A stretch of DNA of 64,000 nucleotides from Humidesulfovibrio sp. (lineage in GTDB: Bacteria; Desulfobacterota; Desulfovibrionia; Desulfovibrionales; Desulfovibrionaceae), in assembly GCA_031292175.1 (NCBI GenBank), contig JARLHQ010000027.1:1-64000 (forward strand). The letters run 5' to 3'. The position numbers and the translations under genes are program-made. The notes beneath the pieces are model-generated. The model ran no database searches. It was not told where the DNA came from and saw only the letters and a program-made list of their open reading frames with translations. The stretch's first letter is position 1, and each line of letters begins with the position of its first letter. This document shows, piece after piece, positions 1-64,000 of this stretch.

Positions 1-137
1 ACCAACTCCTCTCGACGAACGACTGTCAATCTGGCATTGGCATGGATGTTCACTCGGTCCTCCTGTCGGCAGTTGAGTTCTCGCAAACCCAATTTGACCG
101 ATTCGGGCCGAGTGAACAACCTCCTATAACTCCACAA

Positions 138-776
138 CTAGGACAGCAGGGGCAACAGGAGCGGGGCCAAGGCCTCGGCCAGAAGCCGGGCGCCCTTGGC
201 GTTCGGGTGCACGCCGTCGGCCTGATAACAACCGGGCTGGCCTTCAAGGGGGGCCAGGATGTGCGCCATGAAGGGCACATTCAGGCGGTGCGCCAGGTCC
301 GCGTGCATCCGGTTGAAGCCCTCGACGTACTTGGGAGTGTACAGGGGCGGGGCCAGCGGCACCAGCCCGGCCAGCTCCGGGTCGTCGTAGGGCTTGAAGA
401 GGTCGATGCTGGTGCGCCAGCCCGCCAGGAACACGGGGATGTTCTCCGTGCGCAGGGTGCGGATCATCTTGTACAGGGCGTCGCGGGTCTCATCCAGGGG
501 CAGGCCCTGGTAGCAGTCGTTGGCGCCGAACTCCAGCAGCACGGCCTGGGGCTTGGCCTCCAGCACCTCGGGCAGGCGTTCCAGACCGTCCACGGAAGTG
601 TCGCCGGACACGCCGAAGTTCAGCACGCGCCACTGTTTGCCAGCCTTAACGAATTCCTGCTCCAGGCGCGCGGGCAGGGACTCGGCGTCGGACACGCCCC
701 AGCCCGCGACCAGACTGTCGCCATAGGCCGCAAAGACCGGACGGGGATCGTGGTGTTCCTCCCGCACGGACGTCAT
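138..776 (-). CDS. GDSL-type arylesterase / lysophospholipase (TesA-like)
   Basis: A 212-residue SGNH hydrolase expected to cleave short-chain esters or thioesters. Block I is AAYGDSLVAGWG near residue 20 (Ser nucleophile), block III is EFGANDCYQG, and block V is DGVHPNAKG, which supplies the catalytic Asp and His. The ATG at 776 overlaps the stop of the upstream gene in an ATGA junction, which decides the start over longer frames. No convincing signal peptide is seen, unlike E. coli TesA, so a cytoplasmic location is likely. It is the last gene of a three-gene minus-strand unit with a small hypothetical gene and an rdgC-like gene. The substrate is unknown. The 137 bases before its stop, at the window edge, show nothing recognisable. 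Confidence 0.85.
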   Translation of the reverse strand: MTSVREEHHDPRPVFAAYGDSLVAGWGVSDAESLPARLEQEFVKAGKQWRVLNFGVSGDTSVDGLERLPEVLEAKPQAVLLEFGANDCYQGLPLDETRDALYKMIRTLRTENIPVFLAGWRTSIDLFKPYDDPELAGLVPLAPPLYTPKYVEGFNRMHADLAHRLNVPFMAHILAPLEGQPGCYQADGVHPNAKGARLLAEALAPLLLPLLS

Positions 777-1297
777 CCCTTGGCGACCCAGGCGGCCACG
801 GTGCGCGTCTCCTCGGCCCATTTGACCGAAAGACGCACGGTCAGGAACTCCTGGTACACTCCGTCGAGCAGTTCCAGGCATTGTTCGACGAGAAAAAGCT
901 TCTCCAGCACCCGGGCGTCCGGATCGTCGTCATCGTCCCTGCCGCTCTCGACCTTGGGCGTCTTGAGGCCGGAGAGCGAAAAGTCGGAATCCTTCAGCGT
1001 CACCTGCCAGGCCTCGGGGTCGCGGTCGAAGCGCAATTGCGCCCGGTTGACCTTTTTGCCCGTGCGCAGGCCGCTTCGGGCCTCGGTGAGCTCGCCGCTG
1101 GGGCTCTTCACGCTGGCGGACTCCAGGCCCTCGCCATCGCCGCCCTGCACGCTCAGGCGCTCTTCCATGCGCAGGTGGAATTCCCGGCCGTCCTTGTCCT
1201 TGAACACGCCGCCCCGGGCCTCAGTGACATGCCACAGCCAGGTCAGGAAATCCTGGCCCAGGATGGTGTTTTCGCGTTCGGCGAGTGCGAGATCCAT
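773..1297 (-). CDS. Conserved hypothetical protein between rdgC-like gene and esterase
   Basis: A soluble, charged protein of 174 residues with no family I recognise. It has an acidic run (GRDDDDDPDAR) near the middle and a helical C-terminal half. GGAGCA lies 7 bases before the ATG. It starts 12 bases after the rdgC-like stop and overlaps the esterase start by 4 bases, so all three genes are probably co-transcribed and translationally coupled. There is no signal peptide or membrane segment. A role linked to RdgC is only an inference from position. Confidence 0.7.
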   Translation of the reverse strand: MDLALAERENTILGQDFLTWLWHVTEARGGVFKDKDGREFHLRMEERLSVQGGDGEGLESASVKSPSGELTEARSGLRTGKKVNRAQLRFDRDPEAWQVTLKDSDFSLSGLKTPKVESGRDDDDDPDARVLEKLFLVEQCLELLDGVYQEFLTVRLSVKWAEETRTVAAWVAKG

Positions 1298-1309
1298 TCG
1301 TGCTGCTCC

Positions 1310-1924
1310 CTAAATGAAGGACGTGGGTTCAAGGGTTTCCAGGCGGGAGGCCGCGGCCTCACCCAGCATGTCCATGGCCAGAAAGAACGGCGTGAGCGGT
1401 TCCAGCGTGAGCCCGAAGGACAGGTTGAAATGGTCCTCAAACAGGGTCTTGGCCTTGGAGTTGGTGCTGGCGAAAAGCACGCGGCCGCTCTGGGTGTTCC
1501 ACACGGCATCGAACACCGCGGGCACCGGCAGGCTGCGGGCGCGCAGGCGCAGCATCACCTGGTCCTTGATCTCGCGACGGCGGTCCTTGGAGATGAAGCT
1601 CTTGCCCTCCTGCTTGGCCTGGGCCAGCTCCTGGGCCAGCGCGATCATGCAGTGCTTCTTGAACACGGCGGGCGGAATGCGCCGCGTGTCCAGCCGGAGG
1701 CCGAAGCACATGTAGTGCCCCTTCTCCGGCGGAGAGTCGGCCCAGTCCATGTCCAGCATGTTGTCGAGGTTGCACCAGCCCCAGGAACGCTCGTCCACCG
1801 TGGCGTCGATGTCGTGGAAGGCGTTGTCCGTCAGGCGCTTGGGAACCTCGCGCCACAGGGAGTCGGGGATTTCCTCCACCACGCGGTAGCGGGTGAGCCC
1901 CAGGCTTGCGGAGAGTATGGACAC
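1310..1924 (-). CDS. rdgC: RdgC-like recombination-associated protein (short form)
   Basis: Resembles RdgC, a ring-forming DNA-binding protein that limits RecA action. Features in common are the N-terminal LTRYRV strand, a conserved block around SFISKDRRREIKDQVMLRLRARSLPVPAVFDAVWNTQ (split here for description: KDRRREIKDQV, then LPVPAVFDAVW), and a C-terminal LEPLTPFF. It has 204 residues against about 300 in E. coli, so the C-terminal part of the ring is reduced. The start is GTG at 1924, chosen because AAGGAGG lies 6 bases upstream and the protein then begins at the conserved SILSASLGLTRYRV. It is first gene of a three-gene unit. Confidence 0.7.
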   Translation of the reverse strand: MSILSASLGLTRYRVVEEIPDSLWREVPKRLTDNAFHDIDATVDERSWGWCNLDNMLDMDWADSPPEKGHYMCFGLRLDTRRIPPAVFKKHCMIALAQELAQAKQEGKSFISKDRRREIKDQVMLRLRARSLPVPAVFDAVWNTQSGRVLFASTNSKAKTLFEDHFNLSFGLTLEPLTPFFLAMDMLGEAAASRLETLEPTSFI

Positions 1925-2085
1925 GTCGGCCTCCTTGAACGGGTTTGGACTGATGCGAGGCCTTGAGGTACCGGGAAAGCGGACGTCTGTAAAGCCGCGC
2001 AAGGATGGTGCAGAACCGCGCACTTGCCAGGCCAGGCCGCCGGGCTTACCTTTCCGGCACACGTTCCGTTGGAGGAATACACAGC

Positions 2086-2460
2086 ATGACCACGACACCA
2101 ATCGCCGCCCTGGCGGATTTTTTGGACGACAAGGCGCGCTCCGTGAAGGCCATCGAGGCCGAGGCCGAGGCCATCCTGCATGGCCAGGGCGACCAGTCCG
2201 GCTACCAGGCCCTGATGCGCAAGAAGGCCGAACTGCTGGCCGAACTGGCCGATGACGCCCAGCCCCTTGTGGACGCCCTGCCACGGCCCCGGGCCGGCGA
2301 GGCCGAAGAACGCCTGGGGCTCTTCTCCATGAGCGCCGCCAACGCCCTGCGCATCGGCAGCGTGTTCTACATGTCAGCCCTGCTCTACCCGGACGAGCAC
2401 AAGAAGGGCGAGCCGAACAATCTGGAACTCTTCGCGGCGGAGGTCCGCGCCTGGGCATAA
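2086..2460 (+). CDS. Small helical hypothetical protein
   Basis: A 124-residue, Ala/Glu/Leu-rich, probably all-helical soluble protein without a family I recognise. The start is ATG at 2086 with GGAGG 9 bases upstream (the context is GGAGGAATACACAGC then ATG); longer frames in the same phase lack a binding site. It is followed after 15 bases by a membrane iron-sulfur protein, suggesting an operon. The N-terminal part (residues 10-70) could form a coiled coil. Function unknown. Confidence 0.7.
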   Translation: MTTTPIAALADFLDDKARSVKAIEAEAEAILHGQGDQSGYQALMRKKAELLAELADDAQPLVDALPRPRAGEAEERLGLFSMSAANALRIGSVFYMSALLYPDEHKKGEPNNLELFAAEVRAWA

Positions 2461-2475
2461 GCCTGGGAATTTACC

Positions 2476-3468
2476 ATGATGCGTAAAATATTCACGCCCT
2501 CGCGCCTGCGCCTCCTGGTGCAGGCGGGCTTTGCATTGTTCCTTGTCTGGACCGGCGTGCGCTTCCTGGCCCACGTGAACTGGGCCCTGGGCCTCACCGA
2601 AACCTTCACTCCCAAGCCGCCCGCGGTGGAAGGCTTCCTGCCCATCAGCGCGCTCATCGCCGCCAAGCGGCTGCTGTTCACCGGCCAGTGGGATCCCGTC
2701 CACCCGGCCGGGCTGGTCATTTTCCTGGCCATCGTCGGCATGAGCCTTCTGCTGCGCAAGGGCTTCTGCGGCCACATCTGTCCCGTGGGCTTCCTTTCCA
2801 ACCTGCTGGAGCGCCTGGGGCGCAAGTTGGGCCTGACCTGGCAGCCGGGTCAAAGGGGCCGCCGCCTGCTCGGCGCGCCCAAGTATTTGCTGCTGCTCGG
2901 CTTCTGTTGGGTGGCCGTGACCATGAATCTTGCGGACACGGAAGAGTTCCTGCGCGCGCCCTTCAACATGGTGGCGGACACCAAGATGCTGCTCTTCTTC
3001 CAAAGCCCCTCGGCTGTGACGCTCGGCGCGCTGGGCGCGCTGGCGGCGGCGTCCATCGTCATCCCGGCCTTCTGGTGCCGCGCGTTGTGCCCGTACGGCG
3101 CGCTGCTCGGGGTGCTGGCCAGGCTCTCGCCCACCGCCATCACGCGCAACGCCGACACGTGCGTGTCCTGCGGCCGCTGCGCCAAGGCCTGCCCGGTGGG
3201 CCTGCCGGTGGACAAAACCCTGCGCGTCGCCTCGCCCGATTGCCAGGGCTGCGTGGAATGCGTGGGCGCGTGCCCGGTGAAGGGCTGCCTGGGCGTGAGC
3301 CTCTTCGGCAGACGCATCCCCTGGTGGGCCATCGCCGCAGGCTGCCTCGCGCTGCTCATCGGCGCGTCCCTTGTGGCGGACGCCCTGGGCTACTGGCAGT
3401 CGCCCATCGCCCCGCAGATGGCGCGGCGCATGCATATGCTCATGTTCGGCGGCATGCCGGACTTCTAG
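2476..3468 (+). CDS. NapH/CcoG-type membrane polyferredoxin
   Basis: An integral membrane electron-transfer protein of 330 residues. It has a hydrophobic N-terminal segment (about 10-32) and further membrane segments near 75-95, 140-160, 180-200 and 275-295. Two membrane-side CxxxCP motifs are typical of NapH/NosR/CcoG proteins (CGHICPVG near 97 and CRALCPYG near 200). Two complete 4Fe-4S sites follow: CVSCGRCAKACPVG near 230 and CQGCVECVGACPV near 256. It probably passes electrons between the quinone pool and a soluble or periplasmic partner. No nap or nos genes are nearby, so the partner is unknown. The start may be the ATG at 2476 or the next codon. Confidence 0.85.
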   Translation: MMRKIFTPSRLRLLVQAGFALFLVWTGVRFLAHVNWALGLTETFTPKPPAVEGFLPISALIAAKRLLFTGQWDPVHPAGLVIFLAIVGMSLLLRKGFCGHICPVGFLSNLLERLGRKLGLTWQPGQRGRRLLGAPKYLLLLGFCWVAVTMNLADTEEFLRAPFNMVADTKMLLFFQSPSAVTLGALGALAAASIVIPAFWCRALCPYGALLGVLARLSPTAITRNADTCVSCGRCAKACPVGLPVDKTLRVASPDCQGCVECVGACPVKGCLGVSLFGRRIPWWAIAAGCLALLIGASLVADALGYWQSPIAPQMARRMHMLMFGGMPDF

Positions 3469-3474
3469 GCGGGA

Positions 3475-3801
3475 TCAATAGTCGAGGGTGTCCAGGCGCA
3501 CGCGCTTGGCCGGATCGGGCGGACGGCGGGTGAAGCGGGCCAGGCCGTAGCCGAAGCTCGGCAGAAACTGGAAGGCCCAGTCCCCGCCGGTGCCGAAGCC
3601 GCTGATGATCTCCGGTTCGATGCCCGCGCGGATGAGCACGTCCACCTGGTCGCCTTGGAAACGTTTGAGCTCGTCCAGAATGGCGGGCACCAGCCCACAG
3701 CACACATGGCGCAGGTCGATTGTCGGCTGAGGGGCCGACGGAGAGGTAGGGTGAGGGGTCGTCGTGGGCATGTCTCGCGTTCCTGGCGTTTGTTCCGGCA
3801 T
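3475..3801 (-). CDS. Hypothetical protein downstream of rlmI
   Basis: A 108-residue soluble protein. The conserved-looking part begins around residue 27 (IDLRHVCCGLVPAILDEL) and ends with a Tyr terminus. The ATG at 3801 overlaps the rlmI stop as TGATG, so translation is coupled to it; an internal Met ten residues on is the alternative start. The first 26 residues are Pro/Thr/Ser-rich and probably disordered. No family is recognised. It converges on the polyferredoxin gene with 6 bases between the stops. Confidence 0.6.
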   Translation of the reverse strand: MPEQTPGTRDMPTTTPHPTSPSAPQPTIDLRHVCCGLVPAILDELKRFQGDQVDVLIRAGIEPEIISGFGTGGDWAFQFLPSFGYGLARFTRRPPDPAKRVRLDTLDY

Positions 3802-5027
3802 CAGAGTCCCCTGCCCGGCCGGGTGACGCGGCACAGGAAGCCCTTGAGGTATTCGGTTTCCGGCATGGCCGGGTGGATGGGATGGTCCGCCGCCTGGTGG
3901 CACTGGCGCACGATGGAGAGCCGTACCCCGGCGTCGCGCGCGGCCCCGGCGAGCACCTTGCGCAGGTCGTCGCGGCCCACGTGCTGCGAGCAGGAACAGG
4001 CGATGAGGAATCCACCGTCCTCCACCAATTCCAACGCCAGCCGGTTGGCCGTGCGGTAAGCCGCCAGCCCCTTCTCCATATCTTTGCGGCGCTTGACGAA
4101 AGCCGGGGGGTCCACGCTCACCAGGCCGAAGCGCCGACCCGAGGCGCGCAGATCCTTCAGGCCCGCCAAGGCGTCGGCCTCCAGCATCTCCACCTTGTCC
4201 GCAACGCCGCTCTTCTCCGCGCTTTTTGCGGCGTAGGACAGGGCAACGGCCGAGGCGTCCAAACAGATCACACCGCTGGCGCCGGCCTTGGCGCAGGCCA
4301 CGCCCAGCCCCCCCGCGTAGGAAAACACGTCCAGCACGTGCCTGCCGCCCGCCAGAGACGCCGCCAGGGCGCGTGTTTCGCGCATGTCGTAAAACCAGCC
4401 GGTCTTCTGCCCGCCCGCCAGCGGAAACACGAAGCGACAGCCGTTCTCCTCAATCTCAGCCTCGTCCGGGATCTCGCCGAAGGCCGTCTCCACGCCCCGC
4501 GCCAAGCCTTCCAGCTCGCGGCCCGGCAGATCGTTCTTGAGCAGGATGCCTCGCGGCGCCACAAGCTCGGCCAGGGCGTCCACAATCTGCGCGCGCACGC
4601 GCTCCATGCCCGCCGTGCCGATCTGCACTGCGAGCACGTCGCCGAAGCGGTCCACAACGAGCCCGGGCAGCATGTCGGCCTCGCCGAACACCAGCCGGTA
4701 GTATGGCGTGTCAAAGAGGTCCGTCCGCAGGGCGAGGGCGGCGCCGAGGCGGGCGCGCAGAAGCTCGGCGTCCAGCGGGCGCGTGGCGTCCTGGCAATAC
4801 ACGCGCCCCGCGATGAGCGCCGCGGGATTCACGTAGGCCGAGCCCAGCGGGCGGCCCTGGGCGGACTCCACCCGCGCGCACTCTCCGGGCGCGAAGCCCG
4901 TGAGCGGCGTCTTGGCCACGTCGACCTCGTTGCTGAAGATCCACAGGTGCCCGGCAAGCAGGCGGCGGTCCTCATTCTTGCGCAGGGTCAGGGTGCGCAG
5001 GCCAGACTGCTCCATATGCGCGCTCAT
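3801..5027 (-). CDS. rlmI: RlmI-like 23S rRNA (cytosine) methyltransferase
   Basis: A class I SAM-dependent rRNA methyltransferase of 408 residues, of the family that makes m5C1962 in 23S rRNA. An N-terminal PUA domain (LRKNEDRRLLAGHLWIFSNEV) is followed by a central RlmI-type domain (GEADMLPGLVVDRFGD). The Rossmann methylase has HVLDVFSYAGGLGVACAKAGA as the SAM loop, VSVDPPAF as the substrate motif, and a late catalytic CSCSQHV Cys. The start at 5027 overlaps the hypF stop by ATGA; an ATG 9 bases earlier exists but lies inside hypF. It sits between hypF and a small hypothetical gene, all overlapping. Confidence 0.9.
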   Translation of the reverse strand: MSAHMEQSGLRTLTLRKNEDRRLLAGHLWIFSNEVDVAKTPLTGFAPGECARVESAQGRPLGSAYVNPAALIAGRVYCQDATRPLDAELLRARLGAALALRTDLFDTPYYRLVFGEADMLPGLVVDRFGDVLAVQIGTAGMERVRAQIVDALAELVAPRGILLKNDLPGRELEGLARGVETAFGEIPDEAEIEENGCRFVFPLAGGQKTGWFYDMRETRALAASLAGGRHVLDVFSYAGGLGVACAKAGASGVICLDASAVALSYAAKSAEKSGVADKVEMLEADALAGLKDLRASGRRFGLVSVDPPAFVKRRKDMEKGLAAYRTANRLALELVEDGGFLIACSCSQHVGRDDLRKVLAGAARDAGVRLSIVRQCHQAADHPIHPAMPETEYLKGFLCRVTRPGRGL

Positions 5028-7450
5028 GCCGGGCACGACCCGCGCAGAGCCAGCAGGCGCTGGCCGTAGGCCGCCTGGCCCAGGGAAACACAGCCGTCAT
5101 TCGGCGGCAGCATCTTGTGCGTCAGGGGCGTCAAACCGCGCGCGGCCAATTCGGCGGGCAGCTCGGTGGCGAAGGTCATGTTCTGCATTACCCCTCCGGA
5201 AAGGGCCACGTGGCCTATGCCGTGTATTTTTGCAAAGTGCAGGGCCATTTCCGCCAGCCCGGTGATGAGGCTGGCGTGGAAGCGCCGGGCGATGACCGGC
5301 ACGGGAACCTCTGAGGAAATGTCCTTGAGGAGCGCCCGGAACAGGCTGTAGGTGTCCAATTCACGCGGAGTCTTGTCCGCATCGAGCCGCTCGCCCCCGT
5401 CGTTCTTCAAAAGCGGGCAAGGGTACACCGCGGCCGCGCGCAGAGGGATGGACAAATCCTGGGCGCGCTCCAGCACGATGGCCGCCTGTCCCTCATAGGT
5501 CATGCGCAGACACAGGCCCAGCATGGCCGAAACCGCATCGAAAAGGCGCCCACAGCTGGAGGTAAGCGGACAGTTCAGATTCTTGCGCAGGATCTGCGGC
5601 AGGAAACGGCTGGCCTGCTCGAATTCAGGCAGCCAGGGCCAGGGCGGCGCGCCATCCTCGCCGCTGGACTCGATGTCCAGCTCCCAGAGCAGGGCCTGGG
5701 CCAGCCGCCAGGGCTCATGCACCGCGGCCTCGCCGCCGGGCAGACTGAACTCGGCCAAGTACGCCAAGCGCTGGTGGTGCAGGGTCAAGGTGTCCACAAG
5801 CAGGCATTCGCCGCCCCAGATGGACCAGTTGGAGCCGAAGTTGGGCTGGTTGGTGCCGAAGCCCGTGCCGTCGAGCGCCAGACACAGGGCCGGGCCCTGA
5901 TGCTTGTTCTCGGCCAACACCGCGTGCGCGTGGGCGAAGTGGTGCTGCAGGATGGCAGTGGTCACGCCGGTCTTGCGGGCCATGTCCTGGGCCACGCTGG
6001 TGGTGAGGTAGTTCGGGTGCTGGTCGCGCACCACCAGCTCGGGCTGCACTTCCAGGATATCCTGGAAGTGTTCGGAAATCTCATGGTGAAAACCCAGGGT
6101 CTCGATGTTCTCCATATCGCCCAGGTGCTGGCTCACAAAGGCCTGATCGCCTTTGGTGAAGGTGAGTGTGCACTTGAGTTCCGGCCCCAGGCCCATGACG
6201 CAGGGGCCGCTCTCGGGCAGGAACACCGGCTGCGGCACGAAGCCGCGCGCCCGCCGCAGGAACTGCACCTCGTCCGTTCCGGGCAGCACGCGCACCACGG
6301 AGTCGTCACAGCGGATCAAGATGTCGCGGTTGTGGAACAAAAAGATGTCCGCGATCCCATTCAACCGGCCCAGGGCTTCGCGATTGCCCAGGCAGATGGG
6401 CTCGTCGCTGGCGTTGCCGGAAGTCATGACCAGCGCAGCGGGCATGTTCTGCCGCTCCTGGGCCAAAAGCCGCCCGTAGCGCTGAAACAGCACCAGGTGC
6501 AACGGCGTGTAGGGCAGCATCAGGCCGACGAAGTCCACGTCCGGGGCCACGGACTCCGCCAGAGGCGCGCCGCGCACCTTGGAGCACAACACGATGGGCC
6601 GCTGACGCCCGGAGAGCCACTGCTCCTCCGGTCTGGACACCTGGGCCAGGGCGCGCGCGGTGTCCAGATTCGGCACCATCACGGCGAGCGGCTTGTGCGG
6701 GCGGTGCTTGCGGCGGCGCAGCTCGCGCACGGCCTCCTGGCTGGTGGCGTCGCACACCAGGTGGAACCCGCCCAGGCCCTTCACCGCGACAATGCCTCCC
6801 TGCATGAGGATGGCCGCCAGCTTGCGCATGGCCTCGTCGCGCCGCGCCACCACCATCCCGGAGCGGTCCGCCAGCCACACCTTGGGCCCACACACCGGAC
6901 AGGCGTTGGGCTGGGCGTGGAAGCGGCGGTCGCGCGGGTTGTCGTACTCCCGCTGGCAGTCCGGACAGAGGGGAAAACAGTGCATGGACGTATTGGGCCG
7001 GTCATAGGGCACGCTTCTCGTAATGGTGAAACGCGGCCCGCAGTTGGTGCAGTTGATGAACGGGTAAAGGAAACGGCGGTTGGTCTTGTCGAAAAGCTCG
7101 GCCTGGCATTCCGGGCAGGTCGCCGTGTCCGGGCTGATGAGCACGTCGTGCCCCGCCCCGCCGGTGCTTTTCTGGATGCTGAAGCCGCTGGCCCCGGCCT
7201 CGGCCGGGATGTCCTGCATGGTGACGCGCAAAATGCGCGCCAGGGGCGGCTGCTCGTCCTCCATGCGCCGGGCGAACTGGTCCACGGACCGGTGCTGGCC
7301 CTGGACCTCGATGACCACACCCTCGGGCGCGTTGTGCACGGTGCCGACGAGCTTCAGCTCCTCCGCCAAGCGAAAAATGAAGGGGCGGAAGCCCACCCCC
7401 TGCACTTGCCCGGTAACGACGAGACGGCGGCGGATATCGGCGCTGGCCAT
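5024..7450 (-). CDS. hypF: Carbamoyltransferase HypF (NiFe hydrogenase maturation)
   Basis: Uses carbamoyl phosphate and ATP to put a carbamoyl group on the C-terminal Cys of HypE, the source of the CN ligands of NiFe hydrogenase. It has 808 residues with the standard order: acylphosphatase (VVTGQVQGVGFRPF, about 8-95); paired zinc fingers (CPECQ, NCTNCG, CPLCPDCQ, CPVCG, about 105-185); a YrdC-like domain (about 200-385); and a Kae1-like domain with HHFAHAHAVLAE and DGTGFG. The ATG at 7450 has AGGAGC just upstream; an earlier in-frame start has none. No other hyp genes are in the window. Confidence 0.96.
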   Translation of the reverse strand: MASADIRRRLVVTGQVQGVGFRPFIFRLAEELKLVGTVHNAPEGVVIEVQGQHRSVDQFARRMEDEQPPLARILRVTMQDIPAEAGASGFSIQKSTGGAGHDVLISPDTATCPECQAELFDKTNRRFLYPFINCTNCGPRFTITRSVPYDRPNTSMHCFPLCPDCQREYDNPRDRRFHAQPNACPVCGPKVWLADRSGMVVARRDEAMRKLAAILMQGGIVAVKGLGGFHLVCDATSQEAVRELRRRKHRPHKPLAVMVPNLDTARALAQVSRPEEQWLSGRQRPIVLCSKVRGAPLAESVAPDVDFVGLMLPYTPLHLVLFQRYGRLLAQERQNMPAALVMTSGNASDEPICLGNREALGRLNGIADIFLFHNRDILIRCDDSVVRVLPGTDEVQFLRRARGFVPQPVFLPESGPCVMGLGPELKCTLTFTKGDQAFVSQHLGDMENIETLGFHHEISEHFQDILEVQPELVVRDQHPNYLTTSVAQDMARKTGVTTAILQHHFAHAHAVLAENKHQGPALCLALDGTGFGTNQPNFGSNWSIWGGECLLVDTLTLHHQRLAYLAEFSLPGGEAAVHEPWRLAQALLWELDIESSGEDGAPPWPWLPEFEQASRFLPQILRKNLNCPLTSSCGRLFDAVSAMLGLCLRMTYEGQAAIVLERAQDLSIPLRAAAVYPCPLLKNDGGERLDADKTPRELDTYSLFRALLKDISSEVPVPVIARRFHASLITGLAEMALHFAKIHGIGHVALSGGVMQNMTFATELPAELAARGLTPLTHKMLPPNDGCVSLGQAAYGQRLLALRGSCPA

Positions 7451-7544
7451 GCATGCTCCTTGCCTTTCAAACATTTTGTCGTGATAGCCAAGCGCGGGGA
7501 AGGATGCAAGGCCCGAAACCGCGGGGATGCGTCCAAGGCTCCTC

Positions 7545-8498
7545 TCAGCCGAGGCTGTCGAGCACGCTCTTCACCCGCCCGCGCACGAAGCGCAAAGGCT
7601 CGAAGCACATGGGGTCCAGATCGGACGCGATGACGAAGCCGGAGGCGTCGAAGGCGGCCGGGAGCTCCAGCGGAAAGCCAGCGTCCTCAGGCCGCGCGCC
7701 GGGCAGGCCCCTGCGCAGAGCCTCGGCCCACAGGGGCACCGTGTCTGGCGACTGGCCCAGCAGGGCGAACAGCGCGGCGTCCAAGGCCAGCGCAGCAGGC
7801 CCCGCGCCCAGGAGCCCCAGCGGGAACGCCTCACCGCGCACCGGCCCCCCCTTGTGCAGACAGACGACCGCATCCGCTACCGCCACCGTGGGCGGCAGGG
7901 CTGCGGCCACATCCAGGACCATGGACTCCATACCCCCGGGTGTCCCGCCCAGGCGCATGTGGGCCAGCGCTTTGCGGCAGCCGCATACGCAGCCGAAAAG
8001 ATTCTTGACGCTGGCCGTGACGCGGAACTGGCCGTGGGCCTTGAGCCGCGCCGCGCTCACAACGCGGTCGGCGTCCAGGGCGTCGCGCGAGAGGCCGATG
8101 CTTCCGCCCGCCGTGAGGCGCAAAGGCACGGGGCGCCCCAGATTCGTCACGCGCAGGCCAAGGGATGCCACGGCCTCGTCGAGTCCGCAGGCACGGGCCA
8201 CGCGGGCCGCGCCGCCGAAGGCCGGGGAATCCGCCACACGGGGCTTTGCGCCGCAGTCCAGCACATGGGCGCACACCGCGCGCACCACCTCCGGATGCGT
8301 GCAGGAAAGCCCTGCATTGCCGCGTGAAACCAGGTTCGGCTTCACCAGCACGCGCTCGCCCGGCGCGAACGATATGCCGCAGGCGGCGAACAGGCGCTCC
8401 ACCGCGTCCTCAAGGGACTTGCGGGCGTAGCCTTCCTGGCGCAGCAGGGCCACGGGGATGGCGGTCTGAGCCTTCGTCTTGTCAGGAGCTTCGGACAT
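7545..8498 (-). CDS. DUF362 domain protein
   Basis: A 317-residue cytoplasmic protein of the DUF362 family, often found with iron-sulfur proteins in anaerobes. Conserved parts are GERVLVKPNLVSRG (about 45-58), the THPEVVRAVCAH helix and RLKAHGQFRVTASVKNLFGCVCG (ends about 165), where the KNLFG segment is diagnostic. It has no ferredoxin domain, unlike many longer members. It is transcribed alone: 94 bases separate it from hypF and it diverges from the ABC ATPase gene. Biochemical function is not established for this family. Confidence 0.85.
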   Translation of the reverse strand: MSEAPDKTKAQTAIPVALLRQEGYARKSLEDAVERLFAACGISFAPGERVLVKPNLVSRGNAGLSCTHPEVVRAVCAHVLDCGAKPRVADSPAFGGAARVARACGLDEAVASLGLRVTNLGRPVPLRLTAGGSIGLSRDALDADRVVSAARLKAHGQFRVTASVKNLFGCVCGCRKALAHMRLGGTPGGMESMVLDVAAALPPTVAVADAVVCLHKGGPVRGEAFPLGLLGAGPAALALDAALFALLGQSPDTVPLWAEALRRGLPGARPEDAGFPLELPAAFDASGFVIASDLDPMCFEPLRFVRGRVKSVLDSLG

Positions 8499-8582
8499 GG
8501 TCTCTCGCTAGCCCGAATAGACCGGGCATGCAAGGACTTGCGAATGGCTGGGGGCAAGGGCAATATGCGCGCTGGAGGCGAC

Positions 8583-10208
8583 ATGACCGAAGCACAAAAA
8601 ACACAGGCCGCGCCCTTGGTGCGCCTTGAAGGGGCGAGCGTCACGCGGGGCGGAGCGCTCCTTCTGGACGCCATCCGCTTCAAGCTCATGCCCGGCGCCC
8701 GCTGGGCCGTGCTGGGCGGAAACGGCGCGGGCAAGACCACCCTGCTGCGCCTGCTGCGCGGCGACATCCTTCCCGACCACTCCTCTGAAGACGGGCCCGT
8801 GCGCGTGTTCGATCTGCCCGGTTGCGGCGGTCCGCAGACGACGCCACTGGGGCTGCGCCAGCGCCTGGCCCTGGTCTCCGGCGACATGCAAGACCTGTAC
8901 GTCCAGAACGGGTGGGCCGCCACCACGCTTTCGGTCGTGCTCGCCGGATTTTACGATAGCCCCCTGCTCTACGCCGAACCCTCGGCCGAGGAGCGTGAGG
9001 CGGCCCAGGCGACTCTCGCGGCCCTTGGGCTGGCCCATCTTTCGGACCGCAGGATGGCCAGCCTGTCCTCCGGGCAGGGACGCGCCGTGCTGCTGGCGCG
9101 GGCCTTGGCCTGCAAACCCGCGGCGTTGCTGCTCGATGAATGTCTGGAGGGACTGGACGCCCCGGCCCGGCGGGAGTTCCTGGACGTGCTGGACCGCGCG
9201 GCGCTGGCCGATCCGAGCCTGGCGCTGCTGTTTTGCAGCCACAGGACGGACGAGCTGCCGGTCTGCCTCACCCACGCCCTCGCGCTGGAGTCCGGGCGCA
9301 TCCGCGCAAAGGGCCCCCTGGCCGAGGTGCTTGCGGAACTGGAGCGGCAGACGCCCATGGCCGGACAAACGCCGGGCGCACGCCATCCGGAGGCCGGGCC
9401 CCCAGACACCCTGCCTCCGGCCCTGGTCCTGGCCCCGCAGCGGGTGGGTGGCGACTTTCTGGCGCGCATCAGCGACGCGGACGTGGTGGTGAACGGCGCG
9501 CATATCCTGCACAAGATCTCCTGGACCATCCGGCCGGGTGAACACTGGGCCGTGCTGGGCAAGAATGGCGCGGGCAAAAGCACGCTGCTCTCGCTTTTGG
9601 CGGGGGACTTCTGGCCCTCGGCCCTTGAGGGCGAGCCCGGACGTGTGGAATACGGCTTCGCCTTTCCCGGCGAGACCCTGGACGACACGCGCCGCCGCGT
9701 CGGCCGGGTTTCGGCCGCGTTGGACCGCGACTACGGCTGGAACCTGCGCGTGGACGAGGCGGTATGGTCCGGGGCGTCCGGCAGCATCGGACTCTATGCC
9801 GAGGCCGATGGCAAGGCCAAGGCGCGCGCCAGCCTGCTCATGGAGTTTTTCGGCGTCGCCGGGCTGGCCGCGCGGCGTATCCAAAGCCTGTCGCGCGGGC
9901 AGCTGCGGCGCGTGATGCTGGCCCGGGCGCTCATGGGTTTCGGGGCCGAGGGGCCGGCCCTGCTGCTTCTGGACGAACCAATGGCCGGACTCGACACGCG
10001 CGCGCGCCGGGCGGCGCGGGAGCTGTTGGGCCGCGTGGCCGGGGCCGGAGCCCCGTTGGTGTTGGTGACGCACCACGAGCGCGACCTGCCGGAGCAGATA
10101 AACCGTGTGCTGGTGCTGGATGCTGGAAAGGTGGTGTTCCGCGGTGACAGGGCGGCGTTTGCGCAGTGGCGGACGGCCGAGCGGACCGTCCGCACCCGGA
10201 AAAACTAG
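8583..10208 (+). CDS. ModF/PhrA-like ATPase with two ABC domains
   Basis: A 541-residue soluble protein with two complete ABC nucleotide-binding domains and no membrane part. Domain 1 has Walker A GGNGAGKTT (about residue 55), signature LSSGQGR and Walker B ALLLDECLEGLD. Domain 2 has Walker A GKNGAGKST (about 340), signature LSRGQLRR and Walker B LLLLDEPMAGLD, with the switch His in VLVTHHE. The layout matches ModF, linked to molybdate use in other bacteria, though the transported substrate, if any, is unknown. The ATG at 8583 is preceded by GGAGG at 4 bases. Its TAG stop overlaps the convergent gene's stop in a shared CTAG. Confidence 0.85.
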   Translation: MTEAQKTQAAPLVRLEGASVTRGGALLLDAIRFKLMPGARWAVLGGNGAGKTTLLRLLRGDILPDHSSEDGPVRVFDLPGCGGPQTTPLGLRQRLALVSGDMQDLYVQNGWAATTLSVVLAGFYDSPLLYAEPSAEEREAAQATLAALGLAHLSDRRMASLSSGQGRAVLLARALACKPAALLLDECLEGLDAPARREFLDVLDRAALADPSLALLFCSHRTDELPVCLTHALALESGRIRAKGPLAEVLAELERQTPMAGQTPGARHPEAGPPDTLPPALVLAPQRVGGDFLARISDADVVVNGAHILHKISWTIRPGEHWAVLGKNGAGKSTLLSLLAGDFWPSALEGEPGRVEYGFAFPGETLDDTRRRVGRVSAALDRDYGWNLRVDEAVWSGASGSIGLYAEADGKAKARASLLMEFFGVAGLAARRIQSLSRGQLRRVMLARALMGFGAEGPALLLLDEPMAGLDTRARRAARELLGRVAGAGAPLVLVTHHERDLPEQINRVLVLDAGKVVFRGDRAAFAQWRTAERTVRTRKN

Positions 10209-10573
10209 CTGCTGCGGCTGATGAAACGGCTCTGGATGCGCGGAACGGGGCGCGTGGAGCGTCCATAGCCCGCGTGGCGCTGCTGTTCCTTGCCGGTGCG
10301 GCGCAGCCGTCCGGCCACGTCCTGGCGCAGGCGGCTGGCTTCGTCGATGATCTGGGCCTGCAGGTCCTTGAGTTCGAGCAGTTTGGCCATCAGGGAGTCC
10401 AGATTGTTCACGGCGGGCTCCGCCAGGCTCTCGTCCGAAAGCGCCTCGTCCAACATGGTGTCGCGGCCGAACGCCAATTCCTCGGCCTGGTCCACCTCGC
10501 CGGCGGCCAGGTGGGCGAGTTCACGGTGCCCCATCTCGATGGCTTTATCCAGCAATGTGAGCGCGGCGTGCAT
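10205..10573 (-). CDS. Small helical protein, possibly a flagellar chaperone-like protein
   Basis: A 122-residue protein, helical from about 1 to 90 (LLDKAIEMGHRELAHLAAG and LLELKDLQAQIIDEASRLRQDV) with a basic, Arg-rich tail. The pattern resembles FliT/FlgN-type export chaperones but no diagnostic motif is present, so this is only a suggestion. It starts 2 bases after the stop of the 201-residue gene and is probably co-transcribed with it and with the glycosyltransferase upstream. Confidence 0.55.
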   Translation of the reverse strand: MHAALTLLDKAIEMGHRELAHLAAGEVDQAEELAFGRDTMLDEALSDESLAEPAVNNLDSLMAKLLELKDLQAQIIDEASRLRQDVAGRLRRTGKEQQRHAGYGRSTRPVPRIQSRFISRSS

Positions 10574-10575
10574 GG

Positions 10576-11181
10576 CTATCCCTTTCCGGAGGTCCGGACG
10601 TCCTCGCGCAGCAGCGCGACGACCTTCTTCCAGCGGTTGACGGCGGGCAAAAACTCGTACTCCAAAAGATCGGCGAGCAGGATCCAGTCCTCGTTGGCCA
10701 ACACCTCGGTCATCTCGGAGAACAGACTCGAAAGCTGATCGCTGGCCTCAAGAAATTCCTTGTGGTCCTTCAGGGCAAACTCGCCGCGCAGGATGCTGAC
10801 CATGCCGATAAAGTCGCGCGTCACGTCGAGCAGATCCTGGTAGGTCTCCAGAGCCTCGGCGTCTTCGGCCTTGCGGAACAGCCCGGCCACGTGGGTGGCG
10901 CCCTCGCCCATCAGGGTGACGACCTTGTAAAGCTCGCGCGTGATCTCCACCGCCACCTCGGCCACGCCCAGGGTGCGGATCTCCACACTCTGCACGTCGG
11001 TCAGGTCGATGTCCTCGGCCTGGTGCGGATAGATCTCGGAAAAAGGCTTGTCGTTGATGAATACGTCAGTCACCACCCGGTCATTCAGGGAACCTTCCTC
11101 CATGACCTTCAAAAAGATCTGGTCCAGGTTCTCAAAGCCGGAGATATCCAGGTCCTGTTTCTGTCCATCGATGAGAATCAT
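10576..11181 (-). CDS. Conserved hypothetical protein, acidic and helical
   Basis: A 201-residue acidic protein. The first 75 residues look like a small alpha/beta domain (MILIDGQKQDLDISGFENL ... SVEIRTLGV). The remaining part is helical, with amphipathic helices around LFRKAEDAEALETYQDLLDV and a Trp-containing end. It has no signal peptide or membrane segment. It lies between a family 9 glycosyltransferase and a small helical gene, with a purine-rich binding site GGAGGGGAG before its ATG. Function unknown. Confidence 0.65.
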   Translation of the reverse strand: MILIDGQKQDLDISGFENLDQIFLKVMEEGSLNDRVVTDVFINDKPFSEIYPHQAEDIDLTDVQSVEIRTLGVAEVAVEITRELYKVVTLMGEGATHVAGLFRKAEDAEALETYQDLLDVTRDFIGMVSILRGEFALKDHKEFLEASDQLSSLFSEMTEVLANEDWILLADLLEYEFLPAVNRWKKVVALLREDVRTSGKG

Positions 11182-11250
11182 ATCTGCTCCCCTCCTTGGG
11201 TGGTTCCGTATCCTGGAAATAAATTTCTCGGCGTCATCGCCTGTCTCAAG

Positions 11251-12855
11251 TTATGCAATGTTAGTGCCAGCAACTACACAGCCGCGCATCCGCTCCAGCA
11301 GAATGGCGAAACGCGCCGCCAGGGCCAGGATGCCCGCAAGGTCAAGCCCTGGCCGCTCAGCCTCGAAGGTCCACAGGGAAGCCAGCAGCGCCAGGCGTTC
11401 CTGAGCCTCAAGGGAAGCCCGCACACGCTGCCAGGTGGCGAGAAATTTTGTTTTCATGGCCGGCAGCGGATCGCGCGCCAGAAGCTCGCCCTGACGGAGC
11501 AGAAGATTGAGCAGGCTCAAGACCTCATCCAGGGCGCGCGCCAGGAATTGCGAGGCTTCCGCCGTCATATCGGCCGGTCCACCCACGGACTCGAGAGGTT
11601 CGCCATCAAGATACGGGCGGTACAGCCGGCGCTGCAGCCGGATGAACCGGGTGCGGTCGTCGTGTTCGTGTCCGGACAGACTTTCCAGATCCACCAATCC
11701 GTCCACGCCCATGAGCGTGCGCCAGACGCGAGCGCCCGGGGCGCACACGGACCGGGGCGAGGCCCCGTCAAGCATCAGGAGCGCCAGGGCCAGCACCCCT
11801 TCAGGTTCAATGGCCTTGCGGCAGGCGCGCCCGTGTGGGCACTCGGCGCCAAAGGCGCACGGATGGCAGGGCATGTCCGGCTCCAGGCACACACAGCCGG
11901 ACAGGTACGGGCCGGTATCCCAGGGCTGGGCCGTGGCCAGGAAGATCGCCAGGCAGGGCACGCCAAGGCCCGCGGCAAGGTGCATGGTGCCAGTGTCGTT
12001 GGTGATGAGCAGCGCGCAGGCGCTGAGTGTGGCGGCCAGCTCGCGCAGGTTCGTGCCTCCCACGAGATCCACCACCCCGCAGGTCCCTACGGCGGCCGTC
12101 ATGCGTTCCGCCAGGGGCCGCTCGGACGGCGTGCCGACCAGCACGGGCGTACAGCCCACGGCGCAGAGCCCGCGCGCCACCTCGGCGAATCGGGCCACGG
12201 GCCAGCGGCGCTGGTCCGCGCTGGCGCCCAGTTGCAAGGCCACATAGCCTCGCCTCGGCGCGGGCAGCTGTTCGAGCAGTCGCTGCCGGGCATGTTCCTT
12301 CTCCGCATCCGTTGGCCCGAGCAAGCCTCCCGCCGCCAGGGTCTCTGGCGTCTGGGCTAAAGCCTGGCCGGGCGGTAACAAAGGCGGGCAGGCAATGCGC
12401 CGGAAAATATCCACCACATTGAAGGGACTGGCCCCACGCGAGGTGGCGGCCAGTTGTAGAAATGCGGCCCAGAGGCTAGTGTCGGCGTTGAATCCGTGGT
12501 CGTCCAGGGCGAAGCCGGTGATCTGCCCGGCGCCGAAGCTCATGGCCAAAAGCCGCGCAGGTTCGGAGGGCGTCAGATTGATGACGGCATCGGGCGGGAA
12601 GCTTGCCCGCACGGCGTCCAAAAGTTGGCGATGCACCAGCAGCGCGGAGCGCCAGTCCTTGTCCAAACGGGCCAAAAGCCGCGCGGCGGGCAGAGGAAAC
12701 ACGGCGTCGAGCCCCTGCATGAGCTCCGCGGCGGGCGCGAAATTGTCCAGGCAGACCAAGCCAACGCGATGCCCACGGGCCTTGAGGTCCGCAATGGCGG
12801 GCTGGGACTGGAGCAGATCGCCCAGCCGGGTCAGGTTCAGCACAAGGACATTCAT
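11251..12855 (-). CDS. Family 9 glycosyltransferase (heptosyltransferase-like)
   Basis: A GT-B fold transferase of 534 residues related to ADP-heptose:LPS heptosyltransferases. The N-terminus MNVLVLNLTRLGDLLQSQPA is typical, and the donor-binding region contains LVGTPSERPLAERM and the signature TNDTGTMHLAAGLGVPCLAIF (about residues 285-305). A Cys-rich stretch, CLEPDMPCHPCAFGAECPHG, follows and is seen in other anaerobe GT9 proteins. The protein is longer than typical heptosyltransferases (about 350) because of a helical C-terminal extension of about 170 residues. The acceptor could be LPS or a surface protein. Confidence 0.8.
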   Translation of the reverse strand: MNVLVLNLTRLGDLLQSQPAIADLKARGHRVGLVCLDNFAPAAELMQGLDAVFPLPAARLLARLDKDWRSALLVHRQLLDAVRASFPPDAVINLTPSEPARLLAMSFGAGQITGFALDDHGFNADTSLWAAFLQLAATSRGASPFNVVDIFRRIACPPLLPPGQALAQTPETLAAGGLLGPTDAEKEHARQRLLEQLPAPRRGYVALQLGASADQRRWPVARFAEVARGLCAVGCTPVLVGTPSERPLAERMTAAVGTCGVVDLVGGTNLRELAATLSACALLITNDTGTMHLAAGLGVPCLAIFLATAQPWDTGPYLSGCVCLEPDMPCHPCAFGAECPHGRACRKAIEPEGVLALALLMLDGASPRSVCAPGARVWRTLMGVDGLVDLESLSGHEHDDRTRFIRLQRRLYRPYLDGEPLESVGGPADMTAEASQFLARALDEVLSLLNLLLRQGELLARDPLPAMKTKFLATWQRVRASLEAQERLALLASLWTFEAERPGLDLAGILALAARFAILLERMRGCVVAGTNIA

Positions 12856-12873
12856 GCGCGCTCCGGCAATTTA

Positions 12874-12897
12874 TTCTTGCTGTGCGCACAGCAAGAA
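12874..12897. promoter_or_regulatory. Perfect 24-bp palindrome between divergent genes
   Basis: Two 12-base arms, TTCTTGCTGTGC and its exact complement, with no spacer. It lies 19 bases upstream of the glycosyltransferase ATG and about 290 bases before yjcH. A fully symmetric sequence of this length suits a dimeric repressor, or a hairpin in the glycosyltransferase leader. The rest of the 332-base gap (12856-13187) shows no further gene; it must hold the yjcH-actP promoter, which I could not place. Confidence 0.5.
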
Positions 12898-13187
12898 GCC
12901 TGCCGAAACAGCATTCTAGCGCAAGATTTCACCACCGCCCTCCGTGCGGCGACCGCTCACCGGCGCTCAGACCGGGGGCAGCGCCTTGCCTGGCGGCGAA
13001 CGGCGCAAAAAGACGGGTGAGTGTTCAACCGGCGCTTTCGCCTGCTCACCGCCACAAACCAGCCGTTTGACGAAAGGAGCTGTCCCGCCTGGAAAAACAT
13101 CTTTACAGCTTAGTCGTGAGGACGGCGTGCGCCACCGGATGGACCGCAACGCGCACGCCGCAGCAACCCAAAGCAGGAGGAAGCGAC

Positions 13188-13496
13188 ATGAAAAGAGACG
13201 CGCGGACAATCATCTCATCGCCCGAGTTTCAAGACCTGGTGGCGCGCAAGGGACGCATCTCGACGGTCCTGACGGTGATCATACTGGCGGCCTACTTCGG
13301 CTTCATCCTGGTGCTGGCCTTCGACAAAGGCCTGCTGTCCACAATGCTGACCGACGGCCTGAGCCTGGGCATCCCCGTGGGCCTCGCGCTTATCTTTCTG
13401 GCCTGGGCGCTCACGGGAATCTACGTCTACTGGGCCAACAACTCCTATGACAACGCCGTGACCGAGATCCGCAAGGGACTCAAAAGGAGCGAATAA
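13188..13496 (+). CDS. yjcH: DUF485 membrane protein YjcH (acetate permease partner)
   Basis: A 102-residue inner-membrane protein with two hydrophobic segments (about 25-47 and 58-80), the DUF485 layout usually encoded just before ActP. The N-terminal [13 protein letters not shown] and the [10 protein letters not shown] after the second helix are family features. The ATG at 13188 has AGGAGG 7 bases upstream. Its TAA overlaps the actP ATG in TAATG, so the two are translationally coupled. Confidence 0.9.
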
Positions 13497-15043
13497 TGGA
13501 CCAGTTCACCTCCACCATCGGGCAGCCCAACCTCACGAGCATCCTGTTCTTCGTGGTGTTCATCTCCATCACCATCGGCATCACCTACTACGCGGCCAAG
13601 CGCACCCGGACCACGGCGGAGTTCTACACGGCGGGCGGAGGCATCTCCGGCTTCCAGAACGGACTGGCGCTCTCGGGCGATTACATGAGCGCGGCCTCCT
13701 TCCTGGGCATCGCCGGCCTCGTGTCACTCAAGGGCTATGACGGCCTCATCTATTCCATCGGCTTTTTGGTGGGCTGGCCGCTGATCATGTTCCTCATCGC
13801 CGAGCCCCTGCGCAACCTCGGCAAGTACACCTTCGCCGACGTGGTGGCCTACCGCCTGTCGCAAAAGCCCATCCGCATCGCGGCCAGCGTGGGCTCGCTC
13901 ATGACCGTGTGCTTCTACCTCATCGCGCAGATGGTGGGCTCCGGCTCGCTCATCAAGATGATGTTCGGCCTGCCTTACGAGGTGGCCATCGTGTTCGTGG
14001 GCGCGGTGATGATCGGCTATGTGCTCTTCGGCGGCATGCTGGCCACCACCTGGGTGCAGATCACCAAAGCCGTGCTCCTCCTCGGCGGGGCCACCGTGCT
14101 CGTCATCATGGTGCTTTCCAAGTTCGGCATGAATCCGGTGAACCTCTTCGCCGCGGCCCAGGCCAAGTACGGGGCCAAGGTGCTGGCTCCCGGCGGGCTC
14201 GTGTCCGATCCCTGGGACGCCGTGTCCCTTGGTCTGGCGCTCATGTTCGGCACGGCCGGCTTGCCGCACATCCTGATGCGCTTTTACACCGTGCCCGACG
14301 CGAAGGCCGCACGCAAAAGCGTGTTCGTGGCCACGGGCTTCATCGCCTTCTTCTACATCCTCACCTTCATCATCGGCTTCGGGGCCATGGTGCTCGTGGG
14401 CCAGGACGTCATCACCAGCATGGACAAGGGCGGCAACATGGCAGCGCTCCTTTTGGCCGAAGTGAGCGGCGGCACCATGTTCCTTGGCTTCATCGCGGCT
14501 GTGGCCTTCGCCACCATTCTGGCCGTGGTGGCCGGTCTGACCCTTGCCGGAGCCACAACACTCTCCCACGATCTGTACGTGAACGTGTTCCGGAGCGGCC
14601 ATGCGGCGGAGCAAGAGGAAGTGCGCGTGGCCAAGATCGCCACCCTCTGCCTCGGCGTGCTGGCCGTGGCCCTGGGCCTGGCCTTCAAGGGGCAGAACGT
14701 GGCCTTCATGGTGGGGCTCGCCTTCGCCATCGCGGCCAGCGCCAACTTCCCGGCCCTGTTCCTCTCCATCTCCTGGCGGCGCTTCAGCACCTTCGGGGCC
14801 GTGTGCTCCATCGTCACGGGCACGAGCCTGGCCGTGGTGCTCATCATCCTGAGCCCCACCGTGTGGGTGGACATCCTGCACAACCCCACGGCCATCTTCC
14901 CGCTCAAGAACCCGGCGCTCATCTCCATGACCGGGGCCTTCGCGGCCGGGTGGCTGGGCTCGATCCTCAAGCGTGACGAAAGCGCCGAGGCGCGCTATCC
15001 TGAGCAGAAGGTCCGCAACTACCTGGGCGTGAGCGTGGAGTAA
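13496..15043 (+). CDS. actP: Sodium:acetate symporter ActP (SSS family)
   Basis: A 515-residue sodium:solute symporter predicted to take up acetate and perhaps other short carboxylates. About thirteen hydrophobic segments are seen, with family motifs [41 protein letters not shown] near the N-terminus (read as separate parts: TAEFYTAGG and [11 protein letters not shown]), and the sodium-site region [15 protein letters not shown] at about 250. Coupled to yjcH by TAATG overlap. A GC-rich hairpin without a T-run follows, then a CBS-domain gene in the same direction that is probably part of the same unit. Confidence 0.93.
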
Positions 15044-15066
15044 CGCCGCCCGGCAAGCCGAAACAG

Positions 15067-15101
15067 CCCCCGTCCCGGTGCGACAAACGCCGGGGCGGGG
15101 G
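15067..15101 (+). other. GC-rich hairpin between actP and the CBS/DUF294 gene
   Basis: Arms CCCCGTCCCGG and CCGGGGCGGGG (one T-G mismatch that is a wobble pair in RNA) around an 11-base loop. There is no T-run after it, so it is more likely an mRNA processing or stability element than a full terminator. Confidence 0.4.
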
Positions 15102-15124
15102 AACAACGCAAAGGAAGCAGCCCC

Positions 15125-16612
15125 ATGCCCGACGCTCCCCAGCTCTTGCCCGATCCCTTCCTGCGCATGCGCGCGGGCGACATCGCCTGCCCGGCCCCGT
15201 TGTTCGCGACTCCGCAGGAGACCGTGGCCCGCGCCGCCGTGCGCATGGCCAAGGCTGGAGCCACGGCGGCCCTGGTGCGGGAGACGGAAGGCGGCGCGCT
15301 GTTGGGCATCCTCACGGAACGCGACGTGCTGGTGCGCGTGGTGGCGGCGGGCAAGGACGCGGGCGGCGTGCCCGTGGGCGCGGTCATGTCGGGCCCTGTC
15401 CTTACCGTGCGGCCGGACGAGCTGCTCATTGAGGCCTTCGCGCGCATGGTGCGCCACGCGGTGCGCCGTCTGGCGCTGCTGGACGCCAGCGGGCAGCCCG
15501 TCGGCCTGCTGGGCGAGGGCGACATCCTGGCCGCGCGCGGGGAGAACCCGCTGGCCCTGGCCGGGGAGATCCAAAATGCCCCGGACGAAGCGGCTCTGGC
15601 CCGCGCCTTCGCCCGGCTCTCGCTCCTGGCCGCGCGCTGCGTGTCCGAGGGCATCGGCAGCGAGGCCGTTGGCCGGCTCATCAGCGAAATGCACGACCGC
15701 ATCATGTCCCGGGCCTGGGGCTTGGCCCTGGCCGAGGTGCAAGCGGAGGCCGGCCCCGCGCCCGCGCCCCACGCGGTGCTGGTGCTGGGCAGCCAGGCCC
15801 GGCGCGAACAGTTCCTGGCCACGGACCAGGATCTGGCGCTGGCCTACGAAACCGCGCCGGGCGCCTCTGCCTGGTTCGCACACCTGGGCAAACGCCTCAC
15901 CGCCCTGCTCGTGGCTGTGGGCTTTCCACCCTGCCCCAAGCACATCATGCTGGACAATCCGGCCTGGCGACGCGACATGGACGGCTGGCTCGACCTGACG
16001 GACAGCCTGGCCGCCACGCCCGATGCCGAGGCCGTGGTGCTGGCCTCGCTTCTGGCCGACCTGCGCCCCCTGCCCGCGCCTCCCGGCACAGGGGAAGCAG
16101 CCCCCGATCTGGGGCAGCGCCTGCGCGCGGCCGTGGCCGGACGTCTGGCGGGCAACACATTTCTGCTCAAGCTCATGGCGCGGGAGGCCGTGCGCTTTAG
16201 CCCGCCGCTGGGGCTGTTCCGGGGCTTCAGCCTCAAGAAGGACACGACCGGGCGCGACTGTCTGGACGTGAAGCGAGGCGGCGTGTTTCCCATCACCCAG
16301 GGGGTAAAGGTGCTGGCTGTGGAGCACCGCCTGTCCGAGACCGGCACCATGGACCGCCTGCGGGCGCTCAAGGCGGCGGGGGTGTTCTCCGCTCCCATGG
16401 CCGAGGGCCTGTGCGAGGCCCTGGCCCTGTTGCAGACCCTGCGCATGCGCGCCCAGGCAGAGGCTAAGTCCAAAGGCTTGCCCCTGGACAACAACCTGTA
16501 TCCCGACGCCTTGGGTCCCTTAGAGAGGGATGGCCTGCGCGGAGCCTTCAAGATTGCCCAGGGGCTCCAGGAACTGCTGTCCGAGAAGTACGCCCTGCAC
16601 CTGATCGGCTAG
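15125..16612 (+). CDS. CBS-pair / DUF294 putative nucleotidyltransferase
   Basis: A 495-residue cytoplasmic protein. Two CBS motifs occupy about residues 15-140 (MRAGDIACPAP and VGAVMSGPVLTV). A GlnD-like nucleotidyltransferase core follows, with GSQARREQFLATDQDLALAYE near 220-240, including the acidic metal-binding TDQD. A helical DUF294 C-terminal part ends the protein. Such proteins sit next to acetate permease genes in many bacteria and probably sense adenine nucleotides, but the target of nucleotidyl transfer is unknown. The ATG is preceded by AAAGGAAG. Confidence 0.85.
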   Translation: MPDAPQLLPDPFLRMRAGDIACPAPLFATPQETVARAAVRMAKAGATAALVRETEGGALLGILTERDVLVRVVAAGKDAGGVPVGAVMSGPVLTVRPDELLIEAFARMVRHAVRRLALLDASGQPVGLLGEGDILAARGENPLALAGEIQNAPDEAALARAFARLSLLAARCVSEGIGSEAVGRLISEMHDRIMSRAWGLALAEVQAEAGPAPAPHAVLVLGSQARREQFLATDQDLALAYETAPGASAWFAHLGKRLTALLVAVGFPPCPKHIMLDNPAWRRDMDGWLDLTDSLAATPDAEAVVLASLLADLRPLPAPPGTGEAAPDLGQRLRAAVAGRLAGNTFLLKLMAREAVRFSPPLGLFRGFSLKKDTTGRDCLDVKRGGVFPITQGVKVLAVEHRLSETGTMDRLRALKAAGVFSAPMAEGLCEALALLQTLRMRAQAEAKSKGLPLDNNLYPDALGPLERDGLRGAFKIAQGLQELLSEKYALHLIG

Positions 16613-16666
16613 GTCATTCTGGCGCGGGCCTTGCCATTTCGGCTGGCTTTGCCTACGGATAAGCGC

Positions 16667-17314
16667 ATGGACCTGCGCGAAGCCCTCCCCATCCTCTTCT
16701 GCTCCACGCCGAAGCTGAAAGTCCTGGCCTATGCGCTCACGCTGATCCTTATCACGCTGTTCGCCGGGGGCTTCCACGGGTTCGTATTCCTGCTCCTCCC
16801 CCTTGGGCTCGACGTCTACGGGGCCTTCCTGGTGAAGGACAACCACCATGCCTTCCAGGAGGACGTGCTGGAGAATCTGGAGCGGGAGTGTCTGCGCGCC
16901 TGCGGCATTGAGAAGACCCAGCCCAACTATCCCTTTTATGAGATCACCGGCTCCATCGGCCACTGGCTGCTGAAGGACCTGAAGGCCGAGGTGCGCTTCA
17001 CGCTCATGGCCCCCAAGCGGGACTCCGTGGTCCTGGCGGCGCGCACGGGCCGCATCTTCCCGCTCAAGTCCTACTTCCGCGTGACATACCAGACCGATGA
17101 CGCGGGCACCCGCGACGTGTTCTACGCCGACATCACCGCCGTGGAGCTTTCGGACAAGGCCCTCAGCATGACCACGGCCTCCGGCGAAACCATCTCGTAC
17201 ACCGCCCAGGGCGACAAAGCCGCAGCGGCAGCGGAACATCTGAGAAGCTGTCTGCGCGACTACAAGGCCCGCCGCCAGCCGGAGGAGCCCGTTGCCTCAG
17301 CCATATCGGGCTGA
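16667..17314 (+). CDS. Hypothetical protein with N-terminal membrane segment
   Basis: About 215 residues. One long hydrophobic region (KVLAYALTLILITLFAGGFHGFVFLLLPLGLDVYG, about residues 17-50) could be two short helices. The rest is a soluble domain with a PilZ-like feel but no RxxxR motif, so I do not assign PilZ. The ATG at 16667 is preferred over an upstream TTG that has no binding site. Its 3' end overlaps the GGDEF gene by 23 bases, suggesting coupled expression and perhaps a joint role in c-di-GMP signalling. Confidence 0.6.
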   Translation: MDLREALPILFCSTPKLKVLAYALTLILITLFAGGFHGFVFLLLPLGLDVYGAFLVKDNHHAFQEDVLENLERECLRACGIEKTQPNYPFYEITGSIGHWLLKDLKAEVRFTLMAPKRDSVVLAARTGRIFPLKSYFRVTYQTDDAGTRDVFYADITAVELSDKALSMTTASGETISYTAQGDKAAAAAEHLRSCLRDYKARRQPEEPVASAISG

Positions 17315-18332
17315 CCTCCTTGCGCTACCCCCCGAACGCTGCTACTACATAGTGCCCGATTCTTTTTTGATGGTCTGCGAGGCAAAGGACTTGGACATCC
17401 GCAACGAATTTCCACTGCTGCGCCTGAAAGGGCTGGGCGTGCTGGGGCTGCTGCGGCTTTATAGCGTGCTGCTCCTGCTTCTGCCGGTGCTGCCACTCTC
17501 GCTCTACTGGCTGGCGGTGCACATGGCGTCCCTGCCCGTCACCCTGGGCTGGCTGATGTCCCTCTGCGTTTTTCTTGTGGTGCTGGCCTCCGCCTTTTTG
17601 GGACATGCCATCGCGCGCACCATCCTGGACCCCTTGCGGCTTCTGGTGCAAGGCGCGGAGAAGATCCAGGACGGGGAATACGGGCACATCATCGACCTGT
17701 CGGAAACCGTGGACGCCCCCACGGAATTCAAGCAGCTCGTGCGGGCCTTCAACCGGATGTCCACCACGGTGCAGCAACATGTGCAAACCATAGAGACCAC
17801 CTCGCGCACGGACCAGCTCACCGGCATGTGCAACCGCAGGCACATCATGGCCGAGGGATACCGCATCCTCAACGTGGCCCTGCGCGCGGGCAGCGCCTGC
17901 TCCTGCCTCATGATCGACATCGACCACTTCAAGACAGTGAACGACACCCACGGCCATCCCGTGGGCGACAAGTTCCTCATCCACATCGCCGGGTGCATCA
18001 CCGCCGCCGTCCGCACCTCGGACATGGCGGCGCGCTTTGGCGGCGAAGAGTTCGTGGTGCTGGCGCCGAACGCCGACCTGGCCGAGGCCAAGCTCCTGGC
18101 CACGCGCATCCGCGAGCTTGTGGCCGCCACCCCGCTTGTGCTCGGCCCCATCACCATAAACAACACCGTGAGCATCGGCGTGGCCGAGTACGACGCTGAG
18201 CCGCAATTCGGCTCGAACCTGCTTGAGGACATGATCGAAAAGGCCGACAAGGCCCTTTACCGGGCCAAGGAATGCGGCCGCAACCGCGTGGAGTCCTGGC
18301 CTTTTCCCGATGGCCCGCCCGACTGCCCCTGA
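17292..18332 (+). CDS. HAMP-GGDEF diguanylate cyclase
   Basis: Makes c-di-GMP from two GTP. Two membrane helices (about 50-75 and 80-108) are followed by a HAMP linker (ILDPLRLLVQGAEKIQDGEYG) and a GGDEF domain with DIDHFKTVNDTHGHPVGD and the active site ARFGGEEFVVL (about 250). No RxxD inhibitory site is seen before GGEEF. There is almost no periplasmic sensor, only about five residues between helices. The start is taken as TTG at 17292 because GGAGGAG sits 6 bases upstream; ATG at 17370 is the alternative and would shorten the N-terminus by 26 residues. Confidence 0.85.
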   Translation: MPQPYRADLLALPPERCYYIVPDSFLMVCEAKDLDIRNEFPLLRLKGLGVLGLLRLYSVLLLLLPVLPLSLYWLAVHMASLPVTLGWLMSLCVFLVVLASAFLGHAIARTILDPLRLLVQGAEKIQDGEYGHIIDLSETVDAPTEFKQLVRAFNRMSTTVQQHVQTIETTSRTDQLTGMCNRRHIMAEGYRILNVALRAGSACSCLMIDIDHFKTVNDTHGHPVGDKFLIHIAGCITAAVRTSDMAARFGGEEFVVLAPNADLAEAKLLATRIRELVAATPLVLGPITINNTVSIGVAEYDAEPQFGSNLLEDMIEKADKALYRAKECGRNRVESWPFPDGPPDCP

Positions 18333-18442
18333 TTTTCACACTCCCGCCTTGCGCCCCGCCACACGATGTCCTAAAGTCGCACCTGGCGGTGTAACCGCCT
18401 CTTTTTGTCTGAATTGAACCCCCTGCCCTTTTGGGAGCCCGC

Positions 18443-20140
18443 ATGCGCTACGAACTCCGCCTCATGGACACGCTCTCCGGCGTGGGCTGCTTCGCCGCCC
18501 ATCCCGGCCCGAACCTCAGCTTCTCCGAGATGGTGGAGCACCTGCGCCAGTACCCGCTGGACGAATTCATGCATCAGCACCTGCTGTTCAAGATGGGCGA
18601 GCACCGCACCAGGAAGGTGGAGAAGCTCATGGCCGAGGTGCAGGCCGACGGACGCATCACCGACCCCATCCTGGCCGCGCTGCTGTTCGAGTCCTGTCTG
18701 GGGCACGAGCGCTTCGCCCACCTTCTGCCGCGCATGGCCGGGCTCGACGTGGCCGAACTGGCCCGCCACACCCCGGCCCTGCACCTGCGCTCCCACCAGC
18801 TGGCCGACCAGCCGCTGCACAACGCCTGGACCATGCGCATGCAGCAGAACATTGTGGCCCATGAGCCCCTGCCCGCGCCGGACGCAATCGGCATCACGCC
18901 GCCCTACACCAGGGACCAGCTGCCGCAGGCCGCGCCCGTCACCGCCGCCGAGGTGCGCGCGCGTCTGGCCGCCGTTCTGCCCCCGGCCAATCCCCGCCGC
19001 CCCGCGCCGGAGACATCCGCCCACGCGCTCAAGCAACTGGAGACCAAGAACGTGTTCCTCGGGCCGGAGATGGCCCACAAGGCTTCGCTTTCGCCCATCG
19101 CGCTCCTGCGGCATTGGCTGGTGGACCTCTCCGTCAAAAGCGGCGGCATGGCCTACAGCCTCTCCGGGATGCAGACCAGCTACGGGCGCGGGCTGGACAT
19201 GGAATCCGCCCGGGCCTCCTACAGCATGGAGGTGGCCGAGCGCGTGAGCTCCTACGCCAGCATCGGAGCGCGCGGCGTCATGGGCTTGAACTATCCCTGC
19301 CCGGTCACATACGGCTCCTACGCCGAGGTTTCGGCGGACGGCCGCCGCGCCTTGAACCCGGACGACGTGCGCCTGGAAGTGCCCTACGCCGGGCAAAAAC
19401 TGTACTGGATGCCCGCACAGGAACGCTTTACCGGCGGCCTGCGCGAGACCCTTGTGCCGGTGCAGTTCGTGTACCTCTTCGCCAATATGGAGGAGCAGAG
19501 CCTGTTCAGCGCCCTGGGCTCCACGGGCCTGGCTTCCGGCAACACCATGGCCGAGGCCAAGGTGCACGCCCTCGGCGAGGTTATCGAACGCGACGCCGAG
19601 GCCGTGACGCCCTTTGATTTGTCGCGCTGCTTCCGCCTGGAGGCCGCCGACGAACGCGTGGCCAAGCTGCTGCGGGACTATGCGGACTGCAACATGCACG
19701 TGTGGTTCATGGACTGCACGCCGGAGTTCGGCGTGCCTTGCTACAAGGCCATCGTCACCGGCCGCCAGGGCGACGTGAACAAGGGCATGGGCGCGGGCTT
19801 GTCTGGTCCGCGCGCGGCCATTTCGGCCATGACGGAGATTCCCTACCCCTTCCCCGGCCCGGCTACGACCCCCGCGCCGGAGGGGCTGCCCGTGCGCAGG
19901 CTGGAGGATCTGCCGGACCTGAGCACCGGCAGCGCGGAGGGCGACCTTTTGGTGCTGGAGGAGACGCTTCTCGCCAATGGCTGCCCGCCGGTGTACGCGG
20001 ACCTGACGCGCGCGGACCTGGGCATCCCGGCGGTGCGGGCGCTGGTGCCGGGACTTGAGTGGGTGTCGGACTTCGACCGTTTCTCGCGCCTGTCGCCCCG
20101 GCTGTACGCCAACTATCTGCGGCAATTCGGCGCATTGTAG
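18443..20140 (+). CDS. Orphan YcaO-domain protein with unusual N-terminal domain
   Basis: A 565-residue protein. Residues about 200-480 carry a YcaO fold, which uses ATP to activate amide backbones. Visible ATP-binding motifs are ESARASYSMEVAERVSSY (about 260) and AKVHALGEVIERDA (about 375). The first 190 residues are a helical domain I do not recognise (GHERFAHLLPRMAG and nearby). The C-terminus lacks the Pro-rich PxPxP end of azoline-forming YcaO enzymes. No E1-like partner, dehydrogenase or precursor peptide is adjacent, so a substrate cannot be named. The ATG at 18443 has GGGAG upstream. Confidence 0.8.
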   Translation: MRYELRLMDTLSGVGCFAAHPGPNLSFSEMVEHLRQYPLDEFMHQHLLFKMGEHRTRKVEKLMAEVQADGRITDPILAALLFESCLGHERFAHLLPRMAGLDVAELARHTPALHLRSHQLADQPLHNAWTMRMQQNIVAHEPLPAPDAIGITPPYTRDQLPQAAPVTAAEVRARLAAVLPPANPRRPAPETSAHALKQLETKNVFLGPEMAHKASLSPIALLRHWLVDLSVKSGGMAYSLSGMQTSYGRGLDMESARASYSMEVAERVSSYASIGARGVMGLNYPCPVTYGSYAEVSADGRRALNPDDVRLEVPYAGQKLYWMPAQERFTGGLRETLVPVQFVYLFANMEEQSLFSALGSTGLASGNTMAEAKVHALGEVIERDAEAVTPFDLSRCFRLEAADERVAKLLRDYADCNMHVWFMDCTPEFGVPCYKAIVTGRQGDVNKGMGAGLSGPRAAISAMTEIPYPFPGPATTPAPEGLPVRRLEDLPDLSTGSAEGDLLVLEETLLANGCPPVYADLTRADLGIPAVRALVPGLEWVSDFDRFSRLSPRLYANYLRQFGAL

Positions 20141-20204
20141 GCGCATTCCCCGCCGGTTCCGCGTTGACGCTGGCCTGTCCGAGCATGTAGGACTATGCCC
20201 GGCT

Positions 20205-20291
20205 GCCCGGGTGGCGAAACTGGTAGACGCAAGGGACTTAAAATCCCTCAACCTTCGGGTTATACGGGTTCGACCCCCGTCCTGGGCACCA
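20205..20291 (+). tRNA. tRNA-Leu (UAA)
   Basis: An 87-base class II tRNA with encoded CCA. The acceptor arms GCCCGGG and CCTGGGC pair with one G-T. The D-arm has TGGTAGACGC, the anticodon stem is AGGGA/TCCCT with loop CTTAAAA (anticodon TAA at 20239-20241). The long variable arm contains AACCTTCGGGTT, and the T-arm is ACGGGTTCGACCCCCGT. It is followed after 10 bases by a strong terminator. Confidence 0.97.
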
Positions 20292-20301
20292 AGGAAACAG
20301 T

Positions 20302-20344
20302 AAGCCCCGCAGGCGAACGATTGTGTTCGCGGCGGGGCTTTTAT
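20302..20344 (+). terminator. Intrinsic terminator after tRNA-Leu
   Basis: Arms AAGCCCCGC and GCGGGGCTT with an inner GCGAAC/GTTCGC stem, ending in CTTTTAT. It ends the tRNA transcript. Confidence 0.85.
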
Positions 20345-20400
20345 TTGGTTGCACGCAGGATCTCATGCAACCCGTATGCAACCGATGTCCGAAAGTAACG

Positions 20401-21066
20401 CTAGCTGGCAGGCGGTGGAGAGGCTGCGTTGATAAGAGTTTCACAAAGGGCCGCACCAAAACCCATGAGCAAGTTAATGGTGGTCCCAATCTCGTCAGGG
20501 CTACTTGAACAGTCTGACTTCAATGCGTGAGCAATTTCATTTCGGCGCGCAATAAACTTGCCCAATTCCTGCTTGAATAACTCATCAGCTTGATTGGGAT
20601 CTGTCTCTCCAAGCGCATCAAGAAGCGGCTTCTTGTCAGACGCCAACTTGCAAACATTATTTAAACCGCAAACATTAAATAAGCCGTTGAGCTCATCGGA
20701 TCTCAAATTATTCTCGTTGCCAACTAAATCCAGATAAATATCCTGCGAAATATCCCCTTGGCAGAATTCGACCGCGGCCCCAAAGCGTCTTTTGGCCTCT
20801 GGCATCCAGGTGCCTGGCCGGGTGCCATCAAACTTCATGCTCGAAAGGCCGGTCAACGTCCTCCTCCACAATGTGGGACCTATCTTGTTTGGCAGCTTAT
20901 CAAATGAGCCGACCCTCGCAATTTTGGCCCGCGCATATTCGCGCGCCATTTCACGCACGAACCCCTCAAAAGTCGCCGCGGTCAAGAGCATTGCAGAGTT
21001 CGCGGCGGCGACACGCACCCTTGGTTTGCCCCCACTCAAGCCTGGGCAACATGACGCCAGCGGCAT
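20401..21066 (-). CDS. HEPN-domain protein (MAE_28990-like), N-terminus possibly truncated
   Basis: A 221-residue protein with a HEPN fold. The helix MLLTAATFEGFVREMAREYA (about 26-45) and the C-terminal RRNEIAHAL (Rx4H motif, about 185) match MAE_28990/RiboL-PSP HEPN families, many of which are RNases in defence or toxin systems. The first 25 residues (Cys/Gly/Arg-rich) do not look like a normal HEPN N-terminus, which would have another helix, so the 5' end may have been replaced. The gene is AT-richer than its neighbours and lies just behind a tRNA gene, both hints of acquisition. No antitoxin partner is visible. Confidence 0.65.
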   Translation of the reverse strand: MPLASCCPGLSGGKPRVRVAAANSAMLLTAATFEGFVREMAREYARAKIARVGSFDKLPNKIGPTLWRRTLTGLSSMKFDGTRPGTWMPEAKRRFGAAVEFCQGDISQDIYLDLVGNENNLRSDELNGLFNVCGLNNVCKLASDKKPLLDALGETDPNQADELFKQELGKFIARRNEIAHALKSDCSSSPDEIGTTINLLMGFGAALCETLINAASPPPAS

Positions 21067-21258
21067 ACAGCCGCATTGCCCAGGCCAACACCAACCGGGA
21101 GCCCACCCTCAAGAATTGAGTGGTCCGAAGAAACCCGGCAGGTCAGGCACCCGAGGTTGAGGAGCAGTTGCGATAGATACATCCGATCGCTTCGCTTCAT
21201 AGCATCGCTTGCCGTCACAAATATTCGATGCTACAGAAACGTCGGAAGGGGATCACGA

Positions 21259-21783
21259 GTGAATAAACGTTTACAAATTGCAACGGTGATGAGCTGTTTT
21301 GTATTGCTTTTCTTCCCTGGTTGCGCGCCCTCACCCGAGGAACTCGTCAAGCGGGCAGAACAAGCGAAACAGCGCGGAGATTACATGACTGCGGAGCGCC
21401 TGTTCCGCAGAGCGGCAATACATGGCGATGTGCAGGCGCAGTCCAGCCTGGGCCAATTACTTAACGGCGAACTTGGACTTGAATTAGCACGCCAGAAATC
21501 AGTAAAATGGTTTACAATTGCCGCCAATAACGGTGATGCCGTAGCGCAGTACAATCTCGGAATGATGTATGAAAATGGTGAAGGAGTTGGCTGTGATCAC
21601 TTGCAGGCATACATATGGGTTTCTCTCGCGGCGATAAGAGGAAACCAGGACGCCAAACGAGAATGCGACGCCATGAAACAAAAGCTTAGTCCCAATGATC
21701 TTGCCACTGTCCAAGAATTCATCAAACGATGGTCGCCAAAGGCGATGGACGTGAAGAAAGTTCTGCACGCAAAGCCTCTTTGA
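21259..21783 (+). CDS. Sel1-repeat (TPR-like) lipoprotein
   Basis: A 174-residue exported protein. A signal peptide (NKRLQIATVMSCFVLLFFPG) is followed by Cys in a lipobox-like FPGC. Sel1-type helical repeats then run from about 30 to 130 (AERLFRRAAIHGDVQAQSSLG, KWFTIAANNGDAVAQYNLG, AYIWVSLAAIRGNQDAK). The start is GTG at 21259 with AGGGG 7 bases upstream; the longer frame upstream has no signal peptide. It is AT-richer than the surrounding genes. Such repeats bind proteins; the partner is unknown. Confidence 0.75.
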   Translation: MNKRLQIATVMSCFVLLFFPGCAPSPEELVKRAEQAKQRGDYMTAERLFRRAAIHGDVQAQSSLGQLLNGELGLELARQKSVKWFTIAANNGDAVAQYNLGMMYENGEGVGCDHLQAYIWVSLAAIRGNQDAKRECDAMKQKLSPNDLATVQEFIKRWSPKAMDVKKVLHAKPL

Positions 21784-21982
21784 CTTCAACTTGCCAAAAG
21801 ACGCCTCGCAATTCATTTGTACAGAGAGAGTGTAGAGTCCCCTATCGTAGGGCCAACCAGGAGCAGAGACTCTGGGTTGGTTGAGCTTCCACCGTTGTTT
21901 AGGCCCAGGCAGGCAGTCAGCCGGCACAGTGACAGCGGAAAGAAAGGAAGCGTTGGCGGCGCGGACTCCGGCGCTCAATGAG

Positions 21983-22028
21983 AACAAGGCCCCGGCGCGA
22001 GCAATGCTGTTCGCGCCGGGGCCTTGTT
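21983..22028. terminator. Perfect 18-bp inverted repeat, bidirectional terminator
   Basis: Arms 21983-22000 and 22011-22028 are exact complements (AACAAGGCCCCGGCGCGA and its inverse) around a 10-base loop, followed by TTTT on the plus strand. It lies between the Sel1 gene and the convergent BON gene. The remaining bases of 21784-22098 show no gene. Confidence 0.7.
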
Positions 22029-22098
22029 TTGGAGCCGTTCCGTTACGGGCAAGGGAGAAACAAGCCGCAGAGACAAGCACGAGCCAGCGGGCCTGGAA

Positions 22099-22401
22099 CT
22101 AGTGCCCCGTTCGTATGGCGATGCGGTTATCCACGGACTTCACGCCGGGAGTTCCACGAGCGATCTCCACGGCGCGCTTCGCCTGCTCGAATTCGCGGGT
22201 GAAGCCGCCGAGAATCACCACGCCGTCAAACGTTTTCACTTCGATCTGCTGGTTTGCGAAGGTGAATTCCTTGGCAAGCGCGGCATCGATGGCCGCGGTG
22301 ATGGCGCGGTCGCCAGCCTGCGCCGCCGGGCGGGTGCGCGCGACAAGAAAAACAAGCAAAACCAAAGCAATAAATACCAAGAAAGCTGTTTGCGCGCTCA
22401 T
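22099..22401 (-). CDS. BON-domain protein with N-terminal membrane anchor
   Basis: A 100-residue protein. A hydrophobic N-terminus (AFLVFIALVLLVFLVA, about 5-21) is a signal anchor or signal peptide. One BON domain covers about 32-98, with EVKTFDGVVILGGFT and ARGTPGVKSVDNRI as typical parts. BON domains bind phospholipid and support the envelope, so a periplasmic site is likely. It follows the SulP gene after 75 bases on the same strand. Confidence 0.85.
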   Translation of the reverse strand: MSAQTAFLVFIALVLLVFLVARTRPAAQAGDRAITAAIDAALAKEFTFANQQIEVKTFDGVVILGGFTREFEQAKRAVEIARGTPGVKSVDNRIAIRTGH

Positions 22402-22476
22402 ACGGTTTTTTCCCCCAATCTCCGGGGCGTACCGATCCCAGCCCCAGCCTGACGCCGGGAATCTTCTCCTGCGCGC

Positions 22477-24735
22477 CTACTTCTGCGCGCGGGCAACCTC
22501 GGCCAGCCGCGACTCCAGCAGCATCGTGAACAGGCTGTAGAACTCCAAGGCCATTGCCGGGTCGGCGGACTCCAGATTGCGGAGCGACGCGGCAGGCAGG
22601 AAGGCCAGCACGCAATCCGTCAGCGCGATGACGCCGCCTGGAGCGGAACCGCCGCGCTGCGGGGCGGTCTGTCCCACCGCGCTGCCCGGGCCCAGGGTGC
22701 GCAGACGGGTCGGATTCTCCTTGGCGTTGCGCAGCACCTCCTCCGCCTGGCCGGAGACGAACAGCCACACGCCGTCCGGCGTGTCCCCCTGGCGCAGAAT
22801 GGTTTCGCCAGCGGCCACACGGTGGTGTTCCAGGTACGGTCCGAGCCGTTCCACCAGCGCTTCAAAGCGCTCGCCCTCCTCCAGGCGCAGCAGCAAGTCA
22901 TCCACGGCGAGGTCGAAAAGCTTGTCGCGGCCGGACGCATCCGCGTGCGTCTCCAGGCGAGCGAGCTCCCGCGCAAGGATCGCGTCCTCGCACCACTCCA
23001 GCGCCCGGTCCAGATCCGGCAGGAAGCGCGCGGCGTCCACCTCCTGCGGCGAGGCCCGGCGCATCTGCTCCTCTAGCGTTGGCGGCGCGGCGGCGAACAC
23101 GACCTGGCAATCCACGGCTGCGCAGCGCTGCAACATGCGCAAGAAGCAGTTGACGGCCGAGGAGTCGAAACCGTCGGCCTCGGCGAAGTCCAGGATCAGA
23201 TGGCTTGGGGGCGGCCCGGCCTCCGGGTCGAGATGCTCCGCCACGGCGCGGCTCAGGATATTGGCTGAACCGAAGAACAAGTAGCCCATGACCCGCAGGA
23301 TGCGCACGCCGCGTCCCTGCTCGCGCAGGATGTGCCGGTCCGGCACGGAGCGGTGCCGCGTGCTGGAGAGCGCCGTGGCGTCGGTGTCCTGGCGCACCAC
23401 GGGCAGCCTGCTGTACTTGATGACGAAGACCACCGTGGCCATGATCAGGCCAAAGCCGACCCCGGAAAGGAATCCAAACAGGGCGATGGCGCAGAGGATG
23501 GCCAGGATCAGGGCGTATTCCACCCGGGTCACGCGCTTGCGCGCGTCCACGGCCCAGCTGAGCACGGTCGAAAAGCCCAGGAAAAACACCAACCCGCCCA
23601 GGATGAAGCGCGGAAAACTGCCCAGCAACGCGGCGCCGAAAAACGTGGCCCCCCCGGTGAGCAACGCCGCGGTGATGCCCACCAGCCGCGAGTCCGAGCC
23701 CATGGTGGGGCCCAGCATGGAGAAACTGAGCGCGGAGTAGCCCGCGTGCGAACCGCCAGGCCCGGCCAGGAAGTTGGCCGTGGCGTTGAGATAGAGTTCG
23801 TGGTTCAGATCCAGGTCCTGATGGGCGGCGGCCTCGATGCCGCTGCACACCAGCAGGAAGGAGATGGCGGAGACCAGCGGAATGGTCAGGAGCTGGGGAA
23901 TCTGCTCCGCGAGGGCGTCCCAGCGGATGAGGGCGACATCGGCCAGGGTGAACACCGGCCAGAGCTTGGAGCCATTGGGGATGCCCCCCAGCAACAATCC
24001 GGACTGCCCGGCATCGGCCAGACTTTGCCCGGTGGAGAACAGGTACAGGGCAAAGCCCCCCAGCGCCAACGCCAGCGCCCCAGGCAGGATGAAGACGGAC
24101 TGCCAGCGCTGCATGGACAGGAACAGGATCAGGCCCAGGGCCACGCCAGGCGCCCAGCGCAGGATATCATGCATGCTCAGAAGCACCCGCAGGCCGGAGA
24201 AGCCAAGCGCCGTGCCCGTCATGATGGCGAAGCTGCCTTGAATCAGAAGCCAGCCCACGCCCGCCAGGAATCCCCCCACCACGGGGTACGGCATGTAGCG
24301 CATGAGATTGCCGAGGCGGAAGCGCCCGAGCACCAGGAACAGCGCCCCCGTGCCCAGGGTGGACAGCGCCATTGCCGCACCGACGGTGACAAAGGTGGCA
24401 CGCGGGTCGGTATCGGCCGCCAGGGTGGCGGCTATGCCTGCGGCGACGGTGGCCAGGATGGCCGCGGGCGAGTCCTCCGGCAGGCAGATGGACGTTGGGA
24501 AGGAACTGCCCAACGCCACGACCAGACACATGACGCATCCGCCGAAGAGCGTGAGACCGGCGGCCCTTGGCGCGAAGGGGGCCAGGGGGCCGGAAAAGAT
24601 GAGCGTGGCCAGGGAGAGCTGCACCACGATGATGAGCAGGCCCACCACGAAACCGGAGCTGAGCGCGGGAACGAGGCGGTTCGGAGTGGTCGCGTCGCGC
24701 AACATGTCGCGCACGTAGGTACTTGGCATGCCCAT
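22477..24735 (-). CDS. SulP-family anion transporter with STAS and cNMP-binding domains
   Basis: About 752 residues. An N-terminal SulP transporter of 10-12 helices (to about 425) includes LPEDSPAAILATVAAGIAATL and GGSHAGYSALSFSMLG. A STAS domain follows (HLILDFAEADGFDSSAVNCFLRM, about 510-600). The C-terminal cyclic-nucleotide-binding fold is about 650-745 (GETILRQGDTPDGVWLFVSGQAEEV). The anion may be sulfate, carboxylate or bicarbonate; it cannot be told from sequence. ATG at 24735 has GAGGGG 10 bases upstream; ATGs at 24753 and 24729 are possible starts. Confidence 0.85.
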   Translation of the reverse strand: MGMPSTYVRDMLRDATTPNRLVPALSSGFVVGLLIIVVQLSLATLIFSGPLAPFAPRAAGLTLFGGCVMCLVVALGSSFPTSICLPEDSPAAILATVAAGIAATLAADTDPRATFVTVGAAMALSTLGTGALFLVLGRFRLGNLMRYMPYPVVGGFLAGVGWLLIQGSFAIMTGTALGFSGLRVLLSMHDILRWAPGVALGLILFLSMQRWQSVFILPGALALALGGFALYLFSTGQSLADAGQSGLLLGGIPNGSKLWPVFTLADVALIRWDALAEQIPQLLTIPLVSAISFLLVCSGIEAAAHQDLDLNHELYLNATANFLAGPGGSHAGYSALSFSMLGPTMGSDSRLVGITAALLTGGATFFGAALLGSFPRFILGGLVFFLGFSTVLSWAVDARKRVTRVEYALILAILCAIALFGFLSGVGFGLIMATVVFVIKYSRLPVVRQDTDATALSSTRHRSVPDRHILREQGRGVRILRVMGYLFFGSANILSRAVAEHLDPEAGPPPSHLILDFAEADGFDSSAVNCFLRMLQRCAAVDCQVVFAAAPPTLEEQMRRASPQEVDAARFLPDLDRALEWCEDAILARELARLETHADASGRDKLFDLAVDDLLLRLEEGERFEALVERLGPYLEHHRVAAGETILRQGDTPDGVWLFVSGQAEEVLRNAKENPTRLRTLGPGSAVGQTAPQRGGSAPGGVIALTDCVLAFLPAASLRNLESADPAMALEFYSLFTMLLESRLAEVARAQK

Positions 24736-24834
24736 CAATACGCCACCCCTCATCTTCTGGCAAGACGCGGGGCAACTTTCGCTGCTGGCGTCGGGGCCGC
24801 GCGCCCGCCAGAACCCGCCGGGCGCTGTCCGGGT

Positions 24835-25221
24835 TCAGGCCTGGGCTTCCGCGCGGTCGCTCTGCCCGGCCTCAAACAGCGTCCCCCAGCGGCTCAGCTG
24901 ATCGAGCACCGGAAGCACGCTGTGCCCCAGCTCCGTCAACGCGTACTCAACCTTGGGCGGAATCTGCGCGTAGACTTGGCGTTCGACCAGGCCGTCGGCC
25001 TCCAGTTCGCGTAGTTGCTGGGTCAACATTTTCTGCGTCACGTTGGGCATGTGCCGCTTGAGTTCGCCAAAACGCCGCCGATCGCCAGCGCGCAGGTGCC
25101 ACAGGATGATGGGTTTCCACTTGCCTCCGATGACCTGCAGGGCCAGCTCCACGGAGCAGAAATATTGTTTGCCCGCGCAGCAGCGCTGCGGGCACTCGGT
25201 TTGTCCCAATGCTTCGACCAT
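24835..25221 (-). CDS. HxlR-family transcriptional regulator with Cys-rich N-terminus
   Basis: A 128-residue winged-helix regulator. The HxlR core is CSVELALQVIGGKWKPIILWHL (about 22-43) followed by RRRFGELKRHMPNVTQKMLTQQLRELEADGLVER. Four Cys lie in residues 10-22 (C10, C14, C15, C22), more than the single Cys usual in YodB-type redox sensors, so thiol or metal sensing is likely. The start at 25221 has AAAGGAGCG upstream. It diverges from a nitroreductase gene, with two palindromes between them, a typical arrangement for local control of detoxification genes. Confidence 0.88.
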   Translation of the reverse strand: MVEALGQTECPQRCCAGKQYFCSVELALQVIGGKWKPIILWHLRAGDRRRFGELKRHMPNVTQKMLTQQLRELEADGLVERQVYAQIPPKVEYALTELGHSVLPVLDQLSRWGTLFEAGQSDRAEAQA

Positions 25222-25298
25222 GATCCGCTCCTTTCCCTGGTGGCGCGCCGCCTTGGCCCAGGCTCCGGCGCAGCGCTTTTGCGCCCTAACGATCAAAA

Positions 25299-25313
25299 GG
25301 ATACCAAGTATCC
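25299..25313. promoter_or_regulatory. Candidate HxlR operator 1
   Basis: Perfect inverted repeat GGATAC-CAA-GTATCC located 78 bases upstream of the hxlR start. The same half-site, GTATCC/GGATAC, recurs in operator 2, 42 bases further on. Confidence 0.6.
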
Positions 25314-25354
25314 CCGGCAACGGCAACCAGGTCCCAGCACCGCCGTTGTGCGTC

Positions 25355-25372
25355 AGTATCCTGCGGGATACT
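25355..25372. promoter_or_regulatory. Candidate HxlR operator 2
   Basis: Perfect inverted repeat AGTATCC-TGCG-GGATACT, 90 bases upstream of the nitroreductase ATG. It uses the same hexamer as operator 1 but in opposite order, and suits a dimeric HxlR repressor controlling both divergent genes. Confidence 0.6.
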
Positions 25373-25462
25373 ACCGCACGGAAATGTACCTACTTGCATT
25401 CCTCGCCCTATGGTTTCAAAAGACAGCATCGACTGACCACCCCAACAGCGAGGAGACATCGT

Positions 25463-26245
25463 ATGGAACTTATCTGTGTTGACAGGGAGATGTGTCGGCG
25501 CGACGGCATCTGCATCGAGGCCTGCCCCCTTGGCAGCATCAAGGCCGACGCGGACGGCTACCCCGTGCCCGTCGATGAAGCCGTATGCATCGCCTGCGGC
25601 CAGTGCGTGGCCATCTGCCCGCACGGCGCCCTGCAGAACAACCTCGTGCCCATGGCGGACTTCTTGCCCGCCCCGCGTGAGCGCGCCACCTTCGCGGCCA
25701 CGGCGGGCCTCATGAAGGCGCGGCGCTCTGTGCGCGCGTTCAAGGACACAGCCGTGCCGCGCGAGACCCTGGCGGAGCTGCTCGATATCGCCCGCTTCGC
25801 GCCCACGGCCAAGAACACGCAGCAAATCAGCTACATCGTCACCGCCGACCCCGCGCGCACCAGGACCTTAAGCGGAAACATCGCCAAGTGGATGCTGCCC
25901 ATGCCCGGCATGGAGCGCTACGCGCGGCTGCACGAAAACGGCCACGACTTCGTCATGCGCGGCGCGCCGCACGTCATCATCGCCCTGGCCGATGCGGACA
26001 GCGACTGGGGCCTGACCGACGCGGCCATTGCCCTGAGCTACCTGGAGCTGGCGGCAGCGGCGCACGGCCTCGGCGTATGCTGGGCCGGCATTGTGCACCG
26101 CGCCCTCGCGGGCAACCCGGAACTGGCGGCATCCATCGGCGTGCCGCAGGACAAGAAGGTCTGCGGGGCGCTCATGATAGGCCAGCCCAAGTACCGCTAC
26201 GCGCTCGTGCCCCCGCGCAACCCCGCGCCCGTGAGCTGGCTGTAA
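25463..26245 (+). CDS. Ferredoxin-nitroreductase fusion protein
   Basis: A 260-residue flavoenzyme. The N-terminal ferredoxin part (1-60) has one full 4Fe-4S site, CIACGQCVAICP, and one in which the first motif is MCRRDGICIEACP, with Asp in place of the second Cys. The FMN-binding nitroreductase domain covers about 75-255 (MKARRSVRAFKD, IARFAPTAKNTQQ, LGVCWAGIV). Such fusions are common in anaerobes and reduce nitro or quinone compounds with electrons from iron-sulfur donors. ATG at 25463 follows GAGGAGACATCGT. It probably answers to the divergent HxlR regulator. Confidence 0.88.
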   Translation: MELICVDREMCRRDGICIEACPLGSIKADADGYPVPVDEAVCIACGQCVAICPHGALQNNLVPMADFLPAPRERATFAATAGLMKARRSVRAFKDTAVPRETLAELLDIARFAPTAKNTQQISYIVTADPARTRTLSGNIAKWMLPMPGMERYARLHENGHDFVMRGAPHVIIALADADSDWGLTDAAIALSYLELAAAAHGLGVCWAGIVHRALAGNPELAASIGVPQDKKVCGALMIGQPKYRYALVPPRNPAPVSWL

Positions 26246-26280
26246 TGCACAAACCGGCGCACATCCCCCGCTAAGAGAAA

Positions 26281-26316
26281 GGACCGTCGGAGCATGAGGC
26301 TTCGACGGTCCGTTTT
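26281..26316 (+). terminator. Terminator after nitroreductase
   Basis: Arms GGACCGTCG and CGACGGTCC around a 13-base loop, followed by GTTTTC. A second small hairpin, CCGTTTTC/GAAAACGG, overlaps the end. The rest of 26317-26496 shows nothing. Confidence 0.8.
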
Positions 26317-26496
26317 CGTGAGAAAACGGGCGCAAAGAGCGCCACACCCGCTCTTCTACAGGGAACTTAACGTGTAACAGATTCATGCTGTTGCACACAA
26401 AGCGTCCGCCGCAGAGGTTTGCCGAAATAATCTCGGCCAAGTGTTAAGGGAGAGGCGCCCTGAGTTGTTCAGGTGAAAATCATCGCAGGACAGGCG

Positions 26497-27006
26497 CTAT
26501 TGGGGTTCATTTCGGTTTAAACGAAGCATAAACCAACAGTGGCGCAGCATCAGGATGGCGTTCCAGATCAGGAAAAAGGCGCTGACGGTGAATACGGTGT
26601 ATTCGATGCGCTCGGTGTTGATGATGGAGTTGGGTATTTTGATGCAGGCAACGCATATTTCCATGAGCAAGCCCAGCAGCAGGTAGCACAAGCCGTATTC
26701 GTGGCAGAGATGGTCCACCCGTTCTTGGAGCCGACTCTCAAATGCCGGGTAAAGCCTGAATATCCGCATGAAGGACTGACGCTCCTCCACGGCAACGCCA
26801 TACCCGATCAGAATGACGCCTAAGTATTCGAAGGTGTCTTCCAGTTCGAGCACGTTGCCCGTGGCATTGAAGATCATCGGCAGCATGACCCACAGGGACA
26901 AAGCGCTCAAGCATATCAGCAGCACATTGATGGCGATGATGCCGTATCTCCCAGTGAAGGCAAGGAGCACTTTCTCCCACAACGTAGCCTCGGGCCCTAT
27001 GCTCAT
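26497..27006 (-). CDS. Hypothetical four-helix membrane protein
   Basis: A 169-residue membrane protein with hydrophobic segments at about 23-47, 60-75, 103-123 and 138-158. The loop between the second and third has charged residues (VEERQSFMRIFRLYPAFESRLQERVDH). No family is recognised. The ATG follows GGGAGGTCTC. Base composition is AT-richer than the average here. It stands alone between two terminators. Confidence 0.65.
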   Translation of the reverse strand: MSIGPEATLWEKVLLAFTGRYGIIAINVLLICLSALSLWVMLPMIFNATGNVLELEDTFEYLGVILIGYGVAVEERQSFMRIFRLYPAFESRLQERVDHLCHEYGLCYLLLGLLMEICVACIKIPNSIINTERIEYTVFTVSAFFLIWNAILMLRHCWFMLRLNRNEPQ

Positions 27007-27278
27007 GAGACCTCCCGCGCGTGCATTCCTTGATCTTGTGAACTAAAATCCACAGGACGCTCCAATACTTGTTGAAACCGCCAATGATCTCCTGGACTTT
27101 AGCTTCCATTAAGCCGCAGATGTTCCCCCTGTCAAACCCTCTTGTTCGCCTGCTCATCCCAACATTGCAGTGTCTTCGTATCCGCGGAGGATAGGGCAAC
27201 GCGGGGACGCGACCCTCGCTTGCGGTAGGGACGAGAAGGGCGTGAAACAGCTCCCATTGCCGGACCACCCCAAATTGA

Positions 27279-27318
27279 AAGGGTTGCTTCCGGCGGTTCT
27301 GTGCCGGAAGCAACCCTT
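27279..27318 (-). terminator. Perfect 16-bp hairpin, probable nrdD terminator
   Basis: Arms AAGGGTTGCTTCCGGC (27279-27294) and its exact complement (27303-27318) around 8 bases. On the minus strand it is followed by TCAATTT, a weak T-rich stretch. It lies 112 bases after the nrdD stop. Confidence 0.55.
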
Positions 27319-27326
27319 CAGTTCAT

Positions 27327-27400
27327 GGGGAGTCCAGAGGGACTCAGGCCCTTTGGCGGGGGTGCCGGGGGCGGAGCCCCTGGCCTCTTCGTCCGGAAGG
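27327..27400. repeat. Hairpin-rich intergenic repeat-like element
   Basis: Contains GGGGAGTCCAGAGGG, then CCCTTTGGC and a GGGGC-GGA-GCCCC hairpin. From memory, this resembles a repeat (GGGGAGTCCAGAGGG...CCCTTTGGCCGCCGGAGGC) scattered between genes in Desulfovibrio genomes. Only one copy is in this window, so repetition is not shown here. The rest of 27007-27429 shows no gene. Confidence 0.4.
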
Positions 27401-27429
27401 GCCCCCTTGCCCTCCCGCTCCTGGCGCGG

Positions 27430-29490
27430 CTACCTGTCGCAGCCGCAAATGCCGGAGTAGACCACGCGGTCAACGTACTCGGCCTGCTTGCCTTTGTTCC
27501 AGCGCGAGACCGGGCGGTAGTAGCCCACGATGCGCGTAAAGACCTCGGCGTCCGCGCCGCAGGTGGGACAGGTCTCGTGCTCGCCGTGGATGTAGCCATG
27601 GTCCTTGCACACAGAGAATGTGGGCGTGATGGACAAGAACGGCAGTTTGGTGTTGCGGAAACTCTTCACGATGAACTCGCGCAGGGAGGCCACATCGGCC
27701 ACGCTCTCGCCCAGGAAGGTGTGGAACACCGTGCCGCCGGTGTACAGCGGCTGCAACTGGTCCTGGTGCTCCAGGCAGGCCACCACGTCCGTGGAGTAGT
27801 CCACGGGCAGGCAGGTGGAATTGGTGTAATACGGCGTGCCATTGCCGCTGGTGATGATGTCCGCGTAGAGGTTCTTGTCGATCTTGGCCAGGCGGTAGCT
27901 GGTGCCCTCCGCCGGGGTGGCCTCCAGGTTGTAGAGGTTGCCCGTCTCCTCCTGAAACCGGCTGGTGATCTCACGCAGGCGGTTCAGGGTGCGGCGCATG
28001 AGACGCATGCCATTCTCCGTCTCAATGCCCTTGCCAATGAGGTTCAGGCAGGCCTCGTGCCCGCCGAGCAGGCCGATGGTGGAGAAATGCCCTCGGAAGG
28101 CATTCTTGAGATAGCGCTTGGTCCACGGGAACATGCCCCGCTCCAGGTTGTCGGTGATGAGCTTGCGTTTGAACTCCAGGGCATCCTTGGCCATGATGGC
28201 GTATTCCTCGACAAGCGAGAGGAACTCGTCCTCGCCCTGGGACAGGTACGCCAGCTTGGGCAGGTTCAGGGTCACCACGCCGATGGAGCCGGTGAGGTCG
28301 CCCGCGCCGAAAAGCCCGCCGACCTTGTTGCGCAGTTCGCGCAGGTCCATCTTGAGGCGGCAGCACATGCTGCGCACGTCCTCGGGCGAAAGCTCGGAGT
28401 TGATGAAGTTCTGGAAGTAAGGCGCGCCGTACTTGGCCGTGAGCTTGAGCAAAAGCTCGCCGATGGGCGACTCCCAGGGGAAGTCCTCGGTGACGTTGTA
28501 CGTCGGGATGGGGAACGAGAAGATCTGGCCCGCGTAGTCGCCGTCCAGCATGACCTCAAGGAAGGCGCGGTTGAACATCTCCATCTCCACAGCGTATTCG
28601 CCGTAGGTGGAGTCGAGAAGCGCGCCGCCGATGATGATGGCCTCGTTCGCGATGTGCTTGGGCGGCGTCAGGTCCAGCGTCAGGTTGGTGAAGGGGCTCT
28701 GCCCGCCCCAGCGGCTGGTGGTGTTCAGATTGAACACGAACTTCTGCACGGCCTGGCGCACCTTGTCGTAGGAAAGCCCGTCGTGCCGGATGAACGGGGC
28801 CAGATACGTGTCCACGTTGTTGAAGGCCTGCGCGCCCGCCCATTCGTTCTGCAGTGTGCCCAGGAAATTCACCATCTGGCCGAGCGCGGAGTCGAAGTGC
28901 CGGGCCGGACCGGCGCAGGAACGCCCTTCCAGGTTGAAGCCTTCAAGCAACAGATCGCGCAGGCTCCAGCCCGCGCAATAGCCCGCCAGGCCGAAGGACA
29001 AGTCGTGGATGTGGAAATAGCCGTGCTCGTGCGACTGGCGGATCTCCTCCGGGTATTTCTCCAGGGCGTAGCGCGCCTGCACTGTGCCGGAGAGGTGCAG
29101 CATGAGCCCCTGGAAGCTGTGGCTCATGTTGGAGTTCTCGGCCACGCGCCAATCGCTCTTGTCCAGGTAGTCGTCGATGGTCTCCTTGATGTCCAGGAAG
29201 GCCTCGCGCTGGTTGCGCAACTGGCGGCGCTTCTCGCGGTACAGGATGTACTTGCGGGCCACGCTGAACTGGCGCATCTCCATGAGCACCAGCTCGACCA
29301 TGTCCTGCACGTGCTCCTGCTCCGGGATGTCCACATCCTTGAGCTTCACCTCCACCTTCTGGGCCAAGCGGCGGCCAAGGAGCGGATCCTTGATGCCACT
29401 GGCGGAGAGGGCCTTGAAGATGGCCTGGGCGATGCGGTCAGTCGACCAGGTTTCCAGCCGTCCGTCGCGCTTCAGAATCTGCGAGGGCAT
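27430..29490 (-). CDS. nrdD: Anaerobic ribonucleoside-triphosphate reductase
   Basis: A class III, oxygen-independent reductase of 686 residues that turns NTPs into dNTPs with a glycyl radical. An ATP-cone regulatory domain covers about 1-95 (QILKRDGRLETWSTDRIAQAIFKAL). The barrel contains the conserved CAGWSLRDLL. The C-terminus has the zinc site CKDHGYIHGEHETCPTCG, then GYYRPVSRWNKGKQAEYVDR and the glycyl-radical loop RVVYSGICG. ATG has AAGGAGG at 4 bases. The start lies inside nrdG (53-base overlap). Gene order is activase first, reductase second. Confidence 0.96.
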   Translation of the reverse strand: MPSQILKRDGRLETWSTDRIAQAIFKALSASGIKDPLLGRRLAQKVEVKLKDVDIPEQEHVQDMVELVLMEMRQFSVARKYILYREKRRQLRNQREAFLDIKETIDDYLDKSDWRVAENSNMSHSFQGLMLHLSGTVQARYALEKYPEEIRQSHEHGYFHIHDLSFGLAGYCAGWSLRDLLLEGFNLEGRSCAGPARHFDSALGQMVNFLGTLQNEWAGAQAFNNVDTYLAPFIRHDGLSYDKVRQAVQKFVFNLNTTSRWGGQSPFTNLTLDLTPPKHIANEAIIIGGALLDSTYGEYAVEMEMFNRAFLEVMLDGDYAGQIFSFPIPTYNVTEDFPWESPIGELLLKLTAKYGAPYFQNFINSELSPEDVRSMCCRLKMDLRELRNKVGGLFGAGDLTGSIGVVTLNLPKLAYLSQGEDEFLSLVEEYAIMAKDALEFKRKLITDNLERGMFPWTKRYLKNAFRGHFSTIGLLGGHEACLNLIGKGIETENGMRLMRRTLNRLREITSRFQEETGNLYNLEATPAEGTSYRLAKIDKNLYADIITSGNGTPYYTNSTCLPVDYSTDVVACLEHQDQLQPLYTGGTVFHTFLGESVADVASLREFIVKSFRNTKLPFLSITPTFSVCKDHGYIHGEHETCPTCGADAEVFTRIVGYYRPVSRWNKGKQAEYVDRVVYSGICGCDR

Positions 29491-30115
29491 GAGACCTCCT
29501 TGGGGGCTTGTATGCTTGCGTGGTCAGGGTAAATCCAGCGGGCAAAAGACCGCGCACGGTCTTCACGTCGGTTTCCGTCAGAAGAGGCACCAGTGTGGTG
29601 CGAAAATGAAAAGCCTCCGGCCGGGCCTCGGCCAGGGCGAAAATGCGGGAGAGCCTGCGCCGGGCATCCTGCTCGGACACCGCGCCGCCGGTCAGCGCCG
29701 GGTATTTCCCGAACGGCCCCTTCACGTCCACGAAGAACTGCGTCACGAGCCCCTCGGCCAGCATAAGCTCCACCATCTCCGGCAGCATGCCATTGGTATC
29801 GAGCTTGATGGGCAGGCCGCTCTGCGCGATCTCGTGCAGAATTGCGCCCACGCCGGGCACGAAGGTCGGCTCACCGCCGGTCACGGTGACGCCGGACAGC
29901 CAGCGCGACCGCTTGGTCAGAAAGGCGCGCAGACCCGCTGGCGTCAGAAGCGGCAGGCCCTCCATGTTCCAGGCCAGCTCCGCGTTGTGGCAGGTGGGGC
30001 AGCGCAGGTTGCAGCCGCCCAAAAACACCACACAGCAGGGACGGCCGGGCCAGTCGCACAGGCTCAGGGGCTCAAGGCCCCGCAGATGGTTCCAGGCGGG
30101 CTGACTCATGGACAA
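29438..30115 (-). CDS. nrdG: Anaerobic RNR-activating radical SAM protein
   Basis: Activates NrdD by creating its glycyl radical with SAM and a 4Fe-4S cluster. It has 225 residues with the cluster motif CNLRCPTC (Cx3Cx2C, about 35), GVTVTGGEPTF (SAM-binding GGE) and KLDTNG. It is longer than E. coli NrdG (154) and of the type annotated as an anaerobic RNR activating protein. Start is TTG at 30115 with GAGGAG 6 bases upstream, or ATG at 30109. Its tail overlaps nrdD by 53 bases. The 494-base gap upstream (30116-30609) holds the proB hairpin and no gene I can see. Confidence 0.9.
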   Translation of the reverse strand: MSMSQPAWNHLRGLEPLSLCDWPGRPCCVVFLGGCNLRCPTCHNAELAWNMEGLPLLTPAGLRAFLTKRSRWLSGVTVTGGEPTFVPGVGAILHEIAQSGLPIKLDTNGMLPEMVELMLAEGLVTQFFVDVKGPFGKYPALTGGAVSEQDARRRLSRIFALAEARPEAFHFRTTLVPLLTETDVKTVRGLLPAGFTLTTQAYKPPRRSHALADSEARRTAGNLVD

Positions 30116-30551
30116 CGGAGGCTCCTCGAATTTTGCGCTGTGTCGGCGCCAAGCGGCCGGATTGCCGCACCACCAGGCCCAGGCGTGACGACAAAGGCCA
30201 CCCTACTCCAAGCACCATTTTCTGTACAGGGAGTCCGGAAGCATCGCTGGGACATGTTGCCTGAATTCGCTCATTTTCGGCGATTATCTGGAAATTTCTG
30301 CAAAAATAATACATTCTCCACAGCAAACGCACACCACGGATGCGGCTATATTCATGGATTACTCTAGACATCGTGTAGAAGAAATTTCCCAGCCTTCACG
30401 CTTCCGTGTTTTCGACACCCGCGGTGAGGCAAGCCCGGATGAAAACTTCGCGGAAGCCTGCCAGGCGGGAGCGCGTCGCCTTCCACACCCATGTTGGCCC
30501 CGGCCGCGCCCCGTGGTGCCGACGTCTGGCCCGTCCGGCGGACAAGACGAA

Positions 30552-30585
30552 GCGGGCCGCTCTCCCGATTGGGAAAGCGGCCCGC
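30552..30585 (-). terminator. Hairpin after proB
   Basis: Perfect 10-bp arms GCGGGCCGCT and AGCGGCCCGC, 25 bases after the proB stop. The following minus-strand bases are only moderately T-rich (CTTCGTCTTG), so termination may be partial. Confidence 0.55.
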
Positions 30586-30609
30586 CTTCATACCTAGCGT
30601 TGGCGGTGA

Positions 30610-31776
30610 CTACAAGGCGGCGTCCAGAAGCAGGTTGTCGCGGTGGATAGCCTCGACAAAGGGCGCCTGGCCCAGCACTTCAGCCAGTTCGCCGCTTTTG
30701 CGACCCATAATGCGCCGCAGCTCGCTCGCGGAGTAGTTGGAGAGGCCGACCCCCACGGTGGCCCCAGTGGCGTCAAGGATGCGCACCAGCGCGCCGCGCG
30801 CGAACCGGCCGTCAACCGAGCGGATGCCCGCGGGAAGCAGGCTCTTGCCGTTGTCGCGCAGGGCCTTGGCCGCGCCCGCGTCCACGCTGATGCCTCCCGC
30901 CGGGTTGTCGTGGTAGGCCAGCCAAAATTTGCGGTGCGAAACCGTACGCTTGCAGGGCAACACCAGGGTGCCCAGGGCCTCGCCGCCGAAGATGCGGTCC
31001 AGAGGGATCTCCGCCTTGCCGGAGACGATGAGCGTGGCCACACCCAACTGGGCGGCGCGGCGCGCGGCGCGCAGCTTGGAGTACATGCCTCCCGAGCCCA
31101 CGCTCGTCTTGCCGTCGCACATGCCTTCGATGTCCAGCGCCTCAACATCGTCGATGATGGGCAGACAGCAGGCGTCAGGGTGCTTGTCGGGGTTCTTGTC
31201 GAACACGCCGCCCGCGCTGGTGATGTTCACGAAAAGATCCGCGCCCACCAAGTCGACCATGAGACTCGCCAGGGTGTCGTTGTCGCCGAACTCCAGCTCA
31301 GCCACGGCCACGGTGTCGTTCTCGTTCACGATGGGGATGACGCCCCAGTCGAGCAGGCGCTGCATCGTATTGCGGGCGTTCAGGAAGCGCGAGCGGCTCT
31401 TGAGGTCCTCGCGCGTCAGCAGGATCTGGGCCACGGTCTTGCCGGAGCGCCCGAAGGACTCGTCATACACGTGCATGAGGCGGCTTTGGCCGATGGCCGA
31501 GGCGGCCTGGCGCGCGGGCAGCTCGGAAAAATCGATGTTTGCGGCGCCGGGCACGCTCTGGCGGATGCGCGTGCGGCCCGCGGCCACCGCGCCTGAACTC
31601 ACCAGCACAACCTTGAGGCCCCGGTCGCACAGGGCGGAAATCTGCTCCACCAGCTTGTGCACAGCGTCCACAGCCAGCCCGTCGACCGTGGTCAGGACCG
31701 CGCTGCCCACCTTCACCACCACGGTGCGCGCTCGGCCCAAAATGTCGGCGCGCAGCTCAGTCGCCGAGGCGCTCAT
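30610..31776 (-). CDS. proB: Glutamate 5-kinase with PUA domain
   Basis: First step of proline synthesis: phosphorylates glutamate to glutamyl-5-phosphate. The 388-residue protein has an amino acid kinase domain (VVVKVGSAVLTT at about 20, VSSGAVAAGRTRI, and PIVNENDTVAVAELEFGDNDTLAS at about 150) and a C-terminal PUA domain (about 285-370). Overlaps the end of obg by 4 bases. It completes the widespread order rplU-rpmA-obg-proB. The proA gene is not in the window. Confidence 0.95.
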   Translation of the reverse strand: MSASATELRADILGRARTVVVKVGSAVLTTVDGLAVDAVHKLVEQISALCDRGLKVVLVSSGAVAAGRTRIRQSVPGAANIDFSELPARQAASAIGQSRLMHVYDESFGRSGKTVAQILLTREDLKSRSRFLNARNTMQRLLDWGVIPIVNENDTVAVAELEFGDNDTLASLMVDLVGADLFVNITSAGGVFDKNPDKHPDACCLPIIDDVEALDIEGMCDGKTSVGSGGMYSKLRAARRAAQLGVATLIVSGKAEIPLDRIFGGEALGTLVLPCKRTVSHRKFWLAYHDNPAGGISVDAGAAKALRDNGKSLLPAGIRSVDGRFARGALVRILDATGATVGVGLSNYSASELRRIMGRKSGELAEVLGQAPFVEAIHRDNLLLDAAL

Positions 31777-32858
31777 GCCTCATCCTCCTCCGTATCGTCC
31801 ACATAGCCGAACACATGAACGGGCGAGGACTCGCCGTCATCGGAATCCTCCTGCGCATCGTCCTTGCCCATGCGGGTCCACATTTCGGCCAGCAGCTCGG
31901 GCAGGCCGGCCCCGGTCAGGGCGGAGACGAAAAGCACATCCTCCGGAGCGTTCGCGCGCAGGGCGGCAAGGCGCTCCTCTGGTAGAATGTCGATCTTATT
32001 GATGACGCGGATCTGCGGTTTCTCCGCCAATTCCGGGTCAAAGGCGAACAACTCGTCGTTCAGCATGACGTAGCCGGCAGCCGGATCTTCGGGGTCCGCG
32101 TCCTCGCCGCTCAGGATATGCACAAGAAAACGCGTGCGCTCCACATGCTTGAGGAACTTATGCCCCAAGCCCAGGCCTTCGCTCGCACCCTCGATGAGGC
32201 CAGGGATGTCGGCGATGATGAGCCGCCGGGCGTCCGGACCTTCCACGACGCCGAGGTTGGGCGTCAGCGTGGTGAAGGGGTACGAGGCGATCTTTGGCCG
32301 CGCGGCCGAGACGGCCGAAAGGAAGGTGGACTTGCCTGCGTTCGGCAGGCCGAGCAGGCCCGCGTCGGCGATGACCTTGAGCTCCAGGCGCAGGCGCTTC
32401 TCCATACCGGGCTTGCCGGATTCCGCGTGCTTGGGCGCGCGGTTGATGGAGCTTTTGAAATGCAGGTTGCCGCGACCGCCCTCGCCGCCGGGGCAGACGG
32501 TGAACTCCATGTTCGCGCGCCGGAGATCGGCCAGCAGGGTGTACCCCTCGCCGTCCTCGTCCTCCAGGAACACCTGGGTGCCCACGGGCACGTCGATGTA
32601 GAGATCCTCGCCGTTGCGGCCGTATTTGTCCTGGCCCTTCCCGTTGACGCCGTTTTCCGCCTCGAACAGGCGCTGGGCGCGGAAGTCGTAAAGGGTCAGA
32701 AGGCGCGGACAGGCGCGAAAAATGACGTCGCCGCCCTTGCCGCCGTCGCCGCCGTCGGGGCCGCCCTTGGGCAGATTCTTGGCGCGCTTGAGCGAAGCGC
32801 TGCCCTTGCCGCCCCTGCCGGAGCGCACCGTGATGCTGGCTTCGTCAACGAATCGCAT
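31773..32858 (-). CDS. obg: GTPase Obg/CgtA
   Basis: A GTPase of late 50S ribosome assembly and stress control, 361 residues. A Gly-rich OBG fold covers 1-158 (RSGRGGKGSASLKRAKNLPKGGPDGGDGGKGGDV, read in parts). The G domain has G1 GLPNAGKSTFL (about 168), G3 ADIPGLIEGA and G4 NKID. An acidic tail (QEDSDDGESS) replaces the longer C-terminal domain of some relatives. It starts just after the rpmA terminator and overlaps proB. Confidence 0.96.
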   Translation of the reverse strand: MRFVDEASITVRSGRGGKGSASLKRAKNLPKGGPDGGDGGKGGDVIFRACPRLLTLYDFRAQRLFEAENGVNGKGQDKYGRNGEDLYIDVPVGTQVFLEDEDGEGYTLLADLRRANMEFTVCPGGEGGRGNLHFKSSINRAPKHAESGKPGMEKRLRLELKVIADAGLLGLPNAGKSTFLSAVSAARPKIASYPFTTLTPNLGVVEGPDARRLIIADIPGLIEGASEGLGLGHKFLKHVERTRFLVHILSGEDADPEDPAAGYVMLNDELFAFDPELAEKPQIRVINKIDILPEERLAALRANAPEDVLFVSALTGAGLPELLAEMWTRMGKDDAQEDSDDGESSPVHVFGYVDDTEEDEA

Positions 32859-32874
32859 AAGGCCATACCCCAGA

Positions 32875-32916
32875 TAAAAAACGGGCAGGAGCCGCTACTA
32901 AGCCGCCCCTGCCCGT
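32875..32916 (-). terminator. Terminator between rpmA and obg
   Basis: Minus-strand arms ACGGGCAGG and CCTGCCCGT followed by a T6 run (A-run 32875-32880 on the plus strand). It separates rplU-rpmA from obg-proB, so some read-through or a separate obg promoter is expected. Confidence 0.85.
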
Positions 32917-32947
32917 GCTATGAATCTTTTTCGAAAAGCCGCCTGAA

Positions 32948-33217
32948 CTAGGCGCTCACGGGCAGAATGTGCACCCGGGTCTTGACCTTGTTGTGACGGG
33001 TGTACTTCTCGTACTTCACCTCGCCGTCAATCAGGGCGAACAGGGTCCAGTCCTTGCCGACGCCGACATTCTTGCCGGGGTGGATGGACGTGCCGACCTG
33101 CCGCACGAGGATGTTGCCCGCGACGACCTTCTGGCCGCCAAAACGCTTCACGCCACGGTGCTGTCCGGCGCTGTCGCGTCCGTTTCTGGAGCTGCCGCCT
33201 GCTTTCTTGTGAGCCAT
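32948..33217 (-). CDS. rpmA: 50S ribosomal protein L27
   Basis: An 89-residue ribosomal protein near the peptidyl-transfer centre. The N-terminus [18 protein letters not shown] is canonical, as is [17 protein letters not shown]. No Firmicutes-type N-terminal extension is present. It starts 18 bases after rplU. Confidence 0.98.
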
Positions 33218-33235
33218 GTTATCCCTCCTTGCCCG

Positions 33236-33547
33236 CTAGGCCTGGATGGTTTTGACCTTCAGGCTGGTGTAATCCTGCCTGTGGCCCGTCTTCTTATGGA
33301 AGTCGTTGCGGCGCTTCTTCTTGAAGATGATAATCTTCTCGCCACGGCCGTGGCCAAGCACTTCGCAGGCGACCTTGGCCCCGTCAAGATAAGGGGCGCC
33401 AATCTTGGTCTGGCCGCCATCGGCCACCAGAAGCACTTTGTCCAGTTCAACATCGGTTCCGGGCTCAGCCTGAAGAAGCTCCACCTTGAACTCGAGTCCC
33501 TGTTCCACGCGGTACTGCTTACCGCCGGTCTCGATAATTGCGAACAT
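33236..33547 (-). CDS. rplU: 50S ribosomal protein L21
   Basis: A 103-residue ribosomal protein. MFAIIETGGKQYRVEQG starts the family fold and FKKKRRNDFHKKTGHRQDYT is the RNA-binding loop near the end. The ATG at 33547 has GGAGG 8 bases upstream; an in-frame start 15 bases earlier lies on the binding site and is rejected. Confidence 0.98.
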   Translation of the reverse strand: MFAIIETGGKQYRVEQGLEFKVELLQAEPGTDVELDKVLLVADGGQTKIGAPYLDGAKVACEVLGHGRGEKIIIFKKKRRNDFHKKTGHRQDYTSLKVKTIQA

Positions 33548-33577
33548 TGCGAATACCTCCATCGCGTAAGAGGCGTT

Positions 33578-33607
33578 CTCTTAGCTTGGGCCGAGGTGAA
33601 AAGTCAA
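33578..33607 (-). promoter_or_regulatory. Candidate promoter of rplU-rpmA
   Basis: Minus-strand TTGACT (33602-33607) and TAAGAG (33578-33583) with 18 bases between them, about 30 bases before the rplU ATG. The -35 matches 5 of 6 and the -10 about 3 of 6. Confidence 0.45.
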
Positions 33608-33644
33608 GCATCGGGCCGCAGTTTTTTTCCTAATACACGAGAAC

Positions 33645-34403
33645 TCAGGCCCTGGCCAGCACCAGCACGTCCACGCGCAAGGCCCCGGCCCGCAGCAGAA
33701 CCTGAGCGCATTCCTCAATGGTCGCCCCTGTGGTCATGATGTCGTCGACCAGCAGCACCGAGCGTCCGGCAAGGCGCTTTTTGTCCGCGGCAAAGGCCCC
33801 CCGGATGCTCTCCGCCCTGGCCTCGCGCGCCAGGGTCATCTGCGGCACGGTGCGCCGCACGCGGGTGAGCGCGTCCTGCCAGATGGGCAGCTTGTGCCGC
33901 GCGGAAAGCAGCCGGGCGATCTCGCGGCTCTGGTTGAACCCGCGCCACAGAAGCCGCCGCGGGTGCAGCGGCACCGGCACGATGCCCTCGCACGCCTCAA
34001 TCTCTGGAAACGCCGCCGCACCGCGCTCGAAGGCCTCAAGCAGGCACTCCATGAGCCGCCGCCCGAGGCCCAGGCGCTGCTGGAACTTGTACGCCAGGAT
34101 CATGTCCCGCAATTCCCCGTCATACGGCCCGTAAGCCAAAAATCGTCCCCAGGGGCGGGGCTTCGCGCGGCAACGCCCGCACAGAATCGCTTGTTCCTGC
34201 GGCACGGGCAAATATTCGCCGCAACCTGGGCATGGCGGCCCCCCCCGCATCGGGCTCGCAGCCATGGCGCTTGCGGCTTGGCATCCCGGGCAAAGCCGCT
34301 GCGCCCCTGTGCTCACGACGCATCCGCAACTGGCGCAGCGCGTCTCGGCCAGAAGCGTTGCGGCAAGCACCCGCCCAGCCAGCCGCCGCAACGCCTCACG
34401 CAC
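33645..34403 (-). CDS. comF: ComF-family phosphoribosyltransferase-like protein
   Basis: 252 residues. An N-terminal zinc-finger region (CASCGC, CPGCQ, CPGCG, CGRCR) is followed by a phosphoribosyltransferase fold with SVLLVDDIMTTGATIEECA near 215. ComF proteins are needed for DNA uptake in competent bacteria; elsewhere their job is unclear. Its start overlaps the upstream flavoprotein gene by 8 bases. Confidence 0.88.
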   Translation of the reverse strand: MREALRRLAGRVLAATLLAETRCASCGCVVSTGAQRLCPGCQAASAMAASPMRGGPPCPGCGEYLPVPQEQAILCGRCRAKPRPWGRFLAYGPYDGELRDMILAYKFQQRLGLGRRLMECLLEAFERGAAAFPEIEACEGIVPVPLHPRRLLWRGFNQSREIARLLSARHKLPIWQDALTRVRRTVPQMTLAREARAESIRGAFAADKKRLAGRSVLLVDDIMTTGATIEECAQVLLRAGALRVDVLVLARA

Positions 34404-35022
34404 CGCTTTCCCCGAGCGCCGCCTGGCCCGCCACCCGGCCCAGTTCGACCACGGCGCGGCAGGCCTCCGCAGCGGACGGCAGATCCCCCACCGCGTCCAT
34501 GCCGCGCAGACCCAAAGGCTCTGTCAGGGTCAGGCCGAAATTCACCAGAAAATACTTGAGGGTCATCCGCGCGCCGTCAAATAGCTTCTGCCCCGCGGGC
34601 TGTCCCGCCACGAAACACGCAAAGGCCGGGCGTTCCTTCAGCGCCATGACCCAGGGATCCTTCTTGCGCCGCGCCTCCCAGAAGCGCTGCGAGCGGTCAA
34701 TCCAGGTCTTGCACAGGGAAGGCAGGGCATAAAAATAGATGGGCGAGGCGAACACCACCACCGGCGCGGTCATGAGCACGTCAAACAGCGTCTCGGTCTC
34801 GTCCTTCCCCGCCAGCACGCAACGCGACAGCTCCTCCGCCGCGCAGGCCCGGCAGGCCAGGCATTGCAGCACGCGGAACCGTCGCAGCTCAATGACCCGG
34901 GCCGTGGCCCCGGCCTCGCGCGCACCGCGCGCCACGAGCGCCGCCGCCGCGTCCGAATTGCCGCCGCCCCGATGGCTACAGGCGAAAACCGCCACCTCGC
35001 GCGTCCCGTCCGGCATCGTCAT
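34396..35022 (-). CDS. Flavodoxin-family NAD(P)H reductase
   Basis: A 208-residue flavodoxin-fold protein of the NADPH-dependent FMN reductase type. The N-terminus VAVFACSHRGGGNSDAAAAL binds FMN phosphate and VVFASPIYFYALPSLCKTWIDRS is the second flavin-contact segment. CLACRACAAEELSRC resembles the Cys-rich segment of iron-sulfur flavoproteins, but the spacing is not the compact CX2CX2CX4-7C motif I would require to call one. ATGA overlap with the small gene upstream. Confidence 0.8.
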   Translation of the reverse strand: MTMPDGTREVAVFACSHRGGGNSDAAAALVARGAREAGATARVIELRRFRVLQCLACRACAAEELSRCVLAGKDETETLFDVLMTAPVVVFASPIYFYALPSLCKTWIDRSQRFWEARRKKDPWVMALKERPAFACFVAGQPAGQKLFDGARMTLKYFLVNFGLTLTEPLGLRGMDAVGDLPSAAEACRAVVELGRVAGQAALGESGA

Positions 35023-35207
35023 TCCCCCTTGGCCTTGCGCCGCGTCTTCGCCACAAGCCAGCCATCAGCCTCCGTGGACCCATCCCATGAAAGCGACCAG
35101 CCTCCGGCGATGAATACCGCGTCCTCCACATTGGGCGCAAGCCGAGACTGCACCAGGAACTCCAGTGCGCTCTCGCGGCTGAAACGGAGGCGCCACCCCA
35201 CCTCCAT
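35019..35207 (-). CDS. Small hypothetical protein
   Basis: A 62-residue protein (MEVGWRLRFSRESALEFLV at the start, basic KTRRKAKGE at the end). ATG at 35207 has GAGGGG 5 bases upstream. Its stop overlaps the next start by ATGA, which supports expression. No family recognised. Confidence 0.55.
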   Translation of the reverse strand: MEVGWRLRFSRESALEFLVQSRLAPNVEDAVFIAGGWSLSWDGSTEADGWLVAKTRRKAKGE

Positions 35208-35317
35208 GCCCACCCCTCAACACTTGTCGCGCAGATCAATCGTTGTCATTTGGCGCTCACAGGAATGGGAAATGCCTCTGGCGGGGAAAAGGGACGCGCC
35301 CCTGCCCCTGGCCTTGC

Positions 35318-35944
35318 CTAAAACATCTCGTGCAGAAAAAATGGATTGTGCGTTTTTTCGTCGGCGACGGTCGTTTCCAGGCCATGCCCGGAATAGAGCG
35401 TTGTTTCTCCGGGCAGGGTGAAGATCTTTTCCTGCACGGACTTCTTAAGCGCCTCGCTGCTGCCGCCGGGAAAGTCGGTGCGGCCAACGGAGCGGTAGAA
35501 GATGAGATCGCCCACAAAGGCTGCCGTGACGGCGGGGAAGTAGAAGCTGAGGCTGCCGGGCGTGTGGCCGGGCGTGGCCAGGCACTGGCACTCCAGGCCG
35601 AGGAACCGCGCCGGACCTTCCGCCAGCGGGGCGTAATCAAAGAGCTCCACAACGGGGAAGCCGTACATGCCGCCCCCTCCAAGCTCCGTGTCGAGCAGAT
35701 AGGCGTCGGCGGGGGGGGCCAGAACAGGCGCGCCGGTGGCCTTGGCGAGGGCCGCGCAGCCGTAGATGTGGTCGAAGTGCAGGTGCGTAATGAGGATGTG
35801 CGCCAGGGTCAGCTTTTCAGCCCGCAGGAACTCCAGCACCTCGGCGGGATCGCCTCCGGGATCCACGGCCAGGGCTTGCCCCTGGTGGTCGAGGACGTGG
35901 CAATTGGTGTCGAGGGGTCCCAAGGGAAAGGACGTGATGCGCAT
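35318..35944 (-). CDS. Metallo-beta-lactamase-fold hydrolase (glyoxalase II-like)
   Basis: A 208-residue binuclear metal hydrolase. The metal motif THLHFDHIYG lies near 55, with a later His in CLATPGHTPGS, Asp in FVGDLIF and His in SGHG. Glyoxalase II-like proteins of this size act on thioesters or persulfides. The ATG at 35944 has GGAGG 8 bases upstream. It stands alone, divergent from the molybdoenzyme gene. Confidence 0.85.
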   Translation of the reverse strand: MRITSFPLGPLDTNCHVLDHQGQALAVDPGGDPAEVLEFLRAEKLTLAHILITHLHFDHIYGCAALAKATGAPVLAPPADAYLLDTELGGGGMYGFPVVELFDYAPLAEGPARFLGLECQCLATPGHTPGSLSFYFPAVTAAFVGDLIFYRSVGRTDFPGGSSEALKKSVQEKIFTLPGETTLYSGHGLETTVADEKTHNPFFLHEMF

Positions 35945-36078
35945 GTTGGAGGCCTCCGGATGTGCTGTTGCCCGCACGGTAGCCATGGGCGGCCAGATTG
36001 GCAAGCGGACGGACGCAAGGGAGCTTCACAGACAGCGCACAGCGACTTATGTATGATGGATGAACCCAGGAGGCGGCC

Positions 36079-36825
36079 ATGAACGCGCGCATTCCCGACG
36101 CCACCAGACGAACTGTCCTGAAGGCCATTCCGGCCATGATCCTGACCGCTGGAGCGTTTTTGTGGGGGATACTGCCCGAGCGTGCCCGAGCGGCCTTTAT
36201 CAACACGTTCCGCACGCGCACGGTGGAGGAGGACACCTTCCGCTTTGACCCTGCGCGTGGCGAGGTTGTGTGGCGGGGTGGCCGCCGCGAACCCTACTTC
36301 CTGACTCTGGATGGGCTGGTGGAGGCCCCGGCGCGGCTTTCGTACCGGGATCTGCGTGCTCTGCCCCAGGTGCGGCGCACGGCGGATTTCCACTGCGTGG
36401 AGGGCTGGAGCGTCGGGGACGCCCCGTGGGGCGGCGTGGAGTTCCGCGAGTTGTTCGCCCGCGTGCGCGTGCAGCCTCAGGCGCGCTATGTGGTGTTTCA
36501 CGCCCTGGGCCAGACGGAAAACGTGGGCGGGCTGACGCACTATGTGGAGAGCCTGCCCCTGGTGGACCTTTTGAACCCGGCCTTGGGCGCCTTGCTGGCG
36601 CTGGACCTGGAGGGGAGCCCCCTGCAGGACAGCCGGGGCGCGCCCGCGCGCGTCATCAGCCCCTTCGACCTGGCCTACAAGAGCATCAAGTTCGTCACCC
36701 GCGCGGAATTCACCGCCGCGCCGGTCCAGGGCTGGTGGACCAGGGCCAACCCCATCTATCCGGTCAACGCACCGGTGGATCCCCACCGTTTGCGCAGTCC
36801 GGACCCACGCGCCCGGACAAGATAA
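36079..36825 (+). CDS. Exported YedY/sulfite-oxidase-fold molybdoenzyme
   Basis: A 248-residue oxidoreductase with a molybdopterin-binding fold. The N-terminus TRRTVLKAIPAMILTAGAFLWG is a twin-arginine signal. The Cys that ligates Mo is in DFHCVEGWS (about 113), and SPFDLAYKSIKFV near 205 is typical of the fold. No heme or MsrQ-like membrane partner is adjacent. The physiological substrate is unknown; methionine sulfoxide reduction is one possibility. AGGAGG lies 5-6 bases before the start. Confidence 0.85.
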   Translation: MNARIPDATRRTVLKAIPAMILTAGAFLWGILPERARAAFINTFRTRTVEEDTFRFDPARGEVVWRGGRREPYFLTLDGLVEAPARLSYRDLRALPQVRRTADFHCVEGWSVGDAPWGGVEFRELFARVRVQPQARYVVFHALGQTENVGGLTHYVESLPLVDLLNPALGALLALDLEGSPLQDSRGAPARVISPFDLAYKSIKFVTRAEFTAAPVQGWWTRANPIYPVNAPVDPHRLRSPDPRARTR

Positions 36826-36980
36826 CGCGCTGTCCAGCCAGGGAAAAACATCGAACTTTCGACGACACATTTGGGACATCATACGCAATTATCCGGATTA
36901 CGCCTTTTCATTAACGCTAAAAGGAGGTAGAGTATAACAACTCCATCCCGCCGCCTTCGCTGGCGGGATGCAAGGAGCAG

Positions 36981-37004
36981 ATGCTCGCGTTCGAGGCTGA
37001 ATGA
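36981..37004 (+). CDS. Seven-codon upstream ORF coupled to the GGDEF-EAL gene
   Basis: ATG at 36981 follows AAGGAGCAG and encodes MLAFEAE, ending in TGA that overlaps the main gene's ATG (ATGA). The main ATG itself has no binding site, so translation is probably passed on by this short frame. A 9-bp hairpin (CATCCCGCC/GGCGGGATG) lies just upstream at about 36946-36971. Confidence 0.4.
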   Translation: MLAFEAE

Positions 37005-40000
37005 CACTCCGCAAGGCCACACTACTGCTGACCGGCCTGGGGGCGCTGGCGCTCATGCTTGCCGTGGCCGTCATCACGCATGTCACCATCCAGGCGAGCT
37101 TTGCCGACATCGAACGCGCCCAGACCCGCAAAAACATGGAGCGCGGCCGGTACGCCGTGGAGGACGAGCTGCAGAAGCTCGACACCACCGTTCTCGATTG
37201 GGCGGCCTGGGACGACGCGAACAAGTTCATGCTCACCCAGAACCGCGAGTTCGTGACGTCCTCCCTCAACGACCGCAGCCTACTCGCATTGCGCCTGGCG
37301 GCGATCATCTTCCTCGACAGGACGGGGCATCCTGTTTGGATGCAAGCCTTCGATACCCGTCAGGGCACCAAGATGCCCATGCCGGCTGAGCTCCTGGCGC
37401 TTTTAAAGCCGGGTTCCCCCGTGCTTGTGCCCACCGCTCCGGAAGAACGCCGCAAGGGGCTTGTCCTGCTGCCGCAGGGGGTCATATTTTTGGCCAGCTG
37501 CCCCATCACCAGCAGCGAAGGCACGGGACCATCCTCCGGCACGCTTGTCATGGCGCGGTCCCTGGACAAGGACGTGGCCGCGGAGATCGCCGAACGCGTC
37601 CGCCTGCCGCTTTCGTTTGAGCGCGCAGACAGCCCCGTGAGCGCCGACGTGTCGGTCCTGGCCCAGGCGGCCGGGCACGGCATGGCCACAGGCCCCCTTT
37701 CCGACGGCCTGTACGGCGGGGTGCAGGTGCTCTCAGGAATCGCCGGCTCCCCGGTGCTGCGGCTGGTGCTGCGCGAGCCGCGCGACATCATGACCCGCGG
37801 GTCCGCGGCGCTCACCCAGTCGCATCTTTGGGCCACGGCCGGAGCGCTTGCTTTTCTGGCCATGCTGCTCCTTTTCCTGGAGCGGCGCGTGCTGCGGCGC
37901 CTGACCGGGCTGAAGGACCAAGTGGAGGCCATCGGAGCCGAGGTGGACGAAGCCACCACGCAGGGACGCGACGCACTCGGCCCGGCCCAGGTGGAGATGC
38001 CCGGCGGCGACGAGCTGTCCGCGCTGGCGCAGCGCATCAACGAGACCCTGGCCGAACTGGAGCGCTCCCGGCGCAATCTGAGCACCCAGTGCACCCTGAC
38101 CCTTGAGCAGGAGAGCTATCTCCAGCAGATCCTGAACTCCATCCAGGCCGGAGTGATCCTGGTGGACCCGGAGACCCGCCTCATCCGCGAGGTCAACGCC
38201 TTCGCCGCCGCCAGCACCGGACGCACCCGTGAGGAGATCGTCGGGCGGCTCTGCCACGGGTTCATCGCACCCAACGGGCAGGGCCAATGCCCAATCATGG
38301 AGCGGTACCGGGACAACGAGCAATCCATGGTGGACCTGCCGCGCGCGGACGGCACCTCCCTGCCGGTGCTCCGGAGCGTCTCACAGATTGAACGCGGCGG
38401 GCAGCCGCTTCTGCTTGAGACCTTCATCAACGTGGAGGAATTGCAAAACGCGCAGGACGCCCTGAAACGCTCGGAGGAGACCTACCGCGCAGTGTTCATG
38501 AACACCGGCACGGCCACCCTCCTCATCGAGCCGGACACAACCATCCGTCTGGCCAACCAGGAGTTTGAGAAGCTTTCCGGCTACACGCGCGCGGATGTGG
38601 AGGGCATACGGCGCTGGACCGAATTCTTCCTGCCGGAGGATGTGGAGTGGATGCTGCGCCACCACGCCAAGCGCCGCCTATCGCCGGACTTGGCCCCGCG
38701 CAACTACGAGGCGCACTTCCTGAACCGTCGGGGGGAGACCCGCGTGGGTCGGCTTACCGTGGGCATGATCCCCGGCACGCTCATCAGCGTGGCCTCGATC
38801 GAGGACATCACCGAACGCAAGGAGGCCGAGGACCAACTGCGCCATCAGGCCTTCCACGATACCTTGACCGGCCTGCCTAACCGCCAGCTGCTGCTGGACC
38901 GTTTGGAGCGCAGCGTGGCCTCCGCCCAGCGCGAGGGCCATGAGGTGGCCGTGCTGCTCATGGACCTGGACCGTTTCAAGGACATCAACGACTCCCTGGG
39001 GCACTCCGCGGGCGACCGGCTGCTCAAGCTCGTTGCCGCCCGGCTGGAAAACTGCGTGCGCCACAGCGACACCATGGCCCGCTTCGGAGGCGATGAGTTC
39101 GTGCTGGTGGTTGACGATCCGGTCGGCGAGGCCGCGGCGGGCATGGTGGCCCAGCACGTGCTGGACTGCTTCGCACCGCCCTTCGACCTGGACGGCCAGA
39201 GCCTGCACATGCGCTTGTCCATCGGCGTCGCCCTGTTCACCGGGCGTGACGAGACGCCGGAAGAGCTGTTGAAGAACGCCGATCTGGCCATGTACCGGGC
39301 CAAGGAGCGCGGCCGCAATACCTACGAATTCTTTACAAAGGACCTTAACGATCAGGTCGTGCAGCGCCTAGCCGTGGAAGCGGGCCTGCGCCGCGCCCTG
39401 GATGATGAAGGCATCGAGGTGTTCTACCAGCCCAAGGTGTGCCAACCCGGCAAGCACATCTGCGGGGCCGAAGCGTTGGTGCGCTGGCGGCGGGAGGACG
39501 GCGCCCTCGTCGGCCCGGCGGAATTCATCCCCGTGGCCGAAAATACCGGGCTCATCCTGCCCCTGTCCAACCTGGTGCTGCGGCAGGCCTGCAGACAGGC
39601 GGTCCTGTGGCGGCAAGGGCTGCACAAGGATCTCGTCATGGCCGTGAATCTCTCCCCCCGCCAGTTCGCGCAGCCCGGCCTGGCCCAGCGCATTGCGGAC
39701 ATTCTTCAGGAAACCGGCCTGCCGCCGGAGGCGCTTGAACTGGAGATCACCGAGAACCTCCTGCTCGACATCCGGCCCGAGACGCTGGACACGCTGCACG
39801 CGCTGCGTGACATGGGCTGCTGCGTTGTGCTCGACGACTTCGGCAAGGAATACTCCTCGCTCAGCTACATCAAGAAGCTGCCCATCCAGGCCATCAAGAT
39901 TGACCGCTCGTTCATCAGCGACCTGCCGCGCGACGTGGACGACGCGGCCATCGTCCAGACCATCCTGTCCATGGCCAAGAACCTGGAGCTGCGCGTGGTG

Positions 40001-40150
40001 GCCGAGGGCGTGGAGACGGCCGAGCAGCTCGAGTTTTTGCTGGGACTCGGCTGCGACGAGTTTCAGGGCTACTATTTCAGCAAGCCGCTGCCCAACCTTG
40101 ACATGGAGCGCCTTCTGGACCAAGTGAGCCCCTTCACCCCAGCAACTTGA
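37001..40150 (+). CDS. CHASE4-HAMP-PAS-PAS-GGDEF-EAL c-di-GMP enzyme
   Basis: A 1049-residue membrane sensor. Helix 1 is at about 5-28; a periplasmic CHASE4-like domain follows (LDWAAWDDANKFM). Helix 2 is near 275-293 and a HAMP-like linker follows. PAS domains lie at about 370-490 and 495-610. GGDEF has an intact ARFGGDEFVLV (about 692). EAL has GAEALVRW (about 820), ELEITENLL, VLDDFGKEYSSLSY, IKIDRSFI and AEGVETAEQ, so both activities may be retained. The second Gly of the usual DDFGTGYSS is replaced (DDFGKEYSS). A tiny upstream frame overlaps its start. Confidence 0.93.
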   Translation: MTLRKATLLLTGLGALALMLAVAVITHVTIQASFADIERAQTRKNMERGRYAVEDELQKLDTTVLDWAAWDDANKFMLTQNREFVTSSLNDRSLLALRLAAIIFLDRTGHPVWMQAFDTRQGTKMPMPAELLALLKPGSPVLVPTAPEERRKGLVLLPQGVIFLASCPITSSEGTGPSSGTLVMARSLDKDVAAEIAERVRLPLSFERADSPVSADVSVLAQAAGHGMATGPLSDGLYGGVQVLSGIAGSPVLRLVLREPRDIMTRGSAALTQSHLWATAGALAFLAMLLLFLERRVLRRLTGLKDQVEAIGAEVDEATTQGRDALGPAQVEMPGGDELSALAQRINETLAELERSRRNLSTQCTLTLEQESYLQQILNSIQAGVILVDPETRLIREVNAFAAASTGRTREEIVGRLCHGFIAPNGQGQCPIMERYRDNEQSMVDLPRADGTSLPVLRSVSQIERGGQPLLLETFINVEELQNAQDALKRSEETYRAVFMNTGTATLLIEPDTTIRLANQEFEKLSGYTRADVEGIRRWTEFFLPEDVEWMLRHHAKRRLSPDLAPRNYEAHFLNRRGETRVGRLTVGMIPGTLISVASIEDITERKEAEDQLRHQAFHDTLTGLPNRQLLLDRLERSVASAQREGHEVAVLLMDLDRFKDINDSLGHSAGDRLLKLVAARLENCVRHSDTMARFGGDEFVLVVDDPVGEAAAGMVAQHVLDCFAPPFDLDGQSLHMRLSIGVALFTGRDETPEELLKNADLAMYRAKERGRNTYEFFTKDLNDQVVQRLAVEAGLRRALDDEGIEVFYQPKVCQPGKHICGAEALVRWRREDGALVGPAEFIPVAENTGLILPLSNLVLRQACRQAVLWRQGLHKDLVMAVNLSPRQFAQPGLAQRIADILQETGLPPEALELEITENLLLDIRPETLDTLHALRDMGCCVVLDDFGKEYSSLSYIKKLPIQAIKIDRSFISDLPRDVDDAAIVQTILSMAKNLELRVVAEGVETAEQLEFLLGLGCDEFQGYYFSKPLPNLDMERLLDQVSPFTPAT

Positions 40151-40175
40151 GCCAGCGTTCCACAAAGGACGGTCC

Positions 40176-41366
40176 ATGTCCCTCTTCTCCGCAAAGCGCC
40201 CCATCCTCGTCACCTGCCCCAAAGCCCTGCCGCCCTTTCTCGCCCGTGAAACCGCCGCGCTTGGCCTCGCAGGACGCGAACTCGCCGCAGGCGTGCTGAC
40301 CGAGGGCGACATGGCCGACTGCATGCGCCTGAACCTGCACCTGCGCACCGGGCACCGCGTGCTGCTGGAGCTGGCGAAGCTCACCGCGCCGGATCCTGCC
40401 GCCCTGGCCGAGGAACTGGGCCGACTGCCCTGGGAGGACATCATCCCGGCGGACGGACACGTGACCGTGGACTCCTCCGTGCAGAATGAATACGTGCGCG
40501 ATTCCCGCTTCGCCAACCAGAAGGCCAAGGACGCTATCGTGGACCGCATCCTCTCGCGCATGGGCCGCAGGCCGGATTCGGGCCCAGACCCCGTGGGGGC
40601 GGCGGTGTTTCTGCATTGGCGTGACGACGCAGCCACCGTGTACATCGACACCACGGGCGCTCCCCTTTCACGCCGGGGCTACCGCAAGATGCCCCACAAG
40701 GCCCCCCTGCAGGAAACGCTGGCCGCAGGCATCGTGCTGGCCACGGGCTTTGCCGAAAACAGCGGGCACTTCCTTTCCCCCATGTGCGGCAGCGGCACCC
40801 TGGCCATCGAAGCCGCCCTCGTGGCCCTGAACCGCGCGCCGGGGCTCCTGCGCGCAGGCTTCGCCTTTGAACACCTGCTGGACTTCGACGCCGCGCGCTA
40901 CGCCGAACTTCGGCGCGAGGCCAACCAGGCCTCGAGGAAGCAGTACGCCGGGCGCATCATCGCCAGCGACATGGACCCCGAGGCCGTGGCCGCGGCCAGG
41001 CAAAACGCCCGCACGGCAGGCGTGGAAGGGCACATCGAGTTCCAGGTGGCGGACTTCCGCGAAAGCCTGGTGCCCGAGGACGGGACCGGGGTGTGCGTGC
41101 TGAATCCGGAGTATGGCGCACGCCTGGGCGACACCCCCCGGCTGGAGCCCATCTATGCGGCCATCGGCGATTTCTTCAAACAGCGCCTGTCCGGCTGGCG
41201 CGGCTTTCTCTTCACCGGCAACCCGGAGCTGGCCAAGCGCGTGGGCCTCAAACCCCGCCGCCGCACGCCCTTCTTCAACGCCAAGATCGAGTGCCGCCTC
41301 CTGGAGTACGAGCTCTATCAGGGCACGCGCCGCGTGTTCACCACGCCGCCCGCCAACGCCCGCTGA
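40176..41366 (+). CDS. RlmL-like THUMP-domain RNA methyltransferase
   Basis: A 396-residue SAM-dependent N2-guanine methyltransferase of the YpsC/RlmL type. The THUMP region is about 45-160. The methylase has FLSPMCGSGTLAIEAAL (about 205) and the catalytic motif VLNPEYGARLGD, a variant of NPPYG. It lacks the second methylase and YccW-like half of E. coli RlmL. The start follows AAGGAC. It sits 25 bases after the GGDEF-EAL gene. Confidence 0.88.
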   Translation: MSLFSAKRPILVTCPKALPPFLARETAALGLAGRELAAGVLTEGDMADCMRLNLHLRTGHRVLLELAKLTAPDPAALAEELGRLPWEDIIPADGHVTVDSSVQNEYVRDSRFANQKAKDAIVDRILSRMGRRPDSGPDPVGAAVFLHWRDDAATVYIDTTGAPLSRRGYRKMPHKAPLQETLAAGIVLATGFAENSGHFLSPMCGSGTLAIEAALVALNRAPGLLRAGFAFEHLLDFDAARYAELRREANQASRKQYAGRIIASDMDPEAVAAARQNARTAGVEGHIEFQVADFRESLVPEDGTGVCVLNPEYGARLGDTPRLEPIYAAIGDFFKQRLSGWRGFLFTGNPELAKRVGLKPRRRTPFFNAKIECRLLEYELYQGTRRVFTTPPANAR

Positions 41367-41534
41367 CAAGCCTCTTCGCCACAGGCCCGGCTTTTTTTCG
41401 TCCCGGCCCGGGCGGCGGCAACGCTGCCCGGCACCAGAAAGCCATTTATTTTGCTTCCGCCATGCCTTGGGCCGCCTCTCCCCCTTTGACCCGAGGCGCG
41501 CAACACGCTATCAATCGGCCAACGGAGGATTCCC

Positions 41535-41819
41535 ATGACAAACGCCATTGTCCTCATGCACGTGCAGCCCACGGCCATCAATGTTGTGGCCCAGAAACTC
41601 GTGGCCATCGACGGCATCAGCGAAGTCCACTCCGTGGGTGGCCGCTACGACCTGGTGGCCATCATCCGCGCCAAGGACAACGAAGACCTGGCCACCATCG
41701 TCACGGAAAAGATGTTGCTCATCCAGGGCATCACCGGCACGGAGACGCTCATCTCCTACCGTGTTATCTCCAGCTATGACCTTGAGAGCACCTTCTCCCT
41801 GGGCAACGAGCGGCCGTAA
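41535..41819 (+). CDS. Stand-alone AsnC/Lrp ligand-binding (RAM) domain protein
   Basis: A 94-residue protein made of only the effector-binding domain of Lrp/AsnC regulators (VVAQKLVAIDGISEVHSVGGRYDLVAIIRAKD), without a DNA-binding helix. Such proteins can bind amino acids or pair with full Lrp proteins. Its ATG has GGAGG upstream. The nagZ frame starts inside its end. Confidence 0.88.
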   Translation: MTNAIVLMHVQPTAINVVAQKLVAIDGISEVHSVGGRYDLVAIIRAKDNEDLATIVTEKMLLIQGITGTETLISYRVISSYDLESTFSLGNERP

Positions 41820-43047
41820 GCCCGCTCCTGGCGGACGGCGCGCGCGCCTCTTTTCGCCAGCGCTTCTGCTAGCCTTCCTCGTCCTGTTGGTCCAGGGCTG
41901 CGCCCTCACCCGGCCGGAGCCGCCCTCTCCTGAGTTGCGGCGCATGGCCGGGCAGATGCTCCTCATCGGTTTTCGCGGGGCGGAACCCGTAGATGACGCG
42001 GGCCACCCCCTGCCCATCCTGCGCCAGATAGCGGAGCTGAACCTTGGTGGGGTCATTCTTTTCGACCGCGACGCGGCCCTGGGCACAGCCGGCCGCAACA
42101 TCCAAAGCCCGGCGCAACTTTCCCGTCTCACCAGCGCCCTGGCGCAGGCCGCCAGCGGGGCGCACATGCCTCCGTTGTTTCTCGCCGTGGACCAGGAGGG
42201 CGGCCGCGTGCAGCGGCTGAAGTCCGCCTATGGCTTCCCGGACACCCCCGCCGCCGCGGAACTCTGCCCCGCAAACGACGATACGCCAGCCTTCAATGCC
42301 GGCCAAGCCACGGGCCGCGCGCTGCGCGCGGCGGGCCTCAACCTGGATTTCGCGCCCGTGTGCGACGTGAATGTGAACCCGCAGAATCCGGTCATCGGCG
42401 CGCTTGGTCGCAGCTTCTCCGGCGATCCCGCCCGCGCGGCCGCCTGCGCCGGGGCCTTTGCGCGGGGTCTCCACGACCAAAGCGTGCTCACCGCGGCCAA
42501 GCACTTCCCCGGCCACGGCTCCAGCACCTCGGACAGCCACCTGGGCTTCACCGACGTCACGGGCACCTGGACCGAGGCCGAGCTTGAGCCCTTTGCCACA
42601 CTCATCAAACAGCACCTCGCAGACATGGTCATGACCGCGCACGTGTTCAACGCGCGCCTGGACCCCAAGTACCCGGCCACGCTTTCGCGGGCCGTCATCA
42701 CCGGGCTTTTGCGCGGCAGGCTGGGCTTCACCGGAGTGGTCGTCACCGACGACCTGCAGATGCGCGCCGTCACCAGCCGCTACGGTTTCAAGGAGGCCCT
42801 TGGCCTCGCGGTGAACGCCGGGGCTGACGTCTTGCTCATCGGCAACAACCTGGAGTACGATCCCGCGGCGGGCCGCAAGGCGCTGGACGCGCTTATGGAG
42901 CTTGTCGCCGAGGGCAAGGTCCCCGCGGCGCGCATCCGGGAATCCTACGCGCGCATTCAGGCGCTCAAGACGCTCAAGCTCCAGGGGCGCTCGGCGCCTT
43001 CCTCAGAGTTTGCCGCCGCCCGGACGGCAGAATTTCCGCGTCCGTGA
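41776..43047 (+). CDS. nagZ: Beta-N-acetylhexosaminidase, GH3 (NagZ-like), lipoprotein form
   Basis: Hydrolyses GlcNAc from muropeptides in cell-wall recycling. About 423 residues with an N-terminal signal (LFSPALLLAFLVLLVQ) and lipobox VQGC. GH3 motifs are LFLAVDQEGGRVQRL, KHFPGHGSSTSDSHLG (catalytic His/Asp loop) and GVVVTDDLQM. E. coli NagZ is cytoplasmic, whereas this one appears to be exported and lipidated. The start is uncertain: ATG at 41776 is in frame but lacks a binding site and overlaps the RAM gene by 44 bases. Confidence 0.85.
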   Translation: MTLRAPSPWATSGRKPAPGGRRARLFSPALLLAFLVLLVQGCALTRPEPPSPELRRMAGQMLLIGFRGAEPVDDAGHPLPILRQIAELNLGGVILFDRDAALGTAGRNIQSPAQLSRLTSALAQAASGAHMPPLFLAVDQEGGRVQRLKSAYGFPDTPAAAELCPANDDTPAFNAGQATGRALRAAGLNLDFAPVCDVNVNPQNPVIGALGRSFSGDPARAAACAGAFARGLHDQSVLTAAKHFPGHGSSTSDSHLGFTDVTGTWTEAELEPFATLIKQHLADMVMTAHVFNARLDPKYPATLSRAVITGLLRGRLGFTGVVVTDDLQMRAVTSRYGFKEALGLAVNAGADVLLIGNNLEYDPAAGRKALDALMELVAEGKVPAARIRESYARIQALKTLKLQGRSAPSSEFAAARTAEFPRP

Positions 43048-43062
43048 CCAGGAGGATCCCCC

Positions 43063-43227
43063 ATGTCCCGAAGCCGCTCAGCCTCCGCACCGGCGCGCAC
43101 CGCCTTCCGATCCAAAAGAGATGTGGCTTTCCGCCCCGCCGCAATGGCGCGGGTGCATAAACCGGCAGGCATCGCAAGAAATCCAGCCCACTCAACCCAG
43201 GAGAAGCAATGTACCTCATCCTCGTGA
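43063..43227 (+). CDS. Possible small basic protein between nagZ and yciI
   Basis: A 54-codon frame with AGGAGG 7 bases before its ATG, rich in Arg, Ser and Ala (MSRSRSASAPARTAFRSK at the start). It ends 19 bases inside yciI, so it could couple translation. The good binding site is the only positive evidence; no family is recognised. Confidence 0.25.
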   Translation: MSRSRSASAPARTAFRSKRDVAFRPAAMARVHKPAGIARNPAHSTQEKQCTSSS

Positions 43228-43505
43228 ACTACGTGAAGCCCCTGTCCGTCATTGATGAGCTTCTGCCCGCCCACCGGAAGTTCCTGGAGACCAATTACCA
43301 GGCTGGGGTGTTTCTGCTCTCCGGCCCGCGCGAGCCGCGCACCGGCGGCATCATCATGGCCCAGGCGGGCAGCCGCTGGGAACTGGCCGCCATCCTGGAG
43401 CAGGATCCCTTCGTCACCGAAGGCGCGGCCACGTATGAAATCATTGAGTTCAAGGCCACGCGCACGGGCAAGGCCATCCGCTTTCTGCTCGACGGCGAGT
43501 GCTGA
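43209..43505 (+). CDS. YciI-family protein
   Basis: A 98-residue ferredoxin-like alpha/beta protein. The conserved His of LLPAHRKFLETNYQAGVFLLSGP and the DPFVTEGAATYEIIEFKA segment identify the YciI family, whose fold resembles muconolactone isomerase. No reaction is established for most members. ATG follows AGGAGAAGCA. Confidence 0.88.
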   Translation: MYLILVNYVKPLSVIDELLPAHRKFLETNYQAGVFLLSGPREPRTGGIIMAQAGSRWELAAILEQDPFVTEGAATYEIIEFKATRTGKAIRFLLDGEC

Positions 43506-43524
43506 TCCGCCGCGCGCAGACATG

Positions 43525-43555
43525 AAAAAGGGCTGCGGCGGAAGCCGCAGCCCTT
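43525..43555 (-). terminator. Terminator of sodB (possibly bidirectional)
   Basis: Perfect 12-bp arms AAGGGCTGCGGC and GCCGCAGCCCTT around GGAA (43528-43555), with a T5 run on the minus strand (43525-43529). It lies between the convergent yciI and sodB genes. Confidence 0.85.
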
Positions 43556-43577
43556 GCCGTCCATACGTTCCGCGCCG

Positions 43578-44288
43578 CTACCCCAGGTTCGCGGCCACGA
43601 AGTCCCAGTTCACCAGCTTATCCATGAAGGCATCCACGTAGTCCGCGCGCCGATTCTGATAGTCCAGGTAATAGGCATGCTCCCACACATCCACCACCAG
43701 AAGCGGCGTGGCGCCGTGCGCCAGCGGGGTGTCGGCGTTGGCGCTGGAGAGCACCTCCAGCTTGCCGTCCTTGCGCGCCAGCCAGCCCCAGCCGCTGCCG
43801 AACTGCCCCACGGATGCGGCCACAAAGGCCTTGCGGAAGGCATCATAGCCGCCGAACGAGGCCGTGATCGCCTCCAGCAGCTTGCCCGAGGGCAGGCCGC
43901 CGCCGCCGGGCTTCATGCATTTCCAGTACAAAGCGTGGTTGAAGGACTGGGCCGCGTTGTTGAACAGGCCACCGCCCTTGGCCGCCGTGGCTTTGACGAT
44001 CTCCTCCAGGCTCTTGCCCTCAAGACCGGACCCCGGCAGCATCTTCTTCACATTGGCCACATAGGCCGCGTGGTGCTTGCCGTAATGGAACGCGAGGGTG
44101 CGTTCGGAAATCACCGGTTCCAAGGCGTTCAGGGCATAGGGCAGCGGGGCTTGGTCCAGGGAGCTCGCGGCCAGGGCCTCGGACAGGGGAAACAGGGTGG
44201 GGGCCAAGAGCCCAACGCCGGCGACTCCGGCCAGGGTCAAAAATTCACGACGATTCAAGCCAGTCGGCATCGCTTCGCCTTCGCTCAT
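43578..44288 (-). CDS. sodB: Tat-exported Fe/Mn superoxide dismutase
   Basis: Converts superoxide to peroxide and oxygen. 236 residues with a twin-arginine signal [19 protein letters not shown] (about 12-30), so it acts in the periplasm. Metal ligands are the His in LAFHYGKHH, the His in [10 protein letters not shown], and Asp and His in [15 protein letters not shown]. The FGSGWGWL pattern also fits. The start has GGAG 6 bases upstream. It stands alone with its own terminator. Confidence 0.95.
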
Positions 44289-44452
44289 GGGGCGCTCCTT
44301 GCAGGCTAGAGGGTAGGTTGGGAGTTCTGTCCATCCTCTCAGCGCATCGTCCGGTTGCTGTCAAGCGAAATCCGCCCGCCGACGCCTTTCCCCAGCTGGA
44401 CCGCCAGGAGACGCCCGGCCTGGGTCAGGCCAACCCGCTGCACCGCCTCATA

Positions 44453-44480
44453 CAAAAAAGGGGAGCCGAGGCCCCCCTTT
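44453..44480 (-). terminator. Terminator of trpB2
   Basis: A GGGG/CCCC-based stem (AAAGGGG and CCCCCCTTT on the plus strand) with a run of A from 44453 giving a T-run on the minus strand, about 40 bases after the trpB2 stop. Confidence 0.65.
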
Positions 44481-44520
44481 CGTTTGCGCGCGCGCCGGGT
44501 CCGGCCCGGAGCGGCCCTGC

Positions 44521-45867
44521 CTACCCCGCAATGGTGGGGCAGACGGACAGGGCCTCGTCGATGCACTCCTGCGGCAGCTCGTAGTTGGTCAGCTCGCCGC
44601 GCAGGTAGGCGTCGTAGCTGGCCAGGTCGAGCAGGCCATGGCCGGAGTAGAGGAACACCACCGTGGAGCCGGGCTTGGCGTTCTTGGCCACGTCGATGGC
44701 GCAGGCGATGGCGTGGCTGGTTTCTGGCGCGGGCAGGAAGCCCTCGGTGCGCAGGAAGAGCATGGCCGCCTCAAAGCAGTCGTTCTGGTAGTAGGCGCGG
44801 GCGTCGACCAGTCCCTCGGCCATAAGGTTGGACACGATGGGCGCCTCGCCGTGGTAGCGCAGACCGCCGGCGTGGATGGGCGCGGGCATAAAGGCGTGGC
44901 CCAGGGTGTGCATTTTCATAAGCGGGGTCAGCCGGGCCATGTCGCCGTAGTCGTAGCGGTAGGCGCCGCGGGTGAGCGTGGGGCAGGCCTTGGGCTCCGC
45001 CGCAACGAAGGTGATGTTCTCGCCGTTGAGTTTGCGGGGCAAAAACGGCAGCACGAGTCCGCCGAAGTTGGAGCCGCCGCCCACGCAGCCCACAAGGTAG
45101 TCCGGCTTCTCGCCGATCATGGCGAGCTGCTTCTCGGTCTCCAGGCCCACGACGGACTGGTGCAGCAGCACGTGGTTCAGCACGCTGCCGAGGGTGTACT
45201 TGGTGTCGTCATGGCTGGCGGCGTCTTCGACGGCCTCGCTGATGGCCAACCCCAGGCTGCCCTTGCAGTCCGGATCCTTGGCGAGCATGGCGCGGCCAGC
45301 GTTGGTCTTGTCCGAGGGCGAGGGGAAGATCTCTCCGCCGTAGCTGTTGATGAGGATCTTGCGGTAGGGCTTCTGCTCAAAGCTCACCTTGACCATGTAC
45401 ACCGTGCACTTCATGTCGAACATGCTGCAGGCGAAGGAGAGCGCGGTGCCCCACTGCCCCGCGCCGGTCTCGGTGGAGAGGCGTTTCACACCCTCGCGCT
45501 TGTTGTAGAACACCTGCGGCACGGAGGTGTTTGTCTTGTGCGAGCCGGAGGGCGAGACGGACTCGTTCTTGTAGTAGATGCGGCACTTGGAGCCGATGGC
45601 CTCCTCCAGGCGCTTGGCGCGCACCAGCGGCGTGGGCCGGAACAGGCGGTAGATGTCCTTCACCTGCTCGGGGATCTCAATGAAGCGCTGGGCGCTCATC
45701 TCCTGGGCGATGAGCTCCTTGGCAAAGATGGGCTCCAGCTTGTCCGGGGTCAGTATCTCGCCGGTGGTCGGGTCGCGCGGGGGGGCAAGCGGCGTGGGCA
45801 GGTCCGGCAGGACGTTGTACCACGCGCTGGGCATTTCGGATTGGGGCAGGTTGATTCTGGTCTCCAT
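44521..45867 (-). CDS. trpB2: TrpB2-type tryptophan synthase beta chain
   Basis: Joins indole and serine to give tryptophan. 448 residues, the longer TrpB2 class that works without tight TrpA contact. The PLP Lys is in [11 protein letters not shown] (about 115), [12 protein letters not shown] follows, and [11 protein letters not shown] binds phosphate (about 250). The ATG at 45867 has AGGAGG 4 bases upstream. A second, operon-linked trpB lies at 51.1-52.3 kb. Its 190-base leader encodes a Trp-rich peptide and a terminator, evidence for attenuation by Trp supply; it may salvage indole. Confidence 0.95.
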
Positions 45868-45928
45868 GCATCCTCCTCGGGAGTGTTTTCGTCCGCGCCA
45901 GGAACCGCCCCTTTCGTGCGTCCGGCAC

Positions 45929-45966
45929 AAAAAAAGGGCCACGGTCCTATGAAGTCCGCGGCCCTT
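45929..45966 (-). terminator. Attenuator terminator in the trpB2 leader
   Basis: Minus-strand arms AAGGGCC(G)CGG and CCG(T)GGCCCTT, followed by T7 (A-run 45929-45935). It lies 29 bases after the leader peptide stop and 61 before the trpB2 ATG. A rival pairing joins GCGGACTTCAT of its 5' arm (45949-45959) with ATGAAGCCGC at 45990-45999, with one bulged A. Confidence 0.85.
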
Positions 45967-45995
45967 GAGTTCGAGCATCCGTCAAGTCGGCGGCT

Positions 45996-46058
45996 TCATT
46001 GCCTATGCCACCAGCGCCACCAGCACTCGCTGGAAATGTGTATAAGACTTTTACGCAT
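45996..46058 (-). CDS. Trp leader peptide of trpB2 (WWRWW)
   Basis: A 20-codon frame, MRKSLIHISSECWWRWWHRQ, with four Trp codons at 46008-46022, four to eight codons before the stop. Segment 1 (GGTGGC, within Trp codons 16-17) can pair with segment 2 (GCCGCC, 45989-45994). Segment 2 can instead pair with the terminator's 5' arm. A ribosome stalled on the first Trp codons frees segment 2, while one at the stop covers it. This is the classical trpL logic. The binding site is weak (TAGG), and the ATG is just 5 bases past the predicted -10. Confidence 0.9.
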   Translation of the reverse strand: MRKSLIHISSECWWRWWHRQ

Positions 46059-46063
46059 GCAGG

Positions 46064-46092
46064 TGCCTACCGCTGGCCAGAGCAATTGTCAA
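46064..46092 (-). promoter_or_regulatory. Candidate promoter of the trpB2 leader
   Basis: Perfect -35 TTGACA (46087-46092), 17-base spacer, weak -10 TAGGCA (46064-46069) on the minus strand. Same spacing and TAxxCA type of -10 as the promoter of the aromatic operon. Confidence 0.6.
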
Positions 46093-46214
46093 GGCGTGGG
46101 CGCGGAGCGTCCCAACCCGACGCTTGCCTTGAAGCCGAAGCCCGGCTATCAGGGGTGGCACGCGCTCGCCGCCGCGACCCGGCGCAGGGCTGCGAATTTT
46201 GTTCGGGAGGCATC

Positions 46215-47369
<1,155 letters not shown>

Positions 47370-47386
47370 GAATAGCTGACGCATTC

Positions 47387-47431
47387 AAGGCCGTCCGTTC
47401 CGGGTACGCCGGGGCGGACGGCCTTTTTTTT
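47387..47431 (+). terminator. Terminator of icd
   Basis: Perfect 11-bp arms AAGGCCGTCCG and CGGACGGCCTT, ending in a run of eight T. The T-run also forms the stop codon region of the convergent Hpt gene. Confidence 0.93.
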
Positions 47432-47849
47432 AGGCTTCGGGCGGCGTCTCGGCGGGAAGGGTCGTGGCCCAAAGCTCCTTGGGGCTCACCTGGGCAGCCT
47501 CCAACAAGACCTTTACCTGGGCCAGCACATAGACGCTCTCCCGCACCAGGGAACGGGCCAAGGCCTGGGCCTTGGGCTTATCGCCGCGCTTCACGGCGTC
47601 GCCCACGGCCTTGGCAAGGTCGCTCAAACCATAGGCGCGCACAGCCCCCGCGATGTTCACCAGCGAATGCAGCACGGTGCGTATGGCCATCTCGTCCCAG
47701 ACGGCCAGGTTCGCGCTGAGTTGCTGCACGCGTTCCGAGGCCTGGACCTGAAACAAACCAAGCATCTGCGCGAGCACGTCCTCGTTGCCGGAAAACGCCT
47801 CTTCAAGGTTCGCCAGGTTGATGCCTGTCGCCGTGAAAATTCTGTCCAT
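47430..47849 (-). CDS. Hpt-like phosphotransfer protein
   Basis: About 139 residues, all helical. LHSLVNIAGAVRAYGLSDLAKAV (about 68-90) matches the Hpt helix pair with the phospho-accepting His, although the usual HxLKG is HSLVN here. It likely relays phosphate from a hybrid kinase; none is adjacent. Start at 47849 is preferred because a G-rich stretch precedes it; 47864 is possible. Its stop lies in the icd terminator T-run. Confidence 0.7.
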   Translation of the reverse strand: MDRIFTATGINLANLEEAFSGNEDVLAQMLGLFQVQASERVQQLSANLAVWDEMAIRTVLHSLVNIAGAVRAYGLSDLAKAVGDAVKRGDKPKAQALARSLVRESVYVLAQVKVLLEAAQVSPKELWATTLPAETPPEA

Positions 47850-48045
47850 ACCCCCACCGTCCATATATACGGGCCAATCACTTTACGTATTCCTACTCCC
47901 CACAGGACGTTGCCGCAAGAGGAATATGAAAAACAAAGGGGCCGAAAGGTGAACTTCGCCTTCCCGGTTGCAACCTTCACTCTCAAGAGATATGGTTTAT
48001 AACGCAGGCAAGCCGCCCCTGCCAAACACAGTAAAGGATAATGGA

Positions 48046-48933
48046 ATGCACGCTGACGATCAGGTCGATGCGCGGCTCGTCGCCGCAAAACTCTCGGAAG
48101 TACGCTCTCTGGAAATTCTGCCCGAAAGCCTGGTCACCCTGGTGGAGCGGGTGCTGCCGCTGACGCGCCAGGCCAGACTCACGGCCCAGGTGCCCCTGCC
48201 CGCACGCGAAGCCATGGCCCCGGCCGACGCCCTGTTCGCAGGCAGCCCGCTGCTGCTGCGGCAGGATTTCCCCTTCGACATGGACCAGGCGCTCACGCTC
48301 GTCCCGCAGCTGCTGGATATCCTGGCCGCCACCGGAGAGGACGCCGCGGCCGTGAGCGCGACCCTGCGTCAGGCCATGGCCACGGGCGAACTGGACGTTA
48401 AGGCCGCACTCACGGCCCTGCCCGCCGGCGACGACGCCATTTTCGCCCACTGGCGGCAGGCGCTGCCCGGCAGCCCGCGCGCGCTCGATTTCATCATCAC
48501 CTCGGCGCTGGCCCCCAGCCTCGCCGCAGCAGCGGAAAAACTCGCCCCCCTCCTGCCGGAGAACCTTCCCCACGAGCACGGCCACTGCCCGCTCTGCGGC
48601 AGCCTGCCGTACATCTCGCTGTTGCGGGAAAAAGAGGGACAGCGCTTCGGCGTGTGCTCCTTCTGCGGGTTCGAGTACCGCATCCAGCGCATCGCCTGCG
48701 CCTACTGCGACGAGCATGCCCAGGACAAGCTCAAGCTTTTCCGGGTGGCCGAATACCCCGGCGTGCGCGTGGACGTGTGCGAGACCTGCAACATGTACAT
48801 CAAGACCCTGGACTTCCGCGAACTGGACAAGGACACCCTGCCGGCCCTGGACGACATGGCCAGCGTGGCGCTCGACATCCTGGCCCAGCAGCAGGGCTAC
48901 AAGCGGCCCACCCTTTCCGCCTGGGGTTTTTAA
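48046..48933 (+). CDS. fdhE: Formate dehydrogenase accessory protein FdhE
   Basis: Needed to assemble active formate dehydrogenase; it is thought to act on the iron-sulfur or redox state of the catalytic subunit. 295 residues. The C-terminal rubredoxin-like domain has four CxxC motifs: CPLCGSLPY, CSFCGFEYR, CAYCDEH and CETCNMYIKTLDFRE. ATG at 48046 has AAGGA upstream. No fdh structural gene is in the window. The 181-base gap upstream shows no gene. Confidence 0.95.
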   Translation: MHADDQVDARLVAAKLSEVRSLEILPESLVTLVERVLPLTRQARLTAQVPLPAREAMAPADALFAGSPLLLRQDFPFDMDQALTLVPQLLDILAATGEDAAAVSATLRQAMATGELDVKAALTALPAGDDAIFAHWRQALPGSPRALDFIITSALAPSLAAAAEKLAPLLPENLPHEHGHCPLCGSLPYISLLREKEGQRFGVCSFCGFEYRIQRIACAYCDEHAQDKLKLFRVAEYPGVRVDVCETCNMYIKTLDFRELDKDTLPALDDMASVALDILAQQQGYKRPTLSAWGF

Positions 48934-49009
48934 CCCGCCCGGCAACGCCCGCACCGACCGGCTTTCCGCCGCTCTTCCCATCGCGCCCGCTCTGTCGTAC
49001 CAGGGCCGC

Positions 49010-50221
49010 ATGGAACAAACGGCGGAGCCCGGCGCTGGCCCGGGCGCGGAACGGCGCATCGCGCACATCGACATGGACGCCTTCTTCGCGTCCGTGGAAC
49101 AGCTGGACCACCCCGAATGGCGCGGCAAACCGCTGGCCGTGGGCGATGGCCCGCGCTCAGTCGTCTCCGCCGCCAGCTACGAGATCCGCGCCTTTGGGGT
49201 GCACTCGGCCATGCCCGTGCTCCAGGCCAAAAAACTCTGCCCCCACGGGCTCTTCGTGCCCGTGCGCATGTGGCGCTACAAGGAGTTTTCGCGCCGGGTC
49301 ATGGCCGTGCTGCAACGCTTCTCCCCCCTGGTGGAGCAGGCCAGCGTGGACGAGGCTTACCTGGACGCCACTGGCCTGGAGCGGCTGTTCGGCCCGCCGG
49401 AGGAATTCGGCGAAGCCCTGCGCGCCGCAGTCCGGGAGGAAACCGGCCTCACCTGCTCTGTGGGCATCGCGCCCGTGCGCTTCCTGGCCAAGATCGCCTC
49501 GGACTTCCACAAGCCCGACGGGCTGACCATTATCCGGCCAGGGGAGGTGCGCGCCTTCCTCGACGCCCTGCCCGTGCAGAAGATCTCCGGCGTGGGCGGC
49601 CGAACGCTTGAGACATTAAAAAAACAGGGCGTGCGCCTGGCGGGCGACATTCTGCGCCACCCGCCGGAATTCTGGAAACACCACCTGGGTGAGCGCGGCC
49701 TGTGGCTGCATGCCCTGGCGCAAGGGCGCGACGACCGGCCCGTGACCCCCTTCACCCCGCCCAAGTCCTCCAGCGCGGAAAACACCTTCACCAAGGACAC
49801 GCGCGATTCCAAGGTCCTGCGGCGCTGGCTGCTTCTGCAAAGCGAGCGCGTGGGCGCGGACCTGCGCGCCCAGGGCGTGCGCGGCCGCACGGTCACGCTC
49901 AAGGCCAAGTTCGCGGACTTCACCCAGGTCACGCGCTCGCGCACGTTGGCCGAACCCGTGTGCGACACGCAGAGCATCTTCGACACCGCGCTGGCCCTGC
50001 TCGCCGAGCTGAACCCGAAGAAGGACCTGCGGCTCATCGGCGTGGGCGTGAGCCAGTTCGGTGAACGGCCGGCGCGACAGCTCTCGCTGCTCGACCTTGC
50101 GCCGCAGGACGCGCGGCCAGCCAAGCCCAAGGGCGCGCTGGACCAGGCGCTTGACGCGGTGCGCGGACGCTTCGGCAAGGGGGCCATTGTGCGGGGAGAC
50201 CTGCTGGACTTTGACGACTAG
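49010..50221 (+). CDS. dinB: DNA polymerase IV (Y family)
   Basis: Translesion polymerase of 403 residues. RIAHIDMDAFFASVEQLDHPEWRGKPLAV begins the fold, with SVDEAYLDATG carrying the catalytic Asp-Glu pair (about 115) and the little-finger domain after about 240. No clear C-terminal beta-clamp box is seen; QLSLLDL (about 366) is the best candidate. It lies 76 bases after fdhE and converges on trpA. No LexA-type box was seen. Confidence 0.94.
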   Translation: MEQTAEPGAGPGAERRIAHIDMDAFFASVEQLDHPEWRGKPLAVGDGPRSVVSAASYEIRAFGVHSAMPVLQAKKLCPHGLFVPVRMWRYKEFSRRVMAVLQRFSPLVEQASVDEAYLDATGLERLFGPPEEFGEALRAAVREETGLTCSVGIAPVRFLAKIASDFHKPDGLTIIRPGEVRAFLDALPVQKISGVGGRTLETLKKQGVRLAGDILRHPPEFWKHHLGERGLWLHALAQGRDDRPVTPFTPPKSSSAENTFTKDTRDSKVLRRWLLLQSERVGADLRAQGVRGRTVTLKAKFADFTQVTRSRTLAEPVCDTQSIFDTALALLAELNPKKDLRLIGVGVSQFGERPARQLSLLDLAPQDARPAKPKGALDQALDAVRGRFGKGAIVRGDLLDFDD

Positions 50222-50222
50222 C

Positions 50223-50260
50223 AAAAAATACGGGGCGGAAGGCCAAAGCCCCCCGCCCCG
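50223..50260 (-). terminator. Terminator at the end of the aromatic operon
   Basis: Arms CGGGGCGG and CCGCCCCG; minus-strand T6 (A-run 50223-50228). It sits between dinB and trpA stops. Confidence 0.85.
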
Positions 50261-50281
50261 CTCCACACCGGCTCTACCGGA

Positions 50282-51064
50282 TTATTTCCAGATCTGCATG
50301 AATCCTTTCGAGTCGCCGCCCGCGTCGATGTGCCGGATGAGCGCGCTGCCGAACACGGCGGCGTCCACCAGGCCCGCAAGTTCCTTCAGCTGGTCCGGGT
50401 GCTTGAGGCCGAAGCCCAGGGCCACGGGCACCGGGAAGGCGGCCTTGGCCGTCTCAAGGCCTTGCTTCAAGTGCGCGGGCAGGCCGGTGGTGTCGAAGCT
50501 TGCGCGCACGCCCGTGGTGCCCAGGACGGACACGAAGTAGACAAAGCCCTTGGCGTCTGCGCCATAGAGGGCCATGCGCGCAGGCGTTGTGTTCAGCCCC
50601 ACCAGCGGGATGAGCACCAGCCCGTGCGGGTCAAAGGCCGCGTGGACACGGTCCGATTCCTCAAAGGGCACGTCGGCCAGGATGACGCCATGCACCCCGG
50701 CCGAGACAGCGTCCCGCGCAAAGGCCTCCAGCCCGTACTGCAGCACCGGGTTCAGATAGCCCATGAGGACGAGGCCCGCCTGGTAGCGGCCCTTGCGCGC
50801 GGCCAGCTCCCCCAGGATCCACTTGAGATTCACGCCAGCGTCCAGGCACTTGAGCGAGGCGTGCTCCACCACCGGGCCGTCGGCCACGGGATCGGAGAAC
50901 GGCATGCCGATCTCGATGATGTCCGCGCCGCTGGCGTCCAGGGCATCGATCTCATCCCAAAAGCGCTTCTTGTCCGGGTAGCCGGCGGGCAGGAAGGGGA
51001 TCAACGCCAGCCGACCCTTGGCGCGGGCGGCCTCGATGCGTTTGGTCAGTATATTGGTGCTCAC
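50282..51064 (-). CDS. trpA: Tryptophan synthase alpha chain
   Basis: Releases indole from indole-3-glycerol phosphate for TrpB. 260-residue TIM barrel with IPFLPAGYPD, the catalytic region DIIEIGMPFSDPVADGP (Glu and Asp, about 45-60) and the phosphate-binding GFGLKHPDQLKELAG. The start is GTG at 51064. It is the last gene of the operon, 10 bases after trpB. Confidence 0.97.
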   Translation of the reverse strand: MSTNILTKRIEAARAKGRLALIPFLPAGYPDKKRFWDEIDALDASGADIIEIGMPFSDPVADGPVVEHASLKCLDAGVNLKWILGELAARKGRYQAGLVLMGYLNPVLQYGLEAFARDAVSAGVHGVILADVPFEESDRVHAAFDPHGLVLIPLVGLNTTPARMALYGADAKGFVYFVSVLGTTGVRASFDTTGLPAHLKQGLETAKAAFPVPVALGFGLKHPDQLKELAGLVDAAVFGSALIRHIDAGGDSKGFMQIWK

Positions 51065-51074
51065 GTTCGCCCCC

Positions 51075-52253
51075 TTACGCCTTCTGCGCCAGATAGTCGT
51101 TCACGATGTCCAGATCCTTGTCGCCACGGCCGGAGAGGCAGACGACCACGTTCGAGCCGGGCTTGAACCCGTCCGCGTTCTTGAGCACCCAGCCCAGCGC
51201 ATGGGAGCTTTCCAGCGCGGGCATGATGCCCTCGTTGCGCGAAAGCTCCACAAAGGCGTCGAGCGCCACGTCATCGGTGACGGACACATACAAGGCGCGG
51301 CCGCTGGCCTGGTAGGCCGCGTGCTCCGGCCCCACGCCGGGATAGTCCAGGCCGGGGGCGATGGAGTGCGAGGGCAGGATCTGCCCCTCGTCCGTCTGGA
51401 TGAGCTGGGTGAGCATGCCGTGCAGCACGCCGGGACTGCCCTGCTTGGACAGGGGCGCGGAGTGCCAGTCGCCGGGCTTGCCGGTACCGGCGGCCTCCAC
51501 GCCGACGAGCCGCACCTTGGCATCGGGCACGAACTCGTGGAACGCGCCAATGGCGTTGGAGCCGCCCCCCACGCAGGCCACGACGTAGTCGGGCAGGCAG
51601 CCCGCCTGGTCGAGCATCTGCGTCCGGGCCTCGCGGCTGATGATGGCCTGCAGCTCACGCACGAGCAGCGGAAAGGGATGCGGGCCGGCGGCGGTGCCAA
51701 AGCAGTAGTGGGTCGTCTCCTGCTCGGCGATCCAGGCGCGCAGGGCGGCGTTGATGGCGTCCTTCAAGGTCTTGGTGCCGGAATCCACGGCCACAACCTC
51801 GGCCCCGAAGAGCCGCATGCGGCGCACGTTCAGGCTCTGGCGCTCCACGTCCGTGGCGCCCATGTAGATGGTGCATTCAAGGCCCAGGCGCGCGGCGGCA
51901 AGCGCCGAGGCCACGCCGTGCTGGCCCGCGCCGGTCTCGGCCAATAGCCGCGTCTTGCCGAGCTTCTTGGCGAGCAGGGCCTGACCGATGGTGTTGTTCA
52001 CCTTGTGCGCGCCGCCGTGGGCCAGGTCCTCGCGCTTGAGCCAGAGCTTGACGCCCAGCTTGGCCGAGAGGTTGGGACAGAAGGTCAGGGCCGTGGGCCG
52101 GCCCACGAAGTGCTTGAGCTCGCTCGCCAGTTCGTCCCGAAATTCCTTGGAGGGCAGGATGCGCGCCATGGCATCCTCAAGCTCCAAAAGCGGGGGCATG
52201 AGCAGCTCGGGCACGAACTGCCCGCCAAATTCGCCGAAGTAGCCTTTCTTCAC
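51075..52253 (-). CDS. trpB: Tryptophan synthase beta chain (TrpB1)
   Basis: Joins indole and serine. 392 residues of the standard TrpA-partner class. GYFGEFGGQFVPELLMP starts it, the PLP Lys is in HGGAHKVNNTIGQ (about 90), followed by LAETGAGQHGVA and GCVGGGSNA-type VGGGSNAIG near 240. The ATG overlaps the trpF stop (ATGA). Confidence 0.98.
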   Translation of the reverse strand: MKKGYFGEFGGQFVPELLMPPLLELEDAMARILPSKEFRDELASELKHFVGRPTALTFCPNLSAKLGVKLWLKREDLAHGGAHKVNNTIGQALLAKKLGKTRLLAETGAGQHGVASALAAARLGLECTIYMGATDVERQSLNVRRMRLFGAEVVAVDSGTKTLKDAINAALRAWIAEQETTHYCFGTAAGPHPFPLLVRELQAIISREARTQMLDQAGCLPDYVVACVGGGSNAIGAFHEFVPDAKVRLVGVEAAGTGKPGDWHSAPLSKQGSPGVLHGMLTQLIQTDEGQILPSHSIAPGLDYPGVGPEHAAYQASGRALYVSVTDDVALDAFVELSRNEGIMPALESSHALGWVLKNADGFKPGSNVVVCLSGRGDKDLDIVNDYLAQKA

Positions 52254-52927
52254 GGGTTCTCCCCTTTCGTTTGGGCCGCGCGCAGGGCGGAGAACGCCTC
52301 GCGCAGCTTCGTTTTGTCCTTGATGCCCGGCGCACGTTCCACGCCGGAATTGAGGTCCAGGCCGCTCGGCCTGAACCGGGCAAGAGCGGGGCCAATGGTA
52401 TCCGGTCCGAGGCCCCCGGCCAGCAGCCAGGGCTTAGGGAAACGCGTCGCGGCCAGGATCTCCGCCGCCCGTTCCTCCACGGCCCGGCCATGTCCGCCGC
52501 CGCCGCTGCCCGCGTCCACCAGGAACAGGCGGCAGAGGGAGGCGAAGCGGTCCACCTCGGCTTGGAAGGCGTCAACAGTCGCGGCCCTCTCGGGCCAAAG
52601 CACCTTGATGATCCGATCCTGGCCCAGCCCCGCGCCAAGGGCGGCGCAAAAGGCCTCGTCCTGCCCGCCGTGCAGCTGGGCCAAGTCGAGCCTGCCCGCA
52701 TCCATGAGGGCGCGCGTTTCGTCCGCGCTCTGCCCCACGAATACGCCCACCTTGAGCGCCCCCAGCAGGTCCGCGCCCTTGTCCAGGCTCGCTGGCAGCT
52801 CCGGGGCCACGCAGCGCGAACTTTTGGGGTGGAAGATGAAGCCCAGCAGATCCGCGCCCAGGGCGGCGGCTAACCGCGCGTCCTCCGGCCGGGTGATGCC
52901 GCAGACCTTCGCCAGCAGACGATTCAT
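52250..52927 (-). CDS. trpF: Phosphoribosylanthranilate isomerase
   Basis: Third trp step. 225-residue TIM barrel with the catalytic Cys in KVCGITRPEDA (residue about 9), LAQLHG, and the Asp of FLVDAGSGGGG. The phosphate site is GGLGPD. Starts 1 base after trpC ends and overlaps trpB. Confidence 0.96.
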   Translation of the reverse strand: MNRLLAKVCGITRPEDARLAAALGADLLGFIFHPKSSRCVAPELPASLDKGADLLGALKVGVFVGQSADETRALMDAGRLDLAQLHGGQDEAFCAALGAGLGQDRIIKVLWPERAATVDAFQAEVDRFASLCRLFLVDAGSGGGGHGRAVEERAAEILAATRFPKPWLLAGGLGPDTIGPALARFRPSGLDLNSGVERAPGIKDKTKLREAFSALRAAQTKGENP

Positions 52928-52928
52928 G

Positions 52929-53756
52929 CTAGGCGTCCCCCTGCTCCGCCGCGGCGCGCCGGGCGGCGGACACGCCCGCCAGTTCGGCCAGGGCCGCGCC
53001 AGGGTCGGGCCGACTCATGAGCGAGGTGCCAATGAGCACGGCGTCATAGCCCAGGTCGGCCATCTCGTTCAGCTGCGCCGGAGTCTCCAGGCCGCTGGCG
53101 CTGATCCAGATTTCGCCCAAGCCCTTGGTGCGAGCCAGCCGTCGTGAAACGGCGAGGTCCGTCTTGAGCGTGTCAAGGTCGCGGTTGTTCACCTGGATGA
53201 TCTCCGCCCCGGCCCAGCGGGCCATGTCCAGATCGGCCTCGTCGAAGACCTCGCACACGGCCTCCAGGCTGTGTTCGCGGCAGAGTTCGAGCATCTCGCG
53301 CACCTCGGACGTGCCGGGAAACATGCGCATGATGAGCAGCAGCGCCGAGGCCGGAGTGGCCGCAGTCTCCAGCACCTGCGCGGGGTCCAGCAGGAAGTCC
53401 TTGCGCAACATGGGCTTGCCCGCGAAGGCCATGGCCTCGAGGAAGTCCAGACGGCCCTGGAAGTGGGCCTGCTCCGTGAGCACGGAAAAGGCCGCCGCGC
53501 CGTTGTCCGCATACATGCGGGCCACGTCAGCCGGGGTCAGCTCCAGGTTGATGACTCCCCGCGAGGGCGAGGCGCGCTTGTACTCGGCGATGACCGCGGG
53601 CGCGCCAGCGCCGCGCAGGGCCCGGCTGAACAGGGGGCGTTCTCCACCATCGGGGAAATGCCAGGGCGGCGGCAGCTCTCCGGCCTCGGCCAGCTTGCGC
53701 AAGCGGGTTATGCCCGGCAGCTGCGCCTCGCGGAACTGTGCAAGCATCTTATTCAC
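52929..53756 (-). CDS. trpC: Indole-3-glycerol-phosphate synthase
   Basis: Closes the indole ring. 275-residue barrel with VIAEYKRASPSRG (catalytic Lys, about 60), PMLRKDFLLDPAQV and VNNRDLDTLKTD; ISASGLETP replaces the usual SESGI. Start is GTG at 53756 with AGGAGG 7 bases upstream; this overlaps the end of trpD by 8 bases. Confidence 0.96.
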   Translation of the reverse strand: MNKMLAQFREAQLPGITRLRKLAEAGELPPPWHFPDGGERPLFSRALRGAGAPAVIAEYKRASPSRGVINLELTPADVARMYADNGAAAFSVLTEQAHFQGRLDFLEAMAFAGKPMLRKDFLLDPAQVLETAATPASALLLIMRMFPGTSEVREMLELCREHSLEAVCEVFDEADLDMARWAGAEIIQVNNRDLDTLKTDLAVSRRLARTKGLGEIWISASGLETPAQLNEMADLGYDAVLIGTSLMSRPDPGAALAELAGVSAARRAAAEQGDA

Positions 53757-54768
53757 CAGCAAACCTCCTGGCCGCGCCGTCGGCCACGGCTTGCCTGGCC
53801 TCGGCCATGCACGCGGCGAGCGGCTTGCCCGTGGCCAAGTGCAGAGCCGCGCCCAGATTCAACGCGGTCATGGCCTGCATGGCCGAGTTGGCCCGGCCGG
53901 AAAGTACGGCCTTGATGGCCGCGAGCGCCGCGGACTTGTCCGTCACGCGCACATCCTCCGGGCTGAACCCCGCCAGCCCATACTCCGCCGGATCAAGCCG
54001 GAAGGGCGACACCCCGCCGCCAGCCACGGCAAAGCCCGTGGACGGGCCGAAGGGCGTCAGCTCGTCAAAGCCGCCCTTGGCGCCGTCCGAACCGTGGATG
54101 ACGAGCGCTGTAACCTCCGGCGCAAGGCGGGCCAGGGTGTCGGCCATGAGCGGCAAGGCCGCGGCCTGCCCCACGCCGAGCAGCTGGTGGCTGGGCCGCG
54201 CCGGGTTCAGCAACGGTCCCATGAGGTTGAACAGAGTGCGCACGCCAAGCTCGCGGCGTACCGGAGCGATGTGCGCGAAGGCCGGGTGGTAATTGGGCGC
54301 AAAGAGGAACACGAAGCCGCTTTTCTCAAGCTCCTCCGCCACCTCGTCCGGGCCGATGGAAAGCGAAAGGCCCAGCCCCTCCAGGGCGTCCGCGCTGCCG
54401 CTGGAGGAGGACACGGCCCGGTTGCCATGCTTCACCACCCGGTGCCCCAAGGCCGCCAGAAAAAGCGACACCGCCGTGGAGCAGTTGAAGCTGCTCGTCA
54501 GGTCACCCCCGGTGCCCACGACGTCCAGAATGAGCGCGTCCTTGGGCAGCCCTTTCACCAGCCGCGCCTTGGCCAGCCCGGCGCGGCCCGCCTCGGCCAG
54601 CTCCACCGGGGTCTCGCCCTTGGCGCGCAGACCCATGAGCAGGGCGCCGGCCTGCGCCGGGGTCAAGAGCCCCTCGAAGAGCTCGCCAAAGGCGAAGGCC
54701 GCCTGCCCGGGGCTCAGGTCGACGCGGTTGCCCAGGGTATCCAGAATCTCCCGCATGTTCACGCTCAC
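53749..54768 (-). CDS. trpD: Anthranilate phosphoribosyltransferase
   Basis: Adds phosphoribose to anthranilate. 339 residues with DVVGTGGDLTSSFNCSTAVSLFLAALG (PRPP loop, about 80), VKHGNRAVSSSSGSADALE and the later metal-site region. Starts with GTG at 54768 following GGAGGCGTACC. It is not fused to trpG, unlike in enterobacteria. Confidence 0.97.
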   Translation of the reverse strand: MSVNMREILDTLGNRVDLSPGQAAFAFGELFEGLLTPAQAGALLMGLRAKGETPVELAEAGRAGLAKARLVKGLPKDALILDVVGTGGDLTSSFNCSTAVSLFLAALGHRVVKHGNRAVSSSSGSADALEGLGLSLSIGPDEVAEELEKSGFVFLFAPNYHPAFAHIAPVRRELGVRTLFNLMGPLLNPARPSHQLLGVGQAAALPLMADTLARLAPEVTALVIHGSDGAKGGFDELTPFGPSTGFAVAGGGVSPFRLDPAEYGLAGFSPEDVRVTDKSAALAAIKAVLSGRANSAMQAMTALNLGAALHLATGKPLAACMAEARQAVADGAARRFAGE

Positions 54769-54780
54769 GGTACGCCTCCG

Positions 54781-55356
54781 CTAGGCCTTGGCCACGCCAA
54801 GGAAGTTGGCCAGTAGTTTCGGGCCGTCCGGGGTCAAGATTGATTCCGGGTGGAACTGCACGCCGCTCCACGGACGGTCTGTGTAGCACATGCCCATGAC
54901 CTCGTCCTCCTTGGTCTTGGCGGTGACGCGCAGGAGCTCCGGGGCCTCGTGCGCCAGCACAATGAGCGAATGGTAGCGGCAGACCTCGAAGGGGTTGGGC
55001 AGCCCGGCGAAGATGTCCGTGCCGTCGTGCTCCACCATGCTCGTCTTGCCATGCATGATGCGGTCGGCGCGGACCACGCTGGCCCCGGCGAAATGCCCCA
55101 GGGTCTGGTGCCCCAGGCACACGCCGAGGGTCGGCACCTTGTGGTCCAGCAGCTCGAGGAACTTGAGGCAGTTGCCCGCGTTCTCCGGCCGACTGGGGCC
55201 GGGGGAGAGGCACACGCGGGAGAGACCCGCCACGAACGCGGGGTCCAGAAGCTCCGGGCGGTCGTTGCGCAGCACCACAGGCTCCGCCCCCAGTTGCTGG
55301 AAGGCCTGCACGAGGTTGAACGTGAAGGAGTCGAAGTTATCGATCAGCAAAAACAT
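54781..55356 (-). CDS. trpG: Anthranilate synthase glutaminase subunit
   Basis: Supplies ammonia from glutamine to TrpE. 191 residues: LLIDNFDSFTFNLVQ, catalytic Cys in GVCLGHQTLGH (about 80), and the His/Glu pair in VQFHPESILT (about 170). It overlaps the trpE end by 20 bases. Confidence 0.97.
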   Translation of the reverse strand: MFLLIDNFDSFTFNLVQAFQQLGAEPVVLRNDRPELLDPAFVAGLSRVCLSPGPSRPENAGNCLKFLELLDHKVPTLGVCLGHQTLGHFAGASVVRADRIMHGKTSMVEHDGTDIFAGLPNPFEVCRYHSLIVLAHEAPELLRVTAKTKEDEVMGMCYTDRPWSGVQFHPESILTPDGPKLLANFLGVAKA

Positions 55357-56749
55357 CGCCAACCCCCTTGGAGGAGAGAATCTCTTTGATGATGCGGGCC
55401 TTGTTGTTGCATTCCTGCCATTCCTTCTCCGGGTCGGAGTCGTACACCAGCCCGGCCCCGGCCTGCCAGTTGCACACGCCGTCGCGGAACCACATGCTGC
55501 GGATGGTGATGCCCGTCCCCAGATGCACCGGGCCCTTGCCCAGGCCCAGCCAGCCCATCGCGCCCGCATAGGGACCGCGCTCCTGTTTCTCCACCTGGGC
55601 GATGGTCTCCATGGCCCAGATCTTGGGTGCTCCGGAGACCGTGCCCGCCGGGAAGGTGGCCGTCAACACGTCGATGGCGTCCAGGTCCGCGCGCAGGTCG
55701 GCTTCGACGTAGGAGGTCAGGTGCATGACGTGGGAGAAACGCTCCACCTGCATGAACTTTGCGACCTCCACGCTGCCGGACTTGGCGATGCGCCCAAGGT
55801 CGTTGCGCCCCAGGTCCACGAGCATCACGTGCTCGGCGCGCTCCTTGGGGTCGGCCAAAAGCTCGCGCTCGAAGGCCATGTCCTGCGCCTCCGTGCCGCC
55901 GCGCGGCCGGGTGCCCGCGATGGGCCGGACCTCAAGCTTGCCCGCCTGGCAGTTGACCATCATCTCGGGCGAAGAGCCGAGCACCGTCTCTTCCTCGAAG
56001 CGCATGAAGAACATGAACGGCGAGGGGTTGGCCTGGCGCAGGCGGCGGTACACGCCGAAGGGCTGCCCCTTGAAGGGCGTCTGGAAGCGCACGGAGAACA
56101 CGAGCTGGATGCCCTCGCCCTCGGTGATGAGGCGCTTGGCCTCGCGCACCATCTCCATGTACTCCTCGCGCTCCGGCGTGGCCGTCGGCTCCTGGGTTTC
56201 CAGCTCAAAGGAGCCGACATCGCCGAGCCTGGCGGGCGCTGGCCCGCCGTTGTCGTCGAGCGAGAGATAGCAGCAGCGGTGGCGCAGGTGGTCGTAGAGC
56301 ACCGTCTGACCGGGCAGCACCAGGCGCACCTCGGCATCCTTCGGCGGCAAGGCCTTGAGCAGCTTTGGCTCCAGCATCCCGCCCACGCTGTAGCCCAGGT
56401 AGCCGTAAAGCGCACGGGTGAGCGCGGGCAAAGGCTCCTTGAGCGCGGGCTGCTCTATCTCCACCTGCGGGAGGAGCTTGCGCAAGCCTTCCATGAACGG
56501 CAGTCCGGCCAGGGGCTTCAAGCCCGCCAGACGTTCGTCGCGGATGTCCAGCGCGAGGTTGCCGTCCTTCTGGGTGGCGATGAGCCGGAAGTCCCAGGCG
56601 ATGAGGCTGTAGCGGCCCAGACGGCCGTCCACCTCGGCGCTTTCCAGCAGGATGCCGGGCTGGTCGCCCACCAGGCCCAGGTACAGGCTGATGGGCGTCT
56701 GCACGTCGGCCGGGAGCCACTTCCCGTAATGCTTCAAATGAATGTCCAT
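55337..56749 (-). CDS. trpE: Anthranilate synthase component I
   Basis: Commits chorismate to tryptophan. 470 residues. ILLESAEVDGRLGRYS contains the LLES motif that binds Trp for feedback inhibition (about 35). RPIAGTRPRG, GTVSGAPKIWAMETI and the terminal IRSMWFRDGV segment form the active site. ATG at 56749 follows ACGGAGGAAGC. Just upstream a terminator and a matching antiterminator use the Trp-Trp-Trp end of tyrA, evidence for control by Trp at this junction. Confidence 0.97.
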   Translation of the reverse strand: MDIHLKHYGKWLPADVQTPISLYLGLVGDQPGILLESAEVDGRLGRYSLIAWDFRLIATQKDGNLALDIRDERLAGLKPLAGLPFMEGLRKLLPQVEIEQPALKEPLPALTRALYGYLGYSVGGMLEPKLLKALPPKDAEVRLVLPGQTVLYDHLRHRCCYLSLDDNGGPAPARLGDVGSFELETQEPTATPEREEYMEMVREAKRLITEGEGIQLVFSVRFQTPFKGQPFGVYRRLRQANPSPFMFFMRFEEETVLGSSPEMMVNCQAGKLEVRPIAGTRPRGGTEAQDMAFERELLADPKERAEHVMLVDLGRNDLGRIAKSGSVEVAKFMQVERFSHVMHLTSYVEADLRADLDAIDVLTATFPAGTVSGAPKIWAMETIAQVEKQERGPYAGAMGWLGLGKGPVHLGTGITIRSMWFRDGVCNWQAGAGLVYDSDPEKEWQECNNKARIIKEILSSKGVGDVFADR

Positions 56750-56766
56750 GCTTCCTCCGTTGCGTG

Positions 56767-56847
56767 AAAAAAAACGGCCGCGCCCCACCCTGGGACGCGG
56801 CCAACACTGTACCAATCGTTTTCGCCGTCAGGCGAAAGCCGCGTCCC
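56767..56847 (-). promoter_or_regulatory. tyrA-trpE attenuator read from the end of tyrA
   Basis: Terminator: 11-bp arms 56792-56802 and 56776-56786 (one G-U), then T8 (A-run 56767-56774). Antiterminator: GGGACGCGGC (56838-56847, starting at the last base of the tyrA stop) is the exact complement of GCCGCGTCCC (56792-56801) in the terminator 5' arm. A 7-bp hairpin (TTTCGCC-TGAC-GGCGAAA, 56820-56837) bridges the two. Trp codons at 56862-56870 in tyrA are the sensing site. A ribosome at the tyrA stop would cover 56838-56847; one stalled on the Trp codons would not. Confidence 0.85.
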
Positions 56848-57641
56848 TATGCCATGTCGCGCCACCACCAGGAGGCCCTGGCGGAAAGCAGGTCGAGATC
56901 GCCCCCGGCGGCCAAGTCCAGGTAGGCCGTGAACTGGCGCACGGTCTCCAGCAGGAAGGGGTTGTCCTCGGCGATGAGCTGGAACAGCTCGCGGTCTTTC
57001 GTCAGCATCTTGCGCGCGGCTTCAAGCCTGCGCTCAAACGACGGCGTGCGGAAATTCTCGATGCCCGGGGTCTGCCGGGCGGCGGCCAGGTAGGCCACGG
57101 TGGTGATGAAGTTGAGCCCCTGCACCACGGCCATGGCGCGGTCGTGCTCCTCCGCGGTGCTGGCGAAGGTCGTGAAGCCCGCGCGGGCAAACACGTCGCT
57201 CACGGCCTCGGCGGCGCCCTCGCCCCGTCCGGGTGTTACGGCCACACGCGGCTCGAAGCCTTCCGGGATCACCGGCCCGAAAAGCGGATGCGTGCCCACC
57301 ACCGGGCCGCTGTAGGTTTCGAGCATCTGGGCCAGCGGGTTCACCTTCACGGAGCACACGTCGCAGAGGATGGCCCCCTGGGGCATGAACGGAACCAGGC
57401 GCTCGGCAACCTCGCGCGTGGCCGTCACGGGCACGGAGATGAGCACAAGATCGGCGGGGCCTTCCAGGCCGGAGAACGCGGCGCGGATGGCCTCGTCCGT
57501 GTATGGCCGGTCCAGGCTCGTCACCACGTACCCGGCCTTGTGGAAGGCGCGCACGAAGAGCGCCCCCATCTGGCCGCGAGCGCCGACTACCGCAATAGTG
57601 CGGACGGACATGCTCCTGCTCCCACGGGCGGCCATGCTCAT
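56847..57641 (-). CDS. tyrA: Prephenate dehydrogenase with Trp-Trp-Trp tail
   Basis: Makes 4-hydroxyphenylpyruvate for tyrosine. 264 residues: Rossmann start TIAVVGARGQMGALFVRAF, SVPVTATREV, GTHPLFGPVIPEGF and a helical dimer domain. No chorismate mutase or ACT domain. It starts with ATG at 57641, overlapping the aroA stop by ATGA; a Met two codons on is possible. The end, LSARASWWWRDMA, has three consecutive Trp codons four codons before the stop, positioned for the trpE attenuator. Confidence 0.95.
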   Translation of the reverse strand: MSMAARGSRSMSVRTIAVVGARGQMGALFVRAFHKAGYVVTSLDRPYTDEAIRAAFSGLEGPADLVLISVPVTATREVAERLVPFMPQGAILCDVCSVKVNPLAQMLETYSGPVVGTHPLFGPVIPEGFEPRVAVTPGRGEGAAEAVSDVFARAGFTTFASTAEEHDRAMAVVQGLNFITTVAYLAAARQTPGIENFRTPSFERRLEAARKMLTKDRELFQLIAEDNPFLLETVRQFTAYLDLAAGGDLDLLSARASWWWRDMA

Positions 57642-59017
57642 GCCTTGGCTCCTTTCGCCGCCGCGGCGATGGGCGCGAAGGCGTCCCAGAAGCCGGGGAA
57701 GCTCTTGGCCACGCAGCCGGGCTTGTCGAACACCGGCGTGATGCCCGCCAGGGTGAAGAGCGCCGGGCCCATGACCAAACGGTGGTCCGCGTAGGTGCAG
57801 AATTCGATGCGCCGTCCGGCCAGGAGCGGCGCGGGCGTGACGACCAGACCGTCGGGAAGGATCTCCGTGCCGCAGCCGGTCTTGGCGATCTCCGTCGCCA
57901 GGGCCTGCAGGCGGTCGCTCTCCTTGATGCGCAGGTGCGCCACGTTGACAATGGTCGTGGGGCCTTCCGCGAAGCAGGCGGCCACGGCGACCGTGGGCAC
58001 CAGGTCCGGGCAGGCGCCCATGTCCACATGCACGCCGCGCAGGCGGCCGCTCTCCGGGCCGGACACGGTGACGGTCTCCACGCCGTTTTCCGCATCCCAG
58101 GCCACGCGCGCGCCCATGGCCGCGAGGATGTCCAGGATGGCGCGGTCGCCCTGGAGCGAGCCCTGGCGCAGGCCGGTCACACACACGGGCGTTTGTCCCA
58201 CCGCCCCGGCGGCCAGAAAGTAGGAGGCATTGCTCCAGTCGCCCTCCACCTGAAGAGTGCGCGGCTGGTAGCGGCCGGGCGCGACCTGGAAGCGCAGACG
58301 TCCGGGCGCGGCGCTGCTGACCGTGGCGTAGTCCACGGGGGCGAAGCGGTCCCCGGAGAGCGCCTCCACCACGGCGGGCACGCCGAAGTCGGCCATGGTC
58401 TGGAGGGTCAGGGACACGTAGGGCCAGGACACGGCCTTTTCACCGCCGATGCCGATGGTCAGCGGGCCGCGCGCCAACGGCGCGGCCAGGAGCACGCCCG
58501 AAAGGTACTGGCTGCTCTCCTCCAGGCGCACGTCCGCCTCGCCGCCGGGCAGCCCCGTGGTCTCGATGACCACAGGCGGGTAGCCGGGCTTTTCCTCGAA
58601 GCGGAAGCGCACGCCAAGCGGCTCAAGCGCCCGGGCGGGCTCGCCCAGAGGACGCTCGTGCATGCGCCCCTCGCCGTGGATGCGGAAACTCCCCCGGCCA
58701 GCGGCCACGACCCCGGCCAGCAGGCGGCAGGTGGTGCCGCTTTCGCCCACGTTCAGGTCGGCGGGGGCGCCGCTCCCGACACCAAGCGGACCGCCCTGCG
58801 GACCATCGGCCATGCCCGCGACCACGTATTCGCCGGGGGCCACGCGCTTGAAGCACGCGCCGCAGGCCGTCAGGCAGCCCATGGTCCGCGCCGTGTCCTG
58901 ACTTTCCAGGACACCCGTGAGGCGGCTTTCCCCGTTCGCCAGGGCCGCGCCGATGAGCGCGCGGTGCGACAGGGACTTGGAGGCCGGAGCCTGGACGCGG
59001 ATCACCGTCTCGCCCAT
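57638..59017 (-). CDS. aroA: EPSP synthase (3-phosphoshikimate 1-carboxyvinyltransferase)
   Basis: Sixth shikimate step: joins PEP to shikimate-3-phosphate. 459 residues. APASKSLSHRALIGAAL (His where Asn is usual) and NVGESGTTCRLLAG form the substrate sites; LRIKESDRLQALATEI and TYADHRLVMGPAL are the C-terminal signature. ATG at 59017 overlaps the pheA stop as TGATG. Confidence 0.96.
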   Translation of the reverse strand: MGETVIRVQAPASKSLSHRALIGAALANGESRLTGVLESQDTARTMGCLTACGACFKRVAPGEYVVAGMADGPQGGPLGVGSGAPADLNVGESGTTCRLLAGVVAAGRGSFRIHGEGRMHERPLGEPARALEPLGVRFRFEEKPGYPPVVIETTGLPGGEADVRLEESSQYLSGVLLAAPLARGPLTIGIGGEKAVSWPYVSLTLQTMADFGVPAVVEALSGDRFAPVDYATVSSAAPGRLRFQVAPGRYQPRTLQVEGDWSNASYFLAAGAVGQTPVCVTGLRQGSLQGDRAILDILAAMGARVAWDAENGVETVTVSGPESGRLRGVHVDMGACPDLVPTVAVAACFAEGPTTIVNVAHLRIKESDRLQALATEIAKTGCGTEILPDGLVVTPAPLLAGRRIEFCTYADHRLVMGPALFTLAGITPVFDKPGCVAKSFPGFWDAFAPIAAAAKGAKA

Positions 59018-60144
59018 CACTGCCTCCCGCCCGCGTTCAGATGCGGCCCAGAGGGGTACGAGCCCAGGATGCGCAGGGTGTGGCACTTTTCCCGCAGGTC
59101 TGCCAGGAAGCTGTCGTACTCCATGCGCGAAAGGTCGCACTCCAGGTCGGTGAAAAACACATACTTCCACTTCTCGCCGCGCAGGGGCCGCGACTCCAGC
59201 TTGGTGATGTTGATGGCCCGGCCCGCGAAGGTGTCGAGCACGCCCGCCAGCGCGCCAGGCTTGTCCGGCACGGTGAAGAGCAGCGACGTCTTGTCGCGGT
59301 TGCCGCCCTCGCTCACGCGCGGACCGATGACGAGGAAGCGCGTCCAGTTGTCGGGCAAATCCTCGATGTGCGCGGCCAGGATGTTCAGCCCATAGCGCTC
59401 GGCCAGACTGATGTGTCCGATGGTGGCGACCTCGGGGCCGCGCTCGGCCGCGATCTCCGCCGCCGCCGCCGTGCTGCTTTCCGGCACCAGGGTGCGGCCG
59501 GGCAGATTGTCCTTGAGCCAGCCGGAGCACTGGTCCAGCGGCTGCGGGTGGGAGTGCACCTCCTTCACCTCGGCCGGAGACTTGGCCTTGCCCATCAGGC
59601 AATGGGTGATGCGGCAGAACAGCTCGGCCTGGACATACACCGGGAAGAGCATGAACAGGTCCACCACCTGGCCCACCGTGCCCTGGAGCGAATTCTCCAG
59701 GGGGATGACGCCCAGTTCGGCCTCGCCGTCGGCCACGGCGCGGAAGATCTCCTCAAAGTTGGCCTTGGGCGTCAGCTCCGCGCTGCGGCCCATGTACTCA
59801 AGCCCCGCGAAGTAGCTGAAGGTGCCCTCCGGCCCCAGGTAGACCACACGCTCCGGGCGCTGCAGCCGGCGCGAGGAGCTCATGATCTCGCGGTAGATGG
59901 CGTGCAGGTGGGTCTCCGGCAGGGGGCCGGGGTTCAGCTTGGCCAGCCGGTCCATGACCTCCCGTTCGCGGAAGGGCTTGAACACCGTGTCCGGCGAGTC
60001 CTTCTTGGCCCGGCCCACGCCGATGCTGATGGCCGCGCGGCGGTTCAGAAGATCCACAATGCCGTCGTCCAGGCGGTCGATCTCCGAGCGCAGGGCGGCC
60101 AGGTCCGTGGCCTCGGTCGATTTGTCGTTGCCGTCGCCGCTCAC
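59017..60144 (-). CDS. pheA: Bifunctional chorismate mutase / prephenate dehydratase
   Basis: Makes phenylpyruvate. 375 residues: AroQ chorismate mutase (LRSEIDRLDDGIVDLLNRRA, about 15-95), prephenate dehydratase (VYLGPEGTFSYFA, ENSLQGTVGQVVDLF, WTRFLVIG), and an ACT domain (PDKPGALAGVLDTFAGRAINITKLESRP) that binds Phe for feedback control. Start is GTG at 60144. It overlaps aroA by one base. Confidence 0.97.
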   Translation of the reverse strand: MSGDGNDKSTEATDLAALRSEIDRLDDGIVDLLNRRAAISIGVGRAKKDSPDTVFKPFREREVMDRLAKLNPGPLPETHLHAIYREIMSSSRRLQRPERVVYLGPEGTFSYFAGLEYMGRSAELTPKANFEEIFRAVADGEAELGVIPLENSLQGTVGQVVDLFMLFPVYVQAELFCRITHCLMGKAKSPAEVKEVHSHPQPLDQCSGWLKDNLPGRTLVPESSTAAAAEIAAERGPEVATIGHISLAERYGLNILAAHIEDLPDNWTRFLVIGPRVSEGGNRDKTSLLFTVPDKPGALAGVLDTFAGRAINITKLESRPLRGEKWKYVFFTDLECDLSRMEYDSFLADLREKCHTLRILGSYPSGPHLNAGGRQ

Positions 60145-60146
60145 GC

Positions 60147-61133
60147 CTAGCCCTCCTTGATGTCTTCGCAGATGCGCATGCCGAAATGGCGGCCCGCCAC
60201 GTCGGTGCGGCAGAGGATCTCGTCGCCGGGCTTCAGATTCACCACGCTGATGGGATTGCCGTCCACGCCGGTGACGCGGATGGTCTCCGCGTTCTGCAGA
60301 AACACCTGGCCAAAGACGTCGCAGCCGTCAGGCGTCTGCACCTTGGCGGTGATCTTGAGCATGGGCCGGACCTCGATCTTCACCCGGCCCACGGTGGTCA
60401 GGCTGGTCTTGCCGTCGGCCCCGACGATAAGCACCTCGCGCCCGGCGGAAAGCTCCTCCAGGTAGCAGGTCTTGTCGCCCGGCAGCACGGCGTAGGCATG
60501 CACGGCGCCCGCGTTGACGCGGAAGGGCCGCGCGGCCACGTAGGGGTTGGACTCGGTCTCCGCGTGCACCAGGAAGGTGAAGGCGCTGGAGTTGCCCACG
60601 AGCATCCCCTGCCCGCGCCGGAGCATGGAGATGGTGTCCACGCAGACGCGGTGCCCCAGGCCAGCGGAGGCGATCTCCGTCACAGTGGCGCGCTGCAGGT
60701 CAAGCCGCCCCTGGGAGAGCTTCAGCTCGGCCACAATGGCCTTGAGATCCGCGGCGGCCTCCGGCAGGACGACGATCATATCCGCCCCGCGCTCCAGGAT
60801 GCCCGCGGCGAGCACCGCGCGGTCGAAGCTCTCGCACTCCAGCCCCAGGCCGGAAGCCTGGGCCAGAATGTTCTCCACCGGGATGATCTCCCAGCCTTTG
60901 GCCAGGGAAACCTGCCGCCCGGCGAGAAGCTTGTCCGTGGCGGCCTGCTCGTCCGCCTTGGAGTTAAGCGGCAGCGTGGGCAACTCGGCCTCGGTGAGCA
61001 CCTCCACCCGGCCCAGGGCGCGCACGTCATCGGCCTTGGCGGCCTCGGTCACAATGGCGTCCACCCCGGACTCCAGGGCCAGCGTCACCAATTTTTTCTG
61101 AAAGGGCACAGCCTTGAAGATAATCTTCTTCAT
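60147..61133 (-). CDS. 3-Dehydroquinate synthase II (archaeal type)
   Basis: AroB'-type enzyme (MJ1249 family) that oxidatively deaminates and cyclises ADH to 3-dehydroquinate with NAD. 328 residues with GVDAIVTEAAKADDVRALG, the central GLGHRVCVDTISMLRRGQGMLVGNSS (read as GHRVCVDT and GQGMLVGNSS) and FRVNAGAVHAYAVLPG. Common in archaea and in Desulfovibrio, where it replaces AroB. ATG at 61133, or GTG one codon earlier. It follows the ADH synthase by a few bases. Confidence 0.93.
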   Translation of the reverse strand: MKKIIFKAVPFQKKLVTLALESGVDAIVTEAAKADDVRALGRVEVLTEAELPTLPLNSKADEQAATDKLLAGRQVSLAKGWEIIPVENILAQASGLGLECESFDRAVLAAGILERGADMIVVLPEAAADLKAIVAELKLSQGRLDLQRATVTEIASAGLGHRVCVDTISMLRRGQGMLVGNSSAFTFLVHAETESNPYVAARPFRVNAGAVHAYAVLPGDKTCYLEELSAGREVLIVGADGKTSLTTVGRVKIEVRPMLKITAKVQTPDGCDVFGQVFLQNAETIRVTGVDGNPISVVNLKPGDEILCRTDVAGRHFGMRICEDIKEG

Positions 61134-61138
61134 CACGC

Positions 61139-61942
61139 CTATTCCTTGCCCGCGAGCATTTCCAGGGCATCGTCCACAGCCACGTCCTCATGCACGACCT
61201 TGGAGAGGGCCTGGCAGAGGATGGCCGGATTCTTGTGCTGGAACACGTTGCGTCCCACGGACAGGCCGGAGCCGCCCGCGCTGATGGAGTCGTGCACCAT
61301 CTGCAGGAAGGCGCGGGTGCTGTCGAGTTTGGGCCCGCCGGCGATGACCACGGGCACGCAGCAGGAGTCCACCACATGGCCGAAGGTGTCCATGTCGCCG
61401 GTGTAGGGGACCTTCACCACGTCCGCGCCAAGCTCCACGCCGACGCGCGCGCAGTGGGCCACGATCTCTGGATCAAACTCGCTGCGCACCTTGGGGCCGC
61501 GGGCGTACACCATGGCCAGCACCGGGATGCCCCAGCTCTGGGCGATGGAGGTCACCTGGCCGAAGTCGGAGAGCATTTTGGCCTCGGTCTCGTCGCCCAG
61601 GTTCACATGCACGCTCACGGCGTCCGCGCCGAGGCGGATGGCGTCTTCAACAGTGCCGACAAGGGTCTTGGCGTTGGGGAAGGGGGAGAGGGTGGTGCTG
61701 GCGGAGAGGTGGACGATGAGGCCGATGTCTTTGCCCTGGCTTCTATGCCCGCACCGGACAAGGCCCTTGTGCATGAGCACCGCGTTGGCCCCGCCCTCGA
61801 CGATGGCGCCCACGGCCTGGCGCATGTCCACGATGCCGGCGATGGGCCCCACGGTGGTGCCGTGGTCCATGGGCACGATGATGGTGCGTTTGGTGTCACG
61901 GTTGAAAATACGTTCCAGTCTGATGGCTTTTCCGATGTGCAT
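61139..61942 (-). CDS. ADH synthase (2-amino-3,7-dideoxy-heptulosonate synthase)
   Basis: Archaeal-type entry to the shikimate pathway (MJ0400 family): transaldol condensation giving ADH, bypassing DAHP synthase. 267-residue class I aldolase barrel. [15 protein letters not shown] is the family signature; the Schiff-base Lys is in VVKVPYTGD (about 175), and [11 protein letters not shown] binds phosphate. ATG at 61942 has GGAGG 5 bases upstream. First gene of the 12-gene operon, behind an aromatic-peptide attenuator. Confidence 0.95.
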
Positions 61943-62011
61943 GGCGTCCTCCGGTGGACTGGGGTTGCGTCTCGTCAAGCGGAACTGTGTGGCGTGGCCG
62001 GCGGTGAAATT

Positions 62012-62046
62012 AAAAAAAGGGCCGCCGGCTTTCGCCTGCGGCCCTT
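62012..62046 (-). terminator. Attenuator terminator of the aromatic operon
   Basis: Minus-strand stem AAGGGCCGC-A-GGC, GAAA loop, GCC-G-GCGGCCCTT, then T7 (A-run 62012-62018). Its 5' arm CGCCTGCGGCC (plus strand 62033-62043) is the exact partner of 62097-62107 inside the leader peptide, an 11-nt antiterminator. Confidence 0.92.
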
Positions 62047-62079
62047 CCTGAAGAGGCTTTGGTTAACGTCCTGTCTCCG

Positions 62080-62175
62080 TCAACAAACCTCTCCCAGGCC
62101 GCAGGCGCGGCTAAACCAATAATACCAGTACTGGCTAAAGGAAAAGGAGGTATTGTTGGCACGGGATAGGTTCAT
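62080..62175 (-). CDS. Aromatic leader peptide of the shikimate/trp operon
   Basis: A 31-codon frame beginning MNLSRANNT and continuing SFSFSQYWYYWFSRACG; three Phe, three Tyr and two Trp in residues 11-21. Segment 1 (GCCGC, 62107-62111) can pair with segment 2 (GCGGC, 62098-62102); segment 2 with its flanks can instead pair 11 nt with the terminator 5' arm. Stalling at the Tyr/Trp codons 18-20 would cover segment 1 and free segment 2. There is no binding site, and the ATG is 8 bases past the predicted -10, so the mRNA may be nearly leaderless. Confidence 0.92.
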   Translation of the reverse strand: MNLSRANNTSFSFSQYWYYWFSRACGLGEVC

Positions 62176-62183
62176 GGGGAAAG

Positions 62184-62212
62184 TGTTTACCCGCAGCTTT
62201 TTGGTCTGTCAA
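62184..62212 (-). promoter_or_regulatory. Promoter of the aromatic operon
   Basis: Minus-strand TTGACA (62207-62212), 17-base spacer, TAAACA (62184-62189). Transcription would start about 62177, one or two bases before the leader ATG. Confidence 0.75.
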
Positions 62213-62388
62213 TAGTTTTATTAACGATTTATCCCTTCCTAGATTTATCCATTTGTGTGTAGATGCTCATTTTGTTTACACATAATTGTTCACAACTCCG
62301 ACGCAACCGGTCGTGGATATCAACAAAAATCAACAATTGCCCATAGCTGACACAATGGTCCGAGTCTTGCTCATTGAGTACTCACACT

Positions 62389-63621
62389 ATGGACAACTCC
62401 GCGGAAGCCATCACCATCCAAGAGATCATCGAGCGCGAATGGATCAGCACCGCGTTCCACTCCCTGGTCTCCATCAAGCGCAAGGCCCTGCTTGGCGTGG
62501 AGGCGCTGGCCCGCTGCACCGCCCCCGGCGAGGACATCCCTCCCTTGGATCTGTTCCGCATGGCCGACGAGGCTGACTGCCTGCTTGAACTGGACCGGCT
62601 CTGCCGCAAAAAAGCCGTGGAGGCTTTCGCCCCCATCCACGCCCAAAACAAGGGCCTTATCCTGTCCATCAACGTGGACGGCCACTCCATCAACTCCAAC
62701 GTGGCACGCTCGGGCCTCCTGCTGCGCCTGGCCAAGGAGCACGGCATCAACCCGAACAACGTGCTCATCGAAATCGTGGAGTCACGCGCGCGGGATACGG
62801 ACGCCCTGGCTGACTTCGTAAGCCACTATCGCAAGCACGGCTTTCTGATCGCCCTCGACGACGTGGGGGTGGGGCACTCCAACCTGGACCGCATTCCCCT
62901 CCTGCGCCCCGATGTGCTGAAGCTCGACCGCAGCCTGGTGGCCGGGGTGGACGGGCACGTGACCCGCCTGGAGGTGGTGAAGAGCTTCGTGCAGATGGCC
63001 TCGCGCCTCGGCTCGCTGGCCCTGGCCGAGGGCGTGGAGCGCCATGAGGACATCCTGCGCCTGCTGGAGATCGGCGTGGATGTGTTCCAGGGCTTCTACT
63101 TCGGCCGCCCGGCCAGACAGATGCCCGCGCCCGAGACCATCGGCGAGCGCATCGAGTATCTGGCGCAGAAGTTCCGCGTCCATGCCACGGAACGTTTCGC
63201 CAGTCAAAAGGCGCTCTACGCCCGGCATGACGCGCTGGTCTTCCAGCTCTGCGAGCAGCTCGCCCTGCTCGGCGCAACAGGTCTGGACCAGGCCCTCACG
63301 GGGTTCATCGACGCGTGGGAGCATATCGAGTGCCTGTACGTCTTGAGCGCCAAAGGCGTGCAGCTTTCCGGCACCATGTGCAATCCGGCCAAGCTGCGCA
63401 AACGCAAACGCTTCATCTACGAACCCGCGCGCGTGGGCGCGGACCACTCGCTCAAGGAATACTACCTCCCCCTGCGCGCGGGCCTGCCCAAGTTCACCAC
63501 CCAGCCTTACATATCGCTGGCCTCCGGCAACCGCTGCATCACCATCTCCGCCGCCTACAAGGACCGCGACAACCGCTCCTGCATCCTCTGCGCCGATATT
63601 GACTATTGCCAAGACGGATAG
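62389..63621 (+). CDS. EAL phosphodiesterase with C-terminal sensor-like domain
   Basis: Predicted to cleave c-di-GMP. 410 residues. The EAL domain (about 15-245) keeps LLGVEALARC, SINVDGHSI, LIEIVES, ALDDVGVGHSNLDR, LKLDRSLV, LAEGVE and VFQGFYFGRP, so the metal and base residues appear present. The C-terminal 150 residues (ECLYVLSAKGVQLSGTMCNP ... ILCADID) resemble a PDC/Cache-type sensor though no membrane helices are seen. No GGDEF domain. ATG at 62389 is chosen over TTG at 62374; neither has a strong binding site. Confidence 0.85.
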   Translation: MDNSAEAITIQEIIEREWISTAFHSLVSIKRKALLGVEALARCTAPGEDIPPLDLFRMADEADCLLELDRLCRKKAVEAFAPIHAQNKGLILSINVDGHSINSNVARSGLLLRLAKEHGINPNNVLIEIVESRARDTDALADFVSHYRKHGFLIALDDVGVGHSNLDRIPLLRPDVLKLDRSLVAGVDGHVTRLEVVKSFVQMASRLGSLALAEGVERHEDILRLLEIGVDVFQGFYFGRPARQMPAPETIGERIEYLAQKFRVHATERFASQKALYARHDALVFQLCEQLALLGATGLDQALTGFIDAWEHIECLYVLSAKGVQLSGTMCNPAKLRKRKRFIYEPARVGADHSLKEYYLPLRAGLPKFTTQPYISLASGNRCITISAAYKDRDNRSCILCADIDYCQDG

Positions 63622-63689
63622 CCCCACTCGAATTACACTAAATAACGAGCACCAGCCCGCCCTCCCCCCTTGTCTTTTGCAGTAATCTG

Positions 63690-63708
63690 CCGATACTAAT
63701 AGTATCGG
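63690..63708. promoter_or_regulatory. 19-base palindrome upstream of the chemotaxis receptor
   Basis: CCGATACTA-A-TAGTATCGG, fully symmetric about one base, 49 bases before the receptor ATG. Its left part with the preceding G reads GCCGATAC, close to a sigma-28 -10 (GCCGATAA), but the -35 is poor. An operator or flagellar-type promoter is possible. Confidence 0.4.
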
Positions 63709-63757
63709 ATTATTCTGCAGACACGCTCCCCCCTGCGGCGCGTCAAAAGGAGAGGCT

Positions 63758-64000
63758 ATGCGCAACATCACCATCCGTGCCCGGATCGCTTTACTTATTG
63801 GCATTGCAGTGACCTTTGCGGCCATCGTCGGCGGGGGCTTCTATTATGAGTTGGTTTCACTCAAAGACTACTCCATCAGCCAAACCCAGGATGTGATGCT
63901 TGCCGGTGAAAAGGCCAGGCTCAAGATGTCGACGGATGCCCTGGCTATCTCCCTAGGCGAAGCACTCAAGACCGTGCCCTCGGAAACAGAGAAGACCGAC
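63758..64000 (+). CDS. Methyl-accepting chemotaxis protein, 5' part only
   Basis: The first 81 residues of a membrane receptor, cut by the window end. MRNITIRARIALLIGIAVTFAAIVGGGFYYE is a typical receptor N-terminus with a positive start and one membrane helix (about 10-30), followed by the start of a periplasmic sensor (LAGEKARLKMSTDALAISLGEALKTV), which resembles Cache-type sensors. ATG at 63758 follows AAAAGGAGAGGCT. The signalling domain is beyond the window, so the assignment rests on the N-terminus alone. Confidence 0.7.
   Translation, partial: MRNITIRARIALLIGIAVTFAAIVGGGFYYELVSLKDYSISQTQDVMLAGEKARLKMSTDALAISLGEALKTVPSETEKTD

Follow-up and report, generated by a model that had tools for sequence, protein, structure and literature searches.

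We found that the junction between tyrA and trpE in a Humidesulfovibrio genome very probably carries a Trp-responsive, ribosome-mediated transcription attenuator whose leader reading frame is tyrA itself. The anatomy of the junction, its conservation, covariation, and spacing, its rarity within the window (the whole 64-kb stretch of DNA that was analyzed), and its fold behavior all speak for an attenuator. No experiment has been performed, and ribosome stalling, its timing, and the response to Trp are inferred.

In the mechanism that we propose, RNA polymerase would proceed from tyrA toward trpE with the leading tyrA ribosome close behind. With ample charged tRNA-Trp, this ribosome would pass three consecutive Trp codons and cover an antiterminator arm about 20 nt past the last of them, upon which the terminator would form and transcription would end before trpE. 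When Trp is short, the ribosome would wait on the Trp codons, and the arm, left free, would pair with the terminator 5' arm while the 3' arm has yet to be synthesized, so that trpEGDCFBA would be transcribed. The initial annotation described this as tyrosine-pathway translation gating the tryptophan genes, which is accurate only in that tyrA must be translated, as the control proposed here is specific to Trp.

If this is true, the sensor of an attenuator can be the tail of a working enzyme encoded in the same operon instead of a throw-away peptide, and it sits precisely where the tyrosine and tryptophan pathways diverge. A single aromatic supraoperon would then have two-tier attenuation, the order would offer a natural series, with enzyme tails at one end and dedicated leaders at the other, that is relevant to the origin of leader peptides, and screens confined to upstream regions of operons or to short open reading frames will miss such switches.

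Anatomy of the junction and of its supraoperon

All features of the junction lie on the minus strand. The gene tyrA (prephenate dehydrogenase; 56847 to 57611, start codon assumed) ends in ASWWWRDMA, and the three tandem Trp codons TGG TGG TGG (56862 to 56870), read directly from the sequence, are the proposed sensor. They are followed by CGC GAC ATG GCA and the stop codon TAG (56849-56847), the last base of which is also the first base of the antiterminator 5' arm, GGGACGCGGC (56847-56838), an assignment supported by pairing energy and covariation. This arm is a perfect 10-nt complement of GCCGCGTCCC (56801-56792), which belongs to the 5' arm of a terminator hairpin (56775 to 56803, supported by the terminator scan and by covariation) and thus doubles as the antiterminator 3' arm. 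The sequence and its local fold place a 7-bp hairpin (56820 to 56837) within the antiterminator, between its two arms. The terminator ends in a run of eight T residues (56767 to 56774), and a spacer of 17 nt leads from there to the trpE ATG (56749-56747), with GGAGG (56754 to 56758) as the likely ribosome-binding site. The gene trpE (55337 to 56749, from the open reading frame list and NCBIfam) would be the first gated gene.

At this locus alone, the duplex between antiterminator and terminator arm scored z = 3.1 (p = 0.015, 200 dinucleotide shuffles), and the local fold of the junction had z = -3.19. The tail with its three Trp codons, the 10-nt complement, the 7-bp hairpin between the partners, and the terminator with its eight T residues had all been described in the initial annotation and are exact to the base. 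The inner hairpin does lie between the partners, but its sequence is common to the genus only and not to the order. At gathering score, no Rfam covariance model matched the junction site; searching 56700-56960 up to an E value of 10 returned seven matches, all below gathering score, with no trp leader, T-box, or riboswitch among them.

The junction lies inside a minus-strand supraoperon that encodes a DhnA-type aldolase (aroA', start taken as 61942), 3-dehydroquinate synthase II, pheA, aroA, tyrA, trpE-trpG-trpD-trpC-trpF, and trpB-trpA; gene families up to trpF were assigned from NCBIfam matches, and trpB and trpA were named by reading the open reading frame sequences. A second attenuator, of the classical kind, was found at the operon head, with a leader peptide recognized as a short aromatic-rich frame, MNLSRANNTSFSFSQYWYYWFSRACGLGEVC (62080 to 62175, minus strand), that contains a run of Phe, Tyr, and Trp codons, and with a terminator (62015 to 62048, minus strand) whose upstream partner scored z = 4.46 (p = 0.005). 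Such a frame precedes the aldolase gene in 29 of the 30 aldolase loci read, some of which are second aldolase copies, under a mechanically applied rule of at least 5 aromatic residues in 11. With the head leader and the junction attenuator in one operon, control therefore seems to be two-tiered, a general aromatic attenuator at the head and a Trp-only one at the border between tyrA and trpE. The head leader would place the common part and the Phe/Tyr part under general aromatic control, and the trp part would have an added gate that answers to Trp alone. In Desulfovibrio vulgaris, an attenuator ahead of aroA' at the head of the supraoperon was predicted by Song et al. 2005 (PMC1173090), as far as the available part of that paper tells.

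Partnered terminators are rare in the window. The scan found 10 strong intrinsic terminators, and when the 52 nt upstream of each were paired with its 5' arm and loop (200 dinucleotide shuffles), a partner at p <= 0.05 emerged for 2 of the 10, namely, the tyrA-trpE junction (p = 0.015) and the head of the same operon (p = 0.005).

Conservation, spacing, and covariation across the order

The window belongs to an order of mostly sulfate-reducing bacteria. A family search gave a TyrA match in 262 of 288 genomes, and the loci read are a part of the matches listed. After relatives from outside the order (L050-L065) had been dropped, 170 loci of TyrA relatives yielded 147 distinct junctions, those identical over 160 nt being counted once. 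Genera are represented by group codes, and genus names were inferred from the nearest named TyrA relatives, which for the window are a "Desulfovibrio sp." metagenome-assembled genome (MAG; 85% identity) and Humidesulfovibrio MAGs (84, 76, and 72%).

In the stretch read, trpE lies downstream of tyrA in 128 of the 147 junctions; the two genes are 60 nt or more apart in 110 of these and closer in 18. A terminator between the Trp run and trpE is present in 92 of the 110 junctions with the wider gap and nowhere else. The window's family contributes 13 genera to these 92 attenuator junctions; the rest come from families f2-f6 of the order and from two named records. The element is present in all 14 junctions of the window's own Humidesulfovibrio-like genus, in 27 of the 29 read from a Pseudodesulfovibrio-like genus, and in 26 of 27 across the remaining eleven genera of the family that have it. 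Five other families have it in 23 of 25 junctions, and the named loci that lack a group code have it in 2 of 5. Loci of the culturable relatives Pseudodesulfovibrio pelocollis SB368 (L043) and Salidesulfovibrio brasiliensis JCM 12178 (L046) are among those with the element. Three or four consecutive Trp codons are found in 91 of the 92, the exception being WWF with two. The expectation that Trp codons and complementarity are kept where tyrA and trpE adjoin was thus borne out at the sequence level in most clades. Since WWW also occurs in 28 of the 55 junctions without attenuator (two Trp in 25, fewer in two), Trp conservation alone is not evidence for a sensor, and a tree-corrected test of attenuator against WWW yielded only 3 independent supported pairs.

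By our rule, 18 of the 110 wide-gap junctions lack a terminator, and at least three of them (L023, L073, and L078) show a hairpin by eye. In five junctions, L083, L092, and L100 of one genus and L111 and L136 of another, a short tail follows WWWR at the end of tyrA and trpE lies 95-253 nt further on, but no terminator with a T run was found by rule; these loci may have another kind of switch or may have lost theirs recently.

A separate feature was observed in the Pseudodesulfovibrio-like genus (L015-L030 and others). Just past the terminator of the tyrA tail, 24 loci have an ATG, three to four codons, and a TGA followed by AAG or AGG. No SECIS-like hairpin, as a selenoprotein would suggest, was found after the TGA in the three loci folded. 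Read through the TGA, 20 of the 24 run on as EN.KK.KGW.VIPRP, giving a conserved micro-ORF of about 25 residues between attenuator and trpE (for example, L019:1315-1389, minus strand).

To locate the antiterminator arm, the whole interval from the Trp codons to the terminator was searched for the segment that pairs with the terminator arm at the best duplex energy. Across the 92 loci, the median distance from the start of the first Trp codon to the start of the arm is 25 nt (first paired base 26; interquartile range [IQR] 23-26, standard deviation [SD] 3.3, range 16-31). Counted from the end of the stop codon, the start ranges from -30 to +7 (SD 9.2), and in shuffled sequences the SD of the arm start averaged 12.9 with a minimum of 11.3 over 60 shuffle sets. 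The first paired nucleotide falls at a median of 20 nt after the first nucleotide of the last Trp codon (IQR 18-21, range 11-26). Arm position does not follow stop position (r = 0.08), and the place of the stop varies by 12 codons. It is thus the Trp codons, and not the stop, that fix where the arm lies, as a mechanism based on a stalled ribosome demands, and the length of the tyrA tail varies around the arm. A ribosome at the stop had been held to cover the arm and one waiting at the Trp codons to free it; the tie to the Trp codons stands, but the stop codon is not the key, given that the first 9 nt of the arm lie wholly within the tyrA coding sequence in 43 of the 92 loci (they overlap the stop in 26 and lie past it in 23).

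Pairing between each arm and its own terminator also exceeded chance. With the terminator loop included and duplex energies used, the mean z against shuffles was 2.97, and 77 of 92 loci reached p <= 0.05 (45 reached p <= 0.01), leaving 15 individually not significant; a cruder first shuffle test on stem arms without the loop gave p < 0.05 in only 47 of 92. When arms were swapped among 48 distinct terminator cores, the own arm outperformed the mean of the swapped arms in 47, with a median rank of 4 of 48.

Covarying stems, a further expectation for this junction, were found in both helices in an alignment of 38 junctions from two genera. Standard pairs make up 96.6% of cells in the antiterminator helix, and 5 of its 10 pairs have changed on both sides. 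Its covariation score is 0.248 compared with 0.135 in shuffled alignments, reached by 0 of 500, and drops to 0.100 or less when the helix is slid. The terminator helix is 94.0% paired and scores 0.216 versus 0.141, again reached by 0 of 500 shuffles. Further pair types were not raised in either helix (487 of 500 shuffles reach the count for the antiterminator and 443 for the terminator), nor was the number of terminator pairs with two-sided changes (reached by 86 of 500). Because the terminator 5' arm belongs to both helices, the covariation is three-way. The main covarying switch (columns 35, 36, 91, 92, and 106) divides the two genera and may represent only one or two events.

Folding of the nascent RNA and competing explanations

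Equilibrium folding by ribosome position was tried as a model of the switch and rejected. In the complete RNA, the terminator is preferred even with the arm free in 70 of 92 loci, and in 84 of 92 with a ribosome at the first Trp codon, so the completed terminator wins and no switch is seen; the equilibrium fold of Escherichia coli trpL prefers the terminator as well. As the terminator wins once it is complete, the switch must be kinetic. We then modeled the nascent RNA before the terminator 3' arm exists, with the downstream edge of the ribosome at 13 nt, where it is generally placed. While the A site is occupied by any one of the first three codons, the terminator 5' arm is predicted to be held by the antiterminator with a mean probability of 0.69; this probability is 0.13 once the A site has reached the seventh codon after the first Trp codon. 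For the window locus, holding falls from 0.82 to 0.0 at the GCA codon, and the same model takes E. coli trpL from 0.71 to 0.01 at its stop. The proposal that the two states could be told apart by folding thus holds for nascent RNA, which switches like E. coli trpL, but not for equilibrium folds. In this model, the mechanism is kinetic and of the trpL type; the stalling itself and the response to Trp are inferred.

Three other explanations have to be weighed against a Trp-sensing attenuator. The strength of the terminator would suit an ordinary one that ends the tyrA transcript, with trpE transcribed from a promoter of its own and the upstream complement present by chance. We regard this as hardly credible, as only 17 nt separate the eight T residues from the trpE ATG, no sigma-70-like promoter was found in a scan of 56600-57200 in the window, and the arm shows covariation, keeps a fixed position, and does better than swapped partners, while 8 of the 10 window terminators lack any such partner at p <= 0.05. 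Another possibility is that translation starts in frame within tyrA, ahead of WWW, and that the resulting short leader peptide acts as the sensor in place of full-length tyrA. An in-frame GTG is present 24 codons before WWW in 36 of the 92 loci and an ATG at 20 codons in 29, and a Shine-Dalgarno-like 4-mer lies ahead of some in-frame start in 34. No single start position is common to more than 36 loci, however, and the GTG of the window is the Val codon of an ETVRQ stretch with a GGAG only 3 nt away, which makes an internal start very improbable in our view.

The third explanation is that WWW is kept for the sake of the TyrA protein and that the RNA switch senses some other input, such as general tyrA translation or a ligand. 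The attenuator-less junctions with WWW, in some of which no trpE was found behind tyrA, are in its favor, and so is the predicted structure of the enzyme (mean pLDDT 92.5), in which WWW is part of the final helix (residues 239-253; confidence drops toward the end). Matches to NCBIfam prephenate dehydrogenase models, which score under their curated cutoffs, cover residues 3-229 of 254 at the most, and the T-protein structure 2pv7 in the PDB matches residues 3-226; with the NCBIfam match ending by residue 229, the tail lies outside the described family core. WW is present in all eight junctions of one genus in which tyrA and trpE overlap and no attenuator exists. Since WWW persists in some TyrA proteins without an attenuator, a role in the protein beside the regulatory one is likely. 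That this role is the only one we nevertheless consider improbable, because the distance of the arm is nearly fixed from the Trp codons and not from the stop, and because distant trpE genes carry short WW(W)R leader frames with near-equal spacing where no TyrA protein is made. One locus (L046) was left out of the protein alignment, as the range given contained stops.

Known systems and the possible origin of dedicated leaders

Textbook trp attenuators use a tiny dedicated leader peptide as their sensor. Like the junction, E. coli trpL (b1265, NC_000913.3) has tandem Trp codons with an R codon directly after them, an antiterminator and a terminator of which only one can form, a T run, and a place upstream of trpE. 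Analyzed with the same code, its arm starts 19 nt after the first and 17 nt after the last of two Trp codons, and its fold behavior is similar. It differs in being a 14-residue dedicated leader at the start of its operon, whereas the codons of the junction form the end of an enzyme gene inside an operon, and the antiterminator arm of the junction may lie in enzyme coding sequence. Measured against the features of a trpL-type attenuator, the junction has Trp codons in tandem, within a frame that is translated and ahead of trp genes, a spacing from these codons to the arm that fits a stalled ribosome, and an antiterminator and intrinsic terminator that exclude each other by sequence and in the fold model. 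It does not have a short dedicated leader peptide, as the frame is tyrA; a short frame is seen in those genera whose trpE lies apart from tyrA. The junction works like a trp attenuator but fails this one defining feature.

Attenuation at rph-pyrE of E. coli involves rph, the gene for RNase PH, as the upstream gene. As proposed for tyrA-trpE, translation near the end of the upstream gene controls an attenuator before the next gene (PMC2784333, seen in part, which cites Bonekamp 1984), but the response is to the supply of uracil or UTP, and the portion of that source at hand mentions neither amino acid sensor codons nor an antiterminator hairpin. In the WWW motif of Chlamydia YtgCR, three Trp codons in a real protein likewise couple Trp supply to transcription and affect trp genes; according to the accessible sections of PMC7755916, the sign in cis is opposite, with starvation terminating ytgR and the trp genes being relieved in trans through loss of the repressor. 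The aroA' attenuator of D. vulgaris lies in the same supraoperon and was likewise inferred from sequence, but it is situated at the operon head, and the available part of PMC1173090 does not mention an attenuator between tyrA and trpE. In the open literature, we found no account of a Trp attenuator located at the tyrA end; most subscription journals were not covered, and its absence from print is not established.

Published expression data offer a hint at most. In RNA-seq of Desulfovibrio hydrothermalis (PMC4162548), the portion of the table available lists trpE, trpG, and trpD as down by ~2.6-2.7 log2 at 10 versus 0.1 MPa, and aroA', aroB', pheA, aroA, and tyrA have no entry for this comparison, only for 26 versus 0.1 MPa; trpC and trpF also lack an entry at 10 versus 0.1 MPa. 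This pattern would fit a regulated border at tyrA-trpE, but it does not come from a Trp experiment, and the element is unconfirmed in that strain. In D. vulgaris biofilms (PMC3431258, available in part), 8 of 12 operon genes are down, and no border is visible because these include the chorismate mutase gene upstream of tyrA.

In some genera, tyrA was read without trpE behind it. We searched 22 genomes of these genera and found trpE in 20; it lies away from tyrA wherever both places are listed (for G097 there is no listed place of tyrA). A short WW-containing frame precedes trpE in all 20, with a terminator and an arm starting 21-25 nt after the first Trp codon in 19 (no shuffle control); the remaining locus, L188, with an arm start of 10, is doubtful. 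The median spacing is 24 in dedicated leaders and 25 in tyrA tails. Upstream of trpE in L189-L207, the frames appear as dedicated trp leaders with WW(W)R.

A tree of TyrA was built with the tail removed from 85 rows, at most four per genus code and none shorter than 200 residues. Except for g25, those genera whose trpE lies elsewhere group in one clade (support 93), nested in a clade (support 99) with the sister genera g24 and g12. All 15 tree rows of other families show the tail attenuator; two attenuator-less junctions of family f4 (L178 and L180) are not in the tree. The rooting is soft, because the outgroup rows do not fall on one side of a branch and 7 of 15 are on the wrong side. The likeliest order of events is that the enzyme tail came first and the dedicated leader later.

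Our results lead us to speculate, tentatively and with the balance slightly against it, that already at the base of the order the C-terminal extension of TyrA served both as protein tail and as Trp sensor and has done so ever since, some of its residues (the GG(x)VR tail of several genera) being imposed by RNA pairing, and that in one nested clade the trp genes moved away and the tail was copied as a dedicated trpL leader. A ribosome waiting on WWW would, in the same scenario, also delay the completion of TyrA and thereby spare chorismate for Trp. The likeness in GG-VR could possibly have arisen by convergence forced by the RNA arm, because the arm itself encodes these residues. Among the 20 dedicated leaders, the Trp run is WWW in 14 and WW in six, and a GG(D)VR tail is present in 12; typical examples are MNVFSNTISNSFKGWWWRIQLRGGDVRA and MLNAFSLTFSAYRWWWRVVDVKGGVRPA, and the TyrA tails of the two sister genera read WWWRENSNTGGVRQ (g24, in part) and WWWRSHTERGGVRPS (g12).
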